The translations under genes and the position numbers were made by a program. Below, one piece after another: positions 1 through 64,000 of a DNA stretch of 64,000 nt; the stretch's first letter is position 1; every line of letters starts with the position of its first letter. This DNA is from Streptomyces chumphonensis. Lineage in GTDB: Bacteria > Actinomycetota > Actinomycetes > Streptomycetales > Streptomycetaceae. The notes under the pieces are model-generated. The model saw nothing but the letters and a program-made list of their open reading frames with translations, did not search any database and had not been told where the DNA came from. The stretch is from positions 248,001-312,000 of the forward strand of contig NZ_JACXYU010000001.1 in the NCBI RefSeq assembly GCF_014779715.1, given 5' to 3'.

Positions 1-1086
1 CGACAGCAGGATGACGAAGTTCTCCGAGTTGATGTAGCCCACCTTCGACGCGTACGCGACACCCGCGACGCCCGAGGTCGACGCACCGATGGCGAACGCC
101 ATCAGCTTGAAGCGCACGGTGTTCACACCCGTCGACGCCGCCGCGACCTCGTCCTCACGGATCGCCGTCCACGCCCGGCCGACCTTCGAGTGCTCCAGCC
201 GCCAGAAGAAGAACACCACGACCGCGATGAACACCAGCAGCAGGTAGTAGTACGGCATCGGGTCGATGACGCCCCACTCGTACGACCAGAACCCCAGGTC
301 CAGCGAGAACCGCTCCACCTTGACGCCACCCGTGCCCCCGGTGACGTCGTCCAGGTTCTTCGCCGTCAGGTACACGATCTCGTGGAAGCCCAGCGTCACG
401 ATGGCCAGGTAGTCACCGCGCAACCGCAGCGTCGGCGCGCCCAGCAGCACACCCGCCAGCAGGCACGTGACGATCGCCACCGGGATGACCGCGAAGTTGT
501 TCAACTCCATCGGCGGCTGCACGGGCAGCGCGCCCGTCCAGTACGCCGCGCTGTAGGCACCGATCGCGAAGAACGCGATGAAGCCGAGGTCCAGCATCCC
601 GGCCCAGCCGATGACCACGTTCAGGCCGATCGCCACCAGGACGTAGATCGCGATCTGGTCCACCAGCACCGTCTGCCAGTACCGCTCCAGACCCGACGGC
701 AGGAAGACCGCCGCCGCCACCAGAGCGCCCAACGCACCCCAGCGCAGCCACTTCTCCTCGCGCCAGGCACGCCGCAGCTTCCCGCGCGGCTCCTCGACCA
801 CCGACCGGTAGCCGTCCGAGACGGCCTTCACCTGCGGCGAGAGGAACTCCCTGACCGCCCACACCCCGACCGTCAACGCCAGCCACACCAGCAGCAGCGG
901 CGAGGTGAGGTTCTCCTCCAGGGCGTAGAACAGGTCCCGCTGCGTGCCCTGCACGCCCGTCACCATCACCGCGAGGACCGCGAGCGCGATCATCGCGCCC
1001 AGCCGCTTCCAGCGCGGCCGCTGGTACCAGCGCACCGTCCTCAGCCGCTCCGCGGCCCGGCCGCGGACCAAAGCCTCCGCACTCAT
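1..1086 (-). CDS. livM: Branched-chain amino acid ABC transporter permease LivM (partial, 3' end outside window)
   Basis: The 362 codons present read as a LivM-type inner-membrane permease. An N-terminal soluble and hydrophobic extension of about 150 residues precedes the conserved core, which includes the family signature GLNVVIGWAGMLDLG and the downstream RGDYLAIVTLGF segment. The protein forms the transmembrane channel with LivH and would be powered by LivG/LivF, expected just beyond the left edge. The ATG start overlaps the livH stop by 4 bp (ATGA), so the two are translationally coupled. No stop codon is in the window, so the C-terminus is missing. The substrate (Leu/Ile/Val or a related amino acid or amide) is inferred from the family. 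Confidence 0.93.
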   Translation of the reverse strand, partial: MSAEALVRGRAAERLRTVRWYQRPRWKRLGAMIALAVLAVMVTGVQGTQRDLFYALEENLTSPLLLVWLALTVGVWAVREFLSPQVKAVSDGYRSVVEEPRGKLRRAWREEKWLRWGALGALVAAAVFLPSGLERYWQTVLVDQIAIYVLVAIGLNVVIGWAGMLDLGFIAFFAIGAYSAAYWTGALPVQPPMELNNFAVIPVAIVTCLLAGVLLGAPTLRLRGDYLAIVTLGFHEIVYLTAKNLDDVTGGTGGVKVERFSLDLGFWSYEWGVIDPMPYYYLLLVFIAVVVFFFWRLEHSKVGRAWTAIREDEVAAASTGVNTVRFKLMAFAIGASTSGVAGVAYASKVGYINSENFVILLS

Positions 1087-2006
1087 GCGGTCCTCCCCAG
1101 ACGCTCGCCCAGCAGACCCGTCGGCCGGAACATCAACACCACGACCAGCACGGCGAAGCCCGCCACGTAGCGCCACTCCTCACCCCAGAAGTACACGGTG
1201 AGGGTCTCCACGATGCCCAGCAGCATGCCGCCGAGCATGGCCCCGCGCACGTTGCCGATGCCGCCCAGCACCGCCGCCGCGAACGCCGTGATCCCCGGCA
1301 GGAAGCCCATCGTGTACACGACCTTGTTGTTCACTCCGAAGAGGAACCCCGCCGCACCACCGAGCAGACCACCGATCACGAACGTCCGCGAGACCACCTT
1401 GTCGATGTTCACGCCCATCAGCGACGCCACCTCGGGGTCCTGCGCCACCGCGCGGATACTCGACCCCAGCTTCGTCCGGTTCACCACGTAGTCCAGACCG
1501 ATCATCATGCCCACCGCGGACACGACGATCAGGATCATCGTCACGCTCAGCTCCGCACCGAAGAACGAGAACACCCTCTTGTTCTCGTACATGTCCGGCA
1601 TCGACAGCGAGTTGCGGCCGAACAGCTTCCCCGCCAGGTTGTAGAGGAAGAACGACGCGCCGATGGCCGTGATGAGGAACACCAGTCGTGGCGCTTTATG
1701 TCGCCGCAAAGGCCGGTAGGCGACCTTCTCCAACCCGTACGCGACCACACCACCGAACGCCGCACCCGCGAGCATTCCGACCACGACGTACAGGACCGAC
1801 TGCGCACCCGACGGGTCAGGAGCCGGAGCCCACACCGTCAGCGCCATCAGACCGCCGAAACCACCGAACATGAACACTTCGCTGTGCGCGAAGTTCAGAA
1901 GCTGAAGCACGCCGTAGACGAGCGTGTAACCGATGGCGATGACGGCATAAAGACAGCCGAGCACCACCCCTAGGACCAAGAAGTCCCAGAAAGCGTTGAG
2001 GGACAT
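1083..2006 (-). CDS. livH: Branched-chain amino acid ABC transporter permease LivH
   Basis: This 307-residue, highly hydrophobic protein starts with the typical LivH segment LGCLYAVIAIGYTLVYGVLQLLNFAHSE split over two membrane helices, with the N-F-A-H motif near residue 38. It also has the cytoplasmic EAA-like region and a C-terminal region ending VLMFRPTGLLGE, both usual for the family. The ATG start is preceded by AAGGAAG at good spacing. It is the second gene of the unit: the binding-protein gene lies upstream with a 206-nt spacer, and livM follows with a 4-bp overlap. It pairs with LivM to form the membrane pore. Confidence 0.95.
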   Translation of the reverse strand: MSLNAFWDFLVLGVVLGCLYAVIAIGYTLVYGVLQLLNFAHSEVFMFGGFGGLMALTVWAPAPDPSGAQSVLYVVVGMLAGAAFGGVVAYGLEKVAYRPLRRHKAPRLVFLITAIGASFFLYNLAGKLFGRNSLSMPDMYENKRVFSFFGAELSVTMILIVVSAVGMMIGLDYVVNRTKLGSSIRAVAQDPEVASLMGVNIDKVVSRTFVIGGLLGGAAGFLFGVNNKVVYTMGFLPGITAFAAAVLGGIGNVRGAMLGGMLLGIVETLTVYFWGEEWRYVAGFAVLVVVLMFRPTGLLGERLGRTA

Positions 2007-2114
2007 CGAACGACTTCCTTATGGGAACGAGCCACCGCCCCGCACGTTCAGCACGGCTCCGGCAGCAGCGGAGGAAAAACGCGGCCACCGCGGAGAACGG
2101 CGGACCGTGGAACA

Positions 2115-2152
2115 CCGGTCGGCGCAATGCACGCGCGCATCGCGCCGACCGG
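2115..2152. terminator. Hairpin between the liv binding-protein gene and livH
   Basis: Perfect 11-bp arms (2115-2125 and 2142-2152) enclose a 16-nt loop that can form a further 4-bp helix. There is no T-tract. It lies in the 206-nt spacer after the binding-protein stop codon. A plausible role is partial termination or 3'-end protection, so that the binding protein is made in excess of the permeases. That role is inference. Confidence 0.5.
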
Positions 2153-2212
2153 GACCGGTCATCGCAGAAACCGGCCGAAACACCGGGCCGTCACCGGCCC
2201 CGGGGCGACGCG

Positions 2213-3370
2213 TTACTCGGCCGCCAGCTCGTCGATGTTCCCCACGTACCCGATCTTCTCGTCCTGGACCTCGTACATGTAGATGGTCTGGTTCTTGAAC
2301 TCGCCCTTGTCGTCGAACGAGAACGTCTTCGTCAGACCCTTGTACTCCACGCCGCGCAGCGACTCCAGCAGCTTCTCGCTGTCCGACTCCGCACCGCCCG
2401 TCTCGGCGATCTGCGCGATGATCATCTGCGCGACGTCGTAGGACTCGGCCGAGTACGTACCGGGTGCCTGGTTGAACTCCGCCTGGTAGTCGTCGGCGAA
2501 CGCCTTCGTCGCGTCCTCCTGCGTCGGGTCCGTGCAGGGGCAGGTCAGCTTCCAGCCGTTGGCCGCGTCACCGGCCAGCTTCACGAAGCCCATGTCGTTC
2601 GTGCCGTCACCGGACATCGTGGTGCCCTCGAAGCCCGCCTCGGCCAGCTTCGTCGCGAACGGGCCGGCGTCCTCGTAGTAGCCCGCGTAGATCAGCCCGT
2701 CGGCCTTCTGGCCCACGACGCTGCGCGCCGCCGCCGAGTAGTCCGGAGTCTTCTGCGGAACCGACTGGCGGACCACCTCGATGCCGGCGGCCGTCAGCTC
2801 CTTCTCGGCGACGTCCGCCAGACCCACGCCGTAGTCGGTCTTGTCGTCCACGACGACGACCTTCTCCGCGTCCGTCGCCTGGTCGAAGTACTTCGCCATA
2901 CCCGCGCCCTGGGCCGAGTCGTTCGGCACCGCGCGCAGGAAGCTCTCGTACCCCTTCGTCGTCAGGTCGGGCCGCGTCGCCGACGAGGAGACCGCCGGGA
3001 TACCGGCCTCCGCGTAGACCTCCGCGGCCGTGTCCGCCGGGCCCGAGAAGGCCGGGCCGATCACCGCGATGACACCTTCGTCAATTGCCTTCTGCGCGGC
3101 GGCGGTCGCCTTGTCCGGCTGACCCTGGTCGTCGGTCGGGAAGTACTCGATCTCGAAGTCGTAGTCGCCCGAGGCATTCGCCTGGTCGATCGCCAGCTTG
3201 ATACCGTTCTCCATATTGGTACCAAGCTGGACATTGTCGCCGGAAAGCGGTCCCTGAAAGGCGATCTTGATCGTGTCGCCACCGCCACCGCTGTCACTTC
3301 CACACCCGGTCAGCGCGAGAGCGCTGATGGCCAGCGGCGCGGCCAGCTTCACAAAGGTCTTGTTGAGCAC
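2213..3370 (-). CDS. livK: Branched-chain amino acid ABC transporter substrate-binding lipoprotein
   Basis: From the GTG at 3370 the product is 385 residues. It has a lipoprotein signal peptide (basic VLNKTFVK, hydrophobic stretch, lipobox ALTGC with Cys23) followed by a type-1 periplasmic binding fold. The fold is recognisable from KIAFQGPLSGDNVQLGTNM, the VIGPAFSG segment and the C-terminal ESYDVAQM region. I chose this GTG rather than an upstream ATG because AGGGGG precedes it at 8 nt and the signal peptide begins there; the upstream extension is arginine-rich and unlike a leader. The protein captures the ligand outside the cell for LivHM. It begins the leftward liv unit. Confidence 0.93.
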   Translation of the reverse strand: MLNKTFVKLAAPLAISALALTGCGSDSGGGGDTIKIAFQGPLSGDNVQLGTNMENGIKLAIDQANASGDYDFEIEYFPTDDQGQPDKATAAAQKAIDEGVIAVIGPAFSGPADTAAEVYAEAGIPAVSSSATRPDLTTKGYESFLRAVPNDSAQGAGMAKYFDQATDAEKVVVVDDKTDYGVGLADVAEKELTAAGIEVVRQSVPQKTPDYSAAARSVVGQKADGLIYAGYYEDAGPFATKLAEAGFEGTTMSGDGTNDMGFVKLAGDAANGWKLTCPCTDPTQEDATKAFADDYQAEFNQAPGTYSAESYDVAQMIIAQIAETGGAESDSEKLLESLRGVEYKGLTKTFSFDDKGEFKNQTIYMYEVQDEKIGYVGNIDELAAE

Positions 3371-3604
3371 GTGGGAACCCCCTGGTCCGGCCCAGAACAG
3401 TTGGCAGCCGCCGGAAGACGACCGGCGGGAGCAAGACCGTACGAACGTACGGCTGGCCCGGAATCTATGCCGCAGGGAGCAAACCAAACAGACAACCGCC
3501 ACAAGTGTGATGCGGCTGTGACCTGTGCCATGCGCCGGAAAGAGGACGGTCCTTACCGCTCACCGAACGAAACGGGAAGATCCTTTAAAGCGCCCCCGAG
3601 GGGC

Positions 3605-3639
3605 AAAAACGGGCGAGGCGGAACGAAACCGCCTCGCCC
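3605..3639 (-). terminator. Intrinsic terminator after the ANTAR regulator gene
   Basis: A perfect 11-bp inverted repeat (3611-3621 with 3629-3639, 7-nt loop) lies 10 nt past the regulator stop codon. On the minus strand the stem is followed by a G and then five T residues (3609-3605). This is a textbook Rho-independent terminator, which is less common in this GC-rich group. It separates the regulator from the liv operon. Confidence 0.85.
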
Positions 3640-3649
3640 GCGCCCCGCG

Positions 3650-4327
3650 TCACCGCTGCTTGGCCTGCTTCTCCGCCTGCTTCTCGGCGGCGTCCTCGAT
3701 GACGGCCTCGGCGACCTGACGCATCGACAACCGACGGTCCATCGACGTCTTCTGAATCCACCGGAAAGCGGCCGGCTCCGTCAGTCCGTACTCCGTCTGC
3801 AACAACGACTTCGCCCGGTCCACCAGCTTCCGGGTCTCCAGCCGCTGGGTGAGGTCCGAGACCTCCTCCTCCAGCTGCTTCAACTGCGCGAACCGCGACA
3901 CCGCCATCTCGATCGCCGGCACGACGTCGCTCTTGCTGAACGGCTTCACCAGGTACGCCATCGCCCCGGCGTCCCGCGCCCGCTCCACCAGCTCACGCTG
4001 GGAGAACGCCGTCAGCATCAGCACCGGCGCGATGCTGTCCTCCGCGATCTTCTCCGCCGCCGAGATCCCGTCCATGACCGGCATCTTCACGTCCAGGATC
4101 ACCAGGTCCGGACGGTGCTCCCGCGACAGCTCCACCGCGGTCCGGCCGTCCCCGGCCTCACCGACCACGGTGTACCCCTCCTCCTCCAGCATCTCCTTCA
4201 GGTCCATCCGGATGAGAGCCTCGTCCTCCGCGATCACCACGCGGGTCGTCGCGGGCGGCACGTGCGCGCCCCCGTCCTCGGGGACATCGGCCGGCGTGGG
4301 GTTCTCGGGGGCGTCAGCGGCGCTCAC
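3650..4327 (-). CDS. pdtaR: ANTAR-domain response regulator (PdtaR-like)
   Basis: The 225-residue product has a receiver domain (about residues 27-145) with the phospho-acceptor Asp79 in LVILDVKMPVMDG and a C-terminal ANTAR RNA-binding domain (about 150-210, LTQRLETRKLVDRAKSLLQ followed by the conserved alanine-rich helices). ANTAR regulators bind paired hexaloop hairpins in mRNA and act as antiterminators when phosphorylated; the usual partner is the PdtaS-type kinase, which is not in this window. The GTG at 4327 is preferred over an ATG 36 nt upstream because GAGGAG stands directly before it. The gene is followed by an intrinsic terminator, so it is probably monocistronic. Confidence 0.9.
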   Translation of the reverse strand: MSAADAPENPTPADVPEDGGAHVPPATTRVVIAEDEALIRMDLKEMLEEEGYTVVGEAGDGRTAVELSREHRPDLVILDVKMPVMDGISAAEKIAEDSIAPVLMLTAFSQRELVERARDAGAMAYLVKPFSKSDVVPAIEMAVSRFAQLKQLEEEVSDLTQRLETRKLVDRAKSLLQTEYGLTEPAAFRWIQKTSMDRRLSMRQVAEAVIEDAAEKQAEKQAKQR

Positions 4328-4425
4328 TGGTGCTCCTCGCATATCGAGCAGGTCGGGCCCCATGAGCCTATCTGCCTGCGGTATGGTGGTGTCACATCGA
4401 AGGCCAGGCGACCTTCCTTTCTTAG

Positions 4426-4500
4426 GCCCCGGTAGCCCAATTGGCAGCAGGCAATGGATTCAAAACCCATACAGTGTCGGTTCGAGTCCGACCCGGGGCA
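4426..4500 (+). tRNA. tRNA with CAA anticodon (tRNA-Leu by anticodon), short variable loop
   Basis: A cloverleaf can be drawn by hand: a 7-bp acceptor stem (4426-4432 with 4493-4499, all Watson-Crick), a 3-bp D stem, an anticodon arm 4454-4470 with loop TTCAAAA (anticodon CAA at 4461-4463), a variable loop of only 5 nt, and a T arm 4476-4492 with a perfect 5-bp stem and TTCGAGT loop. The discriminator is A and CCA is not encoded. The last anticodon-stem pair is an A-C mismatch. The anticodon reads UUG (Leu), but bacterial tRNA-Leu normally has a long variable arm; the D loop (AATTGGCAGCA) looks more like tRNA-Gln. Charging identity is uncertain. Confidence 0.82.
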
Positions 4501-4691
4501 CTTTTCCTTCCGTTCGAAGGTCTGGGCCCGCAGGCCGCTCCGCTGCTCCGGCTAACCCCTTCGGTCGGCCCCGCGTCGAACACTCCCCGCGGCATCGTCG
4601 CGCGCGACGCCCCGTGGGCACGCCCGCGCCGCACCGCGGACACGCACGTGGGGGCGAAGCTCTGAGCGACCCGCCCCCGCGGCGGCTGCGG

Positions 4692-6119
4692 TCAGCGGTG
4701 CTCCTCGCCGATGTGGTGGACGCGGACGAGGTTGCTGGTGCCGGGGACGCCGGGGGGCGACCCGGCGGTGATGACGACCGTGTCGCCGCGTTCGCAGCGA
4801 CCGATCTTGAGGAGCTGTTCGTCGACCTGGTCGACCATCTCGTCGGTGGTGGCGACGGTCGGGCCGAGGAACGTCTCGACGCCCCAGCTGAGGCAGAGCT
4901 GGGCGCGGGTGACGGGGTCGGGGGTGAAGGCCAGCAGCGGGATGGGTGAGCGGTAGCGGGAGAGCCTGCGGGCGGTGTCGCCGCTCTGGGTGAAGGCGAC
5001 GAGGAACCTGGCACCGAGGAAGTCGCCGACGTCGGCGGCCGCGCGGGCGACGGAGCCGCCCTGGGTGCGGGGTTTGGTGCTGGGGCTGATGGGCGGCAGG
5101 CCGCGCGCGAGGAGGTCCTCCTCGGCGGCGGTGATGATGCGGGCGGCGGTGCGGACGGTCGCGACGGGGTGTTTGCCGATGCTGGTCTCGCCGCTGAGCA
5201 TGACGGCGTCGGTGCCGTCGATGACGGCGTTGGCGACGTCGGAGGCCTCGGCGCGGGTGGGCCGGGAGTTCTCGATCATGGAGTCGAGCATCTGGGTGGC
5301 GACGATGACCGGCTTGGCGTTGCGCTTGGCGAGCTTGACGGCGCGCTTTTGGACCATGGGGACGCGTTCGAGGGGCATCTCGACGCCGAGGTCGCCCCGG
5401 GCGACCATGAGGCCGTCGAAGGCGTGGACGATCTCGTGGAGGTTCTCCACCGCCTGGGGCTTCTCGATCTTGGCGATGACGGGCCGGTGGATGCCCTCCT
5501 CGGCCATGACGCGGTGGACGTCGCGGACGTCGGCGGCGCTGCGGACGAAGGACAGGGCGATGAGGTCGGCACCGTGGTGCAGGGCCCAGCGGAGGTCCTC
5601 GTGGTCCTTCTCGCTGAGGGCGGGGACGGAGACGGCGACGCCGGGGAGGTTGATGCCCTTGTGGTCGGAGACGAGGCCGCCCTCGATGACCGTGGTGCGG
5701 ACGCGGGGGCCGTCGATGGCGGTGACGTGGAGGGTGACCCGGCCGTCGTCGACGAGGACGGTGTCGCCGGGGTTGACGTCGGCCGCGAGGCCCGCATAGG
5801 TGGTACCGCAGGTGGTGTGGTCGCCGGGGACGTCCTCGGTGGTGATGGTGAACGTGTCGCCGCGTTCGAGGAGGACGGGGCCTTCGTGGAAGGTGCCGAG
5901 GCGGATCTTGGGCCCCTGGAGGTCGGCGAGGACGCCGATGCTGCGCCCGGCGTTCTCGGCGGCCGTGCGGGCGTGGTGGGCGCGTTGTTCGTGTTGGGCG
6001 TGGGTGCCGTGGCTGAGGTTGAGGCGGGCGATGTCCATTCCGCTGTCGACGAGGGCTTTGATCTGCTCGTACGAGTCGGTGGCCGGTCCCAGGGTGCAGA
6101 CGATTTTTGCTCGGCGCAT
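4692..6119 (-). CDS. pyk: Pyruvate kinase
   Basis: The 475-residue protein matches bacterial pyruvate kinase over its full length. It has the N-terminal RRAKIVCTLGPA, MDIARLNLSHG, the catalytic region IAKIEKPQAVENL with MVARGDLGVEMP, the metal/phosphate site around VIVATQMLDSM and a C-terminal effector domain. The enzyme converts phosphoenolpyruvate plus ADP to pyruvate plus ATP in glycolysis. It is transcribed alone and leftwards. The tRNA on the opposite strand lies about 190 nt beyond its stop codon. The length is normal and no anomaly is seen. Confidence 0.97.
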   Translation of the reverse strand: MRRAKIVCTLGPATDSYEQIKALVDSGMDIARLNLSHGTHAQHEQRAHHARTAAENAGRSIGVLADLQGPKIRLGTFHEGPVLLERGDTFTITTEDVPGDHTTCGTTYAGLAADVNPGDTVLVDDGRVTLHVTAIDGPRVRTTVIEGGLVSDHKGINLPGVAVSVPALSEKDHEDLRWALHHGADLIALSFVRSAADVRDVHRVMAEEGIHRPVIAKIEKPQAVENLHEIVHAFDGLMVARGDLGVEMPLERVPMVQKRAVKLAKRNAKPVIVATQMLDSMIENSRPTRAEASDVANAVIDGTDAVMLSGETSIGKHPVATVRTAARIITAAEEDLLARGLPPISPSTKPRTQGGSVARAAADVGDFLGARFLVAFTQSGDTARRLSRYRSPIPLLAFTPDPVTRAQLCLSWGVETFLGPTVATTDEMVDQVDEQLLKIGRCERGDTVVITAGSPPGVPGTSNLVRVHHIGEEHR

Positions 6120-6218
6120 GCGGCGAGCCTATGGCTTACCGACTGGTAGTCGTCCGGTGGCCGGTGGCGGGTGAATGACGTGGCGGCGAAGCGTCGTTGA
6201 CGATTCTCCGGCGGGTTC

Positions 6219-7568
6219 TCAGAGGCGTTCGAAGCCGCGGTGGCGCTCCCAGTCGGTGACCGTGCGCTCGAAGGCGGCGAGTTCGGTGCGGGCGGCCTGC
6301 GCGTAGTGCGTGCCGACGGTGTCGCCGAAGGTCTTGGCGACGGTCTCGCTGGTCTCCCAGTGGTGGAGGGACTGGGTGAGGGTGGCGGGAAGCCGGGGGA
6401 CGGCGGGGTCGGTGAGGGCGTTGTGGGGGTGGGGGTCGGGGAGGGGCAGCTCGTTCTCGATGCCGTGGAGGCCGGCGGCGATGAGCGCGGCGAGGGCGAG
6501 GTAGGGGTTGGCGTCGCCGCCGGGGACGCGGTGCTCCAGGCGCAGCGAGTGGCCCTGGCCGACGACGCGGACGGGGCAGGTGCGGTTGTCGCGGCCCCAG
6601 GTGATGCCGGTGGGGGCGAAGGCGCCGGGCTGGAGGCGCTTGTAGCTGTTGATGTTGGGGGCGAGGAGGAGGGTGAAGTCGGGTAGGCAGGCGAGCTGTC
6701 CGGCGATGAAGTGGCGCATGAGGGAGGACATGCCGTCGGCCGCGGTGGGGTCGGCGAGGACGGGGGTCCCGTCGGTGCCGCGCAGGGAGAGGTGGATGTG
6801 GCAGGAGTTGCCTTCGCCGTCGTCGTACTTGGGCATGAAGGTGACGGCGTGGCCCTCCTGGGCCGCGATGGCCTTGGTGCCGTGTTTGAACAGGGCGTGG
6901 TGGTCGGCGGTGGCCATGGCCTCGTCGTAGCGGAAGACGATCTCGTACTGGCCGGGGTGGACCTCGGCGCGGGCCGTTTCGAGGGTGAGTCCGGCGGCGG
7001 TCATCTCGCGGCGCAGGCGGCGCAGGAAGGGTTCGAGGTGGGTGGTGCCCTGGAGGGCGTAGTCGACGGTGTGGCGGGTGGCGGGGCGTAGGTCCTGGTA
7101 GTGGGCTTGGTGGGCCTGAGCGTAGGTGTCGTGGAAGACGAGGAACTCGAGTTCGGTGCCGGCGTGGGCGGTGAGTCCGTGGGCGGCGAGACGGTCGAGC
7201 TGGCGGCGGAGGATGTGGCGGGGGGCGACGGGGACGGGGGTGCCGTCGGGCCAGGTGGCGTCGGCGATGACCAGCGCGGTGGCGTCGTCCCAGGGGAGGG
7301 TGGTGTACGTGGTGGGGTCGGGGCGCAGGAGGAAGTCGCCGAACCCGGTGTTCCAGGCGTCGATGGCGTAGCCGGGGCCGGTGTTCATGTCGACGTCGGT
7401 GGCGAGGAGGTAGGTGCAGGCGCCGAAGCCGTGGGGGGCGGCCTCGTCGAGGAAGTGGGGTATGGCCAGGCGGCTGCCCTGGAGGCGGCCTTGCAGGTCG
7501 GGGAGGGCGACGATGATGTTGTCGAGGTCGCCGGCGGCGTGGGCGGCGCGGAGGTCGTCGTAGGTCAT
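6219..7568 (-). CDS. Glutamine synthetase-like ligase (GlnA/PuuA-type) in the siderophore operon
   Basis: The 449-residue protein has the glutamine synthetase catalytic fold: GTELEFLVF (metal-binding Glu residues), a GNSCHIHLSL segment at the place of the GSGMHVH motif, NINSYKR and LEHRVPGGDANPYLALA. Overall it resembles the GlnA-like ligases that join glutamate to amines (PuuA, actinomycete GlnA3/GlnA4) more than housekeeping GlnA. The ATG start overlaps the stop of the upstream IucA/IucC gene (ATGA), so it is translationally coupled to the siderophore genes and is the last gene of that unit. It may amidate or glutamylate a siderophore intermediate, or scavenge excess diaminopropane. The substrate is not known from sequence. 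Confidence 0.88.
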   Translation of the reverse strand: MTYDDLRAAHAAGDLDNIIVALPDLQGRLQGSRLAIPHFLDEAAPHGFGACTYLLATDVDMNTGPGYAIDAWNTGFGDFLLRPDPTTYTTLPWDDATALVIADATWPDGTPVPVAPRHILRRQLDRLAAHGLTAHAGTELEFLVFHDTYAQAHQAHYQDLRPATRHTVDYALQGTTHLEPFLRRLRREMTAAGLTLETARAEVHPGQYEIVFRYDEAMATADHHALFKHGTKAIAAQEGHAVTFMPKYDDGEGNSCHIHLSLRGTDGTPVLADPTAADGMSSLMRHFIAGQLACLPDFTLLLAPNINSYKRLQPGAFAPTGITWGRDNRTCPVRVVGQGHSLRLEHRVPGGDANPYLALAALIAAGLHGIENELPLPDPHPHNALTDPAVPRLPATLTQSLHHWETSETVAKTFGDTVGTHYAQAARTELAAFERTVTDWERHRGFERL

Positions 7569-9352
7569 GGCTGGTCCTGGGCGGTGGCGAGGGGGTTGGG
7601 GATGCGGCCGTGGGTGACGTCGAAGCCCTCGTCGCGTTCGGCACGGTCGTGGAAGGCGCCGCCGAGGAGCTGTTCGCGGTTGAGGGCGATGCGGTCGAAG
7701 GCGGGGGCGAGGAGGCCGTAGGCGTCGGCGCGGTGCGCGTGTTCGGGGAAGCGCCGGTGGTAGCGCTCGATCTCGGCGCGGACCAGGGCCCAGAAGCGGG
7801 GTTCGGGGAGGTGGAGGTGGTCGGCGAGGAGGGGGGCGAAGTAGCGGAAGTGTCCGGCGAAGACGGCGCTGAGGAGGGAGTGGGCGAGTTCGCCGGCGGG
7901 CCAGCGCAGGAGGATCGTGTCGGCGCGTTCGGTGAGGTCGGCGTAGGCGGGGTGGGGTTCGGGGAGGAGGTTGACGTCTTCGGCGAAGTCCTTGACGGCG
8001 ATGCCGATGGGCGTGTCGGTGGCGTCGTAGAGGACGACGGTGTTCTCGCCGTGGGGGCAGAAGGCGACGCCGTAGGCGTAGAGGTGGTGGAGGAGGCCGG
8101 GGAGGAGGGCCTGGAGGAAGCGCCGGAGCCAGTTCTCGGGGGTGCGTCCTGAGCGGTGGACGAGTTCGGTGACGAGGGCGCGGCCGTCGCTGCCGGTCGT
8201 CAGGAGGGCGGCCATGGTGCGGGCGCGTTCGCCGTCGCGCAGGTGGGTGTGGACGGGCTCGCGCCAGACGGCGCCGAGGAGTTCGTGGTAGCGGTAGGGG
8301 GCGTCGGGGACGGCCTGGTAGAGGGGGTGGCGGACGGAGACGGCGGCCACTTCGCCGAGGGGGTGGAAGCGGAGTTCCTCGCTGAGGTAGGGGTCGCGGG
8401 CGCGGAGGGTGTGGAGCCAGTGGCTGACGTCGGGGGCGGCGTGGGTGGGCTCGGTGGACAGGCCGCGCCAGACGAGGGTGTTGCGGATGAGGAGGGGGAC
8501 CTTGACGTTGCGGCGGTGGGGGTGGTCGAGGTTGGCGAGGGTGCGGATGGACTGGAGGGGGCGGTAGCGGTCGGGGCTCTCGCCGAGGCGGACGATGCGG
8601 CCGTCGGCGAGGTAGGGGGCGAAGAGCGTCTCGACGGCCTCGTCCCAGTGGAAGGGGTGGACGGGCAGCCAGGTGTAGTCGGCGGGGTCGTGGCCGGTGC
8701 CGGCGGTGGCCTTGTCGAGCGTGGCGGCGTACTGGCCGCGGGTGTGGGCGTCGAGTTCCTCGCTCAGCAGGGTGTCGGCGGTGAGGCCGGGGGTGCCGCT
8801 GTAGGTGGCGAGGCCGGTGTGGACGGCCGCCCATATGAGGCGTATCTCCCCGGCGGCTTCGGGGGTGTAGGTGGCCGCGTCGCGGCCGGAGAAGCCGAGG
8901 CGGCCCTTGTTGAGGAGCATGCACGGGTGGCCGTCCTGGTGGGCCTCGAGGTCGAGGTGGTCCAGGTCGGCGAGGGCGGCGGCGGTGCGCTGCCGGGTGA
9001 GGGCCGCGGCGTCGGCCCGGCGGGTGGCGGTGAGTTCGCGGAGGATCTCGGCGGTGGTGGGTCCGTCCCAACCGAGCGTCGGGCGGGCGTCGAGGAGGAG
9101 CTGTTCGGGGCCGGGTTCGCCGTCGGGTGCCGGTGTCCGGGTGGGTGGGCCGGTCAGGCGCCAGGTGCCGAAGGTGCCGCGGGTGGCGGTGAAGGTCCAG
9201 TGGACGCCGCCGTCGAAGGTGAGGCGGTACGTGTCGGGCCGGTCCTCGACGGGCTCGGGGGTGAGGAGTTCCTCGTAGGCGAACTCCTCGATGGCTTTGA
9301 CGAGCAGCCGGTGGCCCGCGTGTGCCCAGGTCTCGGGGGTGGGGCGGTTCAT
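7565..9352 (-). CDS. NRPS-independent siderophore synthetase (IucA/IucC family), copy 1
   Basis: This 595-residue protein has the NIS synthetase core. The ATP-binding region GHPCMLLNKGRLGFSGRD falls at 141-158, followed by TWLPVHPFHWDEAV, SIRTLANLDHPHRRNVKVP and the late PHGENTVVLYD motif, and an FhuF-like C-terminal domain. The family activates a carboxylate of citrate or a similar acid with ATP and forms an amide or ester with an amine arm. The ATG start overlaps the exporter stop (4 bp). It differs clearly from the second synthetase at 12035-13816, so the two probably catalyse successive condensations. Which one acts first cannot be decided from sequence alone. Confidence 0.93.
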   Translation of the reverse strand: MNRPTPETWAHAGHRLLVKAIEEFAYEELLTPEPVEDRPDTYRLTFDGGVHWTFTATRGTFGTWRLTGPPTRTPAPDGEPGPEQLLLDARPTLGWDGPTTAEILRELTATRRADAAALTRQRTAAALADLDHLDLEAHQDGHPCMLLNKGRLGFSGRDAATYTPEAAGEIRLIWAAVHTGLATYSGTPGLTADTLLSEELDAHTRGQYAATLDKATAGTGHDPADYTWLPVHPFHWDEAVETLFAPYLADGRIVRLGESPDRYRPLQSIRTLANLDHPHRRNVKVPLLIRNTLVWRGLSTEPTHAAPDVSHWLHTLRARDPYLSEELRFHPLGEVAAVSVRHPLYQAVPDAPYRYHELLGAVWREPVHTHLRDGERARTMAALLTTGSDGRALVTELVHRSGRTPENWLRRFLQALLPGLLHHLYAYGVAFCPHGENTVVLYDATDTPIGIAVKDFAEDVNLLPEPHPAYADLTERADTILLRWPAGELAHSLLSAVFAGHFRYFAPLLADHLHLPEPRFWALVRAEIERYHRRFPEHAHRADAYGLLAPAFDRIALNREQLLGGAFHDRAERDEGFDVTHGRIPNPLATAQDQP

Positions 9353-10656
9353 GCGTGTGCGTCCTTCGGGTCGGGTGCGGTGGTGCGGATGCGGCTGCGG
9401 GTGAACGCGAGGGTGAGGAGCGCGGCGGCGAGGAGGGCGGCGGCGGCGACGCCGAGGGGCAGGCCGAGGTCGTGGCCCGCCGCGGCGGCCGCGGCGAGCG
9501 GGGCGGCGATGAGGCCGGCGGAGCGGACGGTCTCGACGGCGGTGAAGGCGGGGCCCGCGGTGCCGGTGGCGCGGAACATGCGCAGTTCGACGGCTATCTG
9601 TGCCAGGCCGAGACCGAGGCCGAAGAGGACGCGTCCGGCGGCGAGGACGGGCAGGTTGTCGGCGAGGTACTGGACGCCGAGGCCGGCGCCGGTGACGGCG
9701 AGCGAGGCGGGCAGGAGGGTGGCGCCGTAGCGGCCGAGGCAGTGGCGGGCGGCGGGGAGGGTGGCGAGGGCGGCGGCGGAGGGGAGGAGGAAGAGGGCGG
9801 CGGCGACGGTGGTGCTGGTGCCGAGTTCGGTGGCGTGGGTGGTGAAGAAGGGACGGGAGACGCTGATCGCGAAGTCGAAGGCGACGCCGATGAGGGCGGC
9901 GGACGCCAGCAGGAGGAGCCAGGCGGTGCGTCCGGCGGGGTGGGGCGCGCGGTGTCCGGGCCGGGGGGCGGGAAGGTGGCGGAGGGTGCGCAGGAGCAGG
10001 GCGGCCAGCAGGAGGTCGAGGAGGGCGAAGGCGGAGATGCCGAGGCGGGGTTCGGGGAGGGCGAGAACGGCGGCGCCGGTGGCGGTGGCGGCGATGGAGG
10101 CGAGGTGGAAGACGGCGACGATCGCGCGGATTCCGGCGAGGCGGGCCGTGTCGCTGTCGGGTTGGCCTTCGGTGGCGTGGCGGCTGTACTCGCCGATGAG
10201 GGCGGGGTAGGCGAGCAGGAGGGAGCAGTTGGCGGCGACGGAGGCCGCGGAGAGCGCGGTGAAGGCGGTGTAGGTGGGGGCGAGGCCGAGGGCGAGGTCG
10301 CAGGCGGCGGAGGCGAGGAGGCCGGTCAGGACGAGGCGGTGGGCGGGCCAGCGTCGGGCGGCCAGGCCCCACAGGGGGAGGGCGGCGAGGCCGATGATGC
10401 GGCATATCCACAGGTAGTAGCCGGTGGCGCCGGTGTCGTCGATGGCGTAGAGGCGCGCGAAGAGTTGGGGCAGGAAGGGGGCGAGCGCGGTCTCGGCGAC
10501 GAGGTAGAGGGCGATGACGGCGATGAGGACGCCGCGCAGGTGGCGTGCGGGTGGGGCGACGGCGGTGGCCCCCGTCGCGGCGGCGGCGGGGGCGGTGGGC
10601 TGGGCGGGTTCGGCGGGGTGCGTGGTGGCGCCCCCGCCGTGGGTGTGGGTGGTCAC
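9349..10656 (-). CDS. MFS transporter, probable siderophore exporter
   Basis: The 435-residue protein shows about twelve hydrophobic segments after a Thr/Ala/Pro-rich cytoplasmic N-terminus of about 40 residues, and ends in a short polar tail. It belongs to the major facilitator superfamily. The GTG start overlaps the N-hydroxylase stop (GTGA) and its own stop overlaps the next synthetase start, so it is fixed inside the biosynthetic unit. Export of the finished siderophore is the obvious role by position. No substrate motif can be read, so this rests on context. Confidence 0.87.
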   Translation of the reverse strand: MTTHTHGGGATTHPAEPAQPTAPAAAATGATAVAPPARHLRGVLIAVIALYLVAETALAPFLPQLFARLYAIDDTGATGYYLWICRIIGLAALPLWGLAARRWPAHRLVLTGLLASAACDLALGLAPTYTAFTALSAASVAANCSLLLAYPALIGEYSRHATEGQPDSDTARLAGIRAIVAVFHLASIAATATGAAVLALPEPRLGISAFALLDLLLAALLLRTLRHLPAPRPGHRAPHPAGRTAWLLLLASAALIGVAFDFAISVSRPFFTTHATELGTSTTVAAALFLLPSAAALATLPAARHCLGRYGATLLPASLAVTGAGLGVQYLADNLPVLAAGRVLFGLGLGLAQIAVELRMFRATGTAGPAFTAVETVRSAGLIAAPLAAAAAAGHDLGLPLGVAAAALLAAALLTLAFTRSRIRTTAPDPKDAHA

Positions 10657-12038
10657 GGGCGGGTTCCCACGGTGGCCGGCGGGGTGGGCGTGTCGTGGTC
10701 GCCGTCGTGCCCGGTCGTGGGCGCGCCGAAGGTGGTCCAGGAGGTGCGGCGGGGGACGGGGAGGGTGTCGGCGCCGGTGGCGGCGTTGAGGATGGTGGCG
10801 GCGCGCCAGGCGCCGAGGGTGAGGTCGGGGGCGCCGACGCCGTGGGTGTGCATCTCCGCGTTCTGGACGTAGAGGGTGCCGGTGACGCGGGGGTCGAGGG
10901 CGACGCGGTAGTCGCCGTCGATCTGGTAGCGGCCCCGGGGGTCGAGGTCGATGAGGTCGAGGAGCGGGTCGAGGAGGGCGGGGCGGGTGGGGGCGTAGCC
11001 GGTGGCGGCGACGACGGCGTCGGTCGTGACGGTGAAGTCGCGCTGCTGCTCGGTGTGGTGGCAGGTGAGGTGGTAGCGGTGGCCGTCGTGGTGGGCGGCG
11101 GTGATCTCGACGCCGGGGTGGAGGTCGGCACGGGGGCGGCCGCCGCCGATGGTGCGTTCGTAGAGCTCGTCGTGGATCTCGCCGAGCGTCTCCTCGCTGA
11201 CGCCCTTGTAGAGCTGCCACTGCCGGCGGGTGAGGCGTTCCCGGGTGGTGTCGGGGAGGGCGCGGAAGTAGTCGATGTAGTCGGGGGTGAAGTGCTCCAG
11301 GCCGATCTTGGAGTACTCCATGGGGGCGAAGGCGGGGGTGCGGGCGAGCCAGCGGGTGTGGGGGCCGCCGCGGCCGTCGCCGTCCTGGTGGCGGATGAGG
11401 TCGAGGGCGACCTCCGCGCCGGACTGGCCCGCGCCGATGACGGTGACGTCGTCGAGCGCGCCGAGTGCGGTGCGGTGGGTGCGGTAGTCGGCGCTGTGCA
11501 GGACGCGTCCGGTGTGCTGCGGGGTGAGGAGGTGCTGGAGGGCGGGCGGCACGGTGGGGGTGGTGCCGGTGCCGAGGACGATCTGCCGGGCGGAGAGCCG
11601 GGTGGTGGTGCCGTCGGCCGCGCGGTGGGTGACGGTGAAGGTGTGGGTGGTCTCGTCCCAGGTGAGGGCGGTGACGTGGGCGTCGAAGCGGGTGTTGGGG
11701 AGGCGTTCGGCGACCCAGCGGCAGTAGTGGTCGTACTCGCGGCGCGGGATGTGGAAGCGCTCGGAGAAGAAGAAGGGGAACATCCGCTGGTGGTGGCGGA
11801 GGTAGTTGAGGTAGGACCACGGGTTGGTGGGGTCGGCCATGGTGACGAGGTCGGCGAGGAAGGGCACCTGGAGGGTGGTGCCTTCCATGAGCAGCCCGGG
11901 GTGCCAGGAGAAGGCGGGTTTGCCGTCGAGGAACAGCGTGGTGAGGTCGGGGACGCGGTCGGCGAGTGCGGCCAGTGACAGGTTGAACGGGCCGATGCCG
12001 ATGCCGACCAGGTCGTAGGTGGGCTGCTGGGCTGTCAC
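10653..12038 (-). CDS. Lysine/ornithine/diamine N-monooxygenase of the siderophore pathway
   Basis: The 461-residue protein is an IucD/SidA/RhbE-type flavin N-hydroxylase. It has the FAD motif VGIGIGPFNLSLA near residues 11-23, the substrate region FPFFFSERFHIPRREYDHYCRW, the NADPH motif VIGAGQSGAEVA near 200-211 and the C-terminal ATGYAP at 345-350. It hydroxylates a primary amine with NADPH and O2, giving the N-OH later acylated to a hydroxamate. Next to diaminobutyrate aminotransferase and decarboxylase genes, the likely substrate is 1,3-diaminopropane. The GTG start overlaps the stop of synthetase copy 2. Confidence 0.93.
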   Translation of the reverse strand: MTAQQPTYDLVGIGIGPFNLSLAALADRVPDLTTLFLDGKPAFSWHPGLLMEGTTLQVPFLADLVTMADPTNPWSYLNYLRHHQRMFPFFFSERFHIPRREYDHYCRWVAERLPNTRFDAHVTALTWDETTHTFTVTHRAADGTTTRLSARQIVLGTGTTPTVPPALQHLLTPQHTGRVLHSADYRTHRTALGALDDVTVIGAGQSGAEVALDLIRHQDGDGRGGPHTRWLARTPAFAPMEYSKIGLEHFTPDYIDYFRALPDTTRERLTRRQWQLYKGVSEETLGEIHDELYERTIGGGRPRADLHPGVEITAAHHDGHRYHLTCHHTEQQRDFTVTTDAVVAATGYAPTRPALLDPLLDLIDLDPRGRYQIDGDYRVALDPRVTGTLYVQNAEMHTHGVGAPDLTLGAWRAATILNAATGADTLPVPRRTSWTTFGAPTTGHDGDHDTPTPPATVGTRP

Positions 12039-13816
12039 CGCTGGGCCTCCGCGAGGGGGTTGGGTAGGTCGATGTAGACGGACTGGGTGTGGACGTCGCC
12101 GACGAGTTCGTCGAGGCCGTCGACGCAGGTGAGGTAGTTGCCCTTGCAACGCAGGGTGGGGGCGTCGAGGAGGAGGCCGAGGAGGCCGTCGGCGCCGGGG
12201 TGGGCGGTGCGCGCGGCGGTGAGGCGGGTGCGCAGGGTGGTCAGGAGGCGCGTCTCGTCGGCGAGTCGGAGGGCACCGAAGGCGCCGACGAGACCGAGGA
12301 GGTTGTTGATGCCGAGGTAGTAGGCGACGCGTTCGTCGACGAAGGTGTCGTCGAAGACGAGGTCGACGTCCTTGGTGGCGCCGGGCAGGAGGTCCTCGAT
12401 GGCGTCGGCGTGGGAGGCGGCCAGGTAGTAGCCCTGGCTGTCGCGGTACCAGCCGGCGCGGGGCAGGCCGGTGTCGTCGAGGGTGACGAGGGTGTTCTGG
12501 TGGTGGGGTTCGAGGGCGATGCCGTAGTGGGCGTGGAGGGCGATGAGGGGGATCGCGAGGACGTCGAGGTAGCGGTCCAGCCAGAGTTCGGCGGCCTGGG
12601 CGGGGGTGAGGTGATGGGCGTGGGCGGCGCGGTGGACGGCGTCGGCGAGGGTGGCGCGGTGGGCGGGCGGGGTGCCGTCGCCGGTGCGCTCGGCGAGGAG
12701 GCCGGCGACGCACAGGGCGTCGTCGGGGCCGCCGTGGAAGGGGTTGTCGCGCAGGGCGGTTTCGAGGCCGGTCTCGGTGTCGCCGGGGCCCGCGGAGATC
12801 CAGGCGTGGTCGCGGAGGATGCCGAAGGCGGGGTGGTGCCGGCTCAGCCAGTGGGCGGGTCCGGCGGCCAGGAGGCGGGCGGCGCGGACGCCGAGGCGCA
12901 TCTCGGCGCGCAGGTTGTTGCGCCGGGAGTTGGTGATGCGCATGCCGAGGGAGAGTTTGAGCTGGTGGGGGGCGTCCGGCCGGTGCACGGTGCGGACGGA
13001 GGAGGTGGGGTGCCAGGGGTCGCCGTGCGGGCCGAGGGGGGTGAGGAGGCCGTCGTCGATGAGGGCGCGGACGGCGGGTCGGCGCAGGATGTCGCGGGCC
13101 TGCCAGGGGTGGGCGGGGACGGGGAGGGTGCCGTCGGGGAGGGTCAGGCCGCGGGTGAGGGGGCGCAGGAGGTCGGCGGGGTGGGCGCCGGAGGTCGTCT
13201 CACCGGTGACGATGTCGGGGTGGGCGGCGAACCAGTGGAGGGGGAAGGCGCCGCGCAGTTCGGGTGAGTAGGTGTCGAGTTCCGCGTCGGATGCCTCTTC
13301 GCGGCTCTTGGGCGCGGGGTGGAAGGGGTGGCCGAGGAGGAGGGCCTGTTCGGCGTCGAGGAAGGGGGTGGGGCCGGTGGTGCCGGGGGGTTCGGCGCGG
13401 CGGGCGGCGAGGTGGGCGGCGGTGCGGCGGGCGGAGCCGAGGACGCGGGCGGCGGCGTCGGTGCCGTGGTGGGGCGACAGGCCGCGGCCGAGGGTGGTCT
13501 GCCGGATGGTGGCGGCGGCGACGAGGGCGGCGTCGGCGGGCAGCGGCGCGGCGTCGGGGGCGCCCGGGCCGGGGAGGAGCGCGGCGGGGCCGAAGCGGTG
13601 CCAGCCGGTGGGGCTGCGGTGGTGGACGGGGACGGTCAGGGTGATGCCGGTGGCGGGCAGCGGCAGGTGCAGGTCGTGCCCGGTGGGGGGCACGGGGGTG
13701 CCGGTCTCGCGGACGTAGGCGCGCAGCAGGGTTTCGGTGGCGGCGTGGTCGGCGGCCTGCTGGGCGTCGGGGTGGTCGAGGGGGTCGGGGGCGGGCGGCG
13801 GCGGGGTGTGGGGCAC
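12035..13816 (-). CDS. NRPS-independent siderophore synthetase (IucA/IucC family), copy 2
   Basis: This 593-residue synthetase has the classical family motif GHPFHPAPKSR at residues 162-172, the VPAHPWQ segment, SVRTVHRPDAPHQLKLSLGM, and the late EPHHQNTLVTLD motif. The GTG start at 13816 is supported by CAGGAG six nt upstream; the longer open frame upstream is not needed. It lies 32 nt after the fold-III decarboxylase and overlaps the N-hydroxylase start. By family it condenses an amine or hydroxamate arm with a carboxylate of citrate or a citrate monoamide, using ATP. The HPxHPxxKxR motif is intact here, in contrast to copy 1. Confidence 0.94.
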   Translation of the reverse strand: MPHTPPPPAPDPLDHPDAQQAADHAATETLLRAYVRETGTPVPPTGHDLHLPLPATGITLTVPVHHRSPTGWHRFGPAALLPGPGAPDAAPLPADAALVAAATIRQTTLGRGLSPHHGTDAAARVLGSARRTAAHLAARRAEPPGTTGPTPFLDAEQALLLGHPFHPAPKSREEASDAELDTYSPELRGAFPLHWFAAHPDIVTGETTSGAHPADLLRPLTRGLTLPDGTLPVPAHPWQARDILRRPAVRALIDDGLLTPLGPHGDPWHPTSSVRTVHRPDAPHQLKLSLGMRITNSRRNNLRAEMRLGVRAARLLAAGPAHWLSRHHPAFGILRDHAWISAGPGDTETGLETALRDNPFHGGPDDALCVAGLLAERTGDGTPPAHRATLADAVHRAAHAHHLTPAQAAELWLDRYLDVLAIPLIALHAHYGIALEPHHQNTLVTLDDTGLPRAGWYRDSQGYYLAASHADAIEDLLPGATKDVDLVFDDTFVDERVAYYLGINNLLGLVGAFGALRLADETRLLTTLRTRLTAARTAHPGADGLLGLLLDAPTLRCKGNYLTCVDGLDELVGDVHTQSVYIDLPNPLAEAQR

Positions 13817-13848
13817 GGCGGGCTCCTGGGGTGGGGTGTGCGGCCGGG

Positions 13849-15108
13849 TCACAGGACGTGGCGTTCGGCTGCGGGGTGCCCGAGGAAGTGGGGCATGGCG
13901 AACTCCCAGCCGTAGGAGCCGGCGTTGGGGAAGACGACGAGGTCCCCGGCGCGGATGCGGTCGACGCGGACGTCGCGCAGGAGGGTGTCCTCGGGGGTGC
14001 ACAGTTCGCCGACGACGGTCAGGGGCGCGTCCTCGGCGGTGGGGCGGGGCAGTTCGGCGGGCCAGTCGTCGACGGGCAGGACGGCGATGTTGTGGACGAT
14101 GTCCCAGGAGGTGGGGAGCTGGAAGTGGTTGATGCCGCCGCGGAGCATGGCGTACCAGTGGCCGTAGGAGTTCTTGAGGTCGGTCACCTCGGCGGCGTAC
14201 CAGCCGCACTCGGCGGCGAGGTAGCGGCCGGGTTCGAGGATGACGCGGACGCCGGGCGGGGGCGGGGTGTCGGCGATGAGGGCGCCGAAGCGGGCGGTGT
14301 CGAAGGGCTTCTCGTCCTCGAAGGCGACGCCGAGGCCGCCGCCGGTGTCGATCTGGCGCAGGTCGATGCCGTGGGCGCGGGCGGTGTCGGTGGCCCAGGT
14401 GACGCACCAGCGGACGTAGGCGGCGTGGGATTCGGCGTCGAGGTTGCCGGAGGCGGCGTGGATGTGGAAGCCGACGACGTCCAGGGCGGGGAGGGTGGCG
14501 GCCTCGGCGAGGACGGCGGGGACGTCGGGTTCGGGGACGCCGAAGGCGGAGGGGACGCCGCCCATCTGGAGGGAGCCGGTGAGGGGGATGTGCGCGGGGT
14601 TGACGCGCAGGGAGACGCGGGCGGTGGTGCCGTGCCGCTGGGCGATGTGGTTGATGCGGTGGAGTTCGAGGAGGCTCTCGGCGTTGATGCTCTCGGCGTC
14701 GGCGCGGACGAGGGCGGTGAGGACGGCGGTGGACTTGGCGGGTCCGGCGGCCAGGACCGGTGTGGGAGCGGCGGCCGGCCGGGGGTCGGTGCGGGCGTCC
14801 AGGGCGGTGCGGGCGAGGGTGAGTTCGCTGACGGAGGCGACCTCGAAGCCGTCGACGTGGTCGGCGAGGCCGGCCAGGACGGCGGGGTGGGCGTTGGCCT
14901 TGACGGCGTAGTAGACGGCGGCCCAGTCGGGCAGGGCGGCGCGCAGTTCGCGGGCGCGGGCGGCGGCGGTGTCGGGGTCGTAGAGGTAGGCCGCCAGGGG
15001 CGCGTGGGTGCGGGCCAGTTCCGTGAGCCGCGTGCGGACCCGCTCGGGGAGGCGGGTGAGCGGGTAGGCGGCGCGGTGGGCTGCGGAGGGCGGGAGCTCG
15101 ATCGACAC
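13849..15108 (-). CDS. Fold-III PLP-dependent decarboxylase (LysA/SbnH-like)
   Basis: The 419-residue protein matches the alanine-racemase-fold decarboxylases. The PLP lysine is Lys70 in YYAVKANAHP, with HIHAASGN, DTGGGLGV, an EPGRYLAAECG phosphate/substrate loop and the late GELCTPEDTLL with the active-site Cys. Family members include diaminopimelate decarboxylase and the siderophore enzymes SbnH and AcsE, which decarboxylate an amino acid already joined to citrate or free. The GTG start has AAGG upstream. Position inside the operon argues against primary lysine synthesis. The substrate is inferred; the simple diaminopropane route does not require this gene. Confidence 0.88.
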   Translation of the reverse strand: MSIELPPSAAHRAAYPLTRLPERVRTRLTELARTHAPLAAYLYDPDTAAARARELRAALPDWAAVYYAVKANAHPAVLAGLADHVDGFEVASVSELTLARTALDARTDPRPAAAPTPVLAAGPAKSTAVLTALVRADAESINAESLLELHRINHIAQRHGTTARVSLRVNPAHIPLTGSLQMGGVPSAFGVPEPDVPAVLAEAATLPALDVVGFHIHAASGNLDAESHAAYVRWCVTWATDTARAHGIDLRQIDTGGGLGVAFEDEKPFDTARFGALIADTPPPPGVRVILEPGRYLAAECGWYAAEVTDLKNSYGHWYAMLRGGINHFQLPTSWDIVHNIAVLPVDDWPAELPRPTAEDAPLTVVGELCTPEDTLLRDVRVDRIRAGDLVVFPNAGSYGWEFAMPHFLGHPAAERHVL

Positions 15109-15154
15109 GGGGTCTGCCTTGACTGGTGGGTGCGGTCCGGGGGCGGGGCGGGCG

Positions 15155-15787
15155 TCAGCGCAGGGCGCCGACGACCATGGTGTGGCGGCGCCATCCGGGG
15201 TAGGGCTCGACGGTGCCGACCTTCTGGAAGCCGTACTTGGCGTAGCGGTCGAGGACGACGTCGTTGCCGTCGGCGAGGAGGGCGGCGGCGCGTTCCTCGG
15301 TGCGGTCGGCGATGAACGCCTGGAAGAGGGCGAGGCCGACGCGGGTGCGGCGCCAGGCGGGGGCGACGAGGAGTTCGCAGACGCCGACGGTGCGGCCGGG
15401 GTGTTCGCGGACGTACTCGGGTGCGGGCTGCGGGGTGAGGCCCTCCCACCACAGGGTGTCGGTGGGGAGGGTGTAGCCGTAGATGTAGCCGGCGACGGGC
15501 GCGTCGGCCCCCTCGGCCCCGGTGGCGGTGTCGGTGGCGCGGGCGGCGACGAGGGCGAAGCCGGGGCGTCCGGCGTGGCGGGTGAGCCGTTCGGCGATGG
15601 GCGGGTCGCAGTGGTCGCTGAGGCCGATGGCGTGGGCGTAGACCTCTTCGTAGGCGCGGGCCCAGGGGCGGGGGTCGGCGGCTATGTCGGCGCCGGTGTG
15701 GTGCTCGATGCGGATGCCGGCCGGGAGGTGGGCGATGAGGCCGTCGGGTCTGACGTCGGTGAGGGCGGTGGCGGTACCGGCGGGCAT
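15155..15787 (-). CDS. GNAT-type acyltransferase of the siderophore pathway
   Basis: This 210-residue protein has the GNAT core. The acetyl-CoA loop region follows GVCELLVAPAWRRTRVGLALFQAF, and the C-terminal half contains ADGNDVVLDRYAKYGFQKVG. In rhizobactin/schizokinen-type clusters such an enzyme (RhbD-like role) acylates N-hydroxydiaminopropane to the hydroxamate. The ATG start has an excellent GGAGG six nt upstream. It is the first gene after the internal iron box at 15836-15854, so it probably heads a second iron-regulated transcript of seven genes running to 6219. Confidence 0.85.
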   Translation of the reverse strand: MPAGTATALTDVRPDGLIAHLPAGIRIEHHTGADIAADPRPWARAYEEVYAHAIGLSDHCDPPIAERLTRHAGRPGFALVAARATDTATGAEGADAPVAGYIYGYTLPTDTLWWEGLTPQPAPEYVREHPGRTVGVCELLVAPAWRRTRVGLALFQAFIADRTEERAAALLADGNDVVLDRYAKYGFQKVGTVEPYPGWRRHTMVVGALR

Positions 15788-15835
15788 GGTGGTCCTCCAG
15801 GAGGTGGTGCGGCTTTGCGCCAGGGATCGGTTCGA

Positions 15836-15854
15836 TTAGGCGAGGCTAAGCTAA
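15836..15854 (-). promoter_or_regulatory. Iron box (DmdR/IdeR-type operator) before the GNAT gene
   Basis: TTAGGCGAGGCTAAGCTAA matches the actinomycete iron-box consensus TTAGGTTAGGCTAACCTAA at 16 of 19 positions. It sits 49 nt upstream of the GNAT start, between that gene and the decarboxylase stop codon. With iron replete, a DmdR1/IdeR repressor would silence the downstream seven genes. It implies an internal promoter within what otherwise looks like one long operon. Confidence 0.82.
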
Positions 15855-15855
15855 A

Positions 15856-17379
15856 TCACAGGGCGCTGCTTTCCAAGCGGGCCTGGGGGGCGGGAAGGGT
15901 CACCACGTCGGCGGTGGGGCTCAGTTCGGCGCGTTCGGCGACGAGCTTGAGCAGCGCGTCGAGGTCGGCGGCGACGGTCTGCGGGTGCAGGAGGGTGGCC
16001 TTGAGCCACAGGCGCCGGGTGCCGTCGTGGTCCTCGGCGGTGGCGCGGCCGAGGACGGCGAGTCCTTCGGTGAGGAGCTGGCGGCGGATGCCGGCGACGA
16101 GTTCGTCGCCCTCCTCGGCCGGGAGCCGGTCGGCGGCGACGGGCCGGAAGAGCACGGTGGAGATGCCGACGGGTCCGGGTCGGCGGCGCAGGGCCGGGTG
16201 GGCGTCGACGGCGTCGCCGAGGCGGCGGGCGGTGCGGACGCAGTGTTCGACGACGCGGCCGAGCCCTTCGCGGCCGAGGGCCCGCAGGGTGACGGCGATC
16301 TTGAGGGCGTCGGGACGGCGGGAGGTGCGCAGGGAGCGGCCGAGGAGGTCGGGGAGGCCGGCTTCGGTGTCGTCGTCGGCGTTGAGGTAGTCGGCGCGCA
16401 GGGAGAGGGCGTGCAGCAGCTCGGCGTCGGGGACGGCGAGGACACCGGCGGCGACGGGCTGCCAGCCCATCTTGTGCAGGTCGAAGGTGACGGAGACGGC
16501 GTGCTCGATGCCGCGCAGGGCCTCGGCGAGTTCGTCGCTGAACAGGAGCGGGCCGCCGTAGGCGGCGTCGACGTGGAGTTCGGCGCCGTGCCGCTGGGCG
16601 GTGAGGGCGATGGCGGGGAGCGGGTCGATGAGGCCCTCGTCGGTCGTGCCGGCCGTGGCGACGACGAGCGCGCGGTCGGCGCGGCCGGTGGTGTCGGCGA
16701 GGTCGCGCAGGGCCGTGTCGAGGGCGGCGGGGTCCATGCGCCCGCCGGGGCAGGGGATGTGACGGGGTGCGGGCAGGCCGAGGATCCAGGCGGCGCGGTG
16801 GACGCTGTGGTGGGCGTTCTCCCCGCACAGGACGTGCAGGGTGCCCCGGCCGTCGGTGGCGGCACGGGCGCGTTCGCGGGCCAGGAGCAGGGCGACGAGG
16901 TTGGACTCGGTGCCGCCGCTCGTGATGAGGGCGTCGGGCCGCTTCTCGGCCGGGTACATGAGGGTGGCGAGGGCGGCGGTGACCTCCTCTTCGACGACGG
17001 CGGCTGCCGGTGCCTGGTCCCAGGAGTCCATGGAGGGGTTGAGGGCGGAGGCGGCGAGGTCGGCGGCGGCGGCGACGGCCAGGGGCGGGCAGTGGAGGTG
17101 GGCGACGCAGTGGGCCTCGCCGGGGTCGGCGGCGCCCTGGGCGGTGGCGCGGACGGTGTCGTAGAGCGCGTCGTGGGCGCCGACGCCCTGGGCGGGGAGG
17201 ATGGGGGTGAGGAGATTCCGGGTGCGGGCGGTGACGGCCTCGGGGCCGCCGGCGGGCAGGGCGCCGCCACGGGCGGCGGCGCCGTCGGCGAGGGCGTCGA
17301 GCGCGACGGCGGTCAGGGCCCGCAGGGCGCGCGGGTCGCCCGGACCTGCGGCGACGGCGGTGTCGGGGTACTGGCTCAT
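15856..17379 (-). CDS. L-2,4-diaminobutyrate decarboxylase (PLP, fold I)
   Basis: The 507-residue protein is a group II PLP decarboxylase of the RhbB/Ddc type. It has CVAHLHCPPL, SGGTESNLVALL near 154-165, HVDAAYGGPLLFSDE with Asp271, and the PLP lysine at 303 in DLHKMGWQP. It should convert L-2,4-diaminobutyrate to 1,3-diaminopropane. The ATG start overlaps the aminotransferase stop (ATGA), so the two make a coupled pair with the same order as rhbA-rhbB. Its stop codon lies 2 nt from the iron box that controls the next genes. Confidence 0.93.
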   Translation of the reverse strand: MSQYPDTAVAAGPGDPRALRALTAVALDALADGAAARGGALPAGGPEAVTARTRNLLTPILPAQGVGAHDALYDTVRATAQGAADPGEAHCVAHLHCPPLAVAAAADLAASALNPSMDSWDQAPAAAVVEEEVTAALATLMYPAEKRPDALITSGGTESNLVALLLARERARAATDGRGTLHVLCGENAHHSVHRAAWILGLPAPRHIPCPGGRMDPAALDTALRDLADTTGRADRALVVATAGTTDEGLIDPLPAIALTAQRHGAELHVDAAYGGPLLFSDELAEALRGIEHAVSVTFDLHKMGWQPVAAGVLAVPDAELLHALSLRADYLNADDDTEAGLPDLLGRSLRTSRRPDALKIAVTLRALGREGLGRVVEHCVRTARRLGDAVDAHPALRRRPGPVGISTVLFRPVAADRLPAEEGDELVAGIRRQLLTEGLAVLGRATAEDHDGTRRLWLKATLLHPQTVAADLDALLKLVAERAELSPTADVVTLPAPQARLESSAL

Positions 17380-18719
17380 GCGGCGGGCTCCACGTCGGTG
17401 AGGGCGTCGGCGAGGCGGGTGAGGACGGTGTCGGCCTGGGCGTCGGTGAGGACGAGCGGCGGCAGCAGGCGCAGCACAGAGCCGTCGCGGCCGCCGAGTT
17501 CGAGCATGAGGCCGCGGTCCAGGCAGGCCTTCTGGAGGGCGCGCGCGTAGTGGGGGTGGGTGGGCCGGGCGCCGGTGGCGTCGGGGTCGGCGTCGGGCTG
17601 GACCAGTTCGACGCCGATCATGAGGCCGCGCCCCCGGACGTCGCCGATGACGGGATGGCGCGAGGCGAGTTCGCGCAGGGCGCTGCGCAGGCGGGCGCCG
17701 GTCTTCTCGGCGTGTTCGGCGAGCTGTTCCTCGGCGACGGTGCGCAGGGTGACCTCTCCGGCGACCATGGCGAGGGTGTTGCCGCGGAAGGTGCCGGTGT
17801 GGTCGCCGGGCTGCCAGGTGTCGAGGTCGGGCCGGTAGGCGATGAGGGCGAGGGGCAGTCCCCCGCCGACGGCCTTGGAGGTGACGAGGATGTCGGGGGT
17901 GACGTCGGCGTGTTCGCAGGCCCAGAAGCGGCCGGTGCGGCCGATGCCGGTCTGCACTTCGTCGATGATGAGGAGGACGCCGTGTTCGGCGGTGATGCGG
18001 CGCACCGCGCGCAGCCAGCTCGCGGGGGCGGGGATGACGCCGCCCTCGCCCTGCACGGCTTCGAGGATGACGGCGGCCGGTGGCGCCATGCCGCTGCTGG
18101 GGTCGGTGAGGTAGGTCTCCAGGAGCCGGGTGCTGAGTTCGGCGCCCTGTTCGCCGCCGACGCCGAAGGGGCAGCGGTAGGCGTAGGGGTAGGGCAGGCG
18201 GGTGACGGGCTGGGCCGCGGCGGGGCCCTGGCCGTCGGCGCCGCGCATGCGCAGCGGGCCGGAGACGGAGGCGGCGCCGAGGGTCATGCCGTGGTAGGCG
18301 CCGGTGAAGGCGACGACGCCGGTGCGGCCGGTGGTGGTGCGGGCGAGTTTCAGTGCGGCTTCGACGGCGTCGGTTCCGGCGGGGCCGCAGAAGTGCAGGA
18401 CGGCGTCGTCGCGCAGGTCACCGGGGAGGCGGCGCAGGAGTTCGGTGGTGAAGGCGTCCTTCTGCGGGGTGATCATGTCGAGGGTGTGGAGGGGTGCGCC
18501 GGAGCCGAGGGCGCCGTGGAGTGCGGCGATGACGGCGGGGTGGTTGTGCCCGAGTGCGAGGGTGCCGGCGCCGGAGAGGCAGTCCAGGTAGGTGCGTCCG
18601 TCCGCTCCGGTGACCTCGGCGCCGGCGGCGCTGACGGGGGCCACGGGGAGGGTGCGGGCGTAGGTACGGGCGGCTGACTCGCGTCGCGCCTGCCGGTCGA
18701 GGAGTTGAGCACGCAGCAT
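17376..18719 (-). CDS. L-2,4-diaminobutyrate:2-oxoglutarate aminotransferase
   Basis: The 447-residue protein is a class III aminotransferase. It has CLSGAGTLALGHNHP, HFCGPAGTDAVEAALKLAR, the cofactor Asp253 in LLIIDEVQTGIGRTG and the PLP lysine at 282 in VTSKAVGGGLPL, with GTFRGNTLA downstream. The specific wording is that of the RhbA/EctB-like diaminobutyrate enzymes, which move an amino group from glutamate to aspartate semialdehyde. An ectoine role is unlikely because ectA and ectC are absent and a diaminobutyrate decarboxylase follows with overlapping codons. It is the first gene of the leftward biosynthetic unit, 71 nt downstream of an iron box. Confidence 0.93.
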   Translation of the reverse strand: MLRAQLLDRQARRESAARTYARTLPVAPVSAAGAEVTGADGRTYLDCLSGAGTLALGHNHPAVIAALHGALGSGAPLHTLDMITPQKDAFTTELLRRLPGDLRDDAVLHFCGPAGTDAVEAALKLARTTTGRTGVVAFTGAYHGMTLGAASVSGPLRMRGADGQGPAAAQPVTRLPYPYAYRCPFGVGGEQGAELSTRLLETYLTDPSSGMAPPAAVILEAVQGEGGVIPAPASWLRAVRRITAEHGVLLIIDEVQTGIGRTGRFWACEHADVTPDILVTSKAVGGGLPLALIAYRPDLDTWQPGDHTGTFRGNTLAMVAGEVTLRTVAEEQLAEHAEKTGARLRSALRELASRHPVIGDVRGRGLMIGVELVQPDADPDATGARPTHPHYARALQKACLDRGLMLELGGRDGSVLRLLPPLVLTDAQADTVLTRLADALTDVEPAA

Positions 18720-18790
18720 GCGGCGAAGCCCTTCGGGTCACGGTGAGGTGGTGCGGTGCGCCGTTCGGCGCGCGGCCCGCACAAGCAGAC

Positions 18791-18809
18791 TTAGGTTAGC
18801 CTAACCATC
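18791..18809 (-). promoter_or_regulatory. Iron box before the diaminobutyrate aminotransferase gene
   Basis: On the plus strand the sequence begins TTAGGTTAGCCTAACC, with a perfect GGTTAG-C-CTAACC palindrome at its core. It matches the iron-box consensus at 15 of 19 positions. It lies 71 nt upstream of the aminotransferase start and would place the biosynthetic genes under the iron repressor. Confidence 0.85.
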
Positions 18810-19008
18810 ACCGTCGACGATACGGGGCCTCTGCCGTGGGGGGCTCGCGACCGACGCGTCCCCGACGGGTTCCGCCGGGTGGTCAACGGCCCTCCGCCCA
18901 CGCGGGTTACGACCTCGGGCCGGCCGACGGGGACGTCCCGGGAGGGCGAGGAGCTCGGCGGGCCCGACGTCGCGTGCCGCGAACGGAGGCGCGGCCGGTC
19001 GCGTCCGG

Positions 19009-19884
19009 TCAGCCCCGCGCGGCGGGCCGGTCGTGGCGGCTGAGCGGGACGACGAGGGGCGCGCCGGTCTCCTCGTCGGTGCGGACGCGGGCCCGCAGCC
19101 CGAAGACGTCGGTGAGCAGGTCCTCCGTCAGCACCTTCGCGGGCGGACCGCTCGCGGCGATCCGGCCGTCCTTCATGGCGACGAGCCGGTCGGCGTAGCG
19201 GGCCGCCAGCGACAGGTCGTGCAGGACGAGGACGACCGTGCGGCCGGTGTCGTGGTGCAGCTCGCGCACCAGGTCCAGCACCTCGATCTGGTGGGCCAGG
19301 TCGAGGTGGTTGGTGGGTTCGTCGAGCAGGAGCAGCTCGGTGTCCTGGGCGAGGGCCATGGCGATCCAGGCGCGCTGCCGCTGGCCGCCGGAGAGTTCGT
19401 CCAGCGTGCGTTCGGCCAGGTCGTGGGTGCCGGTGGCGCGCAGGGCCTGCTCCACGACGCGCTCGTCGTCGCCGGACCAGCGGCGGTACCACGTCTGGTG
19501 GGGGTGACGGCCGCGGGCGACGAGGTCGGCGACGGTCAGCCCCTCGGGCGCGACGGGGCTCTGCGGCAGCAGGCCCACCAGGGACGCGACCTGACGGGTG
19601 GGCATGGTGTGGACGGGCTTCCCGTCCAGCAGCACCCGTCCGGAGCGCGGCTTCATCAGCCGCCCGAAGGCCCGCAGGAGGGTCGACTTGCCGCACCCGT
19701 TGGGGCCGATGACGGCGGTGACCGTGCCGTCGGGGATGTCCAGGTCCAGGTCGTGGACGACGGCGCGGTCGCCGTAGCCGAGGGTCAGCCCCTCGGCGCG
19801 CAGCCGCACCGGCGGGGGCGCGGCGTCCGCCGTGGCGGCTGAGCCGGCGGCAGAGGTGGGGGCCGGGGCGGTGGTGTCGGTCAT
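19009..19884 (-). CDS. Iron-siderophore ABC transporter ATP-binding protein (FecE/FepC-like)
   Basis: The 291-residue protein has Walker A GPNGCGKST at 60-68, the signature LSGGQRQRAWIAMALAQ, Walker B LLLLDEPTNHLD and the switch histidine in VLVLHDLSLAARYAD, in the order usual for FecE-type ATPases. An Ala/Thr-rich N-terminal extension of about 25 residues precedes the domain. It powers ferric-siderophore import through the two permeases encoded just upstream. The ATG overlaps the permease stop by 4 bp. It is the last gene of the import unit; about 200 nt without recognised features separate it from the iron box at 18791. Confidence 0.95.
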   Translation of the reverse strand: MTDTTAPAPTSAAGSAATADAAPPPVRLRAEGLTLGYGDRAVVHDLDLDIPDGTVTAVIGPNGCGKSTLLRAFGRLMKPRSGRVLLDGKPVHTMPTRQVASLVGLLPQSPVAPEGLTVADLVARGRHPHQTWYRRWSGDDERVVEQALRATGTHDLAERTLDELSGGQRQRAWIAMALAQDTELLLLDEPTNHLDLAHQIEVLDLVRELHHDTGRTVVLVLHDLSLAARYADRLVAMKDGRIAASGPPAKVLTEDLLTDVFGLRARVRTDEETGAPLVVPLSRHDRPAARG

Positions 19885-20948
19885 GAGGTGCGGGCCTTTC
19901 CGCTGCGGACGAGCAGGTACAGCAGGTAGGGCGCGCCGAGGGCCGCGGTGAAGATGCCCACCGGCAGCTCCACGCCGCTGATCAGGGTGCGGCCGAGGAA
20001 GTCGGCCCACACGGTGACGGCGGCGCCCAGCAGCGCGGACGCGAACAGCGGGGGGTGGCCGGTGCGCAGGAGGCGCAGCGCGAGCTGCGGACAGGCGAGG
20101 GCGACGAAGGCGATGGGGCCGGTCGCGGCGGTGGCGACGGCGGTCAGGAGGACGGCGGTCAGGAGCAGGGCGGCGCGGGCGCCCGTCATGCGCACGCCCA
20201 GGCCCCGGGCGGTGTCCTCGTCGAAGGCGAGCGCCCCGAACTGCAGCGAGAGCAGGAGGGCGGCCGGGAGCAGCAGGGTGAGGGCCCAGGCGGCGGGGGC
20301 GGCGATGTCCCAGTTCGTGCCGTTGAGGCTGCCGTTGAGCCAGATCAGGGCGCGACCCGCGTCGACGATGTCCGCCTTGACCAGCAGCCAGGACAGCACG
20401 CTCGTCAGTGCCGCGTTGACGCCGACGCCGACGAGCAGGACGCGGTAGCCGCTGATGCCCTGGCGGACGGCGAGGACGTAGACGAGGAGGGCGGCGGCGA
20501 GCCCGCCGGTCACGGCGGCCGTGGGGATGCCCACGTCGCCCACCAGGCCCCCGGCCGCCCCGTTGGCGCCGGCGAAGACGATCACGCTGACGGCCCCGAC
20601 GCCCGCGCCCGCGGTGATGCCCAGGATGTCCGGGCTGGCCAGCGGGTTGCGGGCGATGCCCTGGAGGATCGCGCCGGCCAGGCCCAGGGACGCGCCGACG
20701 AGGGCTCCGACGACCGAGCGGGGCAGCCGCAGCTCCCACACCACGAGTTCGGCGACGCCGTCGGCCGTGCCGAGGAGCGCCTGGAGGACGTCGCCGGGGC
20801 TGAGCGGGAAGTCGCCGCGTCCGGTGTTGAGGACGACGGCGGCGCACAGCGCGAGCGCGATGGCGCACGGCACGAGGACCGTGCGGGGCCGCCACACGGC
20901 CGAGAGCGGGCCGAGGCGCACCGGGGTGCGGCCGGGGACGCGGGGCAC
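19881..20948 (-). CDS. Iron-siderophore ABC transporter permease (FecCD family), second subunit
   Basis: From the GTG at 20948 the product is 355 residues with about nine membrane segments. The family landmarks are LRLPRSVVGALVGASLGLAG, QGIARNPLASPDILGITAGA and the coupling region FVALACPQLALRLL. The start is chosen by AAGGAG five nt upstream; the open frame continues for hundreds of codons further up but those are antisense-like shadow sequence. The protein forms the membrane pore with the other FecCD subunit. It follows that gene by 98 nt. Confidence 0.92.
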   Translation of the reverse strand: MPRVPGRTPVRLGPLSAVWRPRTVLVPCAIALALCAAVVLNTGRGDFPLSPGDVLQALLGTADGVAELVVWELRLPRSVVGALVGASLGLAGAILQGIARNPLASPDILGITAGAGVGAVSVIVFAGANGAAGGLVGDVGIPTAAVTGGLAAALLVYVLAVRQGISGYRVLLVGVGVNAALTSVLSWLLVKADIVDAGRALIWLNGSLNGTNWDIAAPAAWALTLLLPAALLLSLQFGALAFDEDTARGLGVRMTGARAALLLTAVLLTAVATAATGPIAFVALACPQLALRLLRTGHPPLFASALLGAAVTVWADFLGRTLISGVELPVGIFTAALGAPYLLYLLVRSGKARTS

Positions 20949-21046
20949 GGCGCTCCTTTCCTTGACGGGCCGGTGGCCCGCGGCGTCCGGACGGCCGGGC
21001 TCGGCCGGGGGCTCGGCGGCCGCCTCGCGGGCGGCGGGTGCCGGGC

Positions 21047-22126
21047 TCACAGCCGCACCGGCTTGCGGCGGCGGACGAGCTGGATGAAGACGGGCGCCCC
21101 GATGAGCGCGAGCATGATGCCGACCTGGAGTTCGCCGGGTCGGGCGACGACGCGTCCCAGGACGTCGGCCACGAGGACGAGGGTGCCGCCGAGCAGCCCG
21201 GCGTAGGCGAGCACCCACCGGTAGTCGGGTCCGGTGAAGTGGCGGGCGATGTGCGTGGCGACGAGGCCCACGAACCCGATGGGCCCGCAGGCGGCCACGG
21301 CGGCGCCGGTGAGGAGGGTGATGGCGGCCATGCCCACGGTCCGGGTCGCGCCGACGCGGACGCCGAGGGTGCGGGCCACGTCCTCGCCCAGGGAGAGGGC
21401 GTTGAGGCCGGGTGCGTTGTAGGCGGCGAGCAGCAGGCCGAGCACGATGAAGGGGAGGAGCTGGGCGGTGAACTCCAGCGGGCGGCCGTTCACGGCGCCG
21501 ACGGTCCAGAAGCGGTAGGTGTCCAGCGCCTGCCGGTCGAAGATGACCATGCCGGCGGTGATCGCGGTGAACAGGGCGTGCGAGGCGGCGCCCGCGAGGG
21601 CGAGCGTGACGGGGGTCGCACCCCCGCGGGTGAGGGAGCCCACGAAGTGGACGAGCAGGGCCGCCATGGCCGCCCCGAGGAAGGCGAACCACACGTAGCC
21701 GTAGAGGTCGGTGACGCCGAGGAGGAAGACGGCGCCGACGACCCACATGCCGGCGCCCGCGCTGAGCCCCAGGATGACCGGGTCGGCGATGGGGTTGCGG
21801 GTGTGACCCTGCATCAGCGCGCCCGCGACGCCGAGCGCCACCCCGGCCACGAGCGCGAGCACGGTGCGCGGGAGCCGCAGCGCGTGCACGATGACGTCGG
21901 CCTCGGCCGTGCCGCCGGGGTTGCCCAGCGCGTTCCAGACCTCGCCCGGCGTCAGGGACTTGGAGCCGAAGGCGACGCTGGCCAGCAGGGCGAGCAGCAG
22001 CGTCGCGACGAGGATGAGCAGGCCCGTCCAACGGCGGTGGGCACGCCGCACGGCGACCTGTCGCCGCTTCCCCGTCCGGGGCGGCGCGGATAGCGCTTCG
22101 ATCACAATCTCCTTCACCGGCACCAT
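21047..22126 (-). CDS. Iron-siderophore ABC transporter permease (FecCD family), first subunit
   Basis: The 359-residue protein is a FecCD permease with LRLPRTVLALVAGVALGVAG, MQGHTRNPIADPVILGLSAGAG and GFVGLVATHIARHFTG. The start is uncertain: the ATG at 22126 has no clear ribosome binding site and lies only 9 nt from the iron box, and several GTG codons follow within eight codons, one of them just after AAGGAG but at too short a spacing. It is the first gene of the leftward import unit and is divergent from the binding protein, with which it shares the iron box. Confidence 0.92.
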   Translation of the reverse strand: MVPVKEIVIEALSAPPRTGKRRQVAVRRAHRRWTGLLILVATLLLALLASVAFGSKSLTPGEVWNALGNPGGTAEADVIVHALRLPRTVLALVAGVALGVAGALMQGHTRNPIADPVILGLSAGAGMWVVGAVFLLGVTDLYGYVWFAFLGAAMAALLVHFVGSLTRGGATPVTLALAGAASHALFTAITAGMVIFDRQALDTYRFWTVGAVNGRPLEFTAQLLPFIVLGLLLAAYNAPGLNALSLGEDVARTLGVRVGATRTVGMAAITLLTGAAVAACGPIGFVGLVATHIARHFTGPDYRWVLAYAGLLGGTLVLVADVLGRVVARPGELQVGIMLALIGAPVFIQLVRRRKPVRL

Positions 22127-22134
22127 GCTGTAGG

Positions 22135-22153
22135 TTAGGCGAGCCTAAGCTTA
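22135..22153. promoter_or_regulatory. Iron box shared by divergent import genes
   Basis: TTAGGCGAGCCTAAGCTTA contains a perfect TTAGGC-GA-GCCTAA inverted repeat and matches the iron-box consensus at 14 of 19 positions. It lies between the divergent permease (start 22126) and binding-protein (start 22190) genes and so can control both directions. The closeness to the permease start suggests a leaderless or very short 5' leader on that side. Confidence 0.82.
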
Positions 22154-22189
22154 GGGCGCACCCCCCCCCGTGAACGAAGGGACCACCTG

Positions 22190-23206
22190 ATGAGAGCCCG
22201 CTGGCTCCCCCGCATCGGCCGCTCCGTCGGCGCCGTCACCGTCGCCATCGGTCTGTTCGCCACCGCCGCGTGCAGCAGCGACGACGCGGACAAGAATACG
22301 GACGACCAGGCCGACAAGAAGCCCGCGGCGTCCGACGCGGCCTTCCCGCGCACCGTCGAGCACGCCATGGGCGAGACGGAGATCGAGGAGGCCCCCCAGC
22401 GGGTCGTCGCCCTCGACATGACCTTCGTGGACGCGACGTTCGCGCTGGAGGGCAACGTCGTCGGGTACACCACCTTCACCGGTCCCGAGGAGAAGCTGCC
22501 GCCCTACTTCGGCGAGGACATCGAGACCTACGGGGCCGAGGCCGCGGAGGTCGGCACGCTCGACGAGCCGAGCCTCGAGAAGATCATCGCCCAGAAGCCG
22601 GACCTCATCCTCTCCGCGAAGGTCCGCCACGAGAAGCTGTACGACCAGCTCTCCGAGATCGCCCCGACCGTCTTCACCGAGGACACCGGCGCGACCTGGA
22701 AGGAGAACCTGGCACTGGTCGGCGAGACCCTCGGCAAGGAGGAGCTCGCCGAGGAGAAGGTCGACGCCTTCGAGACCCGCGCCAAGACGATCGGTGACGC
22801 CGTCCGGGAGAAGGAGGGCGCCAACCCGACCGTCTCCGTGGTGCGCTTCGTGGACGGCCCGACGCGGCTGTACAAGGAGGACACCTACGTCGGTGTCATC
22901 ATCAACGACCTCGGCTTCGACGTCCCCAAGGACGCCCAGGGCACCGGCTTCAACGCCGACATCTCCGAGGAGCAGATCGCCAAGGTCGACGCCGACGACA
23001 TCTTCGTGACCGCCTACCCGGACCCCGCCGGCGCCGGTGAGAAGAGCAAGAAGAAGTTCATGGCCAACCCGCTGTGGGAGCAGCTGGAGGGCGACGTCCA
23101 CGAGGTCGACGACATCACGTGGATGATCGCGGTGGGTCTGTACGGCGCGGAGGTCGTCCTCGACGACGTCGCCACGACCTACGACGTGGACCCGGCCCGC
23201 GCGTAA
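22190..23206 (+). CDS. Iron-siderophore ABC transporter substrate-binding lipoprotein (FecB/FepB-like)
   Basis: The 338-residue protein has a signal peptide with lipobox ending at Cys28 (ATAAC), a charged Asp/Lys linker, then a class-III (TroA/BtuF-like) binding fold. The fold shows in APQRVVALDMTFVDATFAL, VGTLDEPSLEKIIAQKPDLIL and the C-terminal WMIAVGLYGAEVVLDDV. It catches the ferric siderophore outside the membrane and delivers it to the two FecCD permeases. The ATG is 9 nt after AAGGGA. It is divergent from the permeases across a shared iron box. Confidence 0.94.
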   Translation: MRARWLPRIGRSVGAVTVAIGLFATAACSSDDADKNTDDQADKKPAASDAAFPRTVEHAMGETEIEEAPQRVVALDMTFVDATFALEGNVVGYTTFTGPEEKLPPYFGEDIETYGAEAAEVGTLDEPSLEKIIAQKPDLILSAKVRHEKLYDQLSEIAPTVFTEDTGATWKENLALVGETLGKEELAEEKVDAFETRAKTIGDAVREKEGANPTVSVVRFVDGPTRLYKEDTYVGVIINDLGFDVPKDAQGTGFNADISEEQIAKVDADDIFVTAYPDPAGAGEKSKKKFMANPLWEQLEGDVHEVDDITWMIAVGLYGAEVVLDDVATTYDVDPARA

Positions 23207-23235
23207 CACCGCACCCGGACGGCGACCCGCTTCCC

Positions 23236-23276
23236 GGCGGGGTGCCCGGCACGCCCCTCGTGCCCGGCACCCCGCC
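23236..23276. terminator. Convergent-gene terminator hairpin
   Basis: An 18-bp stem with a single C-C mismatch (23236-23253 with 23259-23276) and a 5-nt loop stands between the convergent binding-protein and ferric-reductase genes. There is no T-tract, as usual for this group. It could stop transcription from both sides. Confidence 0.7.
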
Positions 23277-23310
23277 GCCGTCGATTCCGGGTGGCTCCGT
23301 GTGGCGGGGG

Positions 23311-24108
23311 TCAGCGCACGCGGGGGCAGGCGGCGCAGAGTTGAGCGCTGGGAAAGGTGTAGTAGAGGCAGCAGTTCATCCGGGTGCGGGTGCCGTCGGG
23401 GCGGAAGCGGGCGGAGCCCGCGAACGGCGGAGTGCCGCCGGGCAGCAGCGCGTCGGCGGCCCGGGCGGCGGCGGGACGGTCGCCCAGCAGGTCGCCCAGG
23501 TAGCCGAGGCCGTCGGCGAGTTCGTCGGTGGCCACGCCCCACATGCCGCGCGCGCCCCGGCGCAGCAGCGGGCCGAAGGCGGTGAGCAGCGGCTCCAGAT
23601 GGGCGGCGACGGCGGCGCGCAGGTCGGCCCGCAGTGCCTCCTCGTCCGGGACGGTGCGCGCGCCGGGCAGGGCGGCGGCCGGGTCGCCGGGGAGGACGGT
23701 GACGCGCGTCGGCGTCAGCGCGAGGACGCCGCGTGCCTCGTGGTAGGCGACCCCGTCCGCGTCCAGCCACGGGACGCGTCGTTCGAGGTACCAGGGCGCA
23801 CTCATCGCCAGGCACGCGACGAACGCGTACTGGTGCAGGATCTCCGTCGCGGCGACGTCGGGGCGCGGGGCGGCTCCCTGGGCGCTTTCCATGGCCTGGG
23901 CCTGACGGCTGAGGAGGTGGCCGCGCAGCGCGTCGTCGGCGGCGAGCGCCCGCCCGGTGAGCCAGCCGCCCCCGGTGGGCGGCTCGGTGGTGACGCGCAG
24001 CAGGGGGAACGCCGCCGCGAACCGGCGGTAGGTCCCGGCGGCCAGGTCCACGGGCTCCGGCGGCGCGGGCGCGGGCGGTACGTCCAGCGGTGCGGTGGTG
24101 GTCGGCAC
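23311..24108 (-). CDS. FhuF-like siderophore-iron reductase
   Basis: The 265-residue protein carries the FhuF-type cysteine pattern at its C-terminus: Cys246-Cys247, ten residues, Cys258, two residues, Cys261 (CCLYYTFPSAQLCAAC), which binds a [2Fe-2S] cluster. Such proteins reduce ferric siderophores in the cytoplasm to release iron. The GTG at 24108 is preferred over one 39 nt upstream because AAGGGG precedes it and the upstream one would lie against the iron box. The gene is convergent with the binding-protein gene and has its own iron box 41 nt before the start. Confidence 0.88.
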   Translation of the reverse strand: MPTTTAPLDVPPAPAPPEPVDLAAGTYRRFAAAFPLLRVTTEPPTGGGWLTGRALAADDALRGHLLSRQAQAMESAQGAAPRPDVAATEILHQYAFVACLAMSAPWYLERRVPWLDADGVAYHEARGVLALTPTRVTVLPGDPAAALPGARTVPDEEALRADLRAAVAAHLEPLLTAFGPLLRRGARGMWGVATDELADGLGYLGDLLGDRPAAARAADALLPGGTPPFAGSARFRPDGTRTRMNCCLYYTFPSAQLCAACPRVR

Positions 24109-24148
24109 GGGCCCCCCTTGGTTCAGCGCGGTCGGCACGATCGGCACA

Positions 24149-24167
24149 TCAGGTAAGCCTCACCTTA
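24149..24167 (-). promoter_or_regulatory. Iron box before the FhuF-like reductase
   Basis: On the minus strand TAAGGTGAGGCTTACCTGA matches the iron-box consensus at 15 of 19 positions, with the AGGTGAGGCTTACCT core intact. It lies 41 nt upstream of the chosen GTG start. It extends the siderophore regulon to the iron-release step. Confidence 0.8.
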
Positions 24168-24294
24168 GAGCCACGATCACCTCCGGCGACACCCCTGCCT
24201 CCGCGCACGGGGCACCGGGCGGGCCGGCCCCACCGTCACGGCACCTTCCGTCAGACCACGCGGGTCCCCACCGAGACCGCGCAGGCGACAGAAG

Positions 24295-24816
24295 CTAGCA
24301 ACCCGCCTCGACGCCGTCGTTCAGGTACGTCTCGACGCTGACCGAGTATCCCGCCCCGGTCGTCAGGTCGGGGCGGCTTCCGTGACCGTCCTCCCTGAGG
24401 ATCTCGGCGGTGAGGAAGACGAGCCGCAGGGACATGTCCTCCCGGGTGAAGCACATTCCGCCGGGCGAGTCTTCCGGGCCCGGATTCCACCCGTCCCGCA
24501 CCGCCGACGTCCGGTAGTGCGCGGTCACGTCCTCCCGTGTGCCGGGGAAGGCGTAGGTCCGGTCGGCGTACACCACGACGTCACCGCTGTCCGCCCAGCA
24601 ACCGGCGTCCACCTTCTCGAACCCCCGGGCGACGGCGGCCCCGTCGGGCCGGGAGTCGAGGATGTCGAGCGCCGCCACGTCCCTCACCCGACCGTCGGCC
24701 CCTTCGCAACCTCCGGCAGCGTCCAGCAGCGCGCAGCCGGTGAGCGGTGCGACCCCGAGCACGGCGGAGAGGACCAGGGCTGTGTGGCGGGTGGTTCGCC
24801 TTGTCGGCAGGCGCAA
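24295..24816 (-). CDS. Small lipoprotein of unknown function
   Basis: Read from the TTG at 24816, the 173-residue product begins with an arginine-rich n-region and a hydrophobic stretch ending in the lipobox LTGC (Cys28), so it should be anchored outside the membrane. GGAG lies six nt before this TTG; an alternative GTG at 24891 would add 25 residues before the signal peptide. The mature part has five further cysteines and a segment DVTAHYRTSAVRDGWNPG that resembles small actinomycete lipoproteins of unknown role. It is not iron-box linked and no partner is obvious. Confidence 0.7.
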   Translation of the reverse strand: MRLPTRRTTRHTALVLSAVLGVAPLTGCALLDAAGGCEGADGRVRDVAALDILDSRPDGAAVARGFEKVDAGCWADSGDVVVYADRTYAFPGTREDVTAHYRTSAVRDGWNPGPEDSPGGMCFTREDMSLRLVFLTAEILREDGHGSRPDLTTGAGYSVSVETYLNDGVEAGC

Positions 24817-24941
24817 CGGGGGCTCCAGGGTGAAGGTCGCGAGGAGGACCCCGGGCGAGGGAGTCGTCCGCGCCGGCTCCGCGGCAGGCACGTACCGGTT
24901 CTACCAGTCGTCGTCACGCCGCGAGCTGTGCGGTGGGCCCG

Positions 24942-25379
24942 TCAGTCGAGGCAGAACTCGTTGCCTTCGGGGTCGGCCATGATCAGGTGCCCTGCGGCGA
25001 GCGGCGGGGACGGCTCATGCCGCTGGAGCCGGATGGCGCCGCGCCCGGCGAGCCGTTCGGCCTCGGCCTCCAGGGCCGCCATCCGGGCCTCGCCCTGGAG
25101 CCCGGGGGCGGCCCGTAGGTCGAGGTGCACGCGGTTCTTGACCTGCTTGCCCTCGGGGACGCGCTGGAAGAACAGCCGGGGCCCGGCGCCGTCGGGGTCG
25201 ACCACGGCCGAGGCGTCGTTGCGCCGCTCCGGTGGTACGCCCATCGCCTCCAGGGCCTGCTCCCAGGTGGCGAAGCCGCCGGGCGGTTCCTGGAGGCGGT
25301 AGCCGAGCGCTTCGGTCCAGAACGCGGCCAGTGCGGCCGGGTCGGCGCAGTCGAAGGTGATCTGGATGTCGCGGGCCAT
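24942..25379 (-). CDS. VOC-family (glyoxalase-like) protein
   Basis: The 145-residue protein shows the two-module vicinal oxygen chelate pattern: ITFDCADPAALAAFWTEALGY at the start, RVHLDLRA in the middle and ADPEGNEFCLD at the end, the last typical of the glyoxalase/bleomycin-resistance group. The ATG is chosen because GGGAGG lies nine nt before it; the open frame upstream is out of keeping with the family. The substrate is unknown. A metal-dependent or simple ligand-binding function is possible. Confidence 0.85.
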   Translation of the reverse strand: MARDIQITFDCADPAALAAFWTEALGYRLQEPPGGFATWEQALEAMGVPPERRNDASAVVDPDGAGPRLFFQRVPEGKQVKNRVHLDLRAAPGLQGEARMAALEAEAERLAGRGAIRLQRHEPSPPLAAGHLIMADPEGNEFCLD

Positions 25380-25552
25380 GACGGCTCGCCTCCCGTCGGT
25401 GGAGGGGGTGGCGGTGCCTGCGGGGGCACTCATCACCAGCTTCTCCCGCGTTGCGGTCGGTTCCGTTCCGCAAGGGACGGGCGGTGACGCGTGTCCCCGC
25501 GGCGCACCTGAGCGGGCGCACCGCGTGGTCCGTTCGGCGGGTGGCGGGGTGC

Positions 25553-25597
25553 GGCCGGGGTGGGCCGGTGCCGTGGAGGCTCCGGCCCACCCCGGCC
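25553..25597. terminator. Terminator hairpin downstream of aminopeptidase N
   Basis: A perfect 16-bp inverted repeat (25553-25568 with 25582-25597) with a 13-nt loop lies 23 nt past the pepN stop codon. There is no T-tract. It should end the leftward pepN transcript before the VOC gene, which has its own promoter region (25380-25552). Confidence 0.75.
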
Positions 25598-25620
25598 ACG
25601 TCACCGGGCGGGCCGGGCGG

Positions 25621-28143
25621 TCAGCCGTCCGCCGCGGCCTCGCGGACGCGGAGGGCGCGGGCCAGGTCGTCCAGTGCGTCGGCCAGCGGGCGGCGCAGGG
25701 CGGGGTCGGGCTCGCTCTGCGCCAGGCACCGCTCGCCCAGGGCGAGGACGTGCGGCTCGACCAGGGTGCGCGGGAAGGCGGCCCCGGCGGCGAAGTGGGC
25801 GAGCGAGGGGCCCCGGCGGGCGGCGAGCGCGACGGCGTCGTCGAAGTACCGGTCGGCGTAGGGGCGGACGAGGTCGGCGTGCTCGGCGTGCCAGAAGCCC
25901 TGGGCGGTGGCGTTGAACAGGTAGTTGGACAGTTCGTCGCCGGGGCCGAACAGGGCGTCCCAGGCCGCCGCCTTGGCCTCGGCCGTCGGCAGGGCGGCCC
26001 GGCAGCGGGCGGCGCCCTCCCGGCCGGTCGCGCTGGCGTCCCGCTCGGCCTCGGCGTGGATCTCCTCCTCCCCCACGGCGCCGAGGACGGCGAGCCGGTG
26101 GAGGATCTGCCAGCGCAGTTCCGGGTCGAGGGACGGGCCGCCGGGGACGGTGCCCTCGGCCATCCACCGGGAGCACGCGGTGGGGTCGGTGGTGGTGGCG
26201 ATGGCGGCGCGGACGGCGGTGAGCCGCAGGCCGGGGTCGGAGCCGTCGGCCGTCTTGGCCAGCAGCTCGCGGCACAGGGCGTGCAGGGTGGCGAGCGCCT
26301 CGGGGCGGCGTCCGGCGGGCAGCAGCCGGTCGGCGACCTCGGAGCGGGCGAAGGCGAGGACGGTCTGCACGACGGCGTTGTCCGTCTCGTGCGGGAGGTG
26401 GGCGCGGGCGGCGTCGAGGTATTCCCGCGGCGGGAGTTCGCCGTCGCGCACCATGTCGCGGGCGGCGTTCCACACGACGGCGCGGGAGAGCGGGTCGGGC
26501 AGGCCGGAGAGCGCGGCGCGCACGGTGTCCCAGGAGGCGGCGTCGAGCCGGATCTTGGCGTAGGTGAGGTCGCCGTCGTTGAGGAGCACCAGGTCGGGGC
26601 GGGGGCCGGGCCGGTCGACGGTGGTGGTGCCCGGGTCCTGCGGGACGTCGACGTGGGGGCGTTCGCGCAGCACGAGCTGGCCGGGCTCGGCCTCGGCGCG
26701 GTCGTAGACGCCGACGAGGAGCCGGTGCGGGCGGGTGCCGTCGTGGCGGATGTCCAGGCGCCACCGGTCGGGGGCGGCGTCGCCGACGGCGGGCACGAGG
26801 GTGTCGACGCCGCTGGTGCGCAGCCAGCGCTCGGCCCAGGCGTGGACGTCCTTGTCGGAGGCTCCGGCGAGGGAGTTGAGGAAGTCGGCCAGGGTGGCGT
26901 TGCCGAAGCGGTGGGCGGCGAAGTGGGCGTTGATGCCGGCGAGGAAGTCGGCGGGGCCCAGCCAGGTGACGAGCTGGCGCAGGGCGGAGGCGCCCTTGGC
27001 GTAGGAGATGCCGTCGAAGTTGAGCCGGGCGGAGGCGGTGTCGGGGACGGCCTCGGGGTCGGGGGCGACGGGGTGCGTGGAGGGGCGCTGGTCGGCGTCG
27101 TAGCCCCAGCTCTTGCGGGCGACGGCGAAGTCCGTCCAGGTGTCCGCCCAGCGGGTGGACTCGGCGAGGACCTGGTAGCCCATGTACTCGGCGAAGGACT
27201 CGTTCAGCCAGATGTCGTCCCACCAGCGCAGGGTGACGAGGTCGCCGAACCACATGTGGGCCATCTCGTGGGCGATGACCATGCCGCGGATCTGGCGCTG
27301 GGTGTCGGTGACGGCGGAGCGGAAGACGAACTCGTCGCGGAAGGTGACCAGCCCGGGGTTCTCCATGGCCCCGGCGTTGAACTCGGGGACGAACGCCTGG
27401 TCGTAGGAGTCGAACGGGTAGGGCTCGTCGAACAGTTCGTGGTAGCGGTCGAAGCAGCGGCGGCTGACGGCGAGGAGTTCCTCGGTGTCGGCGTCGAGGT
27501 GGTCGGCCAGGGAGCGGCGCACGTGCAGCCCGAAGGGCAGCCCGGCGTGCTCGGTGTGCACGGAGTGGTAGGGCCCGGCGGCGACGGCCATGAGGTAGGT
27601 GCTGATGGGCGGGGTCGTGGTGCACGTCCAGCGTCCGGGGCGGGCGGCGTCGCGGGTGGCGATGCCGTTGCCCAGCACCGTCCACGCCTCGGGGGCGGTG
27701 ACGGTGACGGCGAACTCGGCCTTGAGGTCGGGCTGGTCGAAGCAGGCGAAGACCAGCGGGGCGTCGGACTGGCAGCACTGGGTGTAGAGGTAGGTGAGGC
27801 CGTCGGCCGGGTCGGTGAAGCGGTGCATGCCCTCACCGGTGTGCGAGTAGGGCATGTCGGCGACGACGCGCAGCTCGTGCTCGCCCGCGTCGAGACCGGT
27901 CAGGGCGATGCGGCCGTCCGCGTGGGCGCCGGCGGGCAGGGGGGCGCCGTCGAGGGTGGCCGTGTGCAGGGTGTGCGGCCGCAACTCCACGAACGTGTCG
28001 CCCGCGCGGCGCGCGGTGAAGCGGATGACCGTGGTGGCGCCGAACACCTCCTCACCCCGGGTGACGTCGAGGTCGACGGTGTAACGGTGGACGTCGAGGA
28101 GGGCTGCTCGGGCCTGCGCTTCGTCGCGCGTCAGTACGGACAT
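25621..28143 (-). CDS. pepN: Aminopeptidase N (M1 zinc metallopeptidase)
   Basis: The 840-residue protein has the exopeptidase motif GAMENPG at 258-264 and the zinc site HEMAH (292-296) with Glu315 in LNESFAEY, the full M1 signature, plus a long C-terminal helical domain (about 520-840). It removes N-terminal residues from peptides in the cytoplasm. The ATG at 28143 is the family-like start ([13 protein letters not shown]); the longer open frame up to 28224 adds an unlikely extension. It is transcribed alone and divergent from the glycosyltransferase. Confidence 0.95.
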
Positions 28144-28292
28144 GGCCACATCGTGCCTTACGGAGCGGACGGCGCCCACGCGGATTCGGCCCACTTCGGC
28201 GTCGCGGGGGCGGGTGGCCGACACCGTGTCCGCGGGGCGGGGGACGGTCGGCCGGTTGCACGAGACGGTGCGTATCGTCTAGCCTCGTCGAC

Positions 28293-29492
28293 ATGCCCAC
28301 CCAACGCCCCGCCCACATCGCCATGTTCAGCATTCCGGCCGCCGGCCACGTCCACCCCGGCCTGGAGGTGCTGCGCGAGCTCGTCGCCCGGGGCCACCGC
28401 GTCACCTACGCCGTCCCCGCCGAGTTCGCCGACAGCGTGACCGCCGTCGGCGCCGAGATCCGCCCCTGGACGTCCACCCTCCCCACCGACGACAGACCCG
28501 AGGCGTGGGGCGAGGAGCTGATCGACAACCTGGAGCCGTTCCTCGACGACGCGATCCAGGCCCTCCCCCAGCTCGCCGCCGCCTACGCGGGCGACGAGCC
28601 CGACCTCGTCCTGTACGACATCGCCGCCTACCCGGCCCCCGTCCTCGCCCACCGCTGGGGCGTCCCGGCCGTGCAGCTCTCCCCCACCATGGTGGCCTGG
28701 GAGGGGTACGAGGAGGAGGTCGCCGAGCCGATGCTCGCGCCGCTGCGCACCTCACCGCGCGGCATCGCCTACTTCGCGCGCTTCCGGCAGTGGCTCGCCG
28801 AGCACGGCCTGGAGGGCACCGACCCCGAACGGTTCACCGCCCGGCCCCGGCGCTCCGTCGTCCTCATCCCCCGCGCACTCCAGCCGAACGCCGACCGGGT
28901 CGACCCGGCCGTCCACACCTTCACCGGCAGCTGCCAGGGGGACCGCGCCCACCAGGGCGACTGGACACGCCCGGCCGGCGCCGAACGCGTCGTGCTCGTC
29001 TCCCTCGGCTCCACCTTCACCGACCGGCCCGCGTTCTACCGGGCCTGCCTCGCCGCGTTCGGCGGGCGGCCGGGATGGCACCTGGTCCTGCAGATCGGCA
29101 AGCACGTCGACGAGGCCGCGCTCGGCCCCCTCCCGGCCAACGTGGAGGTGCACCGCTGGGTACCGCAGCTGCGCGTCCTCCGGCAGGCCGACCTGTTCGT
29201 CACCCACGCGGGCATGGGCGGCAGCCAGGAGGGACTGGCCTGCGGCGTGCCGATGATCGCCGTACCGCAGGCGGCGGACCAGTTCGCCAACGCCGACATG
29301 CTGGCGGGCCTCGGCGTGGCCCGTCGCGTGGACACCGACGACGCGACGGCCGACGCCCTGCGCGCCGCCGCCACCGAGCTGACCACCGACCCCGCCGTCG
29401 CCGACCGCTTCGCCGCACTCCACGCCGACATGGCCCACGAGGGCGGCGCCCCGCACGCGGCCGACCTCATCGAGGCCGAACTCCCCCGCTGA
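28293..29492 (+). CDS. mgt: Macrolide-type glycosyltransferase (MGT/OleD family)
   Basis: This 399-residue GT-B enzyme has the N-terminal [14 protein letters not shown] with the catalytic-base His19, the central [16 protein letters not shown] and the UDP-sugar binding region [18 protein letters not shown] (303-320) followed by [13 protein letters not shown]. These match the OleD/Mgt group, which transfers glucose from UDP-glucose to the 2'-OH of macrolides and to many small phenolics, giving self-protection. No macrolide biosynthetic genes are nearby, so a general detoxification role is likely. The gene stands alone, divergent from pepN and convergent with the chorismate mutase gene. Confidence 0.9.
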
Positions 29493-29498
29493 CGCCCG

Positions 29499-29819
29499 CT
29501 ACATCCCGTCCTCCGGGCCGCCCGCCAGCGTCTCGTGGTGGCGGATGACCTCGGCGATGATGAAGTTCAGCAGCTTCTCCGCGAACGCCGGGTCCAGCTT
29601 GGCGTTCTCCGCGAGCTGCCGCAGCCGGGCGATCTGCCGGGCCTCCCGCCCCGGGTCGGCCGGCGGCAGCCGGTGCGTCGCCTTGAGCCGACCGACCTGC
29701 TGGGTGCACTTGAACCGCTCGGCGATCATGTGGACGACGGCCGCGTCGATGTTGTCGATGCTCTCCCGCAACCGGTCCAGCTCGGCCTGCACGGCGGGGT
29801 CGATGGTGCTGTCGCTCAT
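29499..29819 (-). CDS. Chorismate mutase (AroQ class)
   Basis: The 106-residue all-helical protein has the AroQ pattern: LDRLRESIDNIDAAVVHMIAERF with the conserved Arg and Asp, VGRLKA with the active-site Lys, and a C-terminal FIIAEVIRHHE. It converts chorismate to prephenate on the way to Phe and Tyr. The ATG at 29819 gives the usual compact length. It lies 6 nt from the convergent glycosyltransferase stop. Confidence 0.9.
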   Translation of the reverse strand: MSDSTIDPAVQAELDRLRESIDNIDAAVVHMIAERFKCTQQVGRLKATHRLPPADPGREARQIARLRQLAENAKLDPAFAEKLLNFIIAEVIRHHETLAGGPEDGM

Positions 29820-29854
29820 GCGGTCAGACCTTAGACGGCCGCGGGCGGCGGCGG

Positions 29855-29885
29855 GCGGTGCCGTCCACACGCTGAACGGCACCGC
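29855..29885. repeat. 10-bp inverted repeat upstream of chorismate mutase
   Basis: Perfect arms GCGGTGCCGT and ACGGCACCGC (29855-29864 and 29876-29885) flank an 11-nt loop, 36 nt upstream of the mutase start. It could be an operator or a leader hairpin of the mutase mRNA. Function is unknown. Confidence 0.5.
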
Positions 29886-29965
29886 GGGCCGGTCCCGTCA
29901 CCGGGCCGACCGCGCGCCCCGTGCCCTCCCCTCCCCCGGAGGCAGGGGACGCCGGGCGGCGCCCT

Positions 29966-30027
29966 GCCACCAGCGCCCGTTTCCACGCCCAACGGGGGAG
30001 GGCGTGACCCGGAACGGGCGCGGTGGC
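29966..30027. repeat. 62-nt imperfect hairpin in intergenic DNA
   Basis: Outer arms GCCACC-GCGCCCGTT-CC (29966-29984) pair with GG-ACGGGCGCGGTGGC (30011-30027) with single-base bulges. Inner arms CACGCCC and GGGCGTG (29984-29990 and 30000-30006) close a 9-nt loop. This multi-part palindrome is not adjacent to either gene end, and resembles a dispersed palindromic element. Whether it is repeated elsewhere cannot be seen here. Confidence 0.5.
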
Positions 30028-30254
30028 GCGGGCACACGGCCCGGGCCGGCGGACGCGCCGCACCCCCGGTGAAACGCGGTCCGCTGACCGGTCCCCATCC
30101 CACCGGACCCGACGGGCCCCGGCACCGTCGCCCTGCTTCCGGAAGAAACGCTTCTGGAAACCGGGCGGACGCGCCGGGGCCCGCGACCACCGGTCGACGA
30201 GGCGTCGGGCACCGCACGACCGAACCCCGGCCGAGCCCCGATACCGTCGGCCGC

Positions 30255-31391
30255 ATGGGCATGGCGAGCGCGGTGATCGCGGGCGGCGGGACGACCGGGG
30301 CCTGCGCCGCGGTGCTGCTCGCACGGCGCGGGGTGCGGGTGGACCTCGTCGAGGCGCGGCCGGACTTCGGGGCGCTCGGCACCGGCGTGCTGCTGCACGG
30401 CAACGCGCTGCGGGTGCTGCGCGCGGCGGGGGTCTGCGACGCCGTCCTCGCGGCGGGGACGCCGTTCGACTCCCTCGCCGTCCTCCGCCCCGACGGCACC
30501 GTCCTCGCCGAGCAGCCGGACCTGCGCAGCGGCGGCCCGGACCTGCCGCCGACGTGCGGCATCACCCGCCCGCGCCTCCAGCGCATCCTGCGGGACGCGG
30601 TGACGGCCGCCGGCGTGCGGACCCACCTCGGACGGCGGGTCCGCCACGTCGAGCAGGACGGACCGGACGCCGCGGCGGCCACGGCGGCCACGGCGGTACT
30701 GGAGGACGGGGAGCGGCTGCGCGCCGACGTCGTCATCGCCGCCGACGGCGCGCACTCCGCCCTGCGCCACCTGGTCGACCCCGGCGCGCCGCAGCCCACC
30801 GGGTGGGCCGTGTGGCGGGCCCTGGTGCCCCGACCGGCCGACGTCACGCGCACCTGCCTGGCCTACGGCGGAGCCGCGCACATCGCCGGGTACGCCCCCA
30901 TGGGCGACGACCTCGCCTACACGATGTTCGTCACCGACGCCCCCAGGACCGGCGAGGCGCCGCACCGCGCGGAGTACACCGACCGGGTGCTGCGGCTGGC
31001 CGCACGCTACGGCGGTCCCGTGTGGGCGGAGATCCGCCGCCATCTCGCGGGCGCGGAGATCCACCACACGGCGTTCACCCACTACCAGGCCCGGCGCTGG
31101 GCGTCCGGCCGCCTCGCGCTCGCCGGGGACGCCGCCCACTGCATGCCGCCCACCCTCGCCCAGGGCGCGGCCATGTGCCTGGAGGACGCCCAGGTACTCG
31201 CCGACGTCCTGACCTCGGGCGAGCACGACGTGAACGGCGCGCTCGCCGCCTACGCCGAACGCCGCCGACCCCGTGTGCGGCTCGTGGCCGACACCAGCAT
31301 GCTGCTCGGCGAACTCCTCGCCACCGGGCGCCACCGGGAGGGCCCCGCCCTCATCCACCGGACGCTCACCGCGCTCGGCGCTCACCCGTGA
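30255..31391 (+). CDS. FAD-dependent monooxygenase (PHBH-like group A)
   Basis: The 378-residue protein has the FAD dinucleotide motif AGGGTTGACAAVLLARRG near the N-terminus, the DG motif VIAADGAHSALR in the middle and the late GDAAHCMPPTLAQGAAMCLEDA that binds FAD, the hallmark of group A aromatic hydroxylases. It should hydroxylate an aromatic or polyketide-like substrate with NAD(P)H and O2; the substrate is unknown. The ATG at 30255 is preferred over a GTG-like extension to 30069. It is convergent with the MmyB-like regulator and their 3' ends overlap by 10 bp. Confidence 0.87.
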   Translation: MGMASAVIAGGGTTGACAAVLLARRGVRVDLVEARPDFGALGTGVLLHGNALRVLRAAGVCDAVLAAGTPFDSLAVLRPDGTVLAEQPDLRSGGPDLPPTCGITRPRLQRILRDAVTAAGVRTHLGRRVRHVEQDGPDAAAATAATAVLEDGERLRADVVIAADGAHSALRHLVDPGAPQPTGWAVWRALVPRPADVTRTCLAYGGAAHIAGYAPMGDDLAYTMFVTDAPRTGEAPHRAEYTDRVLRLAARYGGPVWAEIRRHLAGAEIHHTAFTHYQARRWASGRLALAGDAAHCMPPTLAQGAAMCLEDAQVLADVLTSGEHDVNGALAAYAERRRPRVRLVADTSMLLGELLATGRHREGPALIHRTLTALGAHP

Positions 31392-32284
31392 AGCGACGGG
31401 CGCAGCGCCTCCCACCGCCGCGCCCGCTCACCCCACTCGGCCGGGGCGAGCACCACCATCCGGCAGGAGCGCAGCGTCTCCGGGCGGCTCACCAGCGTCA
31501 CGACCTCCATCTCCCCCTTGACGGGGTGCCGCACCCCGCGCCGGTCCATCCCCTGGTGCAGGGCCGGGGCCGCGACGCGCGCCTCCCGCGACGCCCACAG
31601 CGCGGCGCTCTCCGGGGAGCCGCGCAGCTCCTCCACCAGCGCCCGCAGCGCCGGATCGTCGCGGTGCACCTGGTACGTCGACCAGACGATGTTGACCAGC
31701 GGCACGGCCCAGTCCTCCCGCCACCGCAGCAGCACCTCGCGCGCCTCCGGCCGCAGCAGCACCGCCCGCACGATGCTCGGTTCGGGCCGGGCCGCCCACG
31801 GCGCCGCCCAGGGGAACAGCTCGTGGTAGGCGTCGTTGGCGGTGACGACCTCCCAGGTGGTCACCGTCGCCAGGTAGGCGGGCGCGGGCACCATGTGCGG
31901 CAGCGCGCGCCACACCGGGTCGGGCTCCCCGACGGGAACGGGCGCCGGATGCAGCAGTTCCAGCAGCCACCGCGCCGCCCGGTCGTCCACCCCCAGCAGG
32001 GCGATCACACGCTGCGCCACGGCGACGGGCATCCGCTCCCGGCCCGACTCCCACTCCCAGTACCGGCGTTCGGTGTACCGCAGGAGCGTGGCCACCTGCT
32101 GCTGGCTCACGCCCCGGGCGCGCCGCCGCCCCCGCAACTGCTCCACCGACGGCGGGTCGAGCCCCAGCCCGACGGCGGCCCGGTACGCGTCCTCAAGCCG
32201 CCGCTCGGCCCGGTGGCCGCGCAACAGCTCCCGCACCGACCGCGCCGTCCCCGCGTCCAGCGCCCCACCCGAACTCCCGCCCAT
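31382..32284 (-). CDS. XRE-family regulator with MmyB-like ligand-binding domain
   Basis: The 300-residue protein has an N-terminal helix-turn-helix (about 40-95, RRRARGVSQQQVATLLRYTERRYWEWESGR) and a C-terminal MmyB-like PAS-related domain (about 110-290, TTWEVVTANDAYHELFPW, HPVKGEMEVVTLVSRPET). Such proteins bind fatty-acid-like ligands and often control a neighbouring oxidoreductase. Here the convergent flavin monooxygenase is the nearest candidate target, but it has its own upstream region. The ATG at 32284 avoids a long arginine-rich extension. Confidence 0.87.
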   Translation of the reverse strand: MGGSSGGALDAGTARSVRELLRGHRAERRLEDAYRAAVGLGLDPPSVEQLRGRRRARGVSQQQVATLLRYTERRYWEWESGRERMPVAVAQRVIALLGVDDRAARWLLELLHPAPVPVGEPDPVWRALPHMVPAPAYLATVTTWEVVTANDAYHELFPWAAPWAARPEPSIVRAVLLRPEAREVLLRWREDWAVPLVNIVWSTYQVHRDDPALRALVEELRGSPESAALWASREARVAAPALHQGMDRRGVRHPVKGEMEVVTLVSRPETLRSCRMVVLAPAEWGERARRWEALRPSLHG

Positions 32285-32604
32285 GCGCCACAGGCTAGGG
32301 GCCCCGCCGACCGCTGGCTCACATCGACCCCGAGCCCCCCGTCCCGCCGCCCAGTCGCGGACGCGTGGCTGTGACATACGCCACGCGGAGGTGGGAACCG
32401 GAAGCGAGTGCGTCGGTGCCGCTCCCGGGGAGAGGCGGTGGCCCTTCCCCTTGCTGCCGACAGCCTGACGCGAATCGGAATCCACTCCGCCCGGTTGTCA
32501 CCGCACGAGTGTCCTCGGCGGTCTTCCCGCATTCCTTCGCGCGAACCTAGCCTCGCCGAGTCAAGGCGCAGCGCGTCTTCCATGACTGAGGGGGCGACAT
32601 CACA
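32285..32604. other. 320-nt divergent promoter region of the MmyB-like regulator and the protease
   Basis: No gene is seen. A 7-bp inverted repeat GCGTGGC-N10-GCCACGC at 32363-32386 is the only clear structure and lies 79 nt from the regulator start. It could be an operator for that regulator. The protease side has GAGGGGG 10 nt before its GTG. Confidence 0.45.
32363..32386. promoter_or_regulatory. Candidate operator (7-bp inverted repeat)
   Basis: GCGTGGC and GCCACGC arms are perfect, separated by 10 nt (TGTGACATAC). The dyad lies upstream of the MmyB-like regulator. Binding by that regulator is inference. Confidence 0.35.
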
Positions 32605-33615
32605 GTGACCCTGTACAGACGTACGGTGTGGGGCTTATCCACTGCCGTGACCCTGCTCGTGGTCGCCACGAGTTCCGCTTTCGCACACACTCCTCCGGCT
32701 GAGACGAAGCCGTCCACGCCGGGAGCGACCACGACTTCGCTCGCGGCGACGAGCGAGGGCGCCCGGGTGAACTCGACGTCGGGCGGCGAAGCGGTCGAGC
32801 ACTACTGGACGCCGGAGCGGATGCGCGACGCCCGCCCGGTGTCCGTCGACGCCGCGGGCCACGGCGAATCCGGCCACGAGAGGCGGCAGGAGCCTCAAGC
32901 ATCCGGCACCGCCGGTTCCACCCCGCCTGCCGCGCCTGCCTCCGGTGAGATTCGGACGGCTCTCTACGAGACGTCCGTCGCCGGCAAGGTGTTCTTCACC
33001 GACCCTTCCGACGGACGTGACTACGTCTGTTCGGCCAGCGCGCTGAACAGCGCGTCGAAGCAGATGGTCATCACGGCAGGTCATTGTGTGCACGGCGGTG
33101 ACGGCGGTGACTGGATGCGCAACTGGGCCTACGTGCCCAGGTACCGGGACGGAAACCGCCCCTACGGAACCTTCGCGGCGAAGGAGTTCCGGGCGTTCAA
33201 CGGCTGGATCAACAACAGCGACCTCGACTGGGACGTCGCGATGGTGACCACGTGGCCGCGCGACGGCGACAAGCTCGTCAACGTGACCGGTGGAAACGGG
33301 CTGAGCTACAACTACTCCCGCGAGCAGGACGTGACCGTCAACGGCTATCCCGGGGACCGGGACAACGGACAGAGGCAGTGGTACTGCACCGGCACAACGG
33401 AGCGCGTCAGCGTCTTCGACGGCAAGATCCAGCTTCGATGTGACTTCGGGGGCGGATCCAGCGGCGGCCCGTGGATGCGCAAGTTCGACGACGCCTCCGG
33501 ACTCGGCTACACCAATGGGGTCACCAGCACCGTCAACAGCGACGGCTGGAACAAGAGCCCGTACTTCGGGGACAGCGTCAAGCAGATGTTCGACGACCAG
33601 GGTTCGGCCACCTAG
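32605..33615 (+). CDS. Secreted trypsin-like serine protease with a TTA codon
   Basis: The 336-residue protein has a signal peptide (TVWGLSTAVTLLVVATSSAFA), a pro-region carrying the motif YWTPERMRDA at 67-76, and an S1 peptidase domain with His160 in ITAGHCVHGG, Asp210 in LDWDVAMV and Ser286 in GGGSSGGPWM. It should be exported and processed outside the cell. Codon 11 (32635-32637) is TTA, the rare leucine codon read by the bldA tRNA in Streptomyces; I saw no other TTA in the neighbouring genes. This suggests developmentally timed translation. Start is the GTG after GAGGGGG. The target protein is unknown. Confidence 0.9.
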   Translation: MTLYRRTVWGLSTAVTLLVVATSSAFAHTPPAETKPSTPGATTTSLAATSEGARVNSTSGGEAVEHYWTPERMRDARPVSVDAAGHGESGHERRQEPQASGTAGSTPPAAPASGEIRTALYETSVAGKVFFTDPSDGRDYVCSASALNSASKQMVITAGHCVHGGDGGDWMRNWAYVPRYRDGNRPYGTFAAKEFRAFNGWINNSDLDWDVAMVTTWPRDGDKLVNVTGGNGLSYNYSREQDVTVNGYPGDRDNGQRQWYCTGTTERVSVFDGKIQLRCDFGGGSSGGPWMRKFDDASGLGYTNGVTSTVNSDGWNKSPYFGDSVKQMFDDQGSAT

Positions 33616-33706
33616 CCACGCGGTGGAGGCGCCCGCCGCGCGGCCGTGGTTAGGCTGAGTGGGCGGGCGCCGCCCGCAGTGTCACGTCTTCCGGGAGGCC
33701 GGCATC

Positions 33707-33931
33707 GTGAAACGTTCCGCACAGCGCAAGCTCGTTCTCATCATCGGCGTGGCCGGAGCCGTCGCGACGGTCGTAGCCCTGCGCGTCGGCCAGTCCCCCG
33801 ACCCCACACCCGCCCCGCCCGGGGACACCTCGACCTCCGAGGTCCGGGAGCACCCCTCAGACGTGGAGGAGTACTGGACGGAGGAGCGCATGAGGGACGC
33901 CGACCCGGCGCCCATGCCGGAGGAGAACTGA
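33707..33931 (+). CDS. Small membrane-anchored protein sharing the protease pro-region motif
   Basis: The 74-residue product has a basic start, one hydrophobic helix (about residues 9-27) and a Pro/Thr-rich tail with YWTEERMRDA at 56-65. The same motif (YWTPERMRDA) stands in the pro-region of the protease encoded 91 nt upstream on the same strand, and the DNA is similar there too. It looks like a shortened duplicate of that N-terminal region without the catalytic domain. The GTG start follows GGGAGG. An accessory or inhibitor role is conceivable but unproven. Confidence 0.65.
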   Translation: MKRSAQRKLVLIIGVAGAVATVVALRVGQSPDPTPAPPGDTSTSEVREHPSDVEEYWTEERMRDADPAPMPEEN

Positions 33932-33959
33932 CCGGAGCGGATCCGCCGGTGGACCCGCG

Positions 33960-34409
33960 TCAGAGCGGGTCCGGGCGGTTCGGGAGCGCGCACTCGGCCC
34001 ACACGGTCTTGCCGGGGCCGACACGGTCGCGCACGCCCCAGCGGGTGGCGAACGCCTCGATGAGGACCAACCCCCGGCCATGGTCCGCGTCCGACACCGG
34101 CACGACGCGCGTCGGCTGAGCCGGGTGCGTGTCCGACACCTCGACCCGGATCACGCCGTCACGGGCGTCCCAGGTCAGGTGCAGCGCGAAGTCCCGCCCC
34201 GGAACACGGCCGTGCAAGGCGGCGTTCGCGGCGAGTTCACCGACGACGAGCGCGACCGCGTCGTGCGGCGGCGTGCCGTACGGGTGTCCCCACGCGGTGA
34301 GCTGATGCGCGACCAGCAGACGGGCGAGACGTGCACCCCGCCGAGTCGCCGAGAAGCGCTGCGCGAAGCTGCGGACCGAGGGAGAGCTGGGCGTGTGAGG
34401 GGCTTGCAT
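33960..34409 (-). CDS. ATP-binding protein (RsbW/SpoIIAB-like HATPase)
   Basis: The 149-residue protein has the GHKL ATPase N-box VALVVGELAANAALHG, the G1 box VEVSDTHPAQP and the G2 box GRGLVLIEAFATRWGV. It belongs to the large Streptomyces family of single-domain anti-sigma-like ATPases. Divergently transcribed next to an XRE/DUF5753 gene and a DUF397 gene, it completes an AbaA-like trio, a grouping tied to development and antibiotic control. The start is probably the ATG at 34409; the long open frame beyond is shadow. No sigma factor partner is adjacent. Confidence 0.85.
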   Translation of the reverse strand: MQAPHTPSSPSVRSFAQRFSATRRGARLARLLVAHQLTAWGHPYGTPPHDAVALVVGELAANAALHGRVPGRDFALHLTWDARDGVIRVEVSDTHPAQPTRVVPVSDADHGRGLVLIEAFATRWGVRDRVGPGKTVWAECALPNRPDPL

Positions 34410-34506
34410 GCGGTTGATGCTGCTGCGGGATGACGCCCCGTCGGCAGGTCCAGCACCCATACAGAATCGCTTGTATCGGTTCACCCGCTGGACTGGGCGC
34501 ATCACT

Positions 34507-34536
34507 GTGCGTGACCATGGATCAGTCGTGCGTGAC
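34507..34536. promoter_or_regulatory. Paired direct repeats GTGCGTGAC, 21 bp apart
   Basis: GTGCGTGAC occurs at 34507-34515 and again at 34528-34536, exactly two helical turns apart, in the 189-nt region between the divergent ATPase and XRE genes. This geometry fits a dimeric regulator binding one face of the DNA, possibly the XRE protein itself. That assignment is inference. Confidence 0.4.
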
Positions 34537-34598
34537 GCAGCACGGGCGACGCACGGTACAGCACGCAACGGGGACCGGCACAGGGGAAGGCGGCTGCG

Positions 34599-35459
34599 AT
34601 GGCGACGGACAACGGCGGTGCGGGCGGAGGTTGCGGCAACGGCGGTGAGCCGGAACTGTCGGACAGCCTCAAGACCTTCGGCGCGGTCCTCAAGGCGCTC
34701 CGGGACGAAGCCCGGCTCACACAGGAGCAGTTCGCTCCCCTGGTCCAGTACTCGGTGGCGTACATCGCCAAGATCGAGCAGGGCAAGCGCTTTCCGCCGA
34801 GAGACCTGCTCGACCGCGTGGAAGCGGTGCTGGGCCCCTCCGCCGCCAGGGTCCTCGCGGCCGCCGCCAAGAGCCTGACCCGCAAGGCGGGCCTGGCGTC
34901 CTGGTTCCGCCAGTGGGCGGGCATCGAGGAAGAAGCGATCTCGCTGTACACGTACGAGTGCCGAGCCATTCCGGGACTGTTGCAGCCTGAGTCCTACATC
35001 CGCGCCGCGTTCGAGCGCCGCCTTCCGCCCCTGTCGGAGGAGCAGGTAGAGCGCCAGGTCGCGACCCGACTGGAGCGACAAAAGCTTCTGACCGAACTGC
35101 CGCACACAGCCTTCAGTTTCATCATCGAGCAGGCTCTCTTGGAACGGCAGATGGGAGGCCCAAGCGTGCAGCGCATGCTGCTTGAGCAGCTCCTGGAAGC
35201 AGGTGTAAGGCGCAACGTCGAGGTCCAGGTAATGCCGCTTCGTCAGTACGATCACGCGGGCATCGACGGTCTCATGTACCTGGCCGAGACCTCGCGCCAT
35301 GAGTGGGTCGGGTACGTCGAAGGTCAGCAGTCCAGCGTTCTCATCACGAACCCCGGCGATGTCAGCGCGATGCTTCAGCGCTATGGCAAGCTACGGTCGC
35401 AGGCCCTCGGCCGCGAAGCCACAGCAAGCCTGCTGGAGCAGATGCGAGGAGCGCTATGA
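34599..35459 (+). CDS. XRE-family regulator with DUF5753 domain (AbaA/WhiJ-like)
   Basis: The 286-residue protein has a helix-turn-helix at about 25-85 (GAVLKALRDEARLTQEQFAPLVQYSVAYIAKIEQGKR) and a C-terminal DUF5753 domain from about 100 (YTYECRAIPGLLQPESYIRA, RQEW-type core, NPGDVSAMLQRYGKLRSQAL). WhiJ-like proteins of this build work with small DUF397 proteins in Streptomyces development. Its TGA overlaps the start of the DUF397 gene (ATGA). The ATG start at 34599 follows AAGGCGG. Confidence 0.92.
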   Translation: MATDNGGAGGGCGNGGEPELSDSLKTFGAVLKALRDEARLTQEQFAPLVQYSVAYIAKIEQGKRFPPRDLLDRVEAVLGPSAARVLAAAAKSLTRKAGLASWFRQWAGIEEEAISLYTYECRAIPGLLQPESYIRAAFERRLPPLSEEQVERQVATRLERQKLLTELPHTAFSFIIEQALLERQMGGPSVQRMLLEQLLEAGVRRNVEVQVMPLRQYDHAGIDGLMYLAETSRHEWVGYVEGQQSSVLITNPGDVSAMLQRYGKLRSQALGREATASLLEQMRGAL

Positions 35460-35647
35460 GTAGCACGGAACTGGCCTGGACCAAAAGCAGCTACAGCGGC
35501 AGCTCCGGCGACAACTGCGTCGAAGTCGCCACCGGGCACGACGCCGTCCACGTCCGGGACTCAAAAGACACCCCACGCGGCCACCTCACCATCTCCCCCG
35601 CCGCATGGACCGCCTTCACCGCACTCGCAACCGACGCACACGTCTGA
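35456..35647 (+). CDS. DUF397-family small protein
   Basis: The 63-residue product matches the DUF397 pattern closely: LAWTKSSYSGSSGDNCVEVA, then VHVRDSKDTPRGHLTISPAAWTAF. These proteins are paired with DUF5753 XRE regulators and appear to modulate them, sometimes described as antitoxin-like. Its start overlaps the regulator stop by 4 bp, so translation is coupled. Confidence 0.93.
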   Translation: MSSTELAWTKSSYSGSSGDNCVEVATGHDAVHVRDSKDTPRGHLTISPAAWTAFTALATDAHV

Positions 35648-35663
35648 CGCGCTCGGGGCCAGG

Positions 35664-35942
35664 TCACGGCGTGAGGTCGAGGACGCGGACGGGTTCGCCG
35701 ACCCACCGGCCGGGAGCGACGGTGGCGACGACCGCCCCGTCGGGGCGTTCCTGCGTCGGCTGGGCCGCGTACCGGCAATGGGCGGCCGCCCAGGTGGCGT
35801 GCCGGGACACGGCCAAGGCAGCCGCGAGGTCCAGGTCGAGCACGGTGACCCCCGGGAGTGCGACGAGGTGTTCCGCCGTGCTAGGGCCGGAGCACGCCAC
35901 ACCGACCTCGGGCAGAAGTGTTTCTTCCCTTTCTCCGGCCAC
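35664..35942 (-). pseudogene. Probable remnant of a PIN-like/hypothetical protein (C-terminal part)
   Basis: An open frame of 92 codons ends in PGRWVGEPVRVLDLTP and contains VLDLDLAAALAVSRHATWAAAHCRYAA. This resembles the C-terminal half of small Streptomyces PIN-like proteins that often sit beside DUF397 or antitoxin genes. The expected N-terminal half with its acidic motif is absent: upstream DNA (35943-36033) is less GC-rich and has stops. I see no convincing ribosome binding site for the ATG at 35942. A short intact gene is possible but less likely. Confidence 0.4.
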
Positions 35943-36033
35943 TCTTGTTATCAGCAGTATCTTTCCGTCTCAGCCGAGAGAGCAGAATCCCGATGAGGTG
36001 GGGCGCACGGCGTTCCGAAACGCGTCGCGGACA

Positions 36034-36792
36034 TCACGAACGACCGCCGGGCGCTCCGAAGGAGTGATCGCCGATCTCCGATCCGGTGGTCCAGGGAATC
36101 CCGCGGGGGCGGTCCAGTGCCTCCAGCAGACGAGCCGTGGCGGAGTCGTCACCGACCGAGCCCTCGCATTCGCGCAGGTAGTCCTCGATGTAGCCCCGCA
36201 GCACGGCCGCGTCGATCGTTTCCGGGGCGGCACCGGCGAATTCGGCATGTGCGTGGAGGACGAGCAGCAACTCGTCCTCCACCCGGGCCAGCCCGGGACC
36301 GAGAGCGGGCTGGAAGTAGGGGAGGTCGAGCACGCGTCCGCCCAGGCGCAGGTAGAACCGGAGCCGTGCCGCCGCGTCACCGTGATCCACCGTCGACCCG
36401 GCGGCCGGGTTCGCAGAGCGCCCCAGGGGGTCGGACACCTCGGCCAGCACGAGGCACGGGTCGTACCACGTGATCCAGTGGCGCAGCGCCTCCCGGAGCA
36501 GCGCCCCGCCGGTGCCGGAGCCGCGCAGGCCCGGCCGCACCGCCAGCCAGGACAGGAGCACGACCCGCCGCTTCGCGTCCCACTCACCGATCGCGGTTCC
36601 CAGCGGTCTGCCGTCCGGGGCGTGGCTGGCGAAGACGGTCGCCGACCCGACGTTCACGAGTTTTCGCAGTTGCGCGGGATCGCCCAGTTCATCGGCCGTG
36701 AACGACGGTTTGAGGATCTCCTGGTAGATGCGGTCGAGTTCGGCTCCGGGGGCGGCGATGTGAGTGATGCGCTGACTTCGGGGCACCTGCAT
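36034..36792 (-). CDS. GNAT-family acetyltransferase-like protein
   Basis: The 252-residue protein has a GNAT core at about 35-185: TVFASHAPDGRPLGTAIGEW, VVLLSWLAVRPGLRGSGTGGALL as the acetyl-CoA binding loop and LRFYLRLGGRVLDLPYFQP as the last strand-helix. A C-terminal tail of about 65 residues has no match I recognise. The ATG follows GGGGGAG at six nt. It is divergent from the membrane-protein/NTPase pair at 36943, sharing a 150-nt promoter region. The substrate is unknown. Confidence 0.8.
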   Translation of the reverse strand: MQVPRSQRITHIAAPGAELDRIYQEILKPSFTADELGDPAQLRKLVNVGSATVFASHAPDGRPLGTAIGEWDAKRRVVLLSWLAVRPGLRGSGTGGALLREALRHWITWYDPCLVLAEVSDPLGRSANPAAGSTVDHGDAAARLRFYLRLGGRVLDLPYFQPALGPGLARVEDELLLVLHAHAEFAGAAPETIDAAVLRGYIEDYLRECEGSVGDDSATARLLEALDRPRGIPWTTGSEIGDHSFGAPGGRS

Positions 36793-36942
36793 GGGTCGCT
36801 CCCCCACTTCTGGAAATGGAGACACGATGGCACAGCCCGCCGACGCCCACAAGAAGTGAGGACTTCCGGGGAGCACTCCTCAATGGCGTGATTCTGACGT
36901 ACTGTCAAATCATCAGCGCAACGGCGAGAGGCGGAAGCACTC

Positions 36943-37452
36943 ATGGCCGGTCTCGAACCCCCGCCCGAGAACATCTCTCCCTCATCCTCCGAAGCCTTTT
37001 CCGCCGAACCTCTCTGGGGAATCCGCCTGCTGGGCCGTGTCGTCAACGGGCTCACCCGGGAACCTCTGCTGCTGTGGGGTTTCGGGACCCTGTTGCTGCT
37101 CAGCACGGTGGTGCAGTTCCTGGGCTCGGCCTTCGCCACCTACGGCTGGCTGTTGCTGGCCGTCTACACCCTGACGACGCTCAGCTGGCTGGCGACCCGG
37201 TCCCGTCCGCGCCGTGATCCGCGCGGACGGGACCGGACACGGCTCTCGGTCCGGGGGAGTCGTGACGTGTCGATCGACGATACGGGGAGTATCCGTGGCA
37301 GAGGCGAGGCGCAGCGTCGTACGCACGTTACGGTCCGTCGTGCGAAGGGTGTTCGCATCACGGGATCGGGGAACATCGGCTCCGCCGACGGTCTCTCGCC
37401 CCCCAAAGGAAGGGAGGGCGCCGACGCCCCCGAGCCGCCCGGAGGATCGTGA
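36943..37452 (+). CDS. Two-helix membrane protein with a C-terminal glycine-rich repeat
   Basis: The 169-residue protein has a polar N-terminus, two predicted membrane helices (about 41-62 and 66-84), a basic stretch and two similar segments about 28 residues apart: SVRGSRDVSIDDTGSI (102-117) and TVRRAKGVRITGSGNI (130-145). The pattern suggests short beta-strand repeats. A related segment occurs inside the large NTPase that follows. Third-position GC is lower over 37300-37400 than in flanking genes. I do not recognise a named family. Confidence 0.7.
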   Translation: MAGLEPPPENISPSSSEAFSAEPLWGIRLLGRVVNGLTREPLLLWGFGTLLLLSTVVQFLGSAFATYGWLLLAVYTLTTLSWLATRSRPRRDPRGRDRTRLSVRGSRDVSIDDTGSIRGRGEAQRRTHVTVRRAKGVRITGSGNIGSADGLSPPKGREGADAPEPPGGS

Positions 37453-37471
37453 TCCACGGGGCGGTGACGAC

Positions 37472-39979
37472 GTGCCCGTGGCGGATGGCGTCCCCGCGGC
37501 CCTGGCCCCCCACCTGCGGACGCTCCTCGCCGCGGCCGAGTCCGGTCGCCCGGCCAGGTTCCACGTCGTCGCCGACAGCGGCTGCGGCAAGACACTCCTG
37601 CTCTCGCAGGCCGCTGCGGCCCTCAACGGGCTCGGCTACCTGACCCTGTTCGTCACCGCGTCCGAACCCGCCTACGGTGCGGACGACACCTCGGGCGGTC
37701 TCGCACGTCTCATGGCGGACAAGGCCGCCTGCCGGCTGCTGATCAGCGCGATGGGCGACGACATCGCGCGGACCCGGGCCTTCTCCCCGCGCGCCGGGCG
37801 CGCCGACCGTGAGTCGACGGCAGGGGCCGCGGACGCCCGGGCCGAGCTGCGCTCCCGGGTCGAGGCCGCCCGCGTCACCGAAGCGCCCGGCCCTCTGTTG
37901 GGCGAGGCCGGCACCACCATCGTCGTGCGGAACTCGACCGGCGTCGTGGTCTCGGGATCGGGCTCGATCGCACCGACGGCCGACCAGACCGCCCAGCTGA
38001 TGACCGACATCGACCGCATGGGCGACAATCTGATCACCGCACTGCGCGGCGTCCCCGAGCACATACCGCTGGCGATCGTGGTGGACGACGTGCACACCCT
38101 CCGTGGAACGAGCGTGGAACCGTGGCTGACCCGGGTGCTCGCGGGAGTCTCCCGGGCCTTCGTCATCCGCGCAGCGCGTCCCGCTCCGGGGCGGGGGGCC
38201 GTCGCCGAGCGGGAACGGGTGATACGGCTGACGCGGATGACCGCCGCGGAGTGCTCCGCGCACGCCGTGAGCGCCCTGGTGGCCGTCGGCTGGCCGAGCC
38301 ACCGGGCGGAACGGGCGGCGGCCACCGTCTACGAAGTGACCCGGGGGCACCCGATCGCTGTCGTCACCTGCTGCGAGATCCTGGCGGCGGCCGACCACGG
38401 CGAGCGGGACCCCGCGACCATCCGCTCGCTGCTGACCGGCGCGGACCCCCACTGGGGAGCGGCGGGCGCCATCGCCACCGTCCGCGACCACGTGGACCGT
38501 TCGGCCCGGGCGCTCCTGGGGCGGCCCGTGGAGCTGTTCGACCAGCTGGTCGTCATGCGACGCTGCCGTCTCCCGCTCCTGGCCGCCGTCCTCCGGGAGC
38601 AGGGGGTCCTCGAAGAGGACGCGGGCCGACTCCACGACTGGCTCACCCAACGCGCGTTCACCACGCTGTTCGACGACGACCCCGACGAGGGCTGGCGCCT
38701 GCACGACTACCTGCGGGAGAACGCCGAACGGCTCCTGGCGGCCGAGGAGCCCAGCCGCCACCAGCAGCTGCACGCGGCCGTCGAGCGGTACTACCGCGGG
38801 GTGCTCAACTTCGACGACCGGGCCGCGTACGCCGATGGTCAGCGCCACGAGGACCCGGCGTGGCAGCGCGAGTCCCTGGAGTGGCTGCACCACGCCGCCC
38901 GACTCGACCGCCGCGACTTCCCCTCGGTCCGCAACGCGATGATCCGGCTCTTCCTGGACGCCTTCTGGTGGTGGGACGCCGAGATCCCCTCGACCTACTG
39001 CGGCGAACTGCTCGCCGCCTACCGCGCCCTCCCCGCTCGACTGGACCTGGAGTGGGTCGACTGGCTCGCCGACTTCCGCACGAGCTACGTACCCGGGCAG
39101 GGCAACCAGATCCCCGGCCGGGACGTCGCGCGCTGGGCGGAGGCCGGAGTCGCGCTGAACAAGCTCTGCGCGAAGCTGGAACTCCGGCGTGAGAGCGATC
39201 CCACCGATCCCGACCTGCGGCGCGTCCACGCCATCACCTGCTTTCTGCGGGGCGACATCGCCTGGTACGGCAGCGACGGCTCGGACGGCTCCCGCACCCG
39301 GGCGGCGGCGTGGTACCGGGCGTGCGCCCGCACCTGCACCGAGCCCGCCTCCCACTGGATCGCCACGTGGGCCCGTTGGGCCGAGGCCACCCTGTGGGTG
39401 GAGGCCGACCCGGCCCACGCGCGCGCTCTCGCCGCCGGGCTCCAGGAGCGCGTCGAGGAGGACGGGGACCGGGAACTCCTCGTCTACCTCATCACCCTGT
39501 ACGCGGAGCTGGCGTGGCGGGAAGGACGGCCGGACGACGCGTTCGACCTCCACACACGAGCCGTGCTGCACGCGTTCGTCTACCAGATCCGGCAGGAGTT
39601 GCTCCGACAGGCGCCCAGCGCCTACTCGCACTCCGTGCTCAGGTCCACGGTCGCCCGTGCCGAGGCGTGCTTCGCGGCCGCGGGCGAGGCGGGGCTGCAC
39701 GACGCGGTGGCCCGTGCGGCGGCACGCGGGCGGGCGTACTTCGCCCCCTACTGGCTGCGTCGGGGGCTTCCGCCGGATCACCCGCACGGCTTTCCGCCGG
39801 GACCCGCCCCCGAGGATCTGGGCTCGACCCGTACCCGCTACGCCGACGACGTCCAATGGGTCATCGACGCGATGGAGGGCGAACTGGGCGCGCCCCTGGA
39901 GGACCCCCTCCGCACGAGCCCCCCGGAGCGGGGGGAGGGGGACGACGGCACGCCCACGGGTCGCAGGCCGCCACCGTGA
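37472..39979 (+). CDS. Large STAND-like P-loop NTPase with helical repeat C-terminus
   Basis: Taken from the GTG at 37472, the protein is 835 residues. It has Walker A ADSGCGKT (34-41), an insert with TIVVRNSTGVVVSGSGSI (149-166), Walker B LAIVVDDVH (200-208), a winged-helix-like region (about 330-430), and a long Trp/Ala-rich helical region resembling TPR-type repeats to the end. This build fits STAND NTPases, which act as switches in signalling or defence. Alternative starts are GTG at 37478 or GTG at 37295; the latter has a good GGGGAG but would overlap the membrane gene by 158 nt and include a TTA codon. Function is unknown. Confidence 0.75.
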   Translation: MPVADGVPAALAPHLRTLLAAAESGRPARFHVVADSGCGKTLLLSQAAAALNGLGYLTLFVTASEPAYGADDTSGGLARLMADKAACRLLISAMGDDIARTRAFSPRAGRADRESTAGAADARAELRSRVEAARVTEAPGPLLGEAGTTIVVRNSTGVVVSGSGSIAPTADQTAQLMTDIDRMGDNLITALRGVPEHIPLAIVVDDVHTLRGTSVEPWLTRVLAGVSRAFVIRAARPAPGRGAVAERERVIRLTRMTAAECSAHAVSALVAVGWPSHRAERAAATVYEVTRGHPIAVVTCCEILAAADHGERDPATIRSLLTGADPHWGAAGAIATVRDHVDRSARALLGRPVELFDQLVVMRRCRLPLLAAVLREQGVLEEDAGRLHDWLTQRAFTTLFDDDPDEGWRLHDYLRENAERLLAAEEPSRHQQLHAAVERYYRGVLNFDDRAAYADGQRHEDPAWQRESLEWLHHAARLDRRDFPSVRNAMIRLFLDAFWWWDAEIPSTYCGELLAAYRALPARLDLEWVDWLADFRTSYVPGQGNQIPGRDVARWAEAGVALNKLCAKLELRRESDPTDPDLRRVHAITCFLRGDIAWYGSDGSDGSRTRAAAWYRACARTCTEPASHWIATWARWAEATLWVEADPAHARALAAGLQERVEEDGDRELLVYLITLYAELAWREGRPDDAFDLHTRAVLHAFVYQIRQELLRQAPSAYSHSVLRSTVARAEACFAAAGEAGLHDAVARAAARGRAYFAPYWLRRGLPPDHPHGFPPGPAPEDLGSTRTRYADDVQWVIDAMEGELGAPLEDPLRTSPPERGEGDDGTPTGRRPPP

Positions 39980-39993
39980 CCACCGGCCGCGGG

Positions 39994-40019
39994 GCGCCTG
40001 CCGCACGCGCGGCGGGCGC
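39994..40019. terminator. Hairpin between convergent NTPase and metallopeptidase-like genes
   Basis: An 11-bp stem with one G-T wobble (39994-40004 with 40009-40019) and a 4-nt loop lies between the two convergent stop codons. It is a reasonable bidirectional terminator, without T-tract. Confidence 0.6.
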
Positions 40020-40041
40020 ACGTGTCCGACGCCCGGCGGGG

Positions 40042-40914
40042 TCAGGTCTCGCAGGCCAGTTCCGCGCCGCAGACCGCGCAGCGGGCGCGCAGGGGCCCGC
40101 GTCCGGTGGGCAGGCGCAGCTGCTGGAAGCAGGTGGGGCAGGCGAAGGAGACGCGCGGCGGGGCGTCGGGGGTGAAGGCGTAGGGCGCGCCGGAGGGGGC
40201 CCGGCCGCGCCGGCGGTCGTGGGCGTAGCGGTGCCGGGCCAGCCGGCCGGCGGCGGCGAGCGGGGGGCGGCGGGCGTCGGCCTCGGCCTCCTTGCGGCCG
40301 GCCGTGTACGCGTCGTACGCCTGGGGGCTGGTGAACCAGGGCGCGGGGTCCTCGGCGAAGACGGCGGCGCGTTTGGCGAGGACGTAGCCGAACTCCTCGG
40401 GGGTGAGGTAGCCGAGCTTCTGGGAGGAGACGGCGTCCTGGCGGAAGGCGTCGAGCAGCAGCCAGCCCGCGCCGAGGTAGGTGGTGACGGTGTCGGTGAG
40501 GATCTCGTTGTCGCGGGTGCCGGGGAAGGTGAGGTCGAGCCGGTGCAGGGCGACGTGCGTGATCTCGTGCGCGAGGGCGGCGCCGATGTCGCGGCGGTGC
40601 TGCTTGAAGCGGGAGTTCAGCTCGATGAAGTACTCGGGTCCGGCTTCGAGCTCGACGGTCGCCGCGTGCTCCATGTCGCGGAATCCGACGATCATCCGGG
40701 CCTGCGGCAGGTGGAGCTGGGCGACGATCGCGGCGGCCACCCGCTGCACGGCGGTGTACAGCTCCTCGTCGGCGTCGATGGCGACGTCCGCCGGTGGCAG
40801 GCCGGCGTCGAACTGGGCGACGCCGTCGGCGGACAGGCGGCGGTAGAGCGCGGTGAGCGCCGCGCGCACGGTGTCCAGGTGCGGGAAGCCGCGTTCGACT
40901 CGGTCAGCGGTCAC
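40042..40914 (-). CDS. HExxH metallopeptidase-like protein with C-terminal zinc ribbon
   Basis: The 290-residue protein has a zincin motif HEITH at 116-120 in AALAHEITHVALHR, followed by NEILTDTVTTYLG, which may give the third ligand. Near the C-terminus a CPTC-N-CAVC pair looks like a zinc ribbon. There is no signal peptide, so it is probably cytoplasmic. It is not a member of a family I can name; a protease or a catalytically inactive scaffold are both possible. Start is the GTG at 40914, with a weak ribosome binding site. Its stop faces the large NTPase. Confidence 0.7.
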   Translation of the reverse strand: MTADRVERGFPHLDTVRAALTALYRRLSADGVAQFDAGLPPADVAIDADEELYTAVQRVAAAIVAQLHLPQARMIVGFRDMEHAATVELEAGPEYFIELNSRFKQHRRDIGAALAHEITHVALHRLDLTFPGTRDNEILTDTVTTYLGAGWLLLDAFRQDAVSSQKLGYLTPEEFGYVLAKRAAVFAEDPAPWFTSPQAYDAYTAGRKEAEADARRPPLAAAGRLARHRYAHDRRRGRAPSGAPYAFTPDAPPRVSFACPTCFQQLRLPTGRGPLRARCAVCGAELACET

Positions 40915-40943
40915 GCCGTCAACTGTAGTGCGGCCGTCGGTGT

Positions 40944-41801
40944 TCAGCCCTTGACGGCGCCCGCCGCGAGCCCGCCGGACAGGCGGCGCTGGGCGAGCAC
41001 GAAGAAGACGAGGACGGGCAGGGTGATGAGGGTGGAGCCGGCCATGACCGGTCCCCAGTCGTTGCCGTGCTGGCCGAAGAAGCGGTGGAGCCCGACGGCG
41101 GCGGTGAACTTGGCGTCGTCCTGGAGGAAGGTGAAGGCGAAGACGAACTCGTTCCAGGCGACGATGAAGGAGAAGACGCTGGTCGCGACCAGGCCGGGGG
41201 CGACCAGGGGCAGCAGCACCGAGCGGAACATGCGCGGCCACGTGCAGCCGTCGAGGTAGGCGGCCTCCTCCACCTCCTGCGGGACGGCCGCCACGAAGCC
41301 GCGCAGCATCCAGATCGCGAACGGCAGCGAGAACGCCAGGTAGACGACGGTCAGGCCGAGGAGGCTGTTGAGCATCTGGAGGTTGCGCATCTGCACGAAC
41401 AGCGGGATGACGAGGGCCTCCAGCGGCACCATCTGGACGATGAGCACCATGACGAGGACGGCCGTGCGGAGCCGGAAGGTGTGCCGGGCGACGGCGACGG
41501 CGGCCAGCAGGGCGAGGAGCCCGGCGAGGAGGATCGTCCCGGCGCCGACGAGGGCCGAGTTGAGCAGGAAGCGGCCGAAGCCGCCCTCGTCGAGGACGAA
41601 GCGGAAGTGGTCCCAGGTGACGCCGGAGGGCAGCGGGTCGGCGCCCCGGGTGTTGGCGCCGGGGTCGAGGGCGGAGGTCACCATCCAGTAGACGGGCAAG
41701 ACGGTGAAGGCGAGCAGGGCGGCGGTGGCGACGGCCGTCCCGACGCGGCCGGGGCGGCCGGGGCGGGTCGGGCTGACCGGACGCGCCGGGTTCGCGGTCA
41801 C
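40944..41801 (-). CDS. Sugar ABC transporter permease (MalG-like)
   Basis: The 285-residue, six-helix protein has the MalG-type signature around EEVEEAAYLDGCTWPRMFRSVLLPL and the start LLAFTVLPVYWMVTSALDP. It makes the inner-membrane channel for an oligosaccharide importer with the preceding MalF-like subunit, whose stop it overlaps by 4 bp. It is the last gene of a three-gene unit with no ATPase gene, as in many actinomycete sugar importers. Confidence 0.92.
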   Translation of the reverse strand: MTANPARPVSPTRPGRPGRVGTAVATAALLAFTVLPVYWMVTSALDPGANTRGADPLPSGVTWDHFRFVLDEGGFGRFLLNSALVGAGTILLAGLLALLAAVAVARHTFRLRTAVLVMVLIVQMVPLEALVIPLFVQMRNLQMLNSLLGLTVVYLAFSLPFAIWMLRGFVAAVPQEVEEAAYLDGCTWPRMFRSVLLPLVAPGLVATSVFSFIVAWNEFVFAFTFLQDDAKFTAAVGLHRFFGQHGNDWGPVMAGSTLITLPVLVFFVLAQRRLSGGLAAGAVKG

Positions 41802-42838
41802 AGGCGGTCTCCCTTCTCACCACTGCTTTCGGAGAAGAGCGCGCGCACGTAGCCGACCGTGATGCCCAGGAGGAGCAGCGTGAGGAGGACGGCGATGGCG
41901 GCGCCCATGCCGTACTGGCGCTGGGCGAAGGACTCGACGTAGGACCACACGCCGAGGTTGAGCACCTGCGGGTTGGCGCCGTTGCCGCCGGGCATGAGGT
42001 AGAGCTGCACGAAGACCTTGAAGTCCCAGATGGTGGAGAGGATGACCACCACGAGGAAGACGGGCTTGATGGACGGCACGGTGATCGTCCAGAAGCGCTG
42101 CCAGGCGCCTGCGCCGTCGACGATGCCGGCCTCGGTCAGTTCGCGGGGGATGGTGAGGAGTCCGGCGTAGACGGTGACGGCGACGAACGGGAAGCCGTGG
42201 TGGACGACGTTGAGCGTGGCGATGGCGTAGAAGCTGAACCGTCCGGTGAACCAGTTGGTGGCGGCCGGGTCGAGGAGGCCGAGCCCGCCGAGGCTCTGGA
42301 CGACGGCGCCGTTCAGCGGGTCGAACAGCCAGATCCACACGTACGTCCCGGTGACGGCGGGCATGGCCCAGGCCATCATGATCGTGCCGGCGGTGAGGTT
42401 GCGCCAGAAGGGGCCGAGGCGCTGGAGGAGCAGCGCCACCAGGGTGCCGAGGACGACGGTGAGCACCACGCAGGCGGCGGCGAACAGCACGGTGTTGGGC
42501 AGGACGGTCGTCCACAGGTAGGACGAGCCGAGGATCTCGGCGTAGTTGTCGGTGCCGGTGAAGTTCGTGCGGCCGGAGACGATCTCGCGCAGGCCGTAGT
42601 CCTGGAAGGACATCCACACCACGCGGCCGAGCGGCCACAGCAGGAGCGTGCCGACGGCGAGCAGCGCGGGGGCCAGCAGGAGCCAGGGCCGGGCCCGGCG
42701 ACGGCGGCGGGCCGCGCGGGCGCTGCGGGCGCGGGCGGCGGCGGTGGCGCGCGGGCCGGGCGGGCGGCGCCCGGGGGTGGGTCCGCCCGGCTGCGGGTCC
42801 TCGGCGGTGCGGGGGGCCTCGGGGGTCTCAGTGGCCAA
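41798..42838 (-). CDS. Sugar ABC transporter permease (MalF-like)
   Basis: The 346-residue protein has a Pro/Arg-rich cytoplasmic N-terminus of about 50 residues, then six membrane helices and the permease motif ELTEAGIVDGAGAWQRFWTITVPSI. The first possible start is TTG at 42838, which overlaps the binding-protein stop by 11 bp; no ATG or GTG follows before the first helix, so TTG is probably used, with a poor ribosome binding site. Coupled translation from the upstream gene may compensate. Confidence 0.9.
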   Translation of the reverse strand: MATETPEAPRTAEDPQPGGPTPGRRPPGPRATAAARARSARAARRRRRARPWLLLAPALLAVGTLLLWPLGRVVWMSFQDYGLREIVSGRTNFTGTDNYAEILGSSYLWTTVLPNTVLFAAACVVLTVVLGTLVALLLQRLGPFWRNLTAGTIMMAWAMPAVTGTYVWIWLFDPLNGAVVQSLGGLGLLDPAATNWFTGRFSFYAIATLNVVHHGFPFVAVTVYAGLLTIPRELTEAGIVDGAGAWQRFWTITVPSIKPVFLVVVILSTIWDFKVFVQLYLMPGGNGANPQVLNLGVWSYVESFAQRQYGMGAAIAVLLTLLLLGITVGYVRALFSESSGEKGDRL

Positions 42839-44099
42839 AGGACCGGTCCATGTCGGCGGCGGCGGCGCGGGCCGCCTCCTCCACGCTCTTCCGGCCGCTC
42901 AGGATGGACTGCATCATCTGGGCGAGCGTCTTCTTGCCCTGGATCTGTCCGTAGGCGGGGGTGACGGGGACGGTGCGGCCCGCGTCGCGCATCTGCCGGG
43001 CGAAGGGGGCCACGAGCGGTCCGCCCTCTTCGGCGGCCTGTTCCACGAGGGAGGCGCGTCCGGCGAAGTAGCCGGACTGCTCGGCCCACCGGGCGGCGTA
43101 GCGCTCGGAGGTCATCAGCTCGACGAACTCCCAGGCGAGGTCCTGGTCGGGCGCGGTGTTGAAGACGCCGAGGTGGGAGCCGCCGAGGAAGGAGGGGCTC
43201 ATGCCGCCCTCGGGGCCCGGGATGGGGGCGGCGGCGAGTTTGCCCTCCAACTCCGGGCTGTCGGCGACGATCGCGGCCGGGGTCCAGCTTCCGGCGACGG
43301 CCATGGCGACGTCGCCGCCGGTGATCCCGGCGACGAGGTCGGCCTCGTCCCAGGTGGTGGCGGCCTCGGCGGAGGTGCCGTCCTCGGTGGCGAGGGAGGT
43401 GTAGAACTCCAGCCCGCGCAGGGAGGCGGGGGTGCTGATGGCCGACGTCCATCCGCCGCCGCCCCGGGTGGCGAGGTCTCCGCCGGCGCCCCAGACGAAG
43501 GCGTCGAGGACGTACTCGCCGTCCCCGACGACGGGGAAGGGCAGCATGTCCGGTTCCTCGCGCTTGAGCGTGCGGGCGACCTCGCGCAGTTCCGGCCAGT
43601 CGGTGGGGGCGTCGAGCCCGTGCCGTTCGAAGACGTCCTCGCGGTACAGCAGGGCCCGCACGCCCGCGTACCAGGGGACGCCGTAGAGCCGGTCCTCGTA
43701 GGTCCCGGCGGTGCGCAGGGCGGGCACCATGTCCTCGTCCAGGCCCGCGTCCCGGGCGCGGTCGGTGAGGTCGGCCAGGGCTCCGGCGTCGGCGAACTCG
43801 GCCGTCCAGGTGGTGCCGACCTCGGCGACGTCCGGGGTGGTGCCGCCCGCCATGGCCTTGGTGAACTTGTCGTGCGCGTCGGGCCAGGGGACGTACTGGA
43901 CGTCGAGTTCCGCGCCGGTGCGTTCGGTGAAGGCGCGGCCGACCTCGGCGAAGAAGGGCTTCGAGTCGGGGTTGGTGCCTTCCATGATCCACACGGTCAG
44001 TGTGTCGTCGTCGGCCGCGCCACCGCCGCCGCAGGCCGCCAGGGTGAGCGACAGGGCGGTGACCAGGGCGGCGGTACTCCGCCGGAGGCACTTCCTCAT
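42828..44099 (-). CDS. Sugar ABC transporter substrate-binding lipoprotein
   Basis: The 423-residue protein has a lipoprotein signal (Cys23 in LAACGGGG), then an MalE-type fold seen in LTVWIMEGTNPDSKPFF, VEVGTTWTAEFADAG-like segments and GDVAMAVAGSWTPAAI. It binds a sugar, most likely an oligosaccharide, for the two permeases downstream. The ATG start begins the operon. The 234-nt upstream region includes the AT-rich palindrome TCATATGA at 44176-44183, a possible promoter or operator. Confidence 0.92.
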   Translation of the reverse strand: MRKCLRRSTAALVTALSLTLAACGGGGAADDDTLTVWIMEGTNPDSKPFFAEVGRAFTERTGAELDVQYVPWPDAHDKFTKAMAGGTTPDVAEVGTTWTAEFADAGALADLTDRARDAGLDEDMVPALRTAGTYEDRLYGVPWYAGVRALLYREDVFERHGLDAPTDWPELREVARTLKREEPDMLPFPVVGDGEYVLDAFVWGAGGDLATRGGGGWTSAISTPASLRGLEFYTSLATEDGTSAEAATTWDEADLVAGITGGDVAMAVAGSWTPAAIVADSPELEGKLAAAPIPGPEGGMSPSFLGGSHLGVFNTAPDQDLAWEFVELMTSERYAARWAEQSGYFAGRASLVEQAAEEGGPLVAPFARQMRDAGRTVPVTPAYGQIQGKKTLAQMMQSILSGRKSVEEAARAAAADMDRSFGH

Positions 44100-44333
44100 G
44101 GGCCGGGCTCCTCACGCGTCCACTCCACACCGTGCCGCCCCGGACACCGTGGGCGACGCTCCCACTGTGCGTCATTTCATATGATTTCGCGCGGTGCGGA
44201 ACGGGCCGCCGCCGCCATTCACCCGACCGACACGCCCCCGATCCGGTGAGGGTGGCCCGAGCGGACGGGGGCCGGAGCAAGGGTGCCTGCGAAGCCGATG
44301 CCCGGCCCGACGGCCGGCGGGGAAGGAGGCGGC

Positions 44334-45011
44334 GTGACGGGTCCGCCCCAGCCACGCGTGCTCGCGGGACTCCTGGTGCTCACCGCGACGTCCGGGATGG
44401 TCGACGTCGTGGGCTTCCTCGCGCTCGGCCGGGTCTTCTGCGCCCTGACGACGGGCAACGTGCTCTTCCTCGGGCTGGCCCTGGCGGGTGAGCCGCAGCT
44501 CGCGGTGACGACCACGGGGCTCGCGCTGCTGGCGTTCGTTGTCGGCATCCTGACGGGGAACCGGCTGATCGACGTCGTCACCGCGCGGGGCGGGCGCTGG
44601 TTCCGGGGGGCCGTGGGGGCCGAGGCGCTGCTGCTGCTCGTCGGCGCGGCGCTGGCGTGGCGGCTGGCGGCGGAGACGACGCCGCAGGTCGGCGGACGTC
44701 ACCTGGGCGTCATCGCCCTGCTGGCGACGGCCATGGGGGTGCGGGCGGCGACGACGCTGAAGGCGGCGGTGCCGGGATACTCGACCATCCTGGTCACGAC
44801 GACACTGGCCCTGCTCTTCCGCGAGGGGCACGGCACCCGGACGCAGCGGCGGAACTGGGCCCTGGCGGTGGTGAGCCTGGGCGCCGGAGCGGCGGCCGGC
44901 GGACTGCTGCTGGAGGTGGCGGTCAGCCTCCCGATCGCCGTGGCCGCCGGGTGCGCGGCGGTCGTCGCGGTGGTGTGCGTGCCCGGACGCGAGCCGGCGG
45001 CGGGCCGCTGA
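44334..45011 (+). CDS. DUF1275 (YoaK-like) membrane protein
   Basis: The 225-residue protein has about six hydrophobic segments and the DUF1275 landmarks SGMVDVVGFLALGRVFCALTTGN and the late TTTLALLFREG. The function of this family is not established. The GTG at 44334 is chosen because AAGGAG stands five nt before it; the ORF extends 17 codons further up. It is divergent from the sugar transporter and convergent with the lipoprotein gene at 45040, with a short CCCGCC/GGCGGG hairpin between them. Confidence 0.85.
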   Translation: MTGPPQPRVLAGLLVLTATSGMVDVVGFLALGRVFCALTTGNVLFLGLALAGEPQLAVTTTGLALLAFVVGILTGNRLIDVVTARGGRWFRGAVGAEALLLLVGAALAWRLAAETTPQVGGRHLGVIALLATAMGVRAATTLKAAVPGYSTILVTTTLALLFREGHGTRTQRRNWALAVVSLGAGAAAGGLLLEVAVSLPIAVAAGCAAVVAVVCVPGREPAAGR

Positions 45012-45039
45012 GGGCGCGGCCCGCCGCCGACCGGGCGGG

Positions 45040-45726
45040 TCACTCCAGAGTGAGGGTGGGCGTCACCAGGGTCTCGCCCGTCGCCGCGTCGACGACGGCG
45101 CGGTCGCCCAGCGGTTCGTCCAGCTCGACGGTGACCTTCTCGGTGAGCAGCTGCTCGGTGCAGGTCTCGGCCGTGCCCTCCTCACGCCAGCCGCCGAGGA
45201 CGACGAGGTCGTCGGACTCCGCGACGTGCACGCCGTGGTCGGCGTCGCAGGCTCCGTAGCCGACGGTCACGGTGAGGGTGTCGGCGCCCTTGGCCTTCTG
45301 GGCGGCGGGCACGGGCTGGAGGTCCGAGCCGGTGGCCCGGCCGTCGGCGGCCTCCACGTTGGGCCAGAAGTGCGCGATGGCGTCGGCCCGCTTCTCGAAG
45401 GGGGTGTCGCCGCTCGGCTTGAAGGGCTGGTCGTCCTTCTTCGGCTTCGTCGGGGCCTCCCCGTCCTCGCCCTGGACGCCGTCCGGACCGCCGTCCTCGC
45501 CGGGAGCGTCCTTGCCGGGCCCGTCGTCCTCCGCGTCCTTCGAGCCTTCGGAGTCGTCCGGCCCCTTCGGCTCCTTCGGCTGCTCGGACTGCTCCGACGT
45601 CTTGACCGAGTCGCTGCCGCTCTGGTTCGAGCCGTCGTCACCGCAGGCGGAGGCGGTCAGGGCGGTGGTGACCGCCAGGACGACCGCTACTGCCGTGTGC
45701 CGGGTCCTGCTGCGGGTGTGTCGCAT
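45040..45726 (-). CDS. Secreted lipoprotein with an acidic linker
   Basis: The 228-residue product has a lipoprotein signal ending at Cys28 (ALTASAC), then about 75 residues of Asp/Glu/Lys/Pro-rich low-complexity linker and a small globular C-terminal domain (about 105-228, DTLTVTVGYGACDADHGVHVAESDD). Two cysteines in the domain may form a disulfide. No family is recognised. The ATG start lies 110 nt from the divergent DUF6226-type gene. Confidence 0.75.
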   Translation of the reverse strand: MRHTRSRTRHTAVAVVLAVTTALTASACGDDGSNQSGSDSVKTSEQSEQPKEPKGPDDSEGSKDAEDDGPGKDAPGEDGGPDGVQGEDGEAPTKPKKDDQPFKPSGDTPFEKRADAIAHFWPNVEAADGRATGSDLQPVPAAQKAKGADTLTVTVGYGACDADHGVHVAESDDLVVLGGWREEGTAETCTEQLLTEKVTVELDEPLGDRAVVDAATGETLVTPTLTLE

Positions 45727-45834
45727 GTTTCCTCCTCGCCGGGTGCGGGTTCGACGCGGCGGGCGCCGTTCCGGTTCCCGGTGCGGGTGATAAAGCCGTT
45801 GAGCGCCCCAGCGAGCGGGTCGTAGGTTCGCGGG

Positions 45835-46485
45835 ATGGACACGCCTGCGCTGCTCGCAGCGGTGACCGAGCGCTTCGCCGTGACCGGGGCCGCCACTCCC
45901 CCGTGGCCCGACCCGCACCCGGAGCGCACGGCCCCGCCCGAGGAGGAGTACTCCCGCTGCTCGACGCCACAGCGGTACCGCATCCTCGCGGCCCGCGCCG
46001 AGGCATGGACCCAGGCGCTGACGGCGGCCGGGCTCGCGTCGGCTCACCGGGCCCCGTGCGACGCGGGGCTGTGGCGCGACGACGGCGAGCAGGTGCCGGA
46101 GACGGCGCGTTGGCTGCGGCCCCGCCGATCCGGCGCGCTCCCGCTGCTGTTCGCCTTCCGCAGCCTGCAAGGGGTGTCCGACGCGGTGGTGACGGTGGGC
46201 GCCGGGGAACCGGCGGTACAGGTGACCGGGCAGCCCGACTGCGGGTGCGACGCGTGCGACTACGGCTCGGAGGATCTGCTGGAGGCGTTCGACGAGGCCG
46301 TGCTCGCCGTCGTCACCGGCGCATTCGTCCACGTCGCCGCGCGGCGCTGGACGGTGGTGGCCACCGGGTCGGGTGAGTGGTCGTCGCAGAACCTGCCCGG
46401 AGGGCTGGACCCCGAGCGGGTGCTGGAGAAGGCGAGGAGCGGCCGTTCGCGCCACCGGGTGGTGCGCGGCACGTCCTGGGCCTGA
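45835..46485 (+). CDS. DUF6226-type hypothetical protein
   Basis: The 216-residue protein has features I associate with the actinomycete DUF6226 group: EEEYSRCSTPQRYRILAARA, a Cys-x-Cys-x2-Cys segment DCGCDACDYGSEDLLEAFD and a C-terminal basic tail. The cysteines could bind a metal. There is no signal peptide. It is convergent with gltD, and the two are separated by a strong hairpin. Confidence 0.72.
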   Translation: MDTPALLAAVTERFAVTGAATPPWPDPHPERTAPPEEEYSRCSTPQRYRILAARAEAWTQALTAAGLASAHRAPCDAGLWRDDGEQVPETARWLRPRRSGALPLLFAFRSLQGVSDAVVTVGAGEPAVQVTGQPDCGCDACDYGSEDLLEAFDEAVLAVVTGAFVHVAARRWTVVATGSGEWSSQNLPGGLDPERVLEKARSGRSRHRVVRGTSWA

Positions 46486-46524
46486 GGGAGCGGCGGCCGA
46501 AGCGCCGGGGAGAGGTACCGGGGT

Positions 46525-46567
46525 CCGAAGGGCCCGCACCCGGTCGGGGGTGGGGCGGGCCCTTCGG
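46525..46567. terminator. Bidirectional terminator between the DUF6226-type gene and gltD
   Basis: A perfect 13-bp inverted repeat (46525-46537 with 46555-46567) with a 17-nt loop lies midway between two convergent stop codons. It carries no T-tract. Its strength and position suit termination from both directions. Confidence 0.78.
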
Positions 46568-46616
46568 CGGTGTCCGCACGCCGTTGTACGGGACAACGGT
46601 CGCCGAGGAGGCGGGC

Positions 46617-48077
46617 TCAGACGGTCAGAGCCCGGTCCGTCGGCTTGACGGGGGACGGCAGCGCGCTGCTGCCGGTCAGGTAGCGGTCCACGCCGCGTGC
46701 CGCGGAGCGGCCCTCGGCGATGGCCCACACGATGAGCGACTGGCCGCGCCCGGCGTCACCGGCGACGTAGACGCCGTCGATGTTGGTGCCGTAGTCGGCG
46801 TCGCGGTTGATGTTGCCGCGCTCGTCCATGGCGAGGCCGAACTGCCGGACCAGGCCGTTCTCCTGGTCGGTGCCGGTGAAGCCCATGGCGAGGGTGACGA
46901 GCTGAGCCGGGATGCGCCGCTCGGTGCCCTCCTTCTGGGTGAGCTTGCCGTCGACGAACTCGACCTCGACGAGGTGCAGCCACTGCACGTCGCCGTTCTC
47001 GTCGCCCTCGAAGTGGCTGGTGGAGACGGAGTAGACCCGCTCGCCGCCCTCCTCGTGGGCCGAGGTGACCTTGTACAGCATGGGGAACGTCGGCCACGGC
47101 TGGTGCGGGGCGCGGTCCTCGCCCGGCCGGGGCATGATCTCCAGCTGGGTGACGGACGCGGCGCCCTGACGGTGGGCGGTGCCGACGCAGTCCGCGCCGG
47201 TGTCGCCGCCGCCGATGACGACGACGTGCTTGCCCTCGGCGGTGATCGGCGGGGCGACGAAGTCGCCCTCCTGCACCTTGTTGGCCAGCGGCAGGTACTC
47301 CATGGCCTGGTGGACGCCGTTCAGCTCGCGGCCCGGCACGGGCAGTTCCCGCGCCGTCGTGGCGCCGGCGGCGATGACGACGGCGTCGTAGCGGCGGCGC
47401 AGGTCCGTCGCGCTCAGGTCACGGCCGATCTCGACACCGGTGCGGAACTTGGTGCCCTCCGCGCGCATCTGCTCGATGCGCCGGTTGATGTGGCGCTTCT
47501 CCATCTTGAACTCGGGGATGCCGTACCGCAAAAGCCCGCCCACGCGGTCGGCGCGCTCGTAGACGGCGACGGTGTGCCCGGCGCGCGTCAGCTGCTGGGC
47601 GGCCGCCAGCCCGGCCGGGCCGGAGCCGATCACGGCGACGGTCTTGCCGGAGAGCCGCTCGGGCGGCTGCGGGGTGACGTCGCCGTGGTCCCACGCCTTG
47701 TCGATGATGCTGACTTCGACGTTCTTGATGGTGACGGCGGGCTGGTTGATGCCGAGCACGCACGCGGACTCGCACGGCGCCGGGCACAGCCGCCCGGTGA
47801 ACTCCGGGAAGTTGTTCGTCGCGTGCAGCCGCTCGCTGGCCGCCTCCCAGTCCTCGCGGTAGGCGTAGTCGTTCCACTCGGGGATGAGGTTCCCGAGCGG
47901 GCAGCCGTTGTGGCAGAACGGGATGCCGCAGTCCATGCACCGGCCGGCCTGCTTGCTGATGATCGGCAGCAGGGAGCCGGGGACGTAGACCTCGTTCCAG
48001 TCCTTGACCCGCTCCTCGACCGGCCGCGTCTCGGCCACCTCACGGTCGGTGGTCAGGAAGCCCTTGGGGTCAGCCAT
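46617..48077 (-). CDS. gltD: Glutamate synthase small subunit
   Basis: The 486-residue protein has the N-terminal iron-sulfur cysteines at 47, 50, 55 and 59 ([14 protein letters not shown]), the FAD motif [16 protein letters not shown] and the NADPH motif [15 protein letters not shown]. It supplies electrons from NADPH to the large subunit, which makes two glutamates from glutamine and 2-oxoglutarate. Its start overlaps the gltB stop by 8 bp, so the subunits are co-translated. The stop faces the terminator at 46525. Confidence 0.96.
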
Positions 48078-51000
48078 TGATCGCCGCCTCCATCATCTTC
48101 TCGTGGGTCTCGGACTCGGTGAGTCCGGCCCGCTCGGCGGCGTCCTTGGCGGCGAGCACGGCCTTGTACGTGGACGGGAGGACCTTGCGGAAGCGCGGCA
48201 GCGCCTCGGCCCAGTTCGCGAGGAGCTTCTCGGCGACGGTGGAGCCGGTCTCCTCCTGGTGCCGGCGCACGACGTCGTGCAGCCAGCGCTGGTCGTCGGC
48301 GTCCAGCTCCTCGACGGCCCCGGCCAGCTCCGGGTTGACGTTGTGGGCGGCCAGGTCGATGACGTAGGCGACGCCGCCGGACATGCCGGCCGCGAAGTTG
48401 CGACCCGTCTCGCCCAGGACGACGGCCGCGCCGCCGGTCATGTACTCGCAGCCGTGGTCGCCCACACCCTCGGAGACGACCGTCGCGCCGGAGTTGCGGA
48501 CGCAGAACCGCTCGCCGACCTTGCCGCGCAGGAACATCTCGCCGCCGGTGGCGCCGTAGGCGAGGGTGTTGCCCGCGATCACCGAGTACTCCGCCAGGTG
48601 GTCGGCGCCCCGGTCCGGGCGGACGACGATCCGGCCACCGGAGAGGCCCTTGCCGACGTAGTCGTTGGCGTCGCCCTCCAGGCGGAGCGTGACGCCGCGC
48701 GGCACGAACGCGCCGAACGACTGCCCGGCCGAGCCGGTGAAGGTGATGTCGATGGTGTCGTCGGGCAGTCCGGCACCGCCGAACTTCCGCGTCACCTCGT
48801 GGCCCAGCATGGTGCCGACCGTGCGGTTGACGTTGCGGATCGGGATCTGGGCCCGCACCGGCTGCGCGGCCTCGGCGCTCTCGGCGCCCAGCGCGTCGGC
48901 GGCGAGCTTGACGAGCTCGTTGTCGAGCGCCTTCTCCAGCCCGTGGTCCTGCTCCACGACCTGGTGCCGCACGGCGCCCTCGGGCAGCTCCGGCACGTAC
49001 ATCAGCGGTGCCAGGTCCAGTCCCTGCGCCTTCCAGTGCCGCACGGCGCGCGAGGTGTCGAGCAGTTCGGCATGGCCGATGGCCTCGTCCAGGGTGCGGA
49101 AGCCCAGTTCGGCCAGCAGCTCGCGGACCTCCTCGGCGATGAACTCGAAGTAGTTCACGACGAACTCGGCCTTGCCGCTGTAGCGCGAACGCAGCACGGG
49201 GTTCTGCGTGGCGATGCCGACCGGGCAGGTGTCCAGGTGGCAGACCCGCATCATGACGCAGCCGGAGACGACGAGCGGCGCGGTGGCGAAGCCGAACTCC
49301 TCGGCTCCGAGCAGGGCGGCGATGACGACGTCGCGGCCGGTCTTGAGCTGGCCGTCGGTCTGCACGACGATGCGGTCGCGCAGGCCGTTGAGCAGCAGCG
49401 TCTGCTGCGTCTCGGCCAGCCCCAGCTCCCAGGGACCACCGGCGTGCTTGAGGCTCGTCAGCGGGGAGGCGCCGGTGCCGCCGTCGTGGCCGGAGATCAG
49501 CACGACGTCGGCGTGCGCCTTGGACACGCCCGCCGCGACGGTGCCGACCCCGACCTCGGAGACGAGCTTGACGTGGATGCGCGCCCTGGGGTTGGCGTTC
49601 TTCAGGTCGTGGATCAGCTGCGCCAGATCCTCGATCGAGTAGATGTCGTGGTGCGGCGGCGGCGAGATGAGGCCGACGCCGGGCGTGGAGTGCCGGGTCC
49701 TGGCCACCCACGGGTAGACCTTGTGGCCGGGCAGCTGGCCGCCCTCACCGGGCTTGGCGCCCTGGGCCATCTTGATCTGGATGTCGTCGGAGTTGACGAG
49801 GTACTCGCTGGTCACACCGAAGCGGCCGGAGGCCACCTGCTTGATCGACGAGCGCCGGGCGGGGTCGTAGAGCCGCTCGGGGTCCTCGCCGCCCTCGCCC
49901 GTGTTGGACTTGCCGCCGAGCTGGTTCATCGCGATGGCCAGCGTCTCGTGCGCCTCCTGCGAGATGGAGCCGTAGGACATGGCGCCGGTGGAGAACCGCT
50001 TGACGATCTCCGAGACGGGCTCGACCTCGTCGATCGGGATCGACTCGCGGCCGGAGGAGAACTGGAACAGGCCGCGCAGCGTCATCAGCCGCTCGGACTG
50101 CTCGTCCACGCGCTGCGTGTACTGCTTGAAGATGTCGTACCGGCGCTCGCGGGTGGAGTGCTGGAGCCGGAAGACGGTGTCCGGGTCGAACAGGTGGGGC
50201 TCGCCCTCGCGGCGCCACTGGTACTCGCCGCCGATCTCCAGGTCCCGGTGGGTCGCGGAGATGCCGGAGACCGGGTACGCCTTGGCGTGCCGGGCCGCGA
50301 CCTCCTGCGCGACGACGTCCAGCCCGGCGCCGCCGATCTTGGTGGCGGTGCCGTTGAAGTACTGCCGGGTGAACTCCTCGTCCAGGCCGACGGCCTCGAA
50401 CACCTGGGCGCCCCGGTAGGACGCCACGGTGGAGATGCCCATCTTGGACATCACCTTCAGCACGCCCTTGCCGAGCGCCTTGATGAGGTTGCGGAGGGCC
50501 GCCTCGGGCTCCGCGCCCTCCAGGAACGTGCCGGCGCGGACGAGGTCCTCCACCGACTCCATGGCCAGGTACGGGTTGACGGCGGCGGCGCCGTAGCCGA
50601 TCAGCAGGGCGACGTGGTGGACCTCGCGCACGTCGCCGGCCTCGACCAGCAGCCCCACCTGGGTGCGCTGCTTGGTGCGGATGAGGTGGTGGTGCACGGC
50701 CGAGGTGAGCAGCAGCGACGGGATCGGCGCGTGCTCGGCGTCCGAGTGCCGGTCGGAGAGGACGATGATGCGGGCGCCACCGGCGATCGCGGCGTCCGTC
50801 TCGCGGCAGACCTCCTCCAGCCGGTCCGCGAGCGCGGGGCCGCCGCCGCCGACCCGGTACAGACCGGAGAGCGTGGTGGCCTTCATCCCGGGACGGTCGC
50901 CGTCGGCGTTGATGTGGATGAGCTTGGCCAGCTCGTCGTTGTCGATCACCGGGAACGGCAGCGTCACGCTGCGGCAGGACTCGGACGTCGGCTCCAGCAG

Positions 51001-52656
51001 GTTGCCCTGCGGACCGAGCGAGGAGATCAGCGAGGTGACCAGCTCCTCGCGGATCGCGTCCAGCGGCGGGTTGGTGACCTGGGCGAACAGCTGGGTGAAG
51101 TAGTCGAACAGCAGCCGCGGCCGGTCGGAGAGGGCGGCGATGGGCGAGTCGGTGCCCATGGAGCCGATGGGCTCGGCGCCGGTGCGGGCCATCGGGGCCA
51201 GCAGGACGCGCAGCTCCTCCTCGGTGTAGCCGAAGGTCTGCTGGCGGCGGGTGACCGAGGCGTGGGTGTGGACGATGTGCTCGCGCTCGGGCAGGTCGGC
51301 CAGCTCGGTGATGCCCTCCTCCAGCCACTCCTGGTAGGGGTGCTCGGCGGCGAGGGCGGCCTTGATCTCGTCGTCCTCGATGATGCGGTGCTCGGCGGTG
51401 TCCACCAGGAACATGCGGCCGGGCTGGAGGCGGCCCTTGCGGACGACCTTGGACGGGTCGATGTCGAGGACGCCGACCTCGGAGCCGAGGACGACGAGGC
51501 CGTCGTCGGTGACCCAGTAGCGGCCCGGACGCAGGCCGTTGCGGTCGAGAACGGCGCCGACCTGGGTGCCGTCGGTGAAGGTGACGCAGGCGGGGCCGTC
51601 CCACGGCTCCATCATCGTGGAGTGGTAGGCGTAGAAGGCGCGCCGGGCCGGGTCCATCGACTCCCGGGACTCGGGGCTCTCCCACGCCTCGGGGACCATC
51701 ATCAGCACCGAGTGCGGCAGCGAACGGCCACCGAGGTGCAGCAGCTCCAGGACCTCGTCGAAGGAGGCCGAGTCGGAGGCGTCGGGGGTGCAGATCGGGA
51801 AGATCCGCTCCAGGTCCCGGCCCTCGCCGCCGAACAGGTCGGAGACGAGCTGGGACTCGCGGGCGCGCATCCAGTTGCGATTGCCCTTGACGGTGTTGAT
51901 CTCGCCGTTGTGGGCGATGAACCGGTAGGGGTGGGCCAGCGGCCAGCTCGGGAAGGTGTTCGTGGAGAACCGCGAGTGGACCAGGGCGATCGCCGAGGCG
52001 AAGCGCCGGTCGGAGAGGTCCGGGAAGAAGGGCTCCAGCTGCCCGGTGGTGAGCATGCCCTTGTAGACGATCGTGCGCGCGGACAGGGAGGGGAAGTACA
52101 CCCCGGCCTCCCGCTCGGCGCGCTTGCGCAGCAGGAACGCGAAGCGGTCCAGCTCCAGGCCGGTGCGCGGGGCGCCGTTCACGGCGGCGTCGGCCACGAA
52201 GAGCTGGCGGAACCGCGGCATCGTGGCGCGCGCGCCGTTGCCCAGCAGCTCGGGTGCGACGGGCACCTCGCGCCAGCCGAGGACCGTCAGGCCCTCCTCG
52301 GCGGCGATCGCGCCGATCCGGGAGGTCGCGGCCTCGGCCTCGGCCTCGTCGGCGGGGAGGAAGGCGACGCCGACGGCGTAACCGCCCGCCTCGGGCAGGT
52401 CGAAGGACACGGACTCGCGCAGGAAGGCGTCCGGGACCTGGACCAGGATGCCGGCGCCGTCACCGGAGTCCGGCTCGGAGCCGGTGGCTCCACGGTGTTC
52501 GAGATTGCGCAGAACGGTCAGCGCCTGCTCCACGAGCCCGTGACTCGCTTCGCCGGTGAGGGTGGCCACGAAGCCGACACCACAGGCGTCGTGCTCGTTT
52601 CGGGGGTCGTACAACCCCTGCTTGGCAGGGTGGGCCGCCATAGACGCTGCACGCAT
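48070..52656 (-). CDS. gltB: Glutamate synthase large subunit
   Basis: The 1528-residue protein has the class-II amidotransferase domain with nucleophile Cys25 ([13 protein letters not shown], exposed by cleavage of a 24-residue propeptide), the FMN/2-oxoglutarate synthase domain ([39 protein letters not shown]), the [3Fe-4S] motif [16 protein letters not shown] and the C-terminal GXGXG beta-helix ([20 protein letters not shown]). It is full length. The ATG follows GGGAG; translation to gltD is coupled. Together they assimilate ammonia through glutamine. Confidence 0.97.
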
Positions 52657-52954
52657 CGGCTCTCCCGTCGTCGTCGTGGCATGGAACGTGCCGAGGGACG
52701 ACGTTGGCCCTCTGCGATCAAAATTTCGTGCAGATTACATGATGGTCAGTTTCCCGGAAAGTGGATAACCGAGTCCACCATACGGACGCCGAACGGGTGA
52801 TCCGTACTCTGCGGAAGAGGTGTTGCCCCTGCTCACGCGGGGGGGTGCGGGCGTCATTGCTCGCAGCGCTATGCGCTTCTGCCCGGTGCCCACGATTCTG
52901 AAACCGCCGGGAAACGTGAAACCCGCCGCGGAAGCGCGAGGTCACCGAGCGCGG

Positions 52955-53662
52955 TCAGCCGATCGCGGCGCCCAGGAGCGACCCCAGGACATACGTGACC
53001 GCGGCGGCGGACCCTCCCAGGATGAACTGTCGGAGCCCGGTGTACCACCAGGGACGGACGGTGACCTTCGACACGGCCGCGCCGCACAGGAACAACCCGA
53101 CCAGGGCCAGCACCACGGCCGGCCACACCTGCGTCACGCCCAGCAGGTACGGCGCGACGGGCAGCAGCGCGCCCACCGCGAAGGCGCCGAACGAGGAGAA
53201 GGCGGCCACCAGGGGCGACGGCAGGCCCGTCGGGTCGACGCCGAGCTCGTCGCGGGCATGGATCTCCAGCGCCTGGTCGGGGTCGCGGGAGAGCTGCTCG
53301 GCCACCTCCTCCGCCAGCGGATCGGCGACCCCCCGGGCCCGGTAGCGTGCGGCCAGCTCCCGCCGCTCCCCCTCCGGGTCCTCGCGCAGCTCGCGCCGCT
53401 CCACGTCCAGCTCGGCCAGGACCAGCTCCCGCTGGGAGGCCACGGAGGTGTACTCGCCGGCGGCCATGGAGAAGGCACCGGCGGCCAGTCCGGCCAGGCC
53501 CGTCAGGACGATGGTCTGCGGAGCGACGGAACCGCCCGCCACGCCGGTGATCAGGGCGAGGTTGGAGACCATGCCGTCCATGGCGCCGAACACGGCCGGA
53601 CGCAGCCACCCGCCGTTGACGTCGCGGTGGGTGTGGACGCGGGGCCGCTCTCCTGGCAACAC
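52955..53662 (-). CDS. VIT1/CCC1-family iron/manganese transporter-like membrane protein
   Basis: The 235-residue protein has LRPAVFGAMDGMVSNLALITGVAGG, AGAFSMAAGEYTSVASQRE and about five hydrophobic helices with a charged cytoplasmic helix hairpin (about 80-130) between the second and third, the classical VIT layout. The family moves Fe2+ or Mn2+ across membranes. The start is a GTG at 53662. No iron box is visible upstream. The 298 nt between this gene and gltB hold the gltB promoter region and no gene. Confidence 0.87.
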   Translation of the reverse strand: MLPGERPRVHTHRDVNGGWLRPAVFGAMDGMVSNLALITGVAGGSVAPQTIVLTGLAGLAAGAFSMAAGEYTSVASQRELVLAELDVERRELREDPEGERRELAARYRARGVADPLAEEVAEQLSRDPDQALEIHARDELGVDPTGLPSPLVAAFSSFGAFAVGALLPVAPYLLGVTQVWPAVVLALVGLFLCGAAVSKVTVRPWWYTGLRQFILGGSAAAVTYVLGSLLGAAIG

Positions 53663-53737
53663 ACGTCCGACGGTAGGCGGCGACCGGGGCCACCGCCAGC
53701 AAGGCAGGCCGAACTGACCGGCCTCAGCGGTGCCCCG

Positions 53738-54766
53738 TCACGCCCGGCCGGAGGGCCCGGCCGCGTCGGACGCCGCGTCGGCCTCACGGCCCGGAACCGC
53801 GTCCTCGGAGGTCGCCCCCGAGGCGCCGTCCGCGGAAGCGCCCTTCCCGGAGCCGTCCTTCGCGGGGCCGTCCTTCGCGGGGCCGTCCTTCGCGGGGCCG
53901 TCCTTCGGGGTGTCCTCGGACAGCGTCTCGGCGTCGGAGGCGGGCCGCACCCCGTCCGGGTCGGGCTCGACGACGGCCTCGCGGCCCGGGCGACGCCGGG
54001 CGGAGACGACGATGAAGGCCACCGCGGCCAGGAACACCAGCAGGGAGGTCCAGTTGTTCAACCGCAGGCCGAAGATCTCGTGCGCCTCGTCGATGCGCAG
54101 GTACTCGATCCAGAACCGGCCCGCCGTGTACCCGGCGACGTAGAGCGCGAAGGCCCGGCCGTGGCCGAGGCGGAATCGGCGGTCGGCCCAGACGACGAGC
54201 GCGGCGACGCCCAGGCACCACAGCGACTCGTACAGGAACGTGGGGTGGAACGTGCCCTCGTGCGTGCCGTTGTCGATCTCCACGGCCCACGGGAGGTCCG
54301 TCGCCCGGCCGTAGAGCTCCTGGTTGAACCAGTTGCCCCAGCGGCCGATCGCCTGGGCGACGGCGAGCGCGGGGGCGACGGCGTCGGCGTAGGCGGGCAG
54401 CGGGATGCCCCGGCGCCGGCAGGCGATCCAGGCGCCGAGCGCGCCGAACGCGATGGCGCCCCAGATGCCGAGGCCGCCCTCCCAGATCTTCAGCGCGTCG
54501 ACGGGGTCGCGCCCCTCGGCGAAGTAGAGCTGGTAGTCGGTGACGACGTGGTACAGCCGCCCGCCGACGAGGCCGAACGGGACGGCCCACACCGCGACGT
54601 CGGCGACCGTGCCGGGACGGCCGCCGCGCGCCACCCAGCGTCGGCCACCGAGCCAGACGGCGACGAAGACGCCGAGGATGATGCACACGGCGTAGCCGCG
54701 CAGCGGGAACGGGCCGAGCTCGATCTCACCGCTCGACGGGCTGGGGATAGACGCGAGGATGTCCAT
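53738..54766 (-). CDS. lgt: Prolipoprotein diacylglyceryl transferase
   Basis: The 342-residue membrane protein has the Lgt signature GRWGNWFNQE at 141-150, the HPTFLYES motif and seven hydrophobic segments. It attaches diacylglycerol to the lipobox cysteine of prolipoproteins, so it matures the several lipoproteins encoded in this window. After the last helix the protein carries a Lys/Asp/Pro/Gly-rich tail of about 70 residues that is longer than in most Lgt proteins and contains a tandem repeat. Confidence 0.95.
   Translation of the reverse strand: MDILASIPSPSSGEIELGPFPLRGYAVCIILGVFVAVWLGGRRWVARGGRPGTVADVAVWAVPFGLVGGRLYHVVTDYQLYFAEGRDPVDALKIWEGGLGIWGAIAFGALGAWIACRRRGIPLPAYADAVAPALAVAQAIGRWGNWFNQELYGRATDLPWAVEIDNGTHEGTFHPTFLYESLWCLGVAALVVWADRRFRLGHGRAFALYVAGYTAGRFWIEYLRIDEAHEIFGLRLNNWTSLLVFLAAVAFIVVSARRRPGREAVVEPDPDGVRPASDAETLSEDTPKDGPAKDGPAKDGPAKDGSGKGASADGASGATSEDAVPGREADAASDAAGPSGRA
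53852..53910. repeat. 15-bp tandem repeat coding for the Lgt tail
   Basis: The unit GCCGTCCTTCGCGGG occurs at 53852, 53867 and 53882, with a fourth partial copy to 53910. On the coding strand it gives a repeating five-residue K-D-G-P-A. The copy number may vary between strains by slippage. Confidence 0.85.
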
Positions 54767-54786
54767 GGCCCTTCAGACGCTACCCT

Positions 54787-54822
54787 GCCGGGCCCGGGAG
54801 GCGGTAACCGCCCGGGCCCGGC
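54787..54822. terminator. Hairpin downstream of the DsbA-like gene
   Basis: A perfect 12-bp inverted repeat (54787-54798 with 54811-54822) surrounds a 12-nt loop, 9 nt past the DsbA-like stop and 20 nt before the lgt start. It can end the DsbA-like transcript. It may also fold into the lgt leader. Confidence 0.65.
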
Positions 54823-54831
54823 CCTCGTGCG

Positions 54832-55581
54832 TCACGCTGCGTCGGCCGCCGCCTTCTCGACCTTGACGCGCAGGCTCTCGGGGGTGAGCGGGTCGGTCGG
54901 GTCCCCGTAGAGGCTCTCGCCGTTCAGCAGGACGGTCGGGGTGGCGTTGTACTCGGAGGCGGTGAAGGCGTCGTTGGTGCGGGTCACCCGGGTGTCGTGG
55001 GTGCCGTTCTGGACGCAGGAGCGGAACTCGGGGCTGTCGAGGCCGGGGATCTCACCGGCGAGCTCGATGAGGCGGTCCTTGTCGGCGAAGGCGTCCTCCT
55101 GCTCCGGCGGCTGCTCGGCGTAGAGCAGGTCGTGGTAGGGGGTGAACAGTTCGGCGTCCTTGGCGCAGTGCGCCGCGTTGGCCGCGTACTTCGAGCCGTT
55201 CCCGCCCATGTTGCCGTCGATGATCGAGACCAGGTGGTACTCGACGCGGACCTTCCCCTCGTCGGTCAACTCGTGGACGGTGTCCTTGAAGGCCCGCTCG
55301 AACTGGGCGCAGCCCGGGCAGCGGAAGTCCTCGTAGATCGTGAGCGTGACGGGGGCCCTGTTCTTGCCCTCGGTGACGGGCGGCGCCGCCTTGCCGTCGC
55401 CCTTCTCCTGCGAGCCGCCGGCCGCCGCGTAGCCCACCACGCCGACGACGGCGAGCACGCCCACGGCGACGAGGCCGGCCTTCAGTCCGCGCCTGCGCTT
55501 GTGCGACGCCTGCTCCCGCTCGCGCTGCTCCCGCAGCCGCGCGACGGCGGGGCGGCTTCCCTCCTGGCTGCTGTGGCTCAT
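54832..55581 (-). CDS. Membrane-anchored DsbA-like thioredoxin-fold protein
   Basis: The 249-residue protein has an N-terminal cytoplasmic charged stretch, one membrane helix (about 33-54) and an extracytoplasmic thioredoxin-like domain with the active-site CPGC at 88-91 in YEDFRCPGCAQFERAF and the cis-Pro region NATPTVLLNGE. It belongs to the DsbA/MdbA-type oxidoreductases that form disulfides in exported proteins. It has two further cysteines (about 140 and 190). The start ATG is 42 codons inside a longer open frame. It is followed by lgt, another envelope-maturation gene. Confidence 0.88.
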   Translation of the reverse strand: MSHSSQEGSRPAVARLREQREREQASHKRRRGLKAGLVAVGVLAVVGVVGYAAAGGSQEKGDGKAAPPVTEGKNRAPVTLTIYEDFRCPGCAQFERAFKDTVHELTDEGKVRVEYHLVSIIDGNMGGNGSKYAANAAHCAKDAELFTPYHDLLYAEQPPEQEDAFADKDRLIELAGEIPGLDSPEFRSCVQNGTHDTRVTRTNDAFTASEYNATPTVLLNGESLYGDPTDPLTPESLRVKVEKAAADAA

Positions 55582-55821
55582 CACATCCGGGCCAACGACC
55601 GTCCCGGCGTTTCGCCCGCGCTCCGCGCCGCATTTCCCCCGAAGGGACGACGACCTCGGACGGCTTGACGACCGCTGGGCGTGGTTTCGGACCGGTCGTC
55701 GCACGGAGGTGTACCGCTTGTCGCGCGCCCGGAACGTTCACCGCACGTCCCGGAGTGCCGCTTCCCCCGCGCTGTGACGCTGCTTACCTTCCCCCCAGTT
55801 CCCCCTGCCGAGGAGGCGTTC

Positions 55822-56226
55822 ATGCCGACAGATCACCCACCGCACTCCCGCTCACCGGAGGAGGAGCGGGCGGAACGGACGGTGGCGATGCACACCGACG
55901 CGCGCTTCCTGGAGCTGAAGCGACGGCTGCTGGTCTTCGTCTTCCCGATGAGCGTCGCCTTCTTCGCCTGGTACCTGCTGTACGTGCTGATGTCCGCGTA
56001 CGCACGCGACCTCATGTCCACGGTGCTGTTCGGGACCGTCAACGTCGCGCTCGTCTTCGGCGTGCTCCAGTTCGTCAGCACCTTCGGCATCGCCGTCCTG
56101 TACTCCCGCTACGCAGGCCGGCGGCTCGACGCGCTCGCCGACTCCCTGCGCGAGGAACTGCACGGGCGGGAGCCCGCCGCGCACGCCGGCCGTACCGCCC
56201 CCCAGGATTCGGAGCGTTCCGCATGA
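55822..56226 (+). CDS. DUF485-family small membrane protein
   Basis: The 134-residue protein has two membrane helices (about 36-58 and 68-92) and the DUF485 pattern FLELKRRLLVFVFPMSVAFFAWYLLYVLMSAYA split over the first helix. Such proteins are encoded directly before acetate permeases and probably assist them. The ATG follows GAGGAGG. Its stop overlaps the permease start (ATGA). Confidence 0.88.
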   Translation: MPTDHPPHSRSPEEERAERTVAMHTDARFLELKRRLLVFVFPMSVAFFAWYLLYVLMSAYARDLMSTVLFGTVNVALVFGVLQFVSTFGIAVLYSRYAGRRLDALADSLREELHGREPAAHAGRTAPQDSERSA

Positions 56227-57899
56227 TGTTCGCCGCTGAGACCAGCGATTCCAGCCGCGCCATCACGCTGCTGCTGTTCGTGTCGATGATCGCGGTGACC
56301 CTGGTCATCACGGTCCGGGCCAGCCGCCAGACGAAGTCGGCCGCCGACTTCCACTCCGGCGGGCGCGGCTTCACCGGGCTGCAGAACGGCTTCGCGATCG
56401 GCAGCGACTACATGTCCGCCGCCTCCTTCCTCGGTATCGCGGGGATGATCGCGCTGTTCGGCTACGACGGCTTCCTCTACTCGATCGGCTTCCTCGTCGC
56501 CTGGCTCGTCGCCCTGCTCCTGGTCGCCGAACTGCTGCGCAACTCCGGTCGCTTCACGATGGCCGACGTGCTGTCCTACCGCATGAGGCAGCGGCCCGTC
56601 CGGACCGCCGCCGCCGTCTCCACCCTCACCGTCTCGGTCTTCTACCTGCTCGCGCAGATGGTCGGCGCCGGCGCGCTGATCGCCCTGCTGCTCGGCATCG
56701 CCCCCGGTGAGACGTACCTCGGCATGGACGCGGACACCGCCAAGATCGCCGGGATCGTCGTCGTCGGCATCCTCATGATCGTCTACGTCACCTTCGGCGG
56801 GATGAAGGACACCACCTGGGTGCAGATCATCAAGGCCGGGATGCTGATGGGCGGCGCCTTCCTGCTGACGGTGATGGTGCTGGGCGTCTACGGCTTCGAC
56901 CTCGGCGCCCTGATGAACGACGCGGCCGGTGCGAGCGGGGCCGGACAGTCCTTCCTCGAACCCGGGCTGCGCTTCGGCACGGAGGTCCCGGGCGACGCGC
57001 TCCAGACGCTGTGGAACAAGCTGGACATGATCAGCCTGGGCCTCGCCCTGGTGCTCGGCACCGCCGGGCTGCCGCACATCCTGATCCGCTTCTACACGGT
57101 CCCCGACTCCAAGACGGCGCGGAAGTCGGTGAACTGGGGCATCGGCCTCATCGGCACCTTCTACCTGATGACCCTGGTCCTGGGCTTCGGCGCGGCGGCC
57201 CTGGTGGGCAAGGAGGCCATCACCGCCCAGGACGCGGCGGGGAACACGGCCGCTCCGCAGCTCGCCGAGGCGGCGGGCGAGCACTTCGGCGGTTCGGGGC
57301 TGGCCGCCGTGATGCTGGCGATCATCGCGGCCGTCGCGTTCGCGGCGATCCTCTCCACCGTGGCGGGGCTGACCATCGCGTCGTCCTCCTCCCTGGCCCA
57401 CGACTTCTACAACAGCGTGCTGCGCGGCGGTAGGGCGACCGAGCAGGACGAGGTGCGGGTCGCCCGGATGTCGGCGTTCGGCGTGGGAGCGGTGGCCATC
57501 GTGCTGGCGATCTTCGCGCAGAGCCTCAACGTCGCCTTCCTCGTGGCCCTGGCCTTCGCCATCGCCGCCTCGGCGAACCTGCCGACCCTGCTGCTGAGCC
57601 TGTTCTGGAAGCGCTTCAACACCCAGGGCGCGGTGGCCGGCATCTACGGCGGTCTGATCAGCGCGGTGGGACTGGTGATCTTCTCCCCCGTGGTGTCGGG
57701 CTCGGAGAAGGCACTCGTCACCGGCGCCGACTTCTCCTGGTTCCCGCTGGCCAACCCGGGCCTGGTGTCGATCCCGCTCGGCCTGCTGTGCGCGGTGGTC
57801 GGGACGCTCCTCTCCGACGAGCGCGACCCCCGGCGGTTCGCGGAGCTCCAGGTCCGCGCCCTGACCGGGGCCGGCGCCGAACCGGCGGGCGACCACTGA
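56223..57899 (+). CDS. actP: Cation/acetate symporter (SSS family, ActP-like)
   Basis: The 558-residue protein has thirteen or so membrane helices and the SSS/ActP landmarks GLQNGFAIGSDYMSAASFLG, QMVGAGALIALLLG, VTFGGMKDTTWVQIIKAG and LSTVAGLTIASSSSLAHD. ActP imports acetate and related short monocarboxylates with sodium or protons. The DUF485 gene upstream with an overlapping codon is the normal arrangement. It converges on the second symporter gene at 57989. Confidence 0.93.
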   Translation: MMFAAETSDSSRAITLLLFVSMIAVTLVITVRASRQTKSAADFHSGGRGFTGLQNGFAIGSDYMSAASFLGIAGMIALFGYDGFLYSIGFLVAWLVALLLVAELLRNSGRFTMADVLSYRMRQRPVRTAAAVSTLTVSVFYLLAQMVGAGALIALLLGIAPGETYLGMDADTAKIAGIVVVGILMIVYVTFGGMKDTTWVQIIKAGMLMGGAFLLTVMVLGVYGFDLGALMNDAAGASGAGQSFLEPGLRFGTEVPGDALQTLWNKLDMISLGLALVLGTAGLPHILIRFYTVPDSKTARKSVNWGIGLIGTFYLMTLVLGFGAAALVGKEAITAQDAAGNTAAPQLAEAAGEHFGGSGLAAVMLAIIAAVAFAAILSTVAGLTIASSSSLAHDFYNSVLRGGRATEQDEVRVARMSAFGVGAVAIVLAIFAQSLNVAFLVALAFAIAASANLPTLLLSLFWKRFNTQGAVAGIYGGLISAVGLVIFSPVVSGSEKALVTGADFSWFPLANPGLVSIPLGLLCAVVGTLLSDERDPRRFAELQVRALTGAGAEPAGDH

Positions 57900-57918
57900 C
57901 GCGCACCCGCCCGCGACC

Positions 57919-57956
57919 GCGGTGCCCCGGCCGACCGGCGTCGGCCGGGGCACCGC
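57919..57956. terminator. Strong bidirectional terminator between two symporter genes
   Basis: A perfect 17-bp inverted repeat (57919-57935 with 57940-57956) closes a 4-nt loop midway between convergent stop codons. This is one of the most stable hairpins in the window and needs no T-tract to block both directions. Confidence 0.85.
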
Positions 57957-57988
57957 CGCGTGCCGCGCACGGCGGCGGGCGGCGGACG

Positions 57989-59452
57989 TCAGGGGGCGTG
58001 GAGGCGGAGGACGGCACGGGTGGCGCCCTCGGGGGGTGAGCCCCAGCGCAGGGAGACGCCGACCATCGTGGCGAACGCCAGGGGGACCGTCCACGCCGCG
58101 GGCTGGGCGAGCAGGACCGTCAGCAGGCCGGAGGCGTACGTGCCGGCCACCGAGGCGAGCGCGGCGCCCGTCGCCGAGACGCCGCCGACGACCAGGCCGC
58201 AGACCGCGCCCGGCAGGGTGAGGCGGGGCCACCAGATGCCGAGGACCAGCAGCGGGCAGAAGGTCGAGGCGGCGACCGCGAAGGCCCAGCCCACCATCAC
58301 GTTGATGTCCACGTGCGCGGCGGGCAGGGACAGCAGCACCGCGACGAACGCACCGGCGGCCACGGCCAGCCGGAGCCGGGAGAGGCCGCTGCCGAACAGG
58401 TCGTGGGAGAGGCCGCCCGCCAGGGCGAGCAGCAGCCCCGAGGACGTGGAGAGGAAGGCGGCGAAGGCGCCGGCGGCCACGAGGGCCGTGAGCAGGCCGC
58501 CGAGGGTGCCGGGGGCGACCTCGCCGGGCAGGACGACGGCGACGGTGTCCGTGGCGCCCTGGTGCACGAGGTGCGGCGTCAGGACGCGGCCGAACAGGCC
58601 GTAGACCACGGGGAAGAGGTAGAAGACGCCGAGCAGGGCGATCACCATGACGGCCACGCGGCGCGCGGCCCGCGCGCTGGCGCTGGTGTGGAATCGCATG
58701 ACGACGTGCGGCAGCCCGACCGCGCCCAGCGTGGTGGCCAGCAGGACGGACCAGGTGCTGAGCAGCGGGTACCCGGCGTCCCCGATGTCGAGCAGCGGCC
58801 GGCTCCAGCCGTCGGGGACGGTGACCGGTTCCAGCGCCCGCGCGCGGGTCTCCGCTCCGGCCCGCACGACGAGGAAGACGGCGGGCACGGCGATGAAGGC
58901 GAGCTTCACGAGGTAGTGGAACGCCTGCACGTACGTCGCCGACCGCATCCCGCCCATCGCGATCGAGCCGCTGACGACGAGGCCGGCCAGCACCACGCCC
59001 ACCCAGTACGGCGTGCCGCTGACCAGCTGGAGCACCACGCCCGCGCCCTTGAACTGCGGTACCAGGTAGAGCCACATGATGACGAGCACGACGAGCCCGC
59101 ACAGCCGCCGCACACCGGTGGAGGCGAGCCGGTACTCGGCGAAGTCGGGGACGGTGAAGGCGCCCGAGCGGCGCATGGGACCGGCCACCAGCGCGGCCAC
59201 GGCCACGTACCCGGCGGTGAAGCCGACGGCGTACCACATGGTGCCGATGCCGTCCTTGAGGAGCAGCCCGGCCAGACCCAGGACGGAGGCGGCGGAGACG
59301 TACTCCCCCGCGATGGCCATGGCGTTCCAGCCGCCGCCGACCCGGCGGGAGGCGACGAGGAAGTCGGGAGTGGTGCGCGCCGCCCGCACGCCGTACACGC
59401 CGATGGCCAGGCTGGCGGCGATGAGGAAGCCGATGGCCAGCAGGCCGGTCAC
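57989..59452 (-). CDS. Sodium/solute symporter (SSS family)
   Basis: The 487-residue protein has the family segments GEYVSAASVLGLAGLLLKDG, LVPQFKGAGVVLQLV, YVQAFHYLVKLAFI and AFLSTSSGLLLALAGGLSHD, with about thirteen helices. It is a second paralogue of the acetate/pyruvate type, distinct from the ActP-like protein it faces. The start is a GTG at 59452, 25 nt after the small membrane gene. It is the last gene of a four-gene unit starting with a LytS-like kinase, which suggests that the kinase senses its substrate. The substrate may be pyruvate, lactate or acetate. Confidence 0.9.
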   Translation of the reverse strand: MTGLLAIGFLIAASLAIGVYGVRAARTTPDFLVASRRVGGGWNAMAIAGEYVSAASVLGLAGLLLKDGIGTMWYAVGFTAGYVAVAALVAGPMRRSGAFTVPDFAEYRLASTGVRRLCGLVVLVIMWLYLVPQFKGAGVVLQLVSGTPYWVGVVLAGLVVSGSIAMGGMRSATYVQAFHYLVKLAFIAVPAVFLVVRAGAETRARALEPVTVPDGWSRPLLDIGDAGYPLLSTWSVLLATTLGAVGLPHVVMRFHTSASARAARRVAVMVIALLGVFYLFPVVYGLFGRVLTPHLVHQGATDTVAVVLPGEVAPGTLGGLLTALVAAGAFAAFLSTSSGLLLALAGGLSHDLFGSGLSRLRLAVAAGAFVAVLLSLPAAHVDINVMVGWAFAVAASTFCPLLVLGIWWPRLTLPGAVCGLVVGGVSATGAALASVAGTYASGLLTVLLAQPAAWTVPLAFATMVGVSLRWGSPPEGATRAVLRLHAP

Positions 59453-59477
59453 GCGGGCCCGTCCGGCGTCGTGCGGG

Positions 59478-59888
59478 TCACCGGCGGCCGTCCCGGGCGG
59501 GGCGGCCCGGACCGTCCCCGGTAGGTGCGGACGGGGGCCGCAGGCGGTCCTCCGTGCGCTCGGCGGCCCGCACGTGCCACGCCGCGATGAGCAGCAGGAG
59601 CGGATAGGTGGCGGTGGCGAGGACCAGCCAGGACAGGGGGACGCCGCCGACCGTCAGCCGGTCCAGGACCGGGAGCGCGGCGATGAGGCCGCTGGTGCCG
59701 AACAGGACGAGGGCGAGCAGGGCGACGGTGCGCACGGCGGCGCGGCGCTGGGCGACGAAGACGCGGCGGGCCAGTGCGGGGTCGGCGGGGCCGGGCAGCG
59801 GCAGCGGCCGCCGGACGCCGCGCACGCCGCGGGCCAGGGCGATGCGGGTCTGCGGGCTGCTGACCCGCACCCGCCGGGTGCCGGTCAC
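59478..59888 (-). CDS. Small two-helix membrane protein, symporter partner
   Basis: The 136-residue protein has two hydrophobic helices (about 44-65 and 76-98), flanked by basic segments, and a Pro/Arg-rich tail. It is similar in layout to DUF485 proteins and, like them, directly precedes a symporter gene. The GTG start overlaps the response-regulator stop (GTGA). The sequence itself is weakly conserved, so the partner role rests on context. Confidence 0.75.
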   Translation of the reverse strand: MTGTRRVRVSSPQTRIALARGVRGVRRPLPLPGPADPALARRVFVAQRRAAVRTVALLALVLFGTSGLIAALPVLDRLTVGGVPLSWLVLATATYPLLLLIAAWHVRAAERTEDRLRPPSAPTGDGPGRPARDGRR

Positions 59889-60643
59889 CGCGCGGCCCGG
59901 CCCAGCCGCCCGCTGCGGGCGGCCTCGATGAGCTGCTCCTTCAGACCGCGTGCGTGGCGGCGGCTGACCGGCACGTCCCCGGCCGGGGTGGCGGCCACCA
60001 GCCCGGCGGAGCTGGTGACGCGCAGGTCGTGCACCCAGCCCACGGCCACGAGGTAGCCGCGGTGCACGCGGACGAACCCGGCGGGCGCCCACACCTCCTC
60101 CAGGTAGGAGAGGGAGAGCCGGATGAGGTGGGTGCCGTCGGCGGTGTGCAGCCGCACGTAGTCGCCGTGCGCCTCGGCGAACTGGATGTCGTCCCGCCGC
60201 ACGAAGACGGTGCGCCGGCTGTGCTCGATCTGCACGACGGCCAGCTCGTCGGCGGGCGGGGCGCCCTCGGCGGAGGCGCGCCGGAGCCGGACGATGCGCG
60301 CGACAGAGTCGGCGAGCCGCTCGGGCCGGACGGGTTTGAGCAGGTAGTCCACGGCGCCGATGCCGAACGCCTCGATGGCGTGCGACTCGGAGGCGGTGAC
60401 GAAGACGATCGCGGGCGGCCGCGAGAGCATGCTGATCACGCGGGCGACCGCCATGCCGTCCAGGCCGGGCATGGAGATGTCGAGGAAGACGGCGTCGAAG
60501 GCGACGCCGCCCAGCAGCCGGACGGCCGCCTCGCCGCTGTCCGCCGCCAGGACGTCGGCGACCTCGGGCATCTCGGCGAGGAAGGCGCCGAGCTCCTCGC
60601 GGGTGGACGGCTCGTCCTCGACGACCAGGACCTGCAACGTCAC
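59885..60643 (-). CDS. LytTR-family response regulator
   Basis: The 252-residue protein has a receiver domain with phospho-acceptor Asp55 (AVFLDISMPGLDG) and a C-terminal LytTR DNA-binding domain (about 145-250, DIQFAEAHGDYVRLHT, FVRVHRGYLVAVGWV, VPVSRRHARGLKEQL). It acts with the kinase encoded just upstream; the GTG start overlaps the kinase stop (GTGA). Regulators of this BtsR/YpdB-like type control uptake genes for small carboxylates, in keeping with the symporter genes downstream. Confidence 0.92.
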   Translation of the reverse strand: MTLQVLVVEDEPSTREELGAFLAEMPEVADVLAADSGEAAVRLLGGVAFDAVFLDISMPGLDGMAVARVISMLSRPPAIVFVTASESHAIEAFGIGAVDYLLKPVRPERLADSVARIVRLRRASAEGAPPADELAVVQIEHSRRTVFVRRDDIQFAEAHGDYVRLHTADGTHLIRLSLSYLEEVWAPAGFVRVHRGYLVAVGWVHDLRVTSSAGLVAATPAGDVPVSRRHARGLKEQLIEAARSGRLGRAAR

Positions 60644-61725
60644 TCCGCCACCACTCCTCGCATGAAGCGCGGCACCCGGATGATCACCTTGGTACCGCTG
60701 TCGGGCGCGGTCTCGATGAGGAGTCCGTGCTCCGGTCCGTACACGGCACGCAGCCGCTGGTCGACGTTGGCGAGGCCGACGCCCCGGGCGGGCGGGCCGC
60801 CGCCGGCCAGGACGGCCCGCGCGAGGGCCGGGTCCATGCCGACGCCGTCGTCCTCGACCTCGATGACCACGAAGGGGCCCTCGCCGACGCCGGAGACGCT
60901 GATGTGGCCGCGTCCGGCCTTGCGCTCCAGTCCGTGCCGGACGGCATTCTCCACGATCGGCTGCACGACCAGGAAGGGGACGGCGACGGGCAGGATCTCC
61001 GGCGCCATGCGCACGGTGATGTCGAGGCGGTCGTCGAAGCGGGCGCGCTGGAGTTCCAGGTAGGTCTGGGTGGCCTGGAGTTCCTCGGCGACCGTGGCGT
61101 AGTCGCCCTGGGTGGAGAAGGAGTACCTCAGGTAGTCGGCGAAGTCGGTGAGCAGGCCCCGGGCGCGCGCGGGGTCGCTGCGGATGTGCGCGGCGATGAC
61201 GGCCAGCGCGTTGTGCAGGAAGTGCGGGGATATCTGCGCCCGCAGGGTGCGCAGGTCGGCCGCGGCGATGCGGACGCGCGCGGTGCGCAGCCCGGCGTGG
61301 TCGAGGTGTTCCGCGACGAGCCGGGCGACCTCGCCGAGGTCCTCCTCGCCCAGGTCGCCCGCCGCGACGAGGCAGCCGGAGAGGTCCCCGGCGACGATGA
61401 GGGGCGCCGCGCACAGCGGCGGGCGGCGCAGGGCGGTGCCGTGCTCGTACACCTCGGCGAGGAGCGCGTCGGTGTCGCTGCCGGCGGGCAGGGTGCCGTG
61501 CCGGGCGACGGGGCCGTCCAGGTCGGCCAGGAGGACGGCGTCCGCGCGCAGGAGCCGCCGGATGCGGCGGGCGGCCGGTGCCCCGCCCGCCCGCAGCCCG
61601 GCCCGCAGGTCGGTGCCGAGCAGCCGGGCCTCGCGCAGGGCGCCGATCGTCACCGGCAGTTCCGAGCCCGCGCGGCGGCGCTGCCGGCGGCGGTACCAGG
61701 GCGGGGGTGACGTGCTCGTTTCCAC
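60640..61725 (-). CDS. LytS-like sensor histidine kinase (cytoplasmic, GAF-containing)
   Basis: The 361-residue protein has no membrane helices. A GAF-like domain (about 45-150) precedes the His_kinase domain with the phosphorylated His168 in LRAQISPHFLHNAL and a GHKL ATPase domain (VVQPIVENAVRHGLE, EDDGVGMDP, GVGLANVDQRLRAVYG). LytS/BtsS kinases usually have membrane sensor domains; here sensing should be cytoplasmic. The GTG start at 61725 heads the unit kinase-regulator-small protein-symporter. Confidence 0.9.
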   Translation of the reverse strand: METSTSPPPWYRRRQRRRAGSELPVTIGALREARLLGTDLRAGLRAGGAPAARRIRRLLRADAVLLADLDGPVARHGTLPAGSDTDALLAEVYEHGTALRRPPLCAAPLIVAGDLSGCLVAAGDLGEEDLGEVARLVAEHLDHAGLRTARVRIAAADLRTLRAQISPHFLHNALAVIAAHIRSDPARARGLLTDFADYLRYSFSTQGDYATVAEELQATQTYLELQRARFDDRLDITVRMAPEILPVAVPFLVVQPIVENAVRHGLERKAGRGHISVSGVGEGPFVVIEVEDDGVGMDPALARAVLAGGGPPARGVGLANVDQRLRAVYGPEHGLLIETAPDSGTKVIIRVPRFMRGVVAE

Positions 61726-61836
61726 GGGCCGACGCTACTCGGTGCCGGGGCGCACGTCACGGCCCCGGCACCACCGGCTCCGGGCCGAAGGGCGGCGGTG
61801 CACGACCGCCGCTCTCGGCCCGGGCCGGCGTCGACG

Positions 61837-62729
61837 TCAGTCCCGGCGCACGCCGGCGGCGAGTTCGCCCGCCAGGCGCCGGACGCCCGCGAGGCCGGCG
61901 TCCAGGTCGTCGGGGTGCGCGAGGAGTTCCTTGACGAACGCCGAGCCGACGATGACGCCGTCCGCGAAGTCGGCCACCTCGGTCGCCTGCCGGGCGTTGG
62001 AGACGCCGAGCCCCACGCACACCGGCAGGTCGGTCGTCGCCCGGGTGCGGGCGACGAGGTCGGCGGCCTCGCGGCCGACGGAGTCGCGGGTACCGGTGAC
62101 GCCCATGAGGGACGCGGCGTAGACGAAGCCGCTGCCCGCCGCCGTGATGGTGGCCAGGCGGGCGTCCTGGCTGCTGGGCGCGACGACGAAGACGGTGGCG
62201 AGCCCGTGGTGCGCGGCGGAGCGGCGCCAGGCGTCGGACTCCTCGACCGGCAGGTCCGGCAGGATGCAGCCGGCACCGCCCGCGGCGGCGAGTTCGGCGG
62301 CGAACCGCTCGGGGCCGTAGCGGTCGACGGGGTTCCAGTACGTCATGCACAGCACCGGCTTGCCGGTGGCGGCGTGGGTCTCCCGCACGGTGCGCAGGAC
62401 GTCGGCGATGCGGACGCCGCCGCGCAGGGCGATGTCGTCGGCGGTCTGGATGACCGGGCCGTCCAGGACGGGGTCGCTGTGCGGCAGTCCGACCTCGACG
62501 ACGTCGCAGCCGCTCTCCAGCAGGGCCGTGCAGGCGGCGATGCCGCCGTCGACGGTGGGGAAGCCGGCGGGCAGGTAGCCGACCAGGGCCGCGCGGTTCT
62601 CGGCCCTGGCTGCGGCCAGGGCGGCTTCGAGCAGCTCCAGGTTGCCGCGCGCCCCGGCGGGGACCTCGGGGAGCGTGTCGTGGTGGGCGGCGGGGGCGGG
62701 GGTGCCGTGGATGTGGGTGGTGCCGGCCA

Positions 62730-62730
<1 letters not shown>
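61837..62730 (-). CDS. trpA: Tryptophan synthase alpha subunit
   Basis: The 297-residue protein is a TIM-barrel TrpA with the early catalytic Glu in ALLESGCDVVEVGLPHSDPVLDGP (the Asp follows in the same loop), MTYWNPVDRYG and GLGVSNARQATEVADFADGVIVGSAFV. It cleaves indole-3-glycerol phosphate to indole, passed to TrpB. The start is either ATG at 62730 (TGATG junction) or GTG at 62733 (GTGA overlap); both couple it to trpB. The N-terminus has a His/Ala/Pro-rich extension of about 20 residues. Confidence 0.95.

Positions 62731-64000
<1,270 letters not shown>

What the first reader, a model, noticed from the sequence alone, without database searches (positions are those of the whole stretch)
36943..39979. 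Membrane protein and STAND-like NTPase share a glycine-rich beta-repeat motif
The membrane protein carries SVRGSRDVSIDDTGSI and TVRRAKGVRITGSGNI, about 28 residues apart. The NTPase has TIVVRNSTGVVVSGSGSI inserted between Walker A and Walker B. The shared V-x-x-x-x-G-V-x-[IV]-x-G-[ST]-G-x-I pattern in two adjacent genes suggests that the two proteins stack or assemble through these strands. A membrane-bound sensor joined to a nucleotide switch would fit a signalling or defence device. I know of no named system with this pair.
Basis: partly seen in the sequence, partly recalled or inferred. Interest (0 to 1): 0.6.

Follow-up and report, generated by a model that had tools for sequence, protein, structure and literature searches.

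The report
Membrane NLR-like switch with stacking repeats
A Streptomyces membrane-anchored molecular switch, related to immune NLR proteins, carries matching short beta-like repeats in its membrane part and inside its ATPase core, which suggests that it may signal by stacking them; in the relatives found, it sits next to an acetyltransferase gene.

Summary
The shared motif is real. A model built from membrane-side repeats of the seven relatives, without any NTPase motif, ranks the NTPase segment first of 819 positions in the window protein; done for each protein in turn, this holds in 7 of 8. The "two adjacent genes" are one protein elsewhere: in 8 of 8 relatives (two near-identical) a single ORF holds a TM hairpin, repeats R1 and R2, a linker, and a STAND NTPase with repeat R0 between Walker A and B. 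In the window the frame breaks in the linker. R0 matches R1/R2 of its own protein better than those of others (6 of 40320 permutations by mean score, 73 by best score). The fold is STAND/NLR-like. The layout recalls HET-S/NWD2 and Bell/BASS amyloid signalling, but the repeats match no Pfam or PDB sequence, lack HRAM and RHIM signatures, and R0 sits inside the NTPase. AlphaFold does not settle the structure. Best reading: a membrane NLR-like switch that assembles by repeat stacking; this mechanism is inferred.

The parts
36943..37452 (+). Membrane protein P0001 (169 aa): TM hairpin, then R1 and R2, then Pro-rich tail
   Evidence: corresponds to the N-terminal part of one fused ORF in 8 of 8 relatives
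37063..37200 (+). Transmembrane helical hairpin, residues 41-86 of P0001
   Evidence: AF2 helices 41-60 and 62-86, block pLDDT 69-85; a hydropathy cut-off flags only residues 41-61 in the window protein, but two stretches or one long one in the relatives
37243..37293 (+). Repeat R1 (residues 101-117)
37327..37377 (+). Repeat R2 (residues 129-145)
37378..37471 (+). Linker with the frame change: P0001 stops at 37450-37452, candidate NTPase GTG at 37472; the 8 relatives are continuous here
37472..39979 (+). STAND-type NTPase P0002 (835 aa) with helical, TPR-like C-terminal region
   Evidence: fold from the model of relative L005; start codon inferred
37565..37594 (+). Walker A (residues 32-41 of P0002)
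   Evidence: DSGCGK core invariant in the 8 rows of A3
37919..37969 (+). Repeat R0 (residues 150-166 of P0002), in a segment that puts Walker A and B 165 residues apart, against 101 in a homologue without the motif (L052)
38072..38089 (+). Walker B (residues 201-206 of P0002)
36034..36792 (-). GNAT acetyltransferase, divergent neighbour and conserved partner (start inferred by alignment)
36793..36942 (.). 150-bp gap between the divergent GNAT and membrane genes, presumably holding their promoters
   Evidence: coordinates only; inference

Best explanation
A membrane-anchored STAND (NLR-like) signalling ATPase that uses its own short beta-arch repeats as a homotypic assembly element, with a GNAT acetyltransferase as its conserved partner. 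Shown here: TM hairpin, R1-R2, linker, NTPase with inserted R0, helical C-terminal region, GNAT neighbour. Inferred: at rest R0 is held on the NTPase and R1/R2 are unfolded near the membrane; a ligand at the C-terminal region drives nucleotide-dependent oligomerisation; the ring presents several R0 segments, which stack with R1/R2 as rungs of a beta-solenoid or cross-beta assembly; this clusters the TM hairpins and switches on an output, either damage to the membrane or activation of the GNAT. In the window the gene is split in the linker, so the same contacts would have to form between two proteins.
For: One-ORF architecture in 8 of 8 relatives, L003 and L004 near-identical. R0 ranked first by R1/R2 models of other proteins in 7 of 8; window 0 of 200 shuffles as high. 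Mean own-protein match 21.6 against 12.0 for other proteins, 6 of 40320 permutations; 25.3 against 17.1 by best score, 73 of 40320; 3 of 5040 (mean score) without sister L005. STAND fold of relative L005: Apaf-1 E 1.3e-4, NRC1 Z 14.0, STAND-TPR 6mfv over 501 residues at Z 10.6. AF2 of L005 draws R1 and R2 as two strand pairs of equal length at an offset of 22 residues (107-111/115-118 and 129-133/137-140), as two stacked rungs would look. The R0 segment is extra relative to the motif-free TM-STAND L052. GNAT adjacent in 9 of 9 loci, window included.
Against: Those strands have pLDDT of only about 33-43 and R0 is coil at about 22-23; P0001 alone shows no strands in the repeat region, pLDDT about 40. 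No match to known amyloid signalling families by Pfam or PDB sequence and no HRAM signature in 24 repeats. R0 fails in L007 (rank 43; 200 of 200 shuffles) and is weak in L013 (rank 1, but 117 of 200 shuffles as high) and L011 (12 of 200); own-protein mean scores are also low in L007 (8), L013 (9) and L011 (-9). Unguided alignment of N-part with NTPase picks out the repeats in L003, L004, L005 and L014, at 4, 5, 25 and 28 of 300 shuffles, and not in L006, L007, L011 and L013. Registers were set by eye; one residue of L007 R0 was left out. Shared ancestry is not removed from the permutation test. Fold Z values of 11-14 can be common for helical proteins (note). A fused protein does not need a motif to find its own other half, so plain HET-S-style signalling between two proteins does not explain conservation in the fused relatives.
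Confidence: 0.45

Rival explanations
1. The repeats form an ordinary folded intramolecular dock: R0 packs on the R1-R2 rungs inside one protein and holds the switch off; no polymer forms.
For: The motifs lie in one polypeptide in 8 of 8 relatives and co-vary within a protein, which a cis contact explains directly.
Against: In the model of L005, R0 has no strands while R1 and R2 do, though confidence there is very low. The window protein is split, so the contact would have to form in trans there.
Confidence: 0.27
2. The segments are flexible Arg/Gly/Ser/Val linkers that look alike through shared ancestry or composition and have no pairing role.
For: Low pLDDT; weak or absent signal in L007, L011, L013; few substitutions between the near pair L003/L004, so no clear sign of special constraint.
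Against: Position-specific match, not composition alone (shuffles); own-protein preference; V, I or L at position 3 in 21, at position 11 in 24, and V, L or M at position 9 in 21 of 24 repeats.
Confidence: 0.16
3. The window copy makes one protein like its relatives: the frame break is a sequencing or assembly error, or is bridged by frameshifting. Concerns the window instance only.
For: 8 of 8 relatives are fused; draft genome of 52 contigs; both frames open through 37214-37449.
Against: The break is in the linker and harms no domain; a GTG follows shortly. No close relative was found to compare.
Confidence: 0.4
4. The GNAT is the real effector or regulator and the repeats serve only localisation: the GNAT modifies something near the membrane, gated by whichever membrane protein it is paired with.
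For: The GNAT also adjoins an unrelated protein with a C-terminal TM pair in 3 loci and is fused to one in L049.
Against: Does not explain co-variation of R0 with R1/R2. In L045 the GNAT stands without a recognised partner.
Confidence: 0.3

Closest known systems
HET-S/NWD2 and HRAM amyloid signalling of fungi (PMC5485727 and PMC4518210, passages read)
   Same: Two imperfect repeats on a membrane-acting part and a single copy on an NLR encoded next door; receptor and effector repeats resemble each other pair by pair.
   Different: Repeats are fused in cis in the 8 relatives; the NLR copy is inside the NTPase, not at the N-terminus; the HRAM core positions and glycine 19 do not fit. A HeLo domain was not seen (no Pfam hit for P0001).
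BASS motifs of Bell-NLR pairs in filamentous bacteria (Dyrka et al. 2020, not held; known through passages of PMC7889193, PMC8086366, PMC12261475 and PMC9815663)
   Same: Actinobacterial; small membrane-helix protein with a C-terminal motif adjacent to or overlapping an NLR gene with the same motif, as in the window.
   Different: The NLR motif is central, not N-terminal; the relatives are single proteins; GNAT partner. BASS profiles could not be run here.
STAND NTPases with TPR sensors and NLRs (Apaf-1, NRC1, PDB 6mfv)
   Same: NTPase and helical C-terminal region, Walker A and B.
   Different: N-terminal TM hairpin plus repeats, where known NLRs have domains such as CARD, CC or TIR (recalled); 144-165 residues between Walker A and B.

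Membership tests
STAND/NLR-like NTPase | Walker A and Walker B in a STAND-type fold followed by helical repeats | tested here: met
   DSGCGK and DD invariant in the 8 rows of A3; fold matches for relative L005. Pfam AAA_16 is below its cut-off (27.7 vs 32.6 bits).
HET-s-related amyloid motif (HRAM) | Glycine at position 19 with hydrophobic residues at 5, 8, 10, 16, 18 | tested here: not met
   0 of 24 repeats, also with T or A allowed at 10; 2 of 24 (L006 R2, L011 R1) with 4 of 5. Whole-protein scan: none in the window proteins, 4 hits in 8 relatives, all in TM or C-terminal stretches. Definition.
HET-s_218-289, Ses_B, NACHT_sigma, RHIM (Pfam) | Profile match | tested here: inconclusive
   No Pfam family at E up to 10 for P0001, the L014 repeats or the R0 segment, but HMMER filters drop weak matches, and only 38 of 155 double-repeat proteins matched PF11558 in the paper.
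RHIM/PP | [IV]Q[IVLS]G core (pattern recalled) | tested here: not met
   Absent from all 10 sequences scanned.
BASS/Bell-NLR amyloid signalosome | Same motif at the C-terminus of a small membrane-helix protein and at the N-terminus of the adjacent NLR | tested here: not met
   The motif is shared and P0001 is small with TM helices, but the NLR-side motif lies between Walker A and B.
BASS families 1-10 | Match to a BASS profile | not testable with these tools
   Not among the libraries used; source paper not held.
Functional amyloid | Cross-beta fibre formation and seeding | not testable with these tools
   Needs the bench.
GNAT acetyltransferase | GNAT domain with R-x-x-G-x-G acetyl-CoA motif (motif recalled) | tested here: met
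   Acetyltransf_1 just above cut-off in the window protein (21.8 vs 20.7 bits), below it in L002; R90, G93, G95 invariant in 8 of 8.
Known anti-phage defence system | PADLOC model match | tested here: not met
   None at E up to 1 for P0001, P0002 and two GNATs.

The most novel reading that the evidence does not exclude
A new class of signalling-amyloid NLR: an all-in-one membrane protein in which one rung of the beta-solenoid is built into the ATPase core, so that nucleotide-driven ring formation directly nucleates stacking of the membrane-side rungs, with a GNAT as output. The window lineage, by gene fission in the linker, would show how an all-in-one NLR becomes a two-gene amyloid signalosome.
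Probability: 0.25. Interest if true: 0.82.

Novelty: new variant of a known kind. Interest (0 to 1): 0.56.

Why it matters
Amyloid signalling motifs are described at the N-termini of NLRs and the C-termini of effectors. [quoted passage not shown] Here a repeat sits inside the NTPase and evolves together with two repeats on the membrane side of the same protein, with a constant acetyltransferase neighbour. If stacking is real, it gives a small, testable system for how an NTPase ring starts a beta-stack at a membrane, and a candidate fused counterpart of two-gene systems.

Tried and rejected
Conserved two-gene pair: rejected, 8 of 8 relatives are fused. HRAM or RHIM membership: signatures absent from the repeats; Pfam silent. 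PDB sequence match for a profile of R1-R2 from 6 proteins (A5), up to E 10: none; for P0002 up to 0.1: none. A repeat-bearing partner elsewhere in the genome: none credible; the fourth hit is an ABC transporter by its sequence, the fifth (E 1.4, L062) was not looked at. A split membrane gene with repeats upstream of the distant homologue L008: none recognised by eye in the three forward frames. Mobile carriage: no match in plasmids or phages with the L005 protein, none in viral contigs with A3, where two peptide patterns were used. Charge depletion of the NLR-side repeat, as reported for HRAM r0: strong in the window (1 charged residue vs 5 and 4) but not general. Selection on the repeats from L003/L004: too few changes. 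The Foldseek and VIA lists hardly touch the repeats, so they say nothing on them. NCBIfam: nothing relevant for P0001 or P0002.

Full report
What is there. The window lies in a 5.8-Mb draft genome, most likely Streptomyces: a locus of a genome listed as same genus sits on a contig whose length equals that of a named Streptomyces contig (15742 bases). P0001 (36943-37452) has a TM hairpin and repeats R1 and R2; P0002 (37472-39979) is an NTPase with repeat R0 between Walker A and Walker B. The listed ORF start at 37214 is misleading: third-position GC follows the membrane frame up to about 37200, is indistinct through the repeats, and follows the NTPase frame from about 37420-37450.

The motif is not chance. 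R2 against R0 was reached by 1 of 5000 shuffles, R1 against R0 by 13, R1 against R2 by 14. The strongest test leaves out every R0: a matrix from R1 and R2 of the other seven proteins, slid along each NTPase, ranks R0 first in 7 of 8 (window 1 of 819 positions, 0 of 200 shuffles as high; L003, L005, L014 also 0 of 200; L006 3, L011 12, L013 117 of 200). L007 fails (rank 43, 200 of 200); its repeat carries an extra residue. Without such a model, plain alignment of N-part with NTPase finds the repeats in L003, L004, L005 and L014 (4, 5, 25 and 28 of 300 shuffles as high) and not in L006, L007, L011 and L013. Registers were chosen by eye, so the numbers are somewhat generous. L004, nearly identical to L003, was dropped.

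Relatives. A genome-contig scan gave 6 loci; 150 genomes of the genus gave 2 with a match, own included; 394 of the family gave 16, of which 6 are strong (E below 1e-100, own included); 396 of the phylum gave only the own genome at 1e-8; 100 'relatives' gave 3, own included, the other two weak. After removing duplicates there are 8 repeat-bearing relatives (L003, L004, L005, L006, L007, L011, L013, L014). In all 8, membrane part and NTPase are one ORF. The window is the only split copy seen, and no close relative was found to tell fission from error or frameshifting. The break lies in the variable Pro-rich linker, so both halves keep their domains.

Co-variation. R0 scores 21.6 on average with R1/R2 of its own protein and 12.0 with those of others; 6 of 40320 permutations do as well, 3 of 5040 without the sister L005. 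With the better of R1 and R2 the figures are 25.3, 17.1 and 73 of 40320. Own scores are low in L007, L011 and L013. Shared ancestry is not fully removed by this test. A similar pattern, receptor repeats grouping with those of their own effector, is described for HRAM pairs (PMC4518210, passages).

Structure. AF2 of the L005 protein (7 rows, mean pLDDT 64.6) gives the NTPase with middling and the helical C-terminal region with good confidence, and draws R1 and R2 as two strand pairs of equal length 22 residues apart, at pLDDT of about 33-43; R0 is coil. AF2 of P0001 (6 rows, mean pLDDT 54.6) gives a TM hairpin and no strands in the repeats. Fold matches are Apaf-1, plant NRC proteins and a STAND-TPR protein, with the caution that attaches to helical proteins. 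The repeats remain structurally unproven.

Insertion. Walker A to Walker B spans 144-165 residues in the repeat-bearing set, 101 in the motif-free TM-STAND L052 and 134 in the fragment L051b, so R0 comes in a segment that is extra at least relative to L052.

The missed partner. A GNAT gene adjoins the NTPase in the window (36034-36792, divergent) and in all 13 locus records searched, which are the 8 relatives, three duplicates (L002, L010, L012), L008 and L026; L015, L016 and the weak loci L017-L024 were not in that search. Orientation varies, downstream or divergent. Conversely, a GNAT profile found 14 genes in 12 of 388 family genomes: 6 beside the repeat-bearing STAND (own included), 1 beside a TM-STAND without the motif, 1 on a contig with a STAND fragment about 4.7 kb away (L051), 3 beside a different 754-805-residue protein with a C-terminal TM pair, 1 fused to such a protein (L049, 1015 residues), 1 without a recognised partner (L045), 1 at a contig edge (L050). 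Two of these four other proteins were scanned against Pfam; apart from the GNAT part of L049 nothing was found. L045, L047 and L053 share neighbouring genes by eye: L053 has the TM-STAND beside the GNAT, L047 the other membrane protein, L045 neither, which points to exchange or loss of the partner. Genes come from a home-made caller.

How it may work. The fold, the membrane anchor and the repeats make an NLR-like switch that assembles at the membrane the best reading; the stacking step and the output are inferred. Conservation of matched repeats inside one chain is awkward for plain two-protein templating and fits stacking between subunits, or a cis dock, better.

Known work. Six paper searches found amyloid-NLR and STAND papers, but nothing in the listings or the passages that I saw describes this STAND-GNAT pair or a repeat inside the NTPase. 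Seven papers were seen as passages, none in full, and the key bacterial paper is not held. PMC8195603 has no 'acetyltransferase' in its main text; PMC7159879, PMC10853773 and PMC12839542, which hold 'acetyltransferase' and 'STAND NTPase', were seen only as listings. So 'not described' is limited to those searches.

Verdict. It is a new variant of NLR-type signalling with candidate stacking repeats; the amyloid reading is open.

Noticed in passing
L049:5019-8066 (minus), L046:6709-9126 (minus), L047:4230-6494 (minus), L048:3202-5466: A second family of 754-805-residue proteins with a C-terminal TM pair pairs with the same GNAT and is naturally fused to it in L049; the two members scanned (L047, L049) show no Pfam family besides the GNAT part.
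   Followed up: partly
L045, L047 and L053: Similar gene neighbourhood (by eye) with the GNAT in all three, but beside it the TM-STAND in L053, the other membrane protein in L047 and no recognised partner in L045.
   Followed up: partly
window 34599-35647 and 33960-35300 (minus strand): XRE-type regulator followed by a small DUF397-like ORF, near an ORF that reads like a histidine-kinase-type ATPase: looks like a common Streptomyces regulator set (recalled, not tested).
   Followed up: no
window 37213-37450: Third-position GC in the membrane frame is about 0.65-0.8 over the repeats, against 0.9-1.0 in the TM region; both frames stay open here.
   Followed up: partly
L054:9855-12188 (minus): A further P-loop protein about 2.6 kb from the NTPase, whose called start reads like a short VVQAG...GDIHFH-type N-terminal motif seen in actinobacterial NLRs (resemblance recalled).
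   Followed up: no
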